DNA of 26,129 nucleotides from a virus, in the IMG/VR virus record IMGVR_UViG_3300035698_013996, positions 1-26,129 of that record. One strand, given 5' to 3'. Made by a program: the position numbers and the translations under genes. The number at the start of each line of letters is the position of its first letter. Position 1 is the stretch's first letter. Shown piece after piece: positions 1 through 26,129 of this stretch. Under the pieces are notes generated by a model that ran no database searches, was not told where the DNA came from, and saw nothing but the letters and a program-made list of their open reading frames with translations.

Positions 1-1
1 A

Positions 2-3000
2 ATAGGGAATAACATCAGAGTATTTGAAACTTCTCAAATAACAATACTAAACTCTCCAGAAACAATAGCAGAGTTTAAACAATTTATAAGTAATCAAACA
101 ATTGATTTTCAAAGAGAAATAAGTCCTATAAAAGCTTTTGCTTTAAAATATAACATGGACACTTCTGGTTTTATAAGAAAAGAGATTGTTACCAGTCAAG
201 TTAAATTTCAAGCAAAACAATTAGGTGTAGAATTAGTACAAGCTACTGGAGGAAGTCAAAGTTTCTACATAAAAAAAGATGGTAAAAAACACAATCCTTT
301 TTCAGGTAAACACGGATTAAGCAGAATATCGGGAACAGGAGTTAAAGTAGCTAAAGATTCATTACAACTTACATTAGATAAACTAAAAGAAAAGTTTGGA
401 GTAGATTTTATCATAGATACTAGCATAGAGGAATTAGGACAAGTAGATCCTACATCAGGAAAAATTCGTATTAACCCAAATAAGGCTACTACAGATACAC
501 CTTTCCATGAATATGCTCACTTATTAGTTAGGTTAATTAAAAATCAAAATCCTAGATTATATGGTAAATTAATCAAAGATCTCAGAAAAATTAGTCCAGA
601 GACTTTAAAAAAAGTAGAGGATTTTTACCCTGATTATAACAAAGAAAGGCAAGAAGAAGAGGCACTAGTTGTATTGTTAGGAATAAAAGCTTCTGAATTA
701 GACGGGTTAGGAGAAAAAAATAAGGGAATTATAGCTAAACTATGGGATGCAATTAGTCAATTTTTTGCAGATGCTTTTGGTATAGGTAAAAATACGTTTA
801 ATGCGTATACTACATTAGAGGATATTGCAGATATATTGATAAATGAAAGGAAAATAGATTTAGCACCATATATGAATGGAGTAGCTGAAGCACAAAGAGA
901 TGGAAATTCTTCTTACAGTGTAGCCTATGCTAAAGCTAATGATGTTCAAAAATCTATATTAGCTGTTATTAAAGATAATATACTAGATGCAAATTTTAAA
1001 GTTAATCCTAAGAATAACAAATATGAATCAGAGCAATACCCTGACATTAATCTTAGAAGGAACACAGAAGTATTAGCTGAAGATGAATTTTACTCTTTTG
1101 AAGGAGAATCTGAAATAAGAACTCTTAGTACGGATTGGGGAAATTTAATAGATAGAATAGGGGAGATAGCTTTTCAAGGAGGGTCGCTAGAAGATGCGAA
1201 TAAAGCTATATTAGAGATGAATGTTGAAGAAGGAAGGTTAGACAATGATATAGTTGATCAATTGCATACTTATTTTGCTTATCTTAAAAACAAAGATCCA
1301 AAAAGTGTATTTCTTACACAAGTTGTTCCATTTAATTTAGAAAAAGGAGAAGCTGGAGCAATTGATATATTAGAAATAGAAGAATCTGGGAGTGTAATTT
1401 TATATGATATTAAATCATCAAAATATACTACTGATACAGAAGAAGGATATGAGTACACTAGTCCATCAGGAATAGAAAGTATTAGGAGATATGATTTAGC
1501 CTTTAAAAAAGGTAAAGCAAGTATCAAACAAAAGCATGAAGGTCAGCTATCCAAGTATAAAGGCTACCTAGCTTCAAAGGGTGTAGCAGTAAGTGACATT
1601 TCTGTCATTCCAGTTCATCTTTCTGGTATTAACAACACTTTAGTAACTAAAGTAAATTTCGAACCTCTAAAGAGCACTTTGAATAGATCATTCGACGAGC
1701 AGTCCAAGTTGGTTCAAAAATATGCCAAGGATAAGGACTTTTCTGGAGAGCAGATTGAAGTTTCTAAAGAAACTGTAGCTGCTCAGACATTACATGAAAA
1801 AGTGTTAATATTACTAGAGAAAGAGATTAAAAAGCTTCAAACTGAAGGAGGAGCTTATTCAAAATTAAGAGAAAAACAACTTACAGATCTTCAAGGTAAT
1901 ATTAGAGGAATAAAAGCTGTAATAGCATTAGAAAGATTTTCTGATAAGCTATACACTATGTTTGTGGAATTTGAGAAATCAGATGGTACAGTTAGTGATG
2001 CTACAAATTTCAATATAGAAGCTATTAAAGTGTTTTCTGCTATTGAAAGAGGAGAGTTAGATGGATTTGCTGCTATGAATGCTTTAGAAGAAATCATCTC
2101 ACATATTGATATGTACAAAGATACTCTAACAAGTCTCAGAGCATTCTATTATGACAATTTAAAAACCAATACTAACAATATTGACTCAAATTCTCAGTTA
2201 ACTAAAATAGGTAAAACATTAGAAAACTTTTCAAAAATAGAAGCTAGAATTGGTGGTAAAGCTTTAACCTTGTTAGCTGGTAAATTAGCTGAAACATTTA
2301 ATGTTAGCATAAAAGAAAATATTAAACCACAAGTTGATAAATTAAATAATCAATTAGAAGAAGCTTTAAATGCTTTGAGTAAGAAAAATAGCAGAAAATT
2401 AGCTTTACTTACTGAAGATTTAGATAAGAATAAAACTACTATGGAATACCATAGAGAAATTGATAATATTACTAATAGTTATCAACAAAAAATAGATAAT
2501 TTACTTAATGCATTAGGAGATGAAGATAACATTTTAAAATTGCTACAAACAGGATATAGCGGTGTTGAATACTTTGATAGAAAGCTTACTTCTATGAAAG
2601 ATATGCCTAACCCTATACTAGCTCAATTTGCTAAAGTTTATGAAAGAGAAATCATAAGTGCAAGAGAAAACATGCAAGCTTGGGGCATAAATGCCAGCAA
2701 AGCTATTAAGAAAATAGGAGGCACAGTAACAACTAATTCAGAATCTGTAAATGAAGAGTACATCACATTAGTAGGAGATAAATATCATTTGATAAGTGAA
2801 ATAGATTTTCAAAAATACAATTTAAATAAAAAGAATGCTGAAGATCTTATAGACTTGCAGAATGATGATTATGGTACTATTATAAGCTTAAAAAGAAAAT
2901 GGGTTTTAGATAATACTAAAGAAGTTCCTGACAATGATGTTACAATTAAAAACCCTTACACGAATGAAGAGATAGTAATAATCAAGGGGAAGAAAAGTAT

Positions 3001-5038
3001 TATAGCCGAGCAAGAAAGAATTCTATTAAAAGAATTCGGCTCAAAGGCTTCTGAGAATTATGAGAGAGCTTTATTTAGCTGGAAAGAAAGAAACATCATT
3101 GAAATGAATGGTGTAACTACTTACATAGGATTTGCATTTAGAATGCCTAATAATGATTACATTGATTCTAGGTATGCAGGTATTCAAGGAAACGTGAATA
3201 AAAAAGAGTACTATGACTTTATAGCTTTTTCTTTTGCCAAGGCTCATAGTATGTACCCAAAAGTTAGGACTATTCAAAGTATAAATGAAATACCTGCTAT
3301 TTTTAAAGGAGATGTAGATAGAATGTATCAGAATGGACTAAAAGATTATGCTACTTTTAACTTCAAGAATACTTTTGGAACTGTAGCAGAAGAAGATATT
3401 AATCTTTATGGATCACAAGCTCTAGGTATTGAAAAAGCTGTTCCTATTAAATTTCAAAATAAAATATCTGCAAACGAAGTATCTAAAGATTTAGTGGCAT
3501 CTGCTGCTATTTATCTAAAATCAGCTGAAGAGTACTTAGTTAATAGTAATGTTAGGGGAATGGGTGAATTACTTAAAAAACAATTAGGTCAACAAGGAGA
3601 AACACTTAGTGTTAATGGAGTTAAATACTTTGAAAATGCAGCAGAAAGTTTAGGATTAGATCTTAAAAAATACAAAGAGAAATACAATGGTAATAATACT
3701 TTAGCAATGCTCGAAGCTTACATTGATAATAACTTATATGGTATAAAAGAAGATTATGAACCTTATAGAATGTTTGGCAAAGAATTTAATGCTGGAAAAC
3801 AAGCTAATTGGTTAATGAAAATGATGTCTCTTACCAGTATTGCAGGTAAACCATTGATAGCTTTTGCTAATGGATTACAACAAAATACAATGCTTGCAAT
3901 GGAAGCAGCTGCTGGTGAGTTTATGTCAGGTAAATCTTGGAGAAAAGGACTTGGTAAATACGCTGCTTATGAAGCAGATTTTATGTCTGATATGGCAGAA
4001 CCTACTAAAAAGTCTTTAATAGGTCAATTAATAGATATATATGATCCTATACAAGGTAATTTTGAAGATCATTTTGGAAGAAAAATAACTGCCAGTAATG
4101 CTAAAAAACTTATGCAGACTAGTAGCTTGTATTACATGATGAAAGCAACAGATCACCAAACTTACGTAGGCTCAATGCTTGCTGTAATGGGTGAAACTAA
4201 AGTTACTGATCAATCTGGAGAGCAAATAGAATTATTAGATGCTTATGAATTAGGTATAGATGGTATTATCAAGTTAAAAGATGGTATTGTTTTAAATAAA
4301 GGAAATTATAGCAAGAGTAAAGTCCATTTTGAGATGAAAGAGAAAATGGATGCTATGAATAGAAGATTACATGGGGTCTATGATAGATTAAATAGACCAG
4401 AAATTCAGAAATCTGCTGCGGGAAGGCTTGTGATAATGTTTAGGAAATTTGCAACTCCTGGCATTAAAAAAAGATACAAAAGAATGGGGGTTGATCAATC
4501 TTTAGGAACAATTACAGAAGGATATTACAATACTTTCTTTAGAATGTTACTTAAAGAATCTAGTGAATTATTAAAATACGTAACTTATAATGAAAATAAC
4601 CTTACTCCTATGGAACAAGCTAATGTAAGAAGATTTTTATTTGAAGCTATACTTACTATGTCATTAGCTATATCTATAGCATTACTAGAATCATTCTTTG
4701 ATGATGAAGAAGATGAAGATACTAAAAGATTAATAGGGTATCCATTATATCTATCTTTTAGATTAAGCTCTGAATTGGGCTTCTTTTACAATCCTTATGA
4801 TTTATTTAGAATACTTAGAAGTCCTACAGTAACTTATTCAATGTTACAAAGATCTCTCAAGTTTTTTGGACAGCTAGCCGATCCAACTGAAGAATTCAAA
4901 AAGCAAACTGGGCCTTTTGAAAAAGGAGATAGTAAGTTATACGCTTATACTTTAAAATTATTAGGATTAAATGGTAATACTAATAACCCTGACGTAGCTT
5001 ATTTAAACTTAAAAAATCTTATTAAAAACGGTATATAA
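2..5038 (+). CDS. Giant polyvalent virion protein, C-terminal part: zincin peptidase plus PD-(D/E)XK nuclease-like domain (5' partial)
   Basis: The reading frame is open without a stop from base 2, so the ATG at 155 is probably internal and the true start lies left of the window. Numbering from that Met, residues 118-122 read HEYAH, a zincin HExxH motif, with a candidate third ligand in the Glu cluster 167-169. Residues about 337-490 look like a RecB/Cas4-type PD-(D/E)XK nuclease: D404 in GAIDIL, the DIK triad at 418-420, and a QLSKY helix at 464-468. A charged, coiled-coil-like stretch follows at about 715-765. A hydrophobic segment lies at about 1494-1515, followed at once by an acidic patch. 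No catalytic domain is recognised elsewhere. In crAss-like and related phages, giant multidomain late proteins on the strand opposite the replication genes are packaged and thought to be injected with the DNA. That role here is inference. It is transcribed alone and ends at a hairpin at 5064-5088. Confidence 0.8.
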   Translation: MGNNIRVFETSQITILNSPETIAEFKQFISNQTIDFQREISPIKAFALKYNMDTSGFIRKEIVTSQVKFQAKQLGVELVQATGGSQSFYIKKDGKKHNPFSGKHGLSRISGTGVKVAKDSLQLTLDKLKEKFGVDFIIDTSIEELGQVDPTSGKIRINPNKATTDTPFHEYAHLLVRLIKNQNPRLYGKLIKDLRKISPETLKKVEDFYPDYNKERQEEEALVVLLGIKASELDGLGEKNKGIIAKLWDAISQFFADAFGIGKNTFNAYTTLEDIADILINERKIDLAPYMNGVAEAQRDGNSSYSVAYAKANDVQKSILAVIKDNILDANFKVNPKNNKYESEQYPDINLRRNTEVLAEDEFYSFEGESEIRTLSTDWGNLIDRIGEIAFQGGSLEDANKAILEMNVEEGRLDNDIVDQLHTYFAYLKNKDPKSVFLTQVVPFNLEKGEAGAIDILEIEESGSVILYDIKSSKYTTDTEEGYEYTSPSGIESIRRYDLAFKKGKASIKQKHEGQLSKYKGYLASKGVAVSDISVIPVHLSGINNTLVTKVNFEPLKSTLNRSFDEQSKLVQKYAKDKDFSGEQIEVSKETVAAQTLHEKVLILLEKEIKKLQTEGGAYSKLREKQLTDLQGNIRGIKAVIALERFSDKLYTMFVEFEKSDGTVSDATNFNIEAIKVFSAIERGELDGFAAMNALEEIISHIDMYKDTLTSLRAFYYDNLKTNTNNIDSNSQLTKIGKTLENFSKIEARIGGKALTLLAGKLAETFNVSIKENIKPQVDKLNNQLEEALNALSKKNSRKLALLTEDLDKNKTTMEYHREIDNITNSYQQKIDNLLNALGDEDNILKLLQTGYSGVEYFDRKLTSMKDMPNPILAQFAKVYEREIISARENMQAWGINASKAIKKIGGTVTTNSESVNEEYITLVGDKYHLISEIDFQKYNLNKKNAEDLIDLQNDDYGTIISLKRKWVLDNTKEVPDNDVTIKNPYTNEEIVIIKGKKSIIAEQERILLKEFGSKASENYERALFSWKERNIIEMNGVTTYIGFAFRMPNNDYIDSRYAGIQGNVNKKEYYDFIAFSFAKAHSMYPKVRTIQSINEIPAIFKGDVDRMYQNGLKDYATFNFKNTFGTVAEEDINLYGSQALGIEKAVPIKFQNKISANEVSKDLVASAAIYLKSAEEYLVNSNVRGMGELLKKQLGQQGETLSVNGVKYFENAAESLGLDLKKYKEKYNGNNTLAMLEAYIDNNLYGIKEDYEPYRMFGKEFNAGKQANWLMKMMSLTSIAGKPLIAFANGLQQNTMLAMEAAAGEFMSGKSWRKGLGKYAAYEADFMSDMAEPTKKSLIGQLIDIYDPIQGNFEDHFGRKITASNAKKLMQTSSLYYMMKATDHQTYVGSMLAVMGETKVTDQSGEQIELLDAYELGIDGIIKLKDGIVLNKGNYSKSKVHFEMKEKMDAMNRRLHGVYDRLNRPEIQKSAAGRLVIMFRKFATPGIKKRYKRMGVDQSLGTITEGYYNTFFRMLLKESSELLKYVTYNENNLTPMEQANVRRFLFEAILTMSLAISIALLESFFDDEEDEDTKRLIGYPLYLSFRLSSELGFFYNPYDLFRILRSPTVTYSMLQRSLKFFGQLADPTEEFKKQTGPFEKGDSKLYAYTLKLLGLNGNTNNPDVAYLNLKNLIKNGI

Positions 5039-5063
5039 TCCTCCAATAGTTAAAGTGTAAATT

Positions 5064-5088
5064 AAAGGGAAGCTAATAACTTCCCTTT
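5064..5088. terminator. Intrinsic terminator between convergent blocks
   Basis: A perfect 9-bp stem, AAAGGGAAG at 5064-5072 paired with CTTCCCTTT at 5080-5088, encloses a 7-nt loop. On the plus strand it runs into a T tract at 5086-5090. It sits 26 nt past the stop of the giant late gene and 8 nt past the stop of the last minus-strand gene, so it most likely ends the late transcript. It may also act weakly on the minus strand, where the following bases are A/T-rich. Confidence 0.8.
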
Positions 5089-5095
5089 TTACATA

Positions 5096-5341
5096 TTATT
5101 TTTTACCATATATCTCAAATACCTTACAGACTTTTAATTTTATCATTAAACAATGACTAATAGTTCGCTTTTTTTCTACTAAAATATTTAAAATTATTGT
5201 TCCATTTTTTTCAGCTAAAGGAAACAACGTCATAGGTTCTTTTCTATCCAAAATAAGAGATACCATTTTATTAAAATCTGGTAATTTATGAACATCTTCG
5301 CTATCTATGTCTATTACTATTTTTAATCTACCTTGCATCAT
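5096..5341 (-). CDS. Hypothetical protein, 81 aa
   Basis: This is a small protein I do not recognise. It starts with ATG at 5341, 14 nt inside the 3' end of the thyX frame, which suggests translational coupling as the last gene of the thyX/dut operon. The sequence alternates basic and hydrophobic residues, has no obvious membrane segment and a Lys-rich C-terminus. Its stop is 8 nt from the convergent terminator. The overlap, the matching strand and the lack of any alternative use of this DNA support it as a real gene. No function can be assigned. Confidence 0.6.
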   Translation of the reverse strand: MMQGRLKIVIDIDSEDVHKLPDFNKMVSLILDRKEPMTLFPLAEKNGTIILNILVEKKRTISHCLMIKLKVCKVFEIYGKK

Positions 5342-6377
5342 TTTTTTGATTTTCTATTAAATATCTGTATTGAATAAAACCTCTAAAATTCCTACACCAA
5401 CCATCACCAGATTCTTCCATATTAGGTATTTCAAACTTACCATCTGTTAATTTTCCTGAAACGTGTCTAACGTATTCTTCATCAGTCATAGCTTGAGCAC
5501 AATGCTCCAAAGGAGAAGCATGTCCATTAACAACTAATGTATCATGTAATGCTATATCAGCTTCATAATTGATTTTAGGATTATCTCCAAAAGTTTCATA
5601 ACTAATCCTAGCACATCTTGCAGAAGCTACCATTACTTTAAAATCTTGTAAACCTTCTTTAGTATACATATCTGAAGGTTCAATTCTATCACCCAAAGGT
5701 ATATGCCATTCACCAGCTTTCAATTCTTCAGGAATAGACTCATTTAAAGCATCCCACATTAATTCAGCTATAGCTTGAATATGTATTTCAGCTTGAGATT
5801 TATTAATTTGTAACCATTGTAAAGTATTACCTAAAGGCAAATTAGAAATATTAGTATCTCTATCTTCTAAATATTTGAGAGCATCTTTTACACTTCTAAA
5901 GTATTTTTTACCACCTTTCCCATCATCTCCACCATATTGAGGACATCTCAAATTAAAGAAATTTTCCCATTCAGTAGCAGTTACAATTACTGTACACCAC
6001 ATAAATGGTTCAAGAAGTCTATTGCAAAGTTGTTTAGTAGTTCCAATATCAGATAATTCAAATGCTTGTCTAACTGCTCTATCCCTAGCTTGTAACCAAT
6101 TGTCTTTTAATTCTTCTATAGTCTCTTCATCAGTAAAATATTCAGTTCCCTGCATACCTTTGTGATTCTTTTGCCATGCAATAGGAACAAATGGATTTTC
6201 TTGTACCATTTTAACCATTTTTTTAAATGGTATAGCTCTTGAAGATGCTGAATTTCTACTGAACACTCTATGAGTATTAAACTCAGCTAATACCATTCTA
6301 GGAAAAGTAATCTTCATTGTAGTGATCCTATCTTTTTGAGTATTTATAGAATCAGCTAATATTTCACATTTCATCAT
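5328..6377 (-). CDS. thyX: Flavin-dependent thymidylate synthase ThyX
   Basis: ThyX makes dTMP from dUMP using methylenetetrahydrofolate and reduced FAD/NADPH. The signature appears at residues 35-47 as THR followed by seven residues and then Ser (T35-H36-R37 ... S45-S46-R47). This is a variant of the canonical RHR-x7-S motif in which the first Arg is Thr. The C-terminal half carries the usual SPLEH element and a late RNFRGFIQYR element, both typical of the family. At 349 aa it is longer than the usual 220-260 aa bacterial enzyme, in line with the extended forms found in phages; there is a Gly/Lys-rich insert around residues 145-160. It overlaps the upstream 86-aa gene by ATGA and lies in an operon with dUTPase. 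Phages use ThyX to supply thymidylate independently of the host ThyA. Cytoplasmic. Confidence 0.92.
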   Translation of the reverse strand: MMKCEILADSINTQKDRITTMKITFPRMVLAEFNTHRVFSRNSASSRAIPFKKMVKMVQENPFVPIAWQKNHKGMQGTEYFTDEETIEELKDNWLQARDRAVRQAFELSDIGTTKQLCNRLLEPFMWCTVIVTATEWENFFNLRCPQYGGDDGKGGKKYFRSVKDALKYLEDRDTNISNLPLGNTLQWLQINKSQAEIHIQAIAELMWDALNESIPEELKAGEWHIPLGDRIEPSDMYTKEGLQDFKVMVASARCARISYETFGDNPKINYEADIALHDTLVVNGHASPLEHCAQAMTDEEYVRHVSGKLTDGKFEIPNMEESGDGWCRNFRGFIQYRYLIENQKNDAR

Positions 6378-6634
6378 TTGATTTCTTCTAAGGTTAATTT
6401 GTATTTTTTATTATCAACGATAATAGTCTGACCATTTATTTCTTGTACTTTTTTATAAATATCAATATGTGAAATATTAAAATATTTACAAATAGCAGTT
6501 CTAACTAAGTGACCTGATAAACTATTTAATTTCCAACTATTCATAATTGTTTTGCATTTTTTTTTATTTATAGATAGAACATCAACATGTGTATATCTAA
6601 CATTATCATCACCTAAAGAAAAAGCATTCATCAT
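6374..6634 (-). CDS. Hypothetical protein, 86 aa
   Basis: This unrecognised small protein is linked by 4-nt ATGA overlaps to dUTPase upstream (6631-6634) and thyX downstream (6374-6377). That arrangement strongly implies co-translation. It is basic (several Lys-rich patches near residues 24-30 and 60-80) and predicted soluble. Its position between two thymidine-pathway genes might suggest a related role, but there is no motif evidence for one. Confidence 0.65.
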   Translation of the reverse strand: MMNAFSLGDDNVRYTHVDVLSINKKKCKTIMNSWKLNSLSGHLVRTAICKYFNISHIDIYKKVQEINGQTIIVDNKKYKLTLEEIK

Positions 6635-7134
6635 GATCCTGTTGATCCAAACCCATCAAAACCTCTTTCTGTAGATGATAATTCTTCTACAAATTCAGAT
6701 TCAATGAATACATATGGAACTATTAATAACTGTCCTACTTTGTCTCCTACTCTGTAAATAGGTACTTTAAATGGAGTAGGAAAATTAGCTACTCTTATTA
6801 TAGCTTCTCCTGACTCATTCAAATAAGACCTGTCATACAAACCGTTTATCTTATATCTAAATTCAATTTCACCTCTGTAACCAGAATCTATAACACCTAC
6901 ACTATTAGCTAATACTAATCCCTTTTTACAATTAGAGCTTCTAGCACTAATTAATCCTACATAACCTTCAGGAATCTCTATAGCTATTCCTGTCTTATAC
7001 TTGATATATTCAGCATGTTCTACATCTTTTACAAGCTCTATACTTACAGCCGTTAAATCTATTCCTGCATCTCCGAATTTAGCATGTTGAGGTAATATAG
7101 CCTTAGGATGCAATTTTTTAAATCTTATTTTCAT
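6631..7134 (-). CDS. dut: Trimeric dUTPase
   Basis: It hydrolyses dUTP to dUMP and pyrophosphate, lowering uracil incorporation and feeding dUMP to the downstream ThyX. All five family motifs are visible in order: GDAGIDL near the N-terminus (about residues 22-28), the ARSS block (about 64-68), the GVIDSGYRGEI block with the substrate-binding Tyr (about 83-93), a GDKVGQLLI block (about 130-138), and the glycine-rich RGFDGFGSTG at the extreme C-terminus. The length of 167 aa is slightly above the usual 140-155 aa homotrimeric enzyme. It overlaps the next gene by ATGA and lies 6 nt after a small unknown gene. Cytoplasmic. Confidence 0.95.
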   Translation of the reverse strand: MKIRFKKLHPKAILPQHAKFGDAGIDLTAVSIELVKDVEHAEYIKYKTGIAIEIPEGYVGLISARSSNCKKGLVLANSVGVIDSGYRGEIEFRYKINGLYDRSYLNESGEAIIRVANFPTPFKVPIYRVGDKVGQLLIVPYVFIESEFVEELSSTERGFDGFGSTGS

Positions 7135-7140
7135 TGTATT

Positions 7141-7338
7141 TTATTTTATGTAAATTTTTTCATAATGATTTAACAAATGTTTAACGTATCCTTTAAGTAT
7201 TTTTCGTCCTTTAAACATAAAAACATTATCTTCACCAGTATAATAAGCAAGAATTAAGGCATTAAAATCTTCTTCATTGTCTATAAATACAGCTTCATCT
7301 AAATCGTCTATTACTTGGTTGCTTCTATTGTCCATCAC
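7141..7338 (-). CDS. Hypothetical acidic protein, 65 aa
   Basis: I do not recognise this protein. The N-terminal 35 residues are strongly acidic (Asp/Glu clusters), while the C-terminal 25 are basic and aromatic. It overlaps the preceding 73-aa gene by 14 nt and precedes dut by 6 nt, so it is probably co-translated. Small acidic early proteins of phages sometimes act as host inhibitors or DNA mimics, but nothing here goes beyond composition. Confidence 0.55.
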   Translation of the reverse strand: MMDNRSNQVIDDLDEAVFIDNEEDFNALILAYYTGEDNVFMFKGRKILKGYVKHLLNHYEKIYIK

Positions 7339-7546
7339 TCAATATTAATTCTAAAAATTCTTGTTCTGATATTTTGTTATTTAAATATTTTTCTTGTATC
7401 TCATTAAGGACTACTGCTCTTTGTAATTCGTTATTTAATTCTAATAAATTAACTAATACTAATTCCTTGTGTTCAGGAACTAATTTAGTTAACATGCCTT
7501 TTATATCGTGATTGCAATTAATTCTGATTATAGCTTCAGTTGCCAT
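7325..7546 (-). CDS. Hypothetical protein, 73 aa
   Basis: This unrecognised small protein is predicted mostly helical (Leu/Glu-rich, residues 20-70). It is the first gene after the terminator-like hairpin at 7566-7601. Only 19 nt separate its ATG from the hairpin's T run, leaving little room for a separate promoter. It overlaps the next gene by 14 nt. No domain is recognised. Confidence 0.55.
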   Translation of the reverse strand: MATEAIIRINCNHDIKGMLTKLVPEHKELVLVNLLELNNELQRAVVLNEIQEKYLNNKISEQEFLELILSDGQ

Positions 7547-7565
7547 AAAATTTATTTATTAAGTT

Positions 7566-7601
7566 AAAAAAAATAGCCCTAACTAAAGAGCTAGGGCTAT
7601 T
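7566..7601 (-). terminator. Intrinsic terminator after nrdJ
   Basis: A perfect 10-bp stem, AATAGCCCTA at 7572-7581 with TAGGGCTATT at 7592-7601, has a 10-nt loop. On the minus strand it is followed by a run of eight T (complement of 7566-7573). It lies 19 nt past the nrdJ stop and is the most convincing terminator on the minus strand. The next gene starts only 19 nt beyond the T run, so some readthrough or an overlapping promoter must serve the thyX/dut operon. Confidence 0.85.
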
Positions 7602-7619
7602 AATTAAGTAGCTATAAGG

Positions 7620-9482
7620 TCATACCACTTCACAGGAACCACCTGCACAAGCCATTTCTCCTTTTAGATCTGTATTATCAAATGTTTCCAATATATGATC
7701 TATGTTAAAATTGGTAAAATCTACTGATCCTACCATTTCTTCATATTTCTCTTTAGAAATATCCTCGAAAGGAGTCTGTTTGTATGTTCCACCATGATAA
7801 GGAAATACTGACAAACCATTATAGCTATCTTTGTTTTCCCACATCCATTCTACTGCTTGTTCCCATTCATCATCTTTTAAATTTACTGTAGCAGATACAT
7901 TATGTAAATTTTTTCCATCAATAAATCCTGATTTTATCCAATTATCACTTACATATTTAACTCTTTCTAATAAATTAAAAGGAGATTCATGACGAAGTGT
8001 TGAATTTTCAGGTGATTCAATTGGAATAGAAAGTAATGATACAGTTTGTTCACTACCAATTTTATCTTCTAAAAGATAAGGGAACTTTTTAAACAAATAA
8101 GTATAAAGAGGAGAACTTTTTAATACAGTAAACCTTCTAATATAATAATCATTATGCCAAGCATGAATACCGGAGGAAGTACCTAATACTAAACTAGTAG
8201 TACCTGCTGGTTTAACGCAAGTAGTTCTAGCGGCTTGATTAATACCTATTATTTGTGCTATTTTTTTATTAGTTTCAATTACAACTTTTGCAGCTTTATT
8301 TAAATCATATTCAAATACCTTATTTGAAGCAATTCCTGTCATAGATACTCCTATTAAAGCATCTTTTTCAGTAGTTTGTCTCCATATAGGTCTGATGTAA
8401 TGAAAATCTGTATATCCTGCTTGCAAAGTTCCTAAAAAAGAAGCTGCTTCACATCTTGATAAAAAATCTTCCTCACTACTTAAATCAGAAGCGTTTATTT
8501 CTGTTAAGTTACAAAATTGAAATGCTCTTAAAGCTATTTCTACACAAGGATTAGTTCCCCATTCTATATCATTAGTTAGATATACTCCAGGTTCTCCTGC
8601 TTGAGATAATTCTGCTTTTTTCCATATATTAACAAATTCTTCTTTTGTAACTGTGTTTCTGTTTAAAACTGCACTGTTATTAGCTCTACCTCTTTGCTCA
8701 TTATTTTCCCACCAGTTTCCTGATTTAGATAATAACATATCTTCATCATCTTTGTCAAATAAAGATATTAAAGCTGCTCTTCTTATTCCACCAGCTAATA
8801 CAGAGTCTGCTATGTGACATATAATGTCATGTACTTCTATAGATTTCAATTTTCTACCTACTGATCCTTCAAGTATTGATTCTATTTTTTCAATACAATA
8901 TTTTAAAGGCTCAGGGCCAGGTGCTTTGCCTCCTGAAGTTATTAAAGGCATACCTTTTTCTCTTATATCCCCGTATTCAAAATCTACTTTATAATGATCT
9001 TCTTTAAAATAAGATTTAACCAAAAAGTTGATAGCATCAGCCCAACCTTCTATAGAGTCTCCTACAACATATCTTGTTCTTATAGGTATAGGAGCAACAA
9101 CAGAAGGTAATTGATCTATATGATGCTTTTGTACTGAATAACCTAACCCTGTTCCTCCAAGTAATAAAAACATTGCTTCAGAAAAGAATTTGTAATGATC
9201 CACTGGGCCAAAGGCACAATTAAACATTCGAGAATTGTTCAGAAAAATAGGAAAGCCCCCAAATTGGAGACTTCGCATGGACGGCAGGACTTTCTTAGGT
9301 ATTACAAAATTGGTATAAATTTTGGTTATTTCTGAGGCTAATTGAGGATAAGAGCTAATGTGCATTTCTTTATTTCTATCACATATCTCTACCCAATTTT
9401 CCCTTCTTCCTTTATCTTTATTAAACTTTGCATACTTTTCAAAAATGGTAATGTCAGATAAGATTTTAGAATTTAAATTCAT
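7620..9482 (-). CDS. nrdJ: Adenosylcobalamin-dependent ribonucleotide reductase (class II, monomeric RTPR type)
   Basis: It reduces ribonucleotides to deoxyribonucleotides using a B12-derived thiyl radical. I start it at the ATG at 9482 (620 aa); the frame also has an upstream TTG at 9509, which is less likely. The active site reads NPCVEI at 311-316, followed by FCNL. The radical Cys (C313) and the redox partner (C324) are 11 residues apart, as in Lactobacillus RTPR (C408/C419), with E315 equivalent to E410. An earlier Cys in the NSRMFNC segment (C89) matches the first barrel redox Cys. The C-terminus ends CAGGSCEVV (C612/C617), the swinging-arm dithiol. No NrdB-like or glycyl-radical subunit is nearby, consistent with class II. 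It has its own leader (9483-9569) and a strong terminator, so it may be transcribed alone. Infection presumably depends on B12 from the host. Confidence 0.93.
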   Translation of the reverse strand: MNLNSKILSDITIFEKYAKFNKDKGRRENWVEICDRNKEMHISSYPQLASEITKIYTNFVIPKKVLPSMRSLQFGGFPIFLNNSRMFNCAFGPVDHYKFFSEAMFLLLGGTGLGYSVQKHHIDQLPSVVAPIPIRTRYVVGDSIEGWADAINFLVKSYFKEDHYKVDFEYGDIREKGMPLITSGGKAPGPEPLKYCIEKIESILEGSVGRKLKSIEVHDIICHIADSVLAGGIRRAALISLFDKDDEDMLLSKSGNWWENNEQRGRANNSAVLNRNTVTKEEFVNIWKKAELSQAGEPGVYLTNDIEWGTNPCVEIALRAFQFCNLTEINASDLSSEEDFLSRCEAASFLGTLQAGYTDFHYIRPIWRQTTEKDALIGVSMTGIASNKVFEYDLNKAAKVVIETNKKIAQIIGINQAARTTCVKPAGTTSLVLGTSSGIHAWHNDYYIRRFTVLKSSPLYTYLFKKFPYLLEDKIGSEQTVSLLSIPIESPENSTLRHESPFNLLERVKYVSDNWIKSGFIDGKNLHNVSATVNLKDDEWEQAVEWMWENKDSYNGLSVFPYHGGTYKQTPFEDISKEKYEEMVGSVDFTNFNIDHILETFDNTDLKGEMACAGGSCEVV

Positions 9483-9569
9483 GTTATTGGAGTTTATTAG
9501 GATAGACAAGTTACGAAAGTATAAACTATTTATAATCAGGGTTTTCCTGAAAAAAGTTAAATTTCATAA

Positions 9570-10220
9570 TTACCAATAAACATGATTTTTATTATTCAAA
9601 ATTAAATAGTCATTACATTCTTTAAATCCACCTTTAAAACTCATTTTGGCTTTTATAGGATGATCTGATTCAAAAACAAAATGCTTTGTAGTATCTATAT
9701 ATTTCTTAAAGCTAATAGCATTTTTTCCCCACAATAAAAAACATATATTTTGTTTGTTTAAAGATAAATCATTAATTACTTTTTCAATTAATGATCTCCA
9801 AACAAAAGCATGACTATTGGGGATTCCTTGTGCTACAGTTAATGAAGTATTTAATAATAATACTCCTTGTTTAGCCCAAGTTTCTAATGTACAATCTTTA
9901 TCTAAATTGAGCGTACCTAAATAACAATCTTTTAAACTATATTTTATAAAAGACAAGCTTGGAGGTAGCTTGTCTTTAAATTTTATAGGTACACCAAAAG
10001 CTAGCCCGTTTGCTAATCCGGGATTATAATAAGGATCTTGTCCTAATATTACTACTTTTACATCTTCAAATGGTGTTAATTCAAAAGATTTTAATACATC
10101 TTGTTTATTTGGATAAATATCTTTATTAATGTAAGTGTATTTATGTAATGTTTTTATCTTCTGTATATAAGATACCATCTCTTCTTCTTTGGGAAAATTC
10201 AGGTTTAACATCATAATCAA
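9570..10220 (-). CDS. ung: Uracil-DNA glycosylase, family 1 (Ung)
   Basis: It removes uracil from DNA. The water-activating motif reads GQDPYYNPG at 60-68 with catalytic D62; the usual His after the Tyr (GQDPYH) is a Tyr here. The LLLN/LTV uracil-pocket strand is at about 121-129, and the minor-groove loop HP at 187-188 keeps the catalytic His (H187) although the usual HPSP is HPIK. The length, 216 aa, is normal. The annotated ATG at 10220 lies 80 nt inside the upstream gene. Even the last usable Met (residue 15, 10178) still overlaps by 38 nt, so the overlap is real. Together with dUTPase and ThyX it indicates a phage that keeps uracil out of its DNA. UDGs are common in crAss-like phages. 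Confidence 0.9.
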   Translation of the reverse strand: MIMMLNLNFPKEEEMVSYIQKIKTLHKYTYINKDIYPNKQDVLKSFELTPFEDVKVVILGQDPYYNPGLANGLAFGVPIKFKDKLPPSLSFIKYSLKDCYLGTLNLDKDCTLETWAKQGVLLLNTSLTVAQGIPNSHAFVWRSLIEKVINDLSLNKQNICFLLWGKNAISFKKYIDTTKHFVFESDHPIKAKMSFKGGFKECNDYLILNNKNHVYW

Positions 10221-10992
10221 ACATTTTATAAGATATTTTTTCTTTTTCTAAATCAAAAAATTCGTAAAGATCCAAGTGACTTGGAATTTTCTCATTTAAA
10301 GATTTTTCCATTTCTCTTCTTAACTCTTCACTTTTGTATAACACTTTATATATTTTCATTTTAGTAAGATCAACTAGTTTGTTACTAGTCAACTTGTGTA
10401 GAAAATGAAAATAATTATTTATTATATCTTTGGACGATTCTGATATACTTGAGTATTTAGAATCTATTATTAACATTACGTCTTTTAAAATACTCTCAGA
10501 TATACTATATTCTAAGAAAACGTAATCATTTTTATATGTAGTATTTATCAATTTATCATTAGCTATTTTACTAATAAAAAGAGTAAAATCTTCTATAATT
10601 TTATTATTATAAACTAACACTAAACTATGTCCAGTAGCTTTAGGTAGTAAATAAGAATTGATAAAACAAAATTTTTCTATATTTAATTGTTCAGGAGTAA
10701 GAATCAAAGGACAAATAAAGAAATTACTAGTTCTTGATCTATCTAAACTTAAAATAACCTTATTTGGGTGTTGTGAATTTTTTGTTATGTAATTTATTTG
10801 AAAATATATATCTTCAAAATCTATGTAAGACTTCAATTTAAAGCTAAAATTATTATTTGAAAAAGGATAAGGTTTTATAACTACTTCATCATCTGTATTA
10901 GATACAAAATACGAACTATTAGGTACTTCAATTATGAAATCCCTAGCAGTGCAGTACATTTTAACGTCTCCAAATTTTCTATAATAACCCAT
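10141..10992 (-). CDS. Hypothetical protein, 283 aa
   Basis: I do not recognise this protein. The N-terminal about 200 residues look beta/alpha mixed and rich in Ile, Asn, Ser and aromatic residues. The C-terminal about 80 are helical and charged, ending in an RRRDG-containing basic tail. There is no signal peptide, membrane segment or nucleotide-binding motif. Its start touches the stop of the 5' nuclease gene (shared base 10992), and its 3' end overlaps ung by up to 80 nt in another frame. It is therefore sandwiched between two DNA-repair/replication enzymes and probably co-translated with both. A role in DNA metabolism is only a guess from position. Confidence 0.65.
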   Translation of the reverse strand: MGYYRKFGDVKMYCTARDFIIEVPNSSYFVSNTDDEVVIKPYPFSNNNFSFKLKSYIDFEDIYFQINYITKNSQHPNKVILSLDRSRTSNFFICPLILTPEQLNIEKFCFINSYLLPKATGHSLVLVYNNKIIEDFTLFISKIANDKLINTTYKNDYVFLEYSISESILKDVMLIIDSKYSSISESSKDIINNYFHFLHKLTSNKLVDLTKMKIYKVLYKSEELRREMEKSLNEKIPSHLDLYEFFDLEKEKISYKMFDYDVKPEFSQRRRDGILYTEDKNIT

Positions 10993-11813
10993 TACCAGTT
11001 GCTTATCTTGTGAAGTATTGGTGGAACTTTTAATATTTCATCTCCAAATAAAAGAAGTTCAAATGCTTCTTTGGTGAATTCGATTCCCAGTTCTCTAAAT
11101 AAATCTTGCTCGTTTCTCAAAAGATAGACAAGTCTAAAATTCTCTGCAAATTTATAAATAGATTCTGGAAAATCAAAATTTTCCATGTAAGTTCTTAGGG
11201 TTACATGGATATAATTTTTAGTAAATACTCCTTCAAGCAATTTATCGGCTTTTTTATCACCTATTCCAGGAACTCCTTGAATATTGTCAGTAGTATCTCC
11301 CATTAAACATTGTTTAAACAGGAATTTTAAAGCATCTTCTTCTGAAGTTTCAACTATAGTACTTTTGCCATAATTAAAATGAAGTCCAATTGCTTGGTTT
11401 AATACATCTTTATCAGGGCTACATATAATGGTATTTATGTTTAACTCCAGATAATACTTTTTTATAAGATGCTGAAATATTAACACATTATCATCAGCTT
11501 CTAAACCATCATAAACAAAAGCAATATTGTTTAAATAAGCTTGTAATCCATAAAATTTAGGAGGTCTTAAAGTGTTTCTATTTCTATTGCCTTTATAAGG
11601 CTTTGTTTGAGCTACAGAGTGTCTAAAAGTTCTGCTCTTAGACATAAATAATATATAATGATCAGAATTAGAATCAATCACCATTTGATTGATTCTTTTC
11701 TGAGTCTCCGCTATTAATTCTTCCATAGACAGCTCAACATTGTCTTGGGAATAAGTACTATAATACAATAAACTATCAGCATCTATCAATGCTATTCTTT
11801 CTCTACCTGTCAT
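10992..11813 (-). CDS. 5'-3' exonuclease / flap endonuclease (PIN-H3TH, T5 D15-like)
   Basis: This structure-specific 5' nuclease probably removes RNA primers and flaps, because the phage polymerase has no 5' nuclease domain of its own. Metal-binding acids appear in the expected order: D11 and D13 (LIDAD), E105/D107/D108 (EADD), D134/D136 (SPDKD), and D173/D176 (GDTTD). The last group runs straight into the helix-3-turn-helix DNA-binding segment VPGIGDKKA at about 181-189. A basic YKGNR helical-clamp element lies at 73-77. The length of 273 aa matches the phage family. Immediately upstream of the ATG is a perfect AT-only inverted repeat (11814-11840). Confidence 0.9.
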   Translation of the reverse strand: MTGRERIALIDADSLLYYSTYSQDNVELSMEELIAETQKRINQMVIDSNSDHYILFMSKSRTFRHSVAQTKPYKGNRNRNTLRPPKFYGLQAYLNNIAFVYDGLEADDNVLIFQHLIKKYYLELNINTIICSPDKDVLNQAIGLHFNYGKSTIVETSEEDALKFLFKQCLMGDTTDNIQGVPGIGDKKADKLLEGVFTKNYIHVTLRTYMENFDFPESIYKFAENFRLVYLLRNEQDLFRELGIEFTKEAFELLLFGDEILKVPPILHKISNW

Positions 11814-11840
11814 TAAATTTAGATTTTTTTTCTAAATTTA
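11814..11840. repeat. AT-only perfect inverted repeat abutting a start codon
   Basis: TAAATTTAGA at 11814-11823 is an exact inverted repeat of 11831-11840, separated by seven T (A in the minus-strand transcript). In the mRNA it forms a hairpin with an all-A loop that ends at the base next to the AUG of the 5' nuclease gene at 11813. It lacks G/C pairs except one and has no T run beyond it on the minus strand, so a translational control or processing element is more likely than a terminator. Function unknown. Confidence 0.5.
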
Positions 11841-11848
11841 GTTAAAAA

Positions 11849-12580
11849 TTAATCTTTTACACAATTTAATTCTTCTTCTAGTAATTGTTTAAATTTTGCT
11901 TTTAAATCATCTTTATTAATATTATTGCTATATACAAATTTCAATATGTGTTCAGGATAATTTCCACTAAATCTTTCTATTTTAAAATTATTAAATTGGA
12001 TACCATCAACATTAGTGTCATCAAATAATACACTAATTTCTTTTAGTGGAAAATCTTCACGTACATATAATGTTTTTGGTGTATTCAAATTTAATATATA
12101 TTTAATGATATTTAAAGAACTATCAGAATAACTATCATGTCGAACTAAATGAGGGTATGTAACATAATAATCTTTTGAACATATTGTAGGGTCTAAATGA
12201 TCTACATCATAAATAATAAGAGAATTTTTTAAGTTGTTATATTCAAATTTAACTTTTTCTTTATTAATTGCATTAAAAACTAAAATGTAATCTAAACAAT
12301 ATTCATAATGTTGAATATTTCTTTTTGAATACTCTACAATATTAAGATGTATGTTTGAAAAAAATGAAGTAAAAGTTATTTTACCTGTTTTTTTCTTTAA
12401 AACACTAGTATTCCTTATACTTTCATGAAAATTCATATAAGATGCCTTATTATATCGAAATAAAGTATTGTTATTCATGTAACTAAAAAACAAATTGTTA
12501 AATAATATACTACTTTCATCATTTAACTTTAAGATTTTTAGTATTGTACTTGGTGAGCTAGATATTGCAAATTCTAACAT
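11849..12580 (-). CDS. Unknown 243-aa protein next to the E1-like gene
   Basis: Its ATG at 12580 overlaps the 3' end of the E1-like gene by 7 nt, so the two are translationally coupled, and it is probably part of the ubiquitin-like module. The sequence is rich in Asn, Ile, Tyr and Ser. There is a beta-rich middle (about residues 65-135) and a Cys in a TIC segment around residue 133, followed by a Tyr/His-rich stretch (about 138-150). The C-terminus is a charged helix. In PRTRC cassettes the partner gene of ThiF is protein B, which has been linked to the E2/UBC fold. I cannot find convincing E2 motifs by eye, so E2-like activity is only a hypothesis. Confidence 0.65.
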   Translation of the reverse strand: MLEFAISSSPSTILKILKLNDESSILFNNLFFSYMNNNTLFRYNKASYMNFHESIRNTSVLKKKTGKITFTSFFSNIHLNIVEYSKRNIQHYEYCLDYILVFNAINKEKVKFEYNNLKNSLIIYDVDHLDPTICSKDYYVTYPHLVRHDSYSDSSLNIIKYILNLNTPKTLYVREDFPLKEISVLFDDTNVDGIQFNNFKIERFSGNYPEHILKFVYSNNINKDDLKAKFKQLLEEELNCVKD

Positions 12581-13329
12581 ACTACATCAATTAATTCAAC
12601 CTTTTTAGAATCTTCTAAATAGTTTTCCATATAATACAACTGTTGAATACAAAAAGTCATATGAATAGTCATCTTTAATGGAACAGGCATTATACTAGTG
12701 CCCATCTTTTCATTATAACATAGATTAGTTGCTAAAGCCATCATATTAGCTGCAATACTAGCTCCACAATGAGGAGTAGATTTAAAATTACAAGGAACAT
12801 CAGGAATACTAGCATCTTCAAACAATGAACTATCATAATATTCTATTTGTCTATCAAATAAAGGTTCTTTCTTAGACAGTATAAATATATGATAATTCTC
12901 CGCTTCAGCCCTTCCATCTATAAAATAATTTAGCTCTTTATTACTTAAAAAATCCATAAATATTTCCCTTCTAGCTGACATATTATCTACACAAGAAAAT
13001 ATAATATCTTTCATCATTGACTTAGACTTTTTGTCAATATTTGAGAAACTACATTTTTTTAATGTAATATGACATTCACTACCCATAGCCTGTATCAATT
13101 CTTTAATTGAATCTGCTTTATATTCACCAATTTGATCATTTAAATATAATTGCCCTGATACATTATGTTCTTCTATTTTATCATAATCAATCAAAATTAT
13201 ATGATTAAAAGATTTGCTTAAATAATATGCTAAATAAGAACCTATATTTCCTAATCCTACTACGCTTGCACTAGAACGAGAAATTAAAGAATACCATGTA
13301 GCTTCATTAAATCTTATTGTACTTGACAT
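12574..13329 (-). CDS. E1/ThiF-like ubiquitin-activating enzyme
   Basis: This is a Rossmann-fold adenylating enzyme expected to activate the C-terminal glycine of a ubiquitin-like protein with ATP. It has GLGNIG at 25-30 (GxGxxG), the DYD acids at 48-50, N56 and Q60 of the NxxRQ region, the GEYKAD segment with the conserved Lys at 71, and CVDNMSARR at 113-121 with D115. The candidate catalytic Cys is C188 in TPHCGAS, at the position equivalent to the Cys of MoeB/ThiF and Uba enzymes. Two features are odd: the Arg of NxxRQ is Gly here (NVSGQ), and the CxxC zinc pairs of MoeB/ThiF are absent. At 251 aa it is the compact size of PRTRC ThiF proteins. It lies 17 nt after the JAB gene and overlaps the 243-aa gene. 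Pathway inferred from neighbours. Confidence 0.88.
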   Translation of the reverse strand: MSSTIRFNEATWYSLISRSSASVVGLGNIGSYLAYYLSKSFNHIILIDYDKIEEHNVSGQLYLNDQIGEYKADSIKELIQAMGSECHITLKKCSFSNIDKKSKSMMKDIIFSCVDNMSARREIFMDFLSNKELNYFIDGRAEAENYHIFILSKKEPLFDRQIEYYDSSLFEDASIPDVPCNFKSTPHCGASIAANMMALATNLCYNEKMGTSIMPVPLKMTIHMTFCIQQLYYMENYLEDSKKVELIDVVC

Positions 13330-13346
13330 AATTATATTAATTTATT

Positions 13347-14459
13347 TTACATTGTAAATTCTTCTAAATCTGAATATTGTTCTAATAATTTTTCATCAGG
13401 ATTTATTTCTAAATCATTAAAAACAATTAATAAAAATTCTGCTATATGAGATCCTTCTTTAGAAACTGCTTCTATTTTAACTAATTGTTCAATTTTGGTA
13501 AAAAACTCATTGCTTATCATATGAGCATTGTTATTACAAAATTTTATTGATTTTTTAATAGCATCTTTATTAAATAATCCTTTTGAATTAAGAATTCTAC
13601 AAGTAACTTTTGGAATATTCAAGTTTTTATACATGAAAGAAATATGAAGATACTCTTCTATAGCAGGTCTATTTTTAAATAAATCTAATGGACTTGTCTT
13701 AGTGCTCAATGCATGTTCTAGCATTTGAACTATGAAACTATTAAAGTTAAATCCTTTTTCCATATATGGAGAACTTTTATAAGATAATGCTAACTGCTTA
13801 TTAGCAATTCTTTTCTTAGCTTCCTCATTCAACATAGAAAATTTATCTGTAATAGTATCTTTTGTTATACTTATTTGCATTTCAGAATAAAAAATTACCT
13901 TATCTGTATTCACTAAAAATGAAACTTCAGTATCATTTTCGTTGTTTATAGTATAATCATTTTTTCTACTAGTAATGCATATTCTTGCAGTGTATCTTCC
14001 AGCATAATTTACTATTAAAGATATATAATATAAATGATCGGGAGCATTCATTTTTAACTCATCATTATCTTCTCCACTAAAAAACGTAGACATACTATGA
14101 TGTGTATGAATTAACCCTACTCTGTTATTTAAACTATCATCTAATAACTCAGGATATTCATCCATCAAACCAGAAATATGATCACTTACTTTAGCTTCCG
14201 TGAAAGAAGCGTCTCCTGTGTTAAAAGGTGTCATTCCTTTTACCTCAAACATTAATTGTTCTATATCCTCTAAAGAATTTAGACTACCTGCTAACTTCTT
14301 GAGTACTATAAATCCACACCATTCTGTATTAGCAGGGCATGAAATGTGAGACTTAGTTATCATAACTAAAACAGCATCAGTAACTAAAAGCTGAGGCAAT
14401 TTTTTTAATTTCATGTCAATTAAAACGTTGGTACTTTTTTCTTTATAAACAGCTTCCAT
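13347..14459 (-). CDS. JAB/JAMM (MPN) metallopeptidase with C-terminal extension
   Basis: This is a zinc isopeptidase of the Rpn11/AMSH/PRTRC-A type, expected to trim or remove ubiquitin-like proteins after a Gly-Gly. The complete JAMM motif is present: H118-x-H120, seven residues, S128-x2-D131 (HTH ... FFSGED). The upstream catalytic Glu is E46 in the TEWCGF strand. The JAB domain occupies about residues 20-190. Residues 200-370 form an unrecognised, probably helical extension, unusual for stand-alone bacterial JAB proteins of about 150-250 aa. The gene sits 15 nt downstream of the 531-aa gene and 17 nt upstream of the E1-like gene. With the Ubl candidate at 16143-16745 this gives the Ubl/JAB/E1 trio. 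It is not a tail-assembly JAB, since no tail genes or NlpC/P60 domain are nearby. Confidence 0.88.
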   Translation of the reverse strand: MEAVYKEKSTNVLIDMKLKKLPQLLVTDAVLVMITKSHISCPANTEWCGFIVLKKLAGSLNSLEDIEQLMFEVKGMTPFNTGDASFTEAKVSDHISGLMDEYPELLDDSLNNRVGLIHTHHSMSTFFSGEDNDELKMNAPDHLYYISLIVNYAGRYTARICITSRKNDYTINNENDTEVSFLVNTDKVIFYSEMQISITKDTITDKFSMLNEEAKKRIANKQLALSYKSSPYMEKGFNFNSFIVQMLEHALSTKTSPLDLFKNRPAIEEYLHISFMYKNLNIPKVTCRILNSKGLFNKDAIKKSIKFCNNNAHMISNEFFTKIEQLVKIEAVSKEGSHIAEFLLIVFNDLEINPDEKLLEQYSDLEEFTM

Positions 14460-14474
14460 AATTGTTTTTTTTTA

Positions 14475-16070
14475 TTATTGTGTTTGTAATTGTTCTGTTG
14501 ATTTTTCTAATAATCTATTCATCAAAGAATAGAAATTCTGTGTTAACTGTATTTTAATATACAGATTATTTAAAAAGGCATCTGGTAATTCTATAAATTC
14601 AGATGTATTATACAAAGTTTTTTCCTCAAATGTAGTTGTGTTAATGCTGTAAAAATCTGAAGCGCTTTTTATATCGTTAAATACATTTTTAATTACGTTC
14701 AAAGGAATCCTACACACAAGTTCATTACTTTCTTTACTATTATTGGTTTCTTCTTCTTGTGAACTATCGTTATTGACTGTATCTTTTAATAATTGTTTAT
14801 CTTTTAACATTATTGAAGCAGTTATAAAATAACCTAAACTTTCAATAAGTTTTAAAGATGAATCTGCTTTTTCAAAATGATTTTGTATATGAATATCTAA
14901 TTTATTATATCTTAATGAAGCGCTTTGTCCTAATTGATGTTTTGACAATATTTGACTTAAATCGTCACATAATATATTAGATTCACAAACTAAACTTGTA
15001 AGACTGTCTATAGTCAATCCAAAACAATTAAGAAAATTTAGTAAAATGGTACCTAAAGCAAGTCTTTTATAATTTCTTTTTTTATAAGTACTTTTTACAA
15101 AATCTATTATATGCTGTTTATAATAATCTTTTATTCTTCTGTAAGGGCCACCAAAATAGCTCTCTTCTTTTAAAAAATCTTCATATTGTAAATAACTACT
15201 AAATATTTCCAGATAATTTAATTCATCATTTATAAGACTTTCTTTTGAATTAACCATTAATTGTAATGAACCTTCTATGTTAACTAAAAATGGCCTCCCA
15301 TTAGTACAAGCTTTATAAGTTTTAAATTCTATTAAACCTATTTGAGTTGTGTATCTAGCAGATAAATGTGATTGTACATAATGATTAAAATCTAAAGTTT
15401 TGCATCCTATATTTAAAAATAAATTTTCTTTGTAATATGAAGAATTATCCATTTTAGAACCAATAAAATAAACAAGACAGTAGCTATAATTATATAAATT
15501 AATAGAAAGATTATTTAAAGGATTAATGCTTTTAATAGAACTTTTATATTCTACATCTAATATCATAGTAGGAAAGAAAGCTTTATTATTAGCACCAGAA
15601 GAACATTCAATTATATCGTATATAATTCTAATATTAGATTTTATGTTATCTAGTAAAAAAGATGCTTGTAAAAATTTAAAATATTCATGAATTTCATTCC
15701 ATCTTTTTTCAAATAAACCACTAATACAAATTTTTAATAATTTAATTAAAATACCTTTTATATATTCAAGATTAGTATATAAATAAACTGAATCATAATT
15801 AGTCACATAGAATGTTCCTCTTTTAGTATCAAAGTCTTTTGATATTATAACCTCGGTATATTGACCTTTAACCCACACTAATTTGAGTTCAGGGTCAGCT
15901 TCTTCAATATAATTACGTACTATACTACTTTTACTTATTTCTATTAATTCACCTTCAATTACTAATATTTTAACCCACTTTTTTATTAAATATTTAAAAA
16001 CATTTGGATGCTTATAATTTATATATCTTAAAACATCATCACAATTATTTGTATTTATATTAAAATCCAT
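14475..16070 (-). CDS. Unknown 531-aa protein of the ubiquitin-like module
   Basis: I do not recognise this large protein. It is rich in Asn, Ile, Lys, Leu and Tyr. Residues about 1-130 are mixed alpha/beta, 165-300 look beta-rich, and 310-420 look helical. A low-complexity acidic linker (Gln/Glu/Asn/Ser, about 428-446) leads to a final helical domain of about 80 residues. No P-loop, metal motif, membrane segment or Cys-rich zinc binding site is evident. It lies between the Ubl gene (with a terminator-like hairpin between) and the JAB gene, 15 nt before JAB. In PRTRC cassettes a large protein (F) also neighbours the Ubl and JAB genes, so it may be a functional analogue, for example a substrate receptor or E3/E2-like factor. 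That is positional inference only. Confidence 0.7.
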   Translation of the reverse strand: MDFNINTNNCDDVLRYINYKHPNVFKYLIKKWVKILVIEGELIEISKSSIVRNYIEEADPELKLVWVKGQYTEVIISKDFDTKRGTFYVTNYDSVYLYTNLEYIKGILIKLLKICISGLFEKRWNEIHEYFKFLQASFLLDNIKSNIRIIYDIIECSSGANNKAFFPTMILDVEYKSSIKSINPLNNLSINLYNYSYCLVYFIGSKMDNSSYYKENLFLNIGCKTLDFNHYVQSHLSARYTTQIGLIEFKTYKACTNGRPFLVNIEGSLQLMVNSKESLINDELNYLEIFSSYLQYEDFLKEESYFGGPYRRIKDYYKQHIIDFVKSTYKKRNYKRLALGTILLNFLNCFGLTIDSLTSLVCESNILCDDLSQILSKHQLGQSASLRYNKLDIHIQNHFEKADSSLKLIESLGYFITASIMLKDKQLLKDTVNNDSSQEEETNNSKESNELVCRIPLNVIKNVFNDIKSASDFYSINTTTFEEKTLYNTSEFIELPDAFLNNLYIKIQLTQNFYSLMNRLLEKSTEQLQTQ

Positions 16071-16089
16071 TATTAAATTATAGATAAAA

Positions 16090-16122
16090 ATAAAAGCCCC
16101 AGAAATTATCTGAGGCTTTTAT
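16090..16122 (-). terminator. Terminator-like hairpin between the Ubl gene and the 531-aa/JAB/E1 genes
   Basis: A 14-bp stem with one mismatch pairs ATAAAAGCCCCAGA at 16090-16103 with TCTGAGGCTTTTAT at 16109-16122 around a 5-nt loop. In the minus-strand transcript it is followed by TTTTATCTA. It lies 20 nt past the stop of the Ubl gene and only 19 nt before the ATG of the 531-aa gene. A separate downstream promoter would have to overlap the hairpin, so partial readthrough is likely. Confidence 0.75.
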
Positions 16123-16142
16123 CTAATTAATTAAAAAACAAT

Positions 16143-16745
16143 TTAATATCCTGAATGCTTTAAATCACCCTGCACTTTGTTAAGCTCTTTATTTAAAAAA
16201 GAATTATCTTCTTTAGTAGCATACGCGCTAAAAGTGTAAAGATTAGTAATTATATTCCGGATTTCATTTGAATTTCTCAACAAAGGTAATGCTTCCGATA
16301 ATTCATCTTCTAAATTATTTAACTCTTGAATAAAAGCAGAATCATTATCTAATTTAACACATTCTTCTTTTTTATCCTCTCCTTTAACAGGAAGTAATTT
16401 TAAAGAATTTAACTTTGTTTCTAAAGCATCTTTACTCATTCGAGTATACCCAGGAACTGCATTTTCTTTAGCTATTTCTTTTAACTCTTTTGTAGTTAAA
16501 CCTCCTTTAATTTTTCTTGAAGTAACAAACAAAGTTAAACTTTCTTGCTGAGGTAATCTTGCATCAGGTAATTCTAATGAAAGATTACTTCCTCTTATGA
16601 CTGCTCCTTTGTTTTCAAAAGTAACATTTTTATCTATTTTAAAGATAGCATCTTGAAGTTCTTTAAAAGTAAAAGCTTCAATGTTTTCAAATGTCTTAGG
16701 AGAACCTAAAGAAGTGTCAACAATAATAATTTTTTCGTAAATCAT
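16143..16745 (-). CDS. Putative ubiquitin-like (beta-grasp) protein with internal Gly-Gly and SAP-like tail
   Basis: Residues 1-82 fit a ubiquitin-like beta-grasp layout: strand (EKIIIVDTS), helix (FTFKELQDAIFKI), strands around AVIRG and LSLELPDA, then a last strand (SLTLFVTSRK). They end in KIKGG with Gly81-Gly82. The Gly-Gly is not C-terminal. A helical LTTKELKEIAK ... SKDALETKLNSL segment follows (about 83-115) and looks like a SAP/HeH/Rho-N-type DNA-binding motif. An acidic helical tail reaches residue 200. The JAB peptidase encoded nearby could cleave after GG to release a mature Ubl. It is the last gene of the SSB-primase-Ubl unit, 25 nt after primase. The Ubl call rests on predicted strand pattern, GG and the E1/JAB neighbours. 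The alternative is an unrelated SAP-domain protein with a chance GG. Confidence 0.6.
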   Translation of the reverse strand: MIYEKIIIVDTSLGSPKTFENIEAFTFKELQDAIFKIDKNVTFENKGAVIRGSNLSLELPDARLPQQESLTLFVTSRKIKGGLTTKELKEIAKENAVPGYTRMSKDALETKLNSLKLLPVKGEDKKEECVKLDNDSAFIQELNNLEDELSEALPLLRNSNEIRNIITNLYTFSAYATKEDNSFLNKELNKVQGDLKHSGY

Positions 16746-16770
16746 CTTTTTTAATTTTGATAGTTTGTTT

Positions 16771-17730
16771 TTATTTTTTGTGTAGTAACCATAACATAAA
16801 ATTTTTCGTATTAATTATTCCATAACAAAAGCTATAATCAGATATATCTTTTAGTGACAAAGGTATAAAAATATAAGGTAAATTCACTCTTTCCATAGCA
16901 GCTAATCCTGCTTTATCATTGTCAAAAAATACAATAACTTCTTCAAATCTCATTTTTAAAGAATTCATTATATCTTTATCTAATTCAGAATTTTCACTAG
17001 GAGGAGCTACAGAGTTATAACCTAATTCATGTAAAACCATTATATCTTTTAAACTTTTAGTAATTATAAGTAACTTACCTTCTTTTGGTAATTGATGGTA
17101 TCCCTGCCAATCTTTACTCTTTAAATTACTAATCCATTTATATTTTTTAGGTCTTAATAGATTTAATATCTTAAATTTATTTATACCTACCTTGTACACA
17201 TAGGAATCTTTACATATAAATCTTTTTGTATTTATCCAGTAATATAACAAAGGGTACACTTCATAATATTTTAACGTTTTCAATGAAATACCATAATCAA
17301 ACCAATATTTTATATTAGTAGAATTCCAATAACCTGTCTTAACCTTAATTATCTTAGTTTTCGTACTAGGAATAGGTAAGTCATTAATTATTACAAATTC
17401 TTTATTTTTAATTAAAGTATCTATATTAAAATCATTAGCAATAATATTAAGTGCTTCTGAGTATGTACAATTAAACATACATTTTACAAACTCAAAGCAA
17501 TTCCCTTTTTTGTTAGTACCAAAATCTTTAAATCTCCATTCTCCAAATTTATATCCATAAATAAAAGAAGGAGTACTATCATTAGTATCTCCTTCTTTTT
17601 CGTTTCTTATTGGTGAATTTGATAAAGTATCTGGTTCTATTTTTGAATAATACTTAAAAATTCTTTGTGCAGATACTACTTTTAATATAATTTTAGAGGT
17701 TACATTTACTTGTTTTTTAGTAGTAATCAC
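16771..17730 (-). CDS. DnaG/T7-like DNA primase with Toprim domain
   Basis: It makes RNA primers for phage replication. The C-terminal Toprim core is at about residues 218-290: strand and loop KLLIITKSLKDIM, then the metal-binding pair D270/D272 in VFFDNDKAG. The conserved Toprim Glu (usually in an EG motif before the helix) appears to be replaced, the loop reading ITKSLKD. At the N-terminus (about 30-100), STPSF ... WRFKDFG ... GNCFEFVKCM resembles the CHC2 zinc-binding domain of primases, but most zinc ligands are missing. At 319 aa it is shorter than bacterial DnaG and has no helicase domain; the DnaB-like protein at 19990-21183 may partner it. It lies between SSB and the Ubl candidate, 26 nt after SSB. 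Primase is the best call, though polymerising activity cannot be judged by eye. Confidence 0.78.
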   Translation of the reverse strand: MITTKKQVNVTSKIILKVVSAQRIFKYYSKIEPDTLSNSPIRNEKEGDTNDSTPSFIYGYKFGEWRFKDFGTNKKGNCFEFVKCMFNCTYSEALNIIANDFNIDTLIKNKEFVIINDLPIPSTKTKIIKVKTGYWNSTNIKYWFDYGISLKTLKYYEVYPLLYYWINTKRFICKDSYVYKVGINKFKILNLLRPKKYKWISNLKSKDWQGYHQLPKEGKLLIITKSLKDIMVLHELGYNSVAPPSENSELDKDIMNSLKMRFEEVIVFFDNDKAGLAAMERVNLPYIFIPLSLKDISDYSFCYGIINTKNFMLWLLHKK

Positions 17731-17756
17731 ACAATGATTTTTAATTTATAAAATTA

Positions 17757-18608
17757 TTACCAATTGCCGCTTCCAGCATTAGCAGATTCTTCTTGTGCAT
17801 TACTAACTTCCGTATCAGGATTAATTCCTGTAAACTCTGTAAACACATAAGGATATTCTGCAAATATAATCTTATCTGCCCTAGTAGAATTAGCAATAAA
17901 ATCTTCAACATAGATTTTCATGAAACTCATATCTGTAGAATACGGTCTTTCGCTCTTTCTATTAAATGCAGATTGATAAAACTTTTCTGCTTTAATTTGC
18001 CCTGTTTCCTCATCAATAACCTGTACTTTCCTAATCGTTAAATTTAATTTAACTGTATTATTTGGAATACCTTGCAACATATTGTGCAACTCAGAAAAAT
18101 TACCTGTAAAAAAGCTTGAAATAGTTTCTAAAACACAAGAATCTCCTTTGCTTACATTAGCAAAACTTTTAATGAATTCCATTAACTGTTCTTCACCTGT
18201 ATAAGCGGCTCTTATTTTACCAACTTTAAACCAATTTAAATTTTCAGGAATATCATTAACATCGTCTAACCATGTTACAATACCAACCTCATTTATAAAT
18301 TGCTTCTTCCCTGTAGAAGATACTAACTGACTTTTTAATAAAGTAAAAGAGTGAATCAGGTTTACTTTCGGTTCTCCAGTATCTTCATTAGCTTTATTAC
18401 TCATGAAAAAATCAATTCTAACAGAATCAACTTCTGTTCCATCTGCTTTAGTGACTTTTTTATGGTAATTTACTTCAGTAAAATTATAACCTAATTTTTT
18501 AACTTGTTCTACAGTTGAAGGATTTATAGCTTCTATGTATAAATCACACATTCCTAAAAACTTTTTTCTACTTTCCGAATTTTCGTTTGATTTTGCAGAA
18601 ACTGCCAT
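17757..18608 (-). CDS. Probable single-stranded DNA-binding protein
   Basis: This is the first gene of the SSB-primase-Ubl unit. It resembles phage SSB-type proteins in size (283 aa), in its mixed beta-rich sequence with evenly spread aromatics, and in its position beside primase and helicase genes. A beta-rich core at about residues 20-210 includes a VKLNLTIRKVQVIDEETG strand pair. The Ala/Ser/Gly/Asn-rich, Glu-containing tail (about 265-283) ends in Trp, recalling the flexible acidic tails that SSBs use to bind partner proteins. There is no catalytic motif. An OB fold could not be proved by eye. An alternative is another abundant replication accessory protein. It has a 154-nt leader containing the terminator of the preceding gene. 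Confidence 0.6.
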   Translation of the reverse strand: MAVSAKSNENSESRKKFLGMCDLYIEAINPSTVEQVKKLGYNFTEVNYHKKVTKADGTEVDSVRIDFFMSNKANEDTGEPKVNLIHSFTLLKSQLVSSTGKKQFINEVGIVTWLDDVNDIPENLNWFKVGKIRAAYTGEEQLMEFIKSFANVSKGDSCVLETISSFFTGNFSELHNMLQGIPNNTVKLNLTIRKVQVIDEETGQIKAEKFYQSAFNRKSERPYSTDMSFMKIYVEDFIANSTRADKIIFAEYPYVFTEFTGINPDTEVSNAQEESANAGSGNW

Positions 18609-18668
18609 AATTTATTGTTTATTAATTTGTTTTTAAAATTTAATCAACTTATCTAACAATATATATGA

Positions 18669-18700
18669 AAAAAGCAGCTAATATTAATTAGCTGCTTTTT
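18669..18700. terminator. Bidirectional-type terminator hairpin after the 122-aa gene
   Basis: A perfect 14-bp stem, AAAAAGCAGCTAAT at 18669-18682 with ATTAGCTGCTTTTT at 18687-18700, has a 4-nt loop. The A- and T-rich arm ends provide a U tract in either direction. It lies between the 122-aa gene (stop 18763) and the SSB gene (start 18608), so it ends the upstream minus-strand transcript. The region 18609-18762 holds nothing else I can identify. The SSB promoter should lie at about 18610-18665, but I see no clear motif. Confidence 0.8.
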
Positions 18701-18762
18701 ATGTTAACCATTATTTATATATATGAGCAATTAATGGAGATTTGTATAGATAAATTTTAAGA

Positions 18763-19131
18763 TCACATGAATGAATCGTCTTGCTCAACTGTTTCATTTA
18801 CAGGTGCTGTACTTTCTACAGCTTCCATATTATGCGAATCTACTGTTTCCCCAGAAACGGACTCTTGAACATCATCTACAATATCAAAAGGAAGTGCTTT
18901 AGGCCCAGTGCTCTTACGAGTGTAACCTTTAGTCTTACGACCTTTTAATGATTCCAAATTAAAGATAGCCTTAACGTGAGTAGCTTTAATACCATAGAAA
19001 GATTGGATACTTCTACCTGAGCCTTCCTCAGTTTCTTGTTTGGTTAGACGTGTATAGCCATCTTCTAGTAATTGAATTACTTTAGATACTGTGATTACAG
19101 GTTTTTGGGTTTCATTTTGAACTTCTGACAT
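18763..19131 (-). CDS. Small protein with basic core and acidic tail, 122 aa, monocistronic
   Basis: I do not recognise the family. Residues 12-75 form a basic, probably helical core (TRLTKQE, KATHVKAIFN, LKGRKTKGYTRKS) that could bind nucleic acid. Residues 82-122 are an acidic disordered tail ending EQDDSFM, reminiscent of the acidic-plus-hydrophobic tips of SSB proteins. It is flanked by a 118-nt leader with a candidate promoter and by a strong terminator, so it is probably transcribed alone and abundantly. Its sequence is also somewhat less AT-biased than its neighbours. It could be a nucleoid-associated, recombination-accessory or transcription-regulating protein; none can be proved. Confidence 0.7.
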   Translation of the reverse strand: MSEVQNETQKPVITVSKVIQLLEDGYTRLTKQETEEGSGRSIQSFYGIKATHVKAIFNLESLKGRKTKGYTRKSTGPKALPFDIVDDVQESVSGETVDSHNMEAVESTAPVNETVEQDDSFM

Positions 19132-19159
19132 AATTTTGATTTTTTAATTGTTAATTTTT

Positions 19160-19191
19160 AAAGTGTAAAGTGTAAAAATTAGACTTGCAAC
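19160..19191 (-). promoter_or_regulatory. Candidate Bacteroidetes-type promoter for the 122-aa gene
   Basis: On the minus strand a TTG (19190-19188) is followed after 20 nt by TACACTTT (19067-equivalent at 19167-19160), close to the Bacteroidetes -33 TTTG / -7 TAnnTTTG pattern. The TACACTTT element is directly repeated, the two copies sharing one base (19160-19174). The implied 5' leader is about 20 nt. It rests on motif similarity only. Confidence 0.35.
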
Positions 19192-19224
19192 TTTAAGGTA
19201 ATTTTGAAATCCTCCAATAGCATT

Positions 19225-19260
19225 ATTACCTTTTTGCTTCATCTACGATTCAAAGGTAAT
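19225..19260 (-). terminator. Weak terminator-like hairpin overlapping a stop codon
   Basis: A 9-bp stem, ATTACCTTT at 19225-19233 with AAAGGTAAT at 19252-19260, encloses an 18-nt loop and overlaps the TGA stop of the P-loop ATPase gene (19250-19252). There is no T run after it on the minus strand, so it may be an RNA stabiliser or processing site rather than a classical terminator. Confidence 0.4.
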
Positions 19261-19984
19261 AAAATTTTCTGATTGCATCATCAACAATGACTAAATTATT
19301 TTCAATTTTTTTTTCATCGAACATTCCTTTAGGAGTTTTGCACGTATCATTCCCCGATGTTTGGGTATATAAAAGGTATTCTGTGCCTTTTTCCTTTGAG
19401 ATTTCGACCCCTGAATATATAACAATAGAAAACATTCCATCTAAGGTGATCATGGAATCCATGAGCTTCCCAATGGTTTTCATTTTTTGATGCCTTACCC
19501 CATCACTATCTGTAAATTCATCGGGGTGAGTAAGATAATATATAATGAGGTTATCTCTGGTGTTTTCTGGTAATTTTGCAGAATCCCATATTTGCTTAGC
19601 AAAAACAGACCACTTTTCATAACCTTTAACGTGTACTTTTTGCATAAAAGCAGCAGCAAATACATACTGCCAATCATCCAAAACTACTCTTAATATTTCA
19701 GGACGTTCTTCTGATATATATTTAATTGTTTGCGCTATTATTTGAAAATCATCAGTACTTAATATTGTGACATCATCTTTAACGGCAGACTTTACTTTAT
19801 CATATACTTTTTTATCTGTATAAGGTTCTTTATCTTCAGGCTTATTTAATCTTATTCTTTTATGATTATGACTAAAAGGAAGTGGCTTATTATAAGCCTG
19901 TATATAAAACACGTCCTTTAAGTGTTCTGTACTTGTACTTTTTCCTGAACCGCTAGGCCCAACTACTCCGACTCCAATTGCCAT
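19250..19984 (-). CDS. P-loop ATPase, phage RecA/Sak4-like or AAA-type
   Basis: It has a clear Walker A at residues 9-16 (GPSGSGKS) and a Walker B-like hydrophobic strand ending in Asp-Asp-Trp (VVLDDWQY, about 100-107). It resembles the small phage ATPases annotated as Sak4-like or AAA ATP-binding proteins, which assist single-strand annealing or recombination. The length, 244 aa, fits. Its C-terminus (NNLVIVDDAIRKFYYL) is also of the type seen in that group. It lies 5 nt after the DnaB-like gene and is the last gene of the replication unit before the 122-aa gene. A kinase or packaging-type ATPase is less likely, since no substrate domain is seen. Role in recombination is inferred. Confidence 0.65.
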   Translation of the reverse strand: MAIGVGVVGPSGSGKSTSTEHLKDVFYIQAYNKPLPFSHNHKRIRLNKPEDKEPYTDKKVYDKVKSAVKDDVTILSTDDFQIIAQTIKYISEERPEILRVVLDDWQYVFAAAFMQKVHVKGYEKWSVFAKQIWDSAKLPENTRDNLIIYYLTHPDEFTDSDGVRHQKMKTIGKLMDSMITLDGMFSIVIYSGVEISKEKGTEYLLYTQTSGNDTCKTPKGMFDEKKIENNLVIVDDAIRKFYYL

Positions 19985-19989
19985 TTATT

Positions 19990-21183
19990 TTAAGGTGTTT
20001 GTGAATTGTGTATTCTCTTAATTAAAGAATCTACAGCTAACATTCCTTCTTTATCATCAGGTGGTGGAAGCTCCTTAAAATATGTAGATTGTCCTACAAA
20101 AAATAATTGAGTAGTTATAGAAGCTCCTCCACGTCTATTTAATACAGTGAAAAACTCTCTATGATTATCTTTTAAAGGTAAGTGTATGCTATTTTTCATA
20201 CCTATATTATACCCATTGTACTCAGCGTTACCTATTCTATTAGGCGCATATAAACCATACATACTATCAACATCTTGTTGAGTATTTTTATTAATACCCA
20301 AACCACTTGCACTAGGTTTATTCATTGATTGCTTAATTGCATCAATACCTTCTTGACTAGCTGCTTGTTGTTGTATATTAATGATTATGGCATCCCATCT
20401 ATCTCTTGCTTTAATACAGTAGTTTGAACTAAAATTACCTATAGTTTCCCCTAAAGTTTTATTATTTTCTGTAGTTAATAATCCTAAGTGATCAGTAATA
20501 GCTTCAAAAAATAAATCAGGATTATTGGGTTTGTAAGTAATAACAGCTTTATTAGCTTTTTCTTTTATTACGTTATCTGTGTTATTTAATAATCTTTTAG
20601 GAATCTCTATATTATCTTTGTCTAAATAAATACCATTATCTTCATGCCATTCTCTTATGTACTTATAAATACCATAAGGATTCCTTATATTATCTATAAA
20701 TTCAACTTTGGCTAATATTTTTTCTATTTTGGGCTGTAATGCATCTACCAATCTTAATATCTTATCTTCAACAATATAGTTAATAAATAAACTGTCTAAT
20801 TGCTCTTCACTAATTATAATATGATAATCAGTAAATAATAAATGACAAATTAATTGCTTGACTTTATCTTCCTTACTTATTTCTAAGCTAAAATACTTAC
20901 AAATTATGTCTAATCCGCAATCAGGATTATTAAGTATAAAATTAATAGGATTGTATACAAACATAAAGTCGGTTATTTTTGTTTTACCAACTTTAGCATT
21001 AGCAGTAATTATTATATATCTTCTTTTTTGTAAACCTGCTATGTATTTACTAAATCTATCAAAAGGAAAAGGAATAGCGATCAATTTACCGTTATTCCTT
21101 CTCTCTTGATTTTGTTTTATTTCAGATAAAACTTTGTTGAATACATTATATTTTACATTCTGAGGGGTAATAATTTCGCTCAT
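19990..21183 (-). CDS. DnaB-like replicative helicase ATPase (RecA fold)
   Basis: This is the RecA-fold core of a DnaB/T7 gp4-type hexameric helicase. Walker A is TANAKVGKT at 60-68. A CKYFSLEIS segment (95-103) matches the DnaB H1a motif with catalytic E101. The Walker B-like strand with D231 is in ITDHLGLL. A sensor/H3-like IIINIQQQAAS segment with Gln at 271-273 follows. No separate N-terminal domain is present: the core starts after about 30 residues. A 100-residue insertion separates H1a and Walker B, which is unusual. The length is 397 aa. It overlaps the upstream 182-aa gene by ATGA (21180-21183), as helicases often do with loaders. It should act with the separately encoded primase and SSB. 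Moderately sure of DnaB family, surer of RecA-fold ATPase. Confidence 0.75.
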   Translation of the reverse strand: MSEIITPQNVKYNVFNKVLSEIKQNQERRNNGKLIAIPFPFDRFSKYIAGLQKRRYIIITANAKVGKTKITDFMFVYNPINFILNNPDCGLDIICKYFSLEISKEDKVKQLICHLLFTDYHIIISEEQLDSLFINYIVEDKILRLVDALQPKIEKILAKVEFIDNIRNPYGIYKYIREWHEDNGIYLDKDNIEIPKRLLNNTDNVIKEKANKAVITYKPNNPDLFFEAITDHLGLLTTENNKTLGETIGNFSSNYCIKARDRWDAIIINIQQQAASQEGIDAIKQSMNKPSASGLGINKNTQQDVDSMYGLYAPNRIGNAEYNGYNIGMKNSIHLPLKDNHREFFTVLNRRGGASITTQLFFVGQSTYFKELPPPDDKEGMLAVDSLIKRIHNSQTP

Positions 21184-21728
21184 ACATTTATAGTATTAAA
21201 ATCATTATCATTTGATATTTCTTCATTACCATTAAGAATTATCTCTTCACAATAAGAAGCGCATCTACTAGTTTCGATTTTAGAATTGTCCTGCTTAAAA
21301 ATAAAGTAATCTGCTTTCTGTAAATAATAATATTGAGATTTTGCTTCGCTTTTTATATAAGTAGCGGCTGCTTTTAAAATTAAATCTCTATCTGCGTATT
21401 CTGGATACTTTCTAAAGAACCTAACAAACTTATCATAGCATCCACCTCTGTCACCCATGATTCCTACTTTATTACTTAACTTCTTAAATAATAATCTATA
21501 TTTATCTACAAATTTAAGTAAACTAGGATCTTTATCTGTAAAAATAGCGTATCCTTTTTCAGTAAGCTTAATAGGATCATTTGTTATATAACCCTTATCT
21601 TCTAATACTTGCTCCAAACCCTTGTAAGTAGCTTTCTTCTCCAGAAACAACTCTGCTAAATAGTAAAATTCAGTAGGTGTAACGTTGTAGTATCTTAATA
21701 CTTTACCTGATATAAAAATCTCTGCCAT
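21180..21728 (-). CDS. Hypothetical protein, 182 aa, winged-helix-like, upstream of helicase
   Basis: The N-terminal 70 residues (TPTEFYYLAELF ... GLEQVLEDKGYI ... LTEKGYAIF) have the helix-helix-wing spacing of a winged-helix DNA-binding domain. The rest is helical, with an acidic tail from about 165. No ATPase motif is seen. It is translationally coupled (ATGA) to the DnaB-like helicase gene, a place where phages often encode helicase loaders or origin-binding proteins. That role is inference from position and predicted fold. Confidence 0.6.
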   Translation of the reverse strand: MAEIFISGKVLRYYNVTPTEFYYLAELFLEKKATYKGLEQVLEDKGYITNDPIKLTEKGYAIFTDKDPSLLKFVDKYRLLFKKLSNKVGIMGDRGGCYDKFVRFFRKYPEYADRDLILKAAATYIKSEAKSQYYYLQKADYFIFKQDNSKIETSRCASYCEEIILNGNEEISNDNDFNTINV

Positions 21729-21729
21729 C

Positions 21730-21957
21730 TTATTCTCTTTTTAAAATTATAATGTTATCAAGTGTTATATCTACAACTTTTTTCTTTCTGTCCTCTTCAA
21801 CAAAATTAAAAAGTTCATCAGTATCTTTATAATCAGAAGTAGGCTCAATTTTTACTACAAACCCCATATTTACAAGCGCTACATTTAGAATAATTAGTAA
21901 ACGAGTTGTTGTAATGTTCTTGCTACCTGATAACGTAATAGTCAATTCATTCTTCAT
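21730..21957 (-). CDS. 75-aa paralogue A, P-loop-like fragment with degenerate loop
   Basis: This is a tandem paralogue of the adjacent 75-aa gene: identical length and about 47% identical by hand alignment, with matching blocks LSG, the SDYKDTDELF region and a C-terminal IILK. The layout is a beta strand (LTITLSG), a loop, a helix and a second strand (VVKIEP). The loop where its partner has GKT reads SKNITTTR, so any nucleotide-binding ability is probably lost. It lies 1 nt before the 182-aa gene. Function unknown. Confidence 0.65.
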   Translation of the reverse strand: MKNELTITLSGSKNITTTRLLIILNVALVNMGFVVKIEPTSDYKDTDELFNFVEEDRKKKVVDITLDNIIILKRE

Positions 21958-21962
21958 AATTT

Positions 21963-22190
21963 TTATTCTTCTTTTAAAACTATAGTGGTTTTAAGTGGTA
22001 TGTCTTTAATTGCTTCGTCCATACTATTATCAACTAAACGAAAAAGTTCTTCAGTGTCTTTATAATCAGTGTTAGGAATAACTTCTACATCAAAATTTAA
22101 GTTTAAAAGCACCAAATTCAAAATAGCTAATACATGAGTTTTTCCATTGCTTCTATCTCCTGATAAAGTAATAAGCAGTTTGTTTTTCAT
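21963..22190 (-). CDS. 75-aa paralogue B with P-loop-like GxxxxGKT
   Basis: Tandem paralogue of the gene at 21730-21957. Residues 6-30 read as a strand (LLITLSG), then G11-x4-G16-K17-T18, then a helix, which is a Walker A-like pattern seen at the N-terminus of nucleoside kinases and other P-loop proteins. It is followed by a strand FDVEVI and the TDYKDTEELF segment. At 75 aa it lacks space for Walker B and a full NTPase fold, so it may be a stand-alone fragment, a degraded NTPase or a nucleotide-sensing accessory. It lies in the replication operon between the SF2 helicase and the 182-aa gene. Confidence 0.65.
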   Translation of the reverse strand: MKNKLLITLSGDRSNGKTHVLAILNLVLLNLNFDVEVIPNTDYKDTEELFRLVDNSMDEAIKDIPLKTTIVLKEE

Positions 22191-22200
22191 AAGTTTATTC

Positions 22201-23436
22201 TTATAATAAGTTTTTCAAATCATTTGGAGTTGAACATACATAAGTATCTATGTTATTTCCCACCATCATATTGTTAAACCATTTCATTTCTTGGGTCTCT
22301 CTAGTAACTATTACTATAAGATAAGCTTTCTGTTTATCATCTCTCAATCTTAATATTCTACCAACTCTTTGTATGTAATCTTTTGTTATAGAAAAATAAG
22401 AATGCAAGATACCTATTCTAACATTTGGTAAATTAGCTCCTTGTTTTAATTGTTTAAAACTAGCTATGGTCTTTATTTTATTTGTTGCAAAATTCTCTAT
22501 AATTTCTTCATTTTCTAATTTAGAGTATCTTGAACAAACTACATTTTTTGTAATATTTAATAAAGCATCTAAGCTATTGCCAAATATAATGTGTTTTTCG
22601 TCTAACATATTTACAAGCTTTGATACTTTCTTATCTTTACTTGGAAGTTGCCATAGTAAAGCACTTCTTTTTCTGGCCCAAAATTTTATTAGTGCGACTT
22701 TTTTATCTTTATCTGCTGGAGTATTAACTTTCATGTAATAAGCTTTCAAAAACTGATTTTGAAGATAATCATAAGCATCTTTTTCACTAGTATAAAATGG
22801 TTTTGCCTTTGTACCTGCTTTGATTGTCTCATTTTTAGAATCTAAATCATTATAAATGACAATTAGATTATAGTCACTAATAAGACCTAACCTAATAGCT
22901 TCTGATTGTGGCAACCTATAAACAACAGGGCATATCTGATCTAATAAATCTCCTTTGGTAACATTATTTTCTTCTTCTCCAACCACTGTTGCTCTTTCTA
23001 TTGTAGCAGATAAGCCAACTAATCCAGTATAAGTATTATTTTTATAATATTTACTATATTCATAAGTTAAAGAATCATGTATTTCATCAGCAACTACTAA
23101 ATCATATACCGTATTTTTTAATTTATACGCACTTTGATAACACATAAAAGTGATTACATAATTTTGAGTTATGGCTTTACTAACCAAAGATTCAAATTTT
23201 TTTAAATCTTCCATTATTGTAGCTTCCCTGAGTGTGGTTTCAGCTAAGAATAACAAAGTCAATTTATCATTGCCTACTTTATGAATCTTCATAAATTCAA
23301 TAGCACATAAAAAAGCAGCAAAAGTTTTACCAACTCCTGTAGCTATTTCTAAAGTACCTACAAATTTATTGTTTACCCAAGCATAACTAGCATCTTTTTG
23401 TATTTCTAATTTTATATGATTTAATATCTTACTCAT
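22201..23436 (-). CDS. SF2 DNA helicase/ATPase (DEIH)
   Basis: This superfamily 2 helicase has motif I ATGVGKT at 32-38, motif II DEIH at 117-120, motif III SAT at 143-145, and motif VI QRVGRILR near residue 358-365. The two RecA-like lobes are joined by a linker around residues 180-240. At 411 aa it is compact, with no accessory domain, like UvsW/type III restriction-like phage helicases and the SF2/SNF2 helicases listed for crAss-like phages. It lies 16 nt downstream of the polymerase gene and 10 nt before the 75-aa paralogue B. It probably remodels replication forks or recombination intermediates; the exact role is not visible. Confidence 0.9.
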   Translation of the reverse strand: MSKILNHIKLEIQKDASYAWVNNKFVGTLEIATGVGKTFAAFLCAIEFMKIHKVGNDKLTLLFLAETTLREATIMEDLKKFESLVSKAITQNYVITFMCYQSAYKLKNTVYDLVVADEIHDSLTYEYSKYYKNNTYTGLVGLSATIERATVVGEEENNVTKGDLLDQICPVVYRLPQSEAIRLGLISDYNLIVIYNDLDSKNETIKAGTKAKPFYTSEKDAYDYLQNQFLKAYYMKVNTPADKDKKVALIKFWARKRSALLWQLPSKDKKVSKLVNMLDEKHIIFGNSLDALLNITKNVVCSRYSKLENEEIIENFATNKIKTIASFKQLKQGANLPNVRIGILHSYFSITKDYIQRVGRILRLRDDKQKAYLIVIVTRETQEMKWFNNMMVGNNIDTYVCSTPNDLKNLL

Positions 23437-23452
23437 AATTTATATATTTATA

Positions 23453-25480
23453 TTAATGATCCCATTCAAAAGTTATTTTAGGTTCTGCTTTTATGGGTAT
23501 GGTTGTACAAAATATTCGACCTGCTCTTTCCATACATTCTTTTAAGTTAATAGATACTAATTCAGCTATTTCAACAGGACATTCACAAGCTATTTCATCA
23601 TGTACTAAATTAACTAATTTAACTACTTCAAAATAATTATTCTCAATTATCCAATCAAAAAAGTATATTGCAGCTATTTTTGTCATTTCAGCTGAGGTTC
23701 CTTGTATTGGATAATTAAGTGAATTCCTTTCTATGCCCCCTTTTATTGTATAATATTGCCTTACTAAAGGCTTTAATTCTTGATTAAACACTAAACTATC
23801 TGCTTTTTTATGCTTTTTATAATTCTCCCAGAAAGCTTGAGTATCACCAGAATGTATTTTATTATGTAGACGTAAAAAAATATCAAAATCTGATATAATA
23901 GTTTTACTATTGGTAACAGCATTACAAGTTATGTATCCATTAGTGAAAGTTTCTTTTATAACTTTATTAAAATACTCTCTTAATTTAGGAAAGGCTTCAA
24001 AATAAGCTTTATATACTGAATTTCCTACTTCTAAAGACACATTAGCATTTCTTGCTATAGTTAACCCAACTCCCCCATAATTAATACTAAATCCAGCAGT
24101 TTTAGCTAAATATCTCAATTCGGGAAATTTATCTTTTACTTCAGATTCTAAGGTATCTAACAATTGATCAGGAAAACACAATTTAGCTACATAACTATGC
24201 ATATCATTTTTTCCTGGCCTTTGATAAAAAGCTATTAAATTAGGTTCTAATGATTTGTTAGCTAATACAATTTGTTCTTGTCCACTATAATCACCAACTA
24301 CTAATGTATTACTTTCAAATTGTGCACTAAAAGCTCCTCTATGTCTATTATCCCTAGGTATATTTTGTAAATTAGGATAATCCTGATCTGTTTTTCTTTT
24401 TGATTTCTTTCCAGATGAAATTCTACCAGTATCTAATATTTGATTAAATGTAGTATGAATTCTATTTGTTGCTAAATTGATATTTCTTAAAAAACTATAA
24501 CCATAAGTAGAAACTAATTTAGCTTGCTTACTATAAGATAAATATAATTTAACTAATTCAAATTCATCTTTATACTTAGTTATATGTTTTTGATCTATTG
24601 ATTTTTTTACTTTTCCTTTTTCATATACATCTACAGGAATTTTAAGATGTTCAAAAAGCTTTATTACTTGTTGTGAAGAACTCCATAAAACATTACAAGT
24701 AACATCATCACCTTCTTTAAATAAATCTAATTGATTATCTATAAATTTACTTCCTGGACAATTGTCAACTACAAAACTATCCAAAGATTTCAATTTTTTA
24801 TCTAATAAATCATCATCTTCTTTACATTTTAAGCCCCATTTAGTTTTATCCAAATAAAATCCACAATGCATAGTATATGCTAAAGGAATTACAAATCTAT
24901 TTTCTAAAGCTGCATATTTAGTTAGTTCTTTCTCTTTAAGTAATGCATTTTGTTTTTGCAATATTAATTCAAGATATTTCACATCATCTGCTGAATACCT
25001 TATAACTCTATCTGATAATCCTTCTCTATGTATACTCCCTCTTATAGATTTATCTAAATCTACCTTAATATATCTTCTAGTAACTGCTTCTAAAGACTTT
25101 CTTACTGTATAATCACCTCTATTTAATACAGCTTCATTTAAAAATGTATCAACTAACTTTCTTGGAATTAAAGGAAAAGTAAATCTTAAATCAAATGCTG
25201 CATTATGCATTATTATAGTTGATTCAGATTTATATATCTTTTCTAAGAAAGGTTTATAATTTACTGTATCTGTATCAATTACATATTGATTTTTATAATC
25301 ACCTAATTGTATACATATTAAAGGCTTAGTATGATGATCTAATCCCATAGTTTCAGAATCAAACCCTATAAATGGTATTTTAATTAAATACTCATAAGCT
25401 TGATTTAAGCTACATAAAGATATACCACTATTATGTGGTCTATCAAATAACTCTTTTTGATTAGTTATCAAGTGTATCAT
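23453..25480 (-). CDS. Family A DNA polymerase with 3'-5' proofreading domain
   Basis: This is the replicative polymerase. The exonuclease domain is intact: exo I D41-x-E43 (GFDSET), exo II around N93-D97 (HNAAFD), and exo III Y162-x3-D166. The polymerase domain has a DTGRISS segment (350-356), motif A with D397 in GDYSGQEQ (instead of the usual DYSQIE), the motif B helix R456/K460/F464/Y468G469, a QGTSA segment (593-597), and motif C HDE at 627-629. There is no 5' nuclease domain; a separate gene at 10992-11813 supplies one. The length, 675 aa, is normal for phage PolA. Its 5' end overlaps the 106-aa gene by 20 nt. Many crAss-like phages carry family A polymerases with this type of gene neighbourhood. 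Confidence 0.95.
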   Translation of the reverse strand: MIHLITNQKELFDRPHNSGISLCSLNQAYEYLIKIPFIGFDSETMGLDHHTKPLICIQLGDYKNQYVIDTDTVNYKPFLEKIYKSESTIIMHNAAFDLRFTFPLIPRKLVDTFLNEAVLNRGDYTVRKSLEAVTRRYIKVDLDKSIRGSIHREGLSDRVIRYSADDVKYLELILQKQNALLKEKELTKYAALENRFVIPLAYTMHCGFYLDKTKWGLKCKEDDDLLDKKLKSLDSFVVDNCPGSKFIDNQLDLFKEGDDVTCNVLWSSSQQVIKLFEHLKIPVDVYEKGKVKKSIDQKHITKYKDEFELVKLYLSYSKQAKLVSTYGYSFLRNINLATNRIHTTFNQILDTGRISSGKKSKRKTDQDYPNLQNIPRDNRHRGAFSAQFESNTLVVGDYSGQEQIVLANKSLEPNLIAFYQRPGKNDMHSYVAKLCFPDQLLDTLESEVKDKFPELRYLAKTAGFSINYGGVGLTIARNANVSLEVGNSVYKAYFEAFPKLREYFNKVIKETFTNGYITCNAVTNSKTIISDFDIFLRLHNKIHSGDTQAFWENYKKHKKADSLVFNQELKPLVRQYYTIKGGIERNSLNYPIQGTSAEMTKIAAIYFFDWIIENNYFEVVKLVNLVHDEIACECPVEIAELVSINLKECMERAGRIFCTTIPIKAEPKITFEWDH

Positions 25481-25781
25481 CTATTTTTAATTCTCTTTTA
25501 GTTAAAACCGCACATAAATTATGAAATGAAACAAAGCAACTTAAAATTCCAATTTCTTCTACTTTATTAGTATTTTCATCTATCCTTTTTAAAAAAAAAG
25601 GTGATCCTAAAATAGTAGAAAAAAAATCATTCAAATTACTTGATACAGCATTAAGTATTTCAATCCGTAAATTATAACAACTCCTTACTATAAATTCTTG
25701 AGTGTTTTCATCAAATTCATGTAAATTTAAAACAATAATATTTCTAAAAAAAGTAGCATCTTCGTATGCGTTTTTCATCAT
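25461..25781 (-). CDS. Hypothetical protein, 106 aa
   Basis: I do not recognise it. It is mixed alpha/beta, with a hydrophobic FFSTILGSPFFLKRI strand-turn near the middle and an acidic C-terminus (KIDDTLDN). Its 3' end overlaps the polymerase start by 20 nt and its start overlaps the upstream 69-aa gene by ATGA, so the three genes are co-translated. Function unknown, though it could be a polymerase accessory judging by position. Confidence 0.6.
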   Translation of the reverse strand: MMKNAYEDATFFRNIIVLNLHEFDENTQEFIVRSCYNLRIEILNAVSSNLNDFFSTILGSPFFLKRIDENTNKVEEIGILSCFVSFHNLCAVLTKRELKIDDTLDN

Positions 25782-25987
25782 GATTTTCTAAGTTCTATTA
25801 ATTTTTTAATTACACTATTTATAAAAATCTCTGCTTGGCTATTACTAATAAAATAATTGCCTCTTTCCCATCTTTCAGTATCCATTTCATCATGCTGTTC
25901 TACAGAAGAACTTACTTCAAAAAATGAAGTGATAAAGTAGTATTTATCACCAAGTTGACTCCTAATTATGTTTTTCAAAATTTCCAT
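25778..25987 (-). CDS. Hypothetical protein, 69 aa
   Basis: I do not recognise this small protein. It has a hydrophobic N-terminal half, a charged EQHDEMDTERWERG middle and a helical C-terminus rich in Ile, Lys and Leu. It overlaps the 106-aa gene by 4 nt and starts 25 nt after the stop of the dNMP kinase-like gene, consistent with one operon leading to the polymerase. Confidence 0.55.
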   Translation of the reverse strand: MEILKNIIRSQLGDKYYFITSFFEVSSSVEQHDEMDTERWERGNYFISNSQAEIFINSVIKKLIELRKS

Positions 25988-26012
25988 TAGATAAAATTTT
26001 TCATAAAATTAC

Positions 26013-26129
26013 TTATATTTTTTCAATTAATAAAATACTTTTTATAATATTAAAAAGATAAGTAATACTACTATTGTTATCTATAATATAATCAAATTCT
26101 GCATTATCCAAAGCTGTTTCAGATTCATG
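26013..26129 (-). CDS. C-terminal fragment of probable phage deoxynucleoside monophosphate kinase (5' part outside window)
   Basis: The minus-strand frame is open from the right edge to a TAA at 26013-26015, giving 38 residues beginning HESETALDNAEFDYIIDN and continuing through a NSSITYLF segment. The pattern S-E-T-A-L-D ... F-D-x-x-I-D-N followed by a helix is typical of the C-terminus of phage dNMP kinases (T4 gp1-like fold), where the acidic SE segment belongs to the LID/substrate region and the FDxxIxN strand is the last beta strand. Such a kinase would phosphorylate dNMPs for the dNTP pool, fitting nrdJ/thyX/dut. Only the C-terminus is visible, so the identification is tentative. Confidence 0.6.
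   Translation of the reverse strand, partial: HESETALDNAEFDYIIDNNSSITYLFNIIKSILLIEKI

Follow-up and report, generated by a model that had tools for sequence, protein, structure and literature searches.

What does a phage do with a ubiquitin-like protein (Ubl) and the enzymes that handle it, in the middle of its replication genes? This question is raised by the window, i.e., the whole stretch of 26,129 nucleotides that was analyzed (IMG/VR record IMGVR_UViG_3300035698_013996), in which five open reading frames form a tight operon on the minus strand (Table 1). The original prediction, that a Ubl, a JAB peptidase and an E1-like enzyme constitute a module with a PRTRC-like layout among the replication genes of a crAss-like phage, is supported. 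Two interleaved proteins had been called unrecognized; the one of 243 aa still has no family match, whereas the one of 531 aa, protein B, is a probable E2, which makes the gene set the trio plus an E2. The best joint explanation, with a probability of about 0.6, is that the phage encodes its own Ubl conjugation system, which most likely serves to take over the host or to counter its defences. Taken separately, it is probable that the operon is conjugation machinery, and its assignment to takeover or counter-defence is tentative, with chances a little below even.

Table 1. Features of the Ubl operon and of the genes that flank it.
Feature	Position in the window	Strand	Basis or remark
Uracil-DNA glycosylase (UDG), downstream slot edge	9570..10220	-	UDG family alignment A9; HMM 1.6e-93
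283-aa flanking protein	10141..10992	-	Common to rIIAB-bearing relatives; rIIAB-loci HMM 1e-8
5' nuclease, first gene downstream of slot	10992..11813	-	PHROG exonuclease 3.7e-48; rIIAB-loci HMM 3e-69
243-aa protein, operon end	11849..12580	-	Start overlaps E1 stop by 7 nt
E1/ThiF-like Ubl-activating enzyme, 251 aa	12574..13329	-	Pfam ThiF 1e-18
E1 motifs			GxGxxG 25-30, D48/D50, N56, K71, D115, Cys180
Candidate E1 catalytic Cys180	12790..12792	-	Cys in 87/87 homologues
JAB/JAMM metallopeptidase, 370 aa	13347..14459	-	Pfam Prok-JAB 6e-4, under curated cut-off
JAMM motif H118-x-H120-x7-S128-x2-D131	14067..14108	-	Canonical signature together with E46
E46 of JAB metal site	14322-14324		JAMM signature
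Protein B, 531 aa, probable E2/UBC-like conjugating enzyme	14475..16070	-	hhalign and family model
Candidate E2 active site, His235 to Cys255	15306..15368	-	Conservation in 83 family members
Ubl precursor, 200 aa	16143..16745	-	Ubiquitin-like beta-grasp domain and Gly (residues 1-82), then C-terminal tail
Ubl tail			Rho_N/SAP-like motif at residues 83-108 (Rho_N 1.9e-4, below cut-off), plus helices
Gly81-Gly82, predicted mature Ubl C-terminus	16500..16505	-	Motif K-x-K-[S/G/A]-G; Gly82 invariant
DNA primase, upstream slot edge	16771..17730	-	PHROG primase 1.6e-39

For the 200-aa protein, a ubiquitin-like fold is predicted with high confidence. The AlphaFold2 model has a pLDDT of about 95–98 over residues 1–70 and of about 96 over the Ubl domain, with a beta-beta-alpha-beta-beta order of strands and helix, and its best PDB structure matches are ISG15, ubiquitin and SUMO; the beta-grasp fold, on which the original prediction hinged, is thereby recovered. 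Residues 1–76 of ubiquitin (1ubq) superpose on residues 4–82 of the model, with Gly82 on ubiquitin Gly76. At the level of sequence, Pfam gives no Ubl match for the protein, PHROG and PADLOC scans return nothing for the domain either, and the Ubl profile finds chance matches only among PDB sequences; a family HMM built without the window protein does recover it (2.4e-19). Position 82 is Gly in 79/79 homologues and never the last residue of the protein, 11 homologues stopping 1–5 residues later; natural short forms end in ...KVKSGF or ...KIKSGK. Judging from the alignment, this computed architecture is as in a Ubl precursor. The domain had been said to end in Lys-Gly-Gly, which holds in the window, whereas most relatives have Lys-Ser-Gly and the last Gly alone is invariant. 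The prevalence of Ser-Gly over Gly-Gly endings was counted against the conjugation reading.

JAB is predicted to mature the Ubl and to strip it from targets. Each of its metal-site residues (E46, H118, H120, S128, and D131) is kept in all 84 ungapped homologues, in agreement with the earlier description of a JAMM peptidase with a complete metal site, and the structures nearest to the family profile in the PDB are CSN5 and archaeal JAMM1. In the E1-like enzyme, C180, K71, D115, D50, and N56 are each found in 87/87 homologues. The catalytic Cys had first been placed at C188; this candidate was rejected, as Cys occurs there in just 28 of the 87 homologues and C180 is the invariant one. The ATP-site residues named for the enzyme are retained, with the exception of the Arg finger: the usual Arg of N-x-x-R-Q is Gly in 72/87 homologues and Arg in none (0/87). 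This absence, too, was counted against the conjugation reading. The best PDB match of the E1 family profile is UBA5 (1.8e-14), which acts in a protein-conjugation pathway. The general ingredients of Ubl conjugation are thus found together, i.e., a beta-grasp Ubl with a C-terminal Gly, an E1 with a Rossmann ATP site and a Cys (Arg finger absent), and a JAMM deconjugase with an intact metal site.

Protein B is, with moderate confidence, probably an E2-like conjugating enzyme, as suggested by its family model and its conserved Cys and His. Pfam, PHROG and PADLOC scans give nothing for B, and its profile finds chance matches only among PDB sequences. A plain HMM of the family built without the window protein fails to detect it, whereas profile-to-sequence comparison with hhalign succeeds (score 42.6, E 2.6e-5, reached by 0/60 shuffles). 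Among the 83 family members, H235 is present in 97% and C255 in 98%. The family model contains a UBC-like helix, a beta-meander, a Cys loop and helices, and nearly all of its best 50 rows against structures in VIA-align are E2, UEV or RWD proteins, with a best Z of 6.0, under the level of a secure match. Foldseek alone gives no significant E2 fold (best RWD E 0.51, UFC1 E 0.96); in BFVD, significant matches are limited to uncharacterized crAss-like proteins, with two giant-virus E2s at E about 0.27. The 243-aa protein has no family matches in the Pfam, PHROG and PADLOC scans. A protein F family exists at the equivalent place in Steigviridae and relatives, but the window protein is not detectably a member (hhalign score 10, below shuffles), and protein F was therefore rejected as a conserved fifth member.

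The order Ubl-B-JAB-E1 is found in 86 of 96 ThiF-anchored loci and in 72 of 80 JAB-anchored loci, the remainder mostly being cut by contig ends. The co-occurrence search proposed at the outset thus returned a conserved order, and in related phages JAB and ThiF were not found apart from the Ubl or from each other. In a survey that left out Intestiviridae and other families, carriers are Steigviridae (crAss001 gp79-gp76), Flavobacterium phages and environmental phages. A scan of genome contigs gave three contigs, one of which (L097), in a Clostridium MAG, has the complete operon. No mention of Ubl, ThiF or JAB, and no description of the operon, was found in the accessible crAss genome papers.

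The closest plasmid layout is that of the PRTRC loci of plasmids and mobile elements, which correspond to operon type 6d of Iyer et al. (2006; PMC1779556). Both contain a Ubl with a terminal Gly, an E2-like protein, a JAB and an E1; the genes run C-(F)-B-A-ThiF in PRTRC and U-B-J-T in the phages. By hhalign, the phage E1 is homologous to PRTRC_ThiF (98.9%, E 1e-17) and the phage JAB to PRTRC_A (64%, E 7e-5), whereas the phage Ubl and B have no detectable homology to PRTRC C and B (0.2% and 0.6%). Both E2-like proteins have a Cys-x-Gly, and a sub-significant alignment pairs the two Cys. The phage Ubl, however, has a tail that is predicted to be cleaved off, in contrast to most PRTRC C proteins, which end in Lys-Gly, and the E1 Arg finger differs. 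The window E1 scores 42.6 bits against TIGR03736 (PRTRC_ThiF; cut-off 144.75), and 0/23 E1s of relatives exceed the cut-off. Profile comparison finds no match to PRTRC F among the phage proteins, no ParB/protein E is annotated beside the operon in 12 phages, and the prE profile gives no match. PRTRC membership was rejected: on profile evidence the phage E1 and JAB appear as remote PRTRC relatives, and the Ubl and E2-like protein not detectably so. The PRTRC-like layout of the trio stands, but a match of both unrecognized proteins to PRTRC B and F is not supported. Tail proteins TAPI-TAPK of lambda and T1 likewise include a phage Ubl whose Gly precedes a linker and a C-terminal domain and which a JAB probably cuts, but they are tail-assembly genes without E1 or E2 (PMC1779556).

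In the proposed working, JAB would cut the precursor after Gly82 into mature Ubl and tail. The E1-like enzyme would adenylate the Ubl C-terminus and capture the Ubl on Cys180, from where it would be handed on to the E2-like protein B, at Cys255, and then joined to amines of target proteins, either host or phage proteins. JAB could take the Ubl off again. No E3 or proteasome partner was seen, which counts against this scheme.

The suggested role follows from the place of the operon. The slot between primase and UDG contains the operon in 49 loci, rIIA-rIIB in 23 and both in 0; a further 32 loci have neither module and a short gap. rIIA is missing from 25/25 operon-bearing records (found in 5/5 rII controls) and the E1 from 18/18 rII records (found in 3/3 controls), and the 5' nuclease is the first gene past the slot in rIIAB-bearing relatives as well. 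rIIA-rIIB of T4 and relatives thus shares the slot with the operon in sister phages in a mutually exclusive way, and rIIAB homologues of five diverse phages counter RexAB immunity (PMC11879866). The proteins themselves are unrelated: the window proteins have no match to PHROG rII and no RIIA or RIIB homology, and rIIAB has no Ubl chemistry. Slot exchange points to a common niche and does not show a common function. Because the operon occupies the rIIA-rIIB slot and never occurs alongside rIIA-rIIB, takeover or counter-defence is the most likely role. Still more tentatively, Crassvirales and relatives may be armed with a complete self-encoded Ubl conjugation cascade for counter-defence or takeover, this cascade and rIIA-rIIB being interchangeable.

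The same neighbourhood inspired the proposal of protein modification during DNA replication, in which the Ubl would be reversibly conjugated to SSB, primase, polymerase or UDG, like SUMO and ubiquitin on PCNA. The operon does lie on one strand among SSB, primase, 5' nuclease and UDG genes, and plasmid PRTRC loci have ParB-type genes alongside, followed in one plasmid by SSB and topoisomerase genes. However, the slot can be filled by rIIAB, by amidoligase/ATP-grasp genes (in a sister phage) or by almost nothing while the replication genes stay, and in phage FpV4 UDG adjoins primase with the operon just outside. Since the operon swaps with rIIA-rIIB and amidoligase/ATP-grasp, takeover or counter-defence fits better than core replication; replication control finds no specific support and is unlikely.

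ThiF-family E1s and the Ubls ThiS, MoaD and TtuB form sulfur-carrier systems, and the E1-adenylated Ubl could similarly carry a thiocarboxylate with which a nucleotide, tRNA or DNA would be modified. JAB would then mature the carrier, as has been suggested for some bacteria (PMC1779556). Against this, the operon and its E1 include no rhodanese, desulfurase or thiolase, the homologue alignment of the E1 lacks the conserved Cys pairs of a zinc site, and protein B with its conserved Cys would have no place, unless as an acceptor. A sulfur carrier is improbable.

Bil is a Ubl-based defence of bacteria, and Bil/Bub operons unite Ubl, E2, JAB-type deconjugase and E1, as the phage operon appears to do. 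The phage operon differs in that it belongs to a phage and sits in a replication block, that its E1 is single-domain without fused domains, and that its Ubl, JAB and B have no PADLOC match. The E1 profile weakly matches BilD, BubCD and PADLOC E1-E2 models; in a search for BilA-D the E1 alone matches (BilD, 3e-6, partial) and the three other proteins do not. CBASS type II of bacteria is likewise a defence with Ubl-type chemistry, in which Cap2/Cap3 provide E1-E2 activity and a JAB peptidase, but Cap2 is an E2-E1 fusion that attaches cGAS itself (PMC10097602), and the phage operon has no nucleotidyltransferase or effector. Given such host defences and the weak E1 matches, JAB might strip host conjugates or the Ubl might serve as a decoy. 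This is more doubtful still, as the E1 and B would be needless for either and the full set is conserved, including the phage's own Ubl with its maturation site and the E1 Cys. Lastly, chance assembly or decay into functionless genes, to which the weak JAB Pfam score and the lack of one for Ubl and B might point, is refuted by the recurrence of one gene set in a conserved order, with catalytic residues kept across phages at about 20–30% identity.

Ubl conjugation by the phage itself would have several consequences. Many crAss-like phages, including relatives infecting human gut bacteria, encode an apparently complete tagging kit. It is conserved across cultured gut crAss-like phages and directly testable in crAss001, of which four genes, now labelled 'thiamine biosynthesis', 'metalloprotease' or hypothetical, would gain functions. 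The trypsin remnant of most family members would be Ser-Gly instead of Gly-Gly, so that the conjugates would escape standard enrichment for K-GG. A handle on the role of rII outside E. coli is offered by the exchange of rIIA-rIIB with the operon in this slot. Full E1-E2-Ubl-JAB cascades are known from bacteria as defence or plasmid systems, and a phage-encoded one reverses the direction: if true, the phage has made a tool of its own from the chemistry with which bacteria fight phages (Bil, CBASS).

The DNA polymerase encoded by the viral record (linear, 26,129 bases) shares 33-38% identity with its counterparts in Steigviridae (Crassvirales) and 44% with the one from a Leptolyngbya phage. Between the primase and 5′ nuclease genes, five closely packed ORFs form an operon on the minus strand. 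Membership of the 243-aa product in the Steigviridae fifth family was not detectable by profile-to-sequence comparison. Elsewhere in the window, adjacent 75-aa ORFs (21730-21957 and 21963-22190) have the appearance of a tandem duplication.

Coordinates of the operon ORFs in the window
Feature	Position	Strand	Remark
Ubl	16143-16745	minus	ORF
Protein B	14475-16070	minus	ORF
JAB	13347-14459	minus	ORF; weak Pfam match (6e-4)
E1/ThiF	12574-13329	minus	ORF; clear ThiF (Pfam, 1e-18)
243-aa protein	11849-12580	minus	ORF

Relatives were taken from annotated phages and 80 IMG/VR loci, and family models were built and searched against 96 loci, some of which represent the same phage twice, from two collections. 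E1 was matched in 96, JAB in 93, B in 89 and Ubl in 87, with the order Ubl-B-JAB-E1 in 86. A separate JAB-anchored scan of 80 loci recovered all four genes in order in 72, contig ends cutting most others. Because this order recurs in both E1- and JAB-anchored sets, JAB and E1 are not found apart in these phages. In loci L222, L223 and L233, insertions of ~0.5-1 kb, probably introns or homing elements, break the E1 gene of otherwise intact operons.

The beta-grasp fold originally predicted for the 200-aa Ubl is borne out by its structural model (pLDDT about 96 across the domain), for which Foldseek against the PDB returned ISG15, ubiquitin and SUMO as best matches and VIA-align placed ubiquitin 1-76 (1ubq) onto residues 4-82 (Z 7.8). 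Since other beta-grasp folds (FERM, DIX) also occur among the top VIA-align rows, a fold of this kind is by itself no proof of Ubl function; the case is carried by the neighbouring genes and the invariant Gly82, present in 79/79 homologues, where the residue before it is Ser in 67, Ala in 7 and Gly in 2. Gly82 is never the last residue (tails of 1 to 217 residues; 11 homologues stop 1-5 residues past it), which is a precursor architecture and fits a maturation role for JAB. The tails are diverse (Rho_N, SAP, ribosomal L7/L12-like) and therefore not the conserved function; in the window Ubl, a Rho_N-like tail motif was the sole match in the family-model scan. The tail of one homologue, at a guess of cr126_1 type (L009:8846-9772), matches the C-terminal domain of ribosomal L7/L12 (3e-10). 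In cr106_1 (NC_055871, L006:6377-7580), domain and tail are naturally separated: an HNH endonuclease ORF splits the gene right after ...KKIKSGKF, the tail forming its own ORF beyond.

Protein B is a probable E2, as judged from a model of the shorter L070 orthologue (338 aa, pLDDT 88, pTM 0.74), whose VIA-align rows are nearly all E2, UEV or RWD domains, the highest Z being 6.0 (133 residues), and from the conservation of H235 and C255 (97-98%). Foldseek by itself gave no significant match for this model. The window B is divergent and was missed by an HMM of the family built without it; profile-to-sequence alignment joins it to the family (E 2.6e-5; score 42.6 versus ≤23.6 in 60 shuffles) and pairs its C255 with the family Cys. 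In the jumbo Xanthomonas phage PhiXhv-15 (L016:6890-10264), ThiF adjoins an 892-aa protein with the E2-like string IHPHM...GSLCLGS; together the two could represent a distinct phage E1-E2 pair.

The E1 residues G25, G27, D50, N56, K71, D115 and C180 are present in 87/87 homologues, D48 and R6 in 86/87. As candidate catalytic Cys, the C188 originally proposed gives way to the invariant C180, position 188 being Cys in 28/87 only. At the usual Arg position of the N-x-x-R-Q motif, Gly occurs in 72/87 and Arg in 0/87. The proposed JAMM metal-site residues of JAB (E46, H118, H120, S128, D131) are all kept in 84/84 ungapped homologues. The closest solved structures are UBA5 for the E1 profile (1.8e-14) and CSN5/JAMM1 for JAB. 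In the proposed pathway, JAB would mature Ubl, E1 C180 would activate it, and it would pass to C255 of B and be conjugated to target amines, JAB also reversing conjugation.

The PRTRC operon type of plasmids and mobile elements is predicted to contain Ubl, E2-like protein, JAB and E1 (Iyer et al., PMC1779556). Eight annotated PRTRC plasmids have the order ParB-E-C(Ubl)-F-B(E2-like)-A(JAB)-ThiF, annotated A being absent in some. The suggested likeness holds for the layout, and probably for the chemistry, but not for membership, because in profile comparison, for which four unrelated phage families served as negative controls, only E1 (98.9%) and JAB (64%) match and Ubl and B are not significant. 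The Geoalkalibacter plasmid pGSUB1 carries a divergent PRTRC-type ThiF near a ParB gene (L100:5935-6684; 128 bits, cut-off 145).

The accessible literature yielded no description of a Ubl system in crAss-like phages, which falls short of proving priority. In the main texts of the genome papers on crAss001 and Crassvirales, ThiF, JAB and ubiquitin go unmentioned.

In related phages, the primase-UDG interval may contain the operon or, as in cr116_1, rIIA-rIIB. Counted by interval, irrespective of phylogeny, across a UDG-anchored scan and the remaining loci, the operon was present in 49, rIIA-rIIB in 23 and both together in none; 32 further intervals were <1 kb and 11 were of other kinds. In the examples tested, the identity of rIIA and rIIB was confirmed with PHROG models. 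Across whole records, rIIA is missing from 25/25 operon-bearing phages (found in 5/5 controls), and E1 from 18/18 records that carry rII, of which several are fragments (found in 3/3 controls). The next genes, encoding a 5′ nuclease, a 283-aa protein and UDG, are common to the window and rIIAB phages. Beside rIIA-rIIB in cr116_1 (NC_055882, L111:4300-4548), an 82-aa ORF matches the Ubl-family tail while lacking the Ubl domain, and may be a scar left when the operon was replaced. In cr108_1 (NC_055878, L110:13279-20335), the primase-UDG slot is occupied by genes for an amidoligase, a COOH-NH2 ligase, an ATP-grasp protein and two glutamine amidotransferases. This may be another module that modifies peptides or proteins.

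A function of the operon in replication is possible, as is a sulfur-carrier function. The slot is exchanged with rIIAB, which five diverse E. coli phages need against RexAB and can otherwise do without (PMC11879866), and this exchange points to a putative role of the operon in host takeover or counter-defence.
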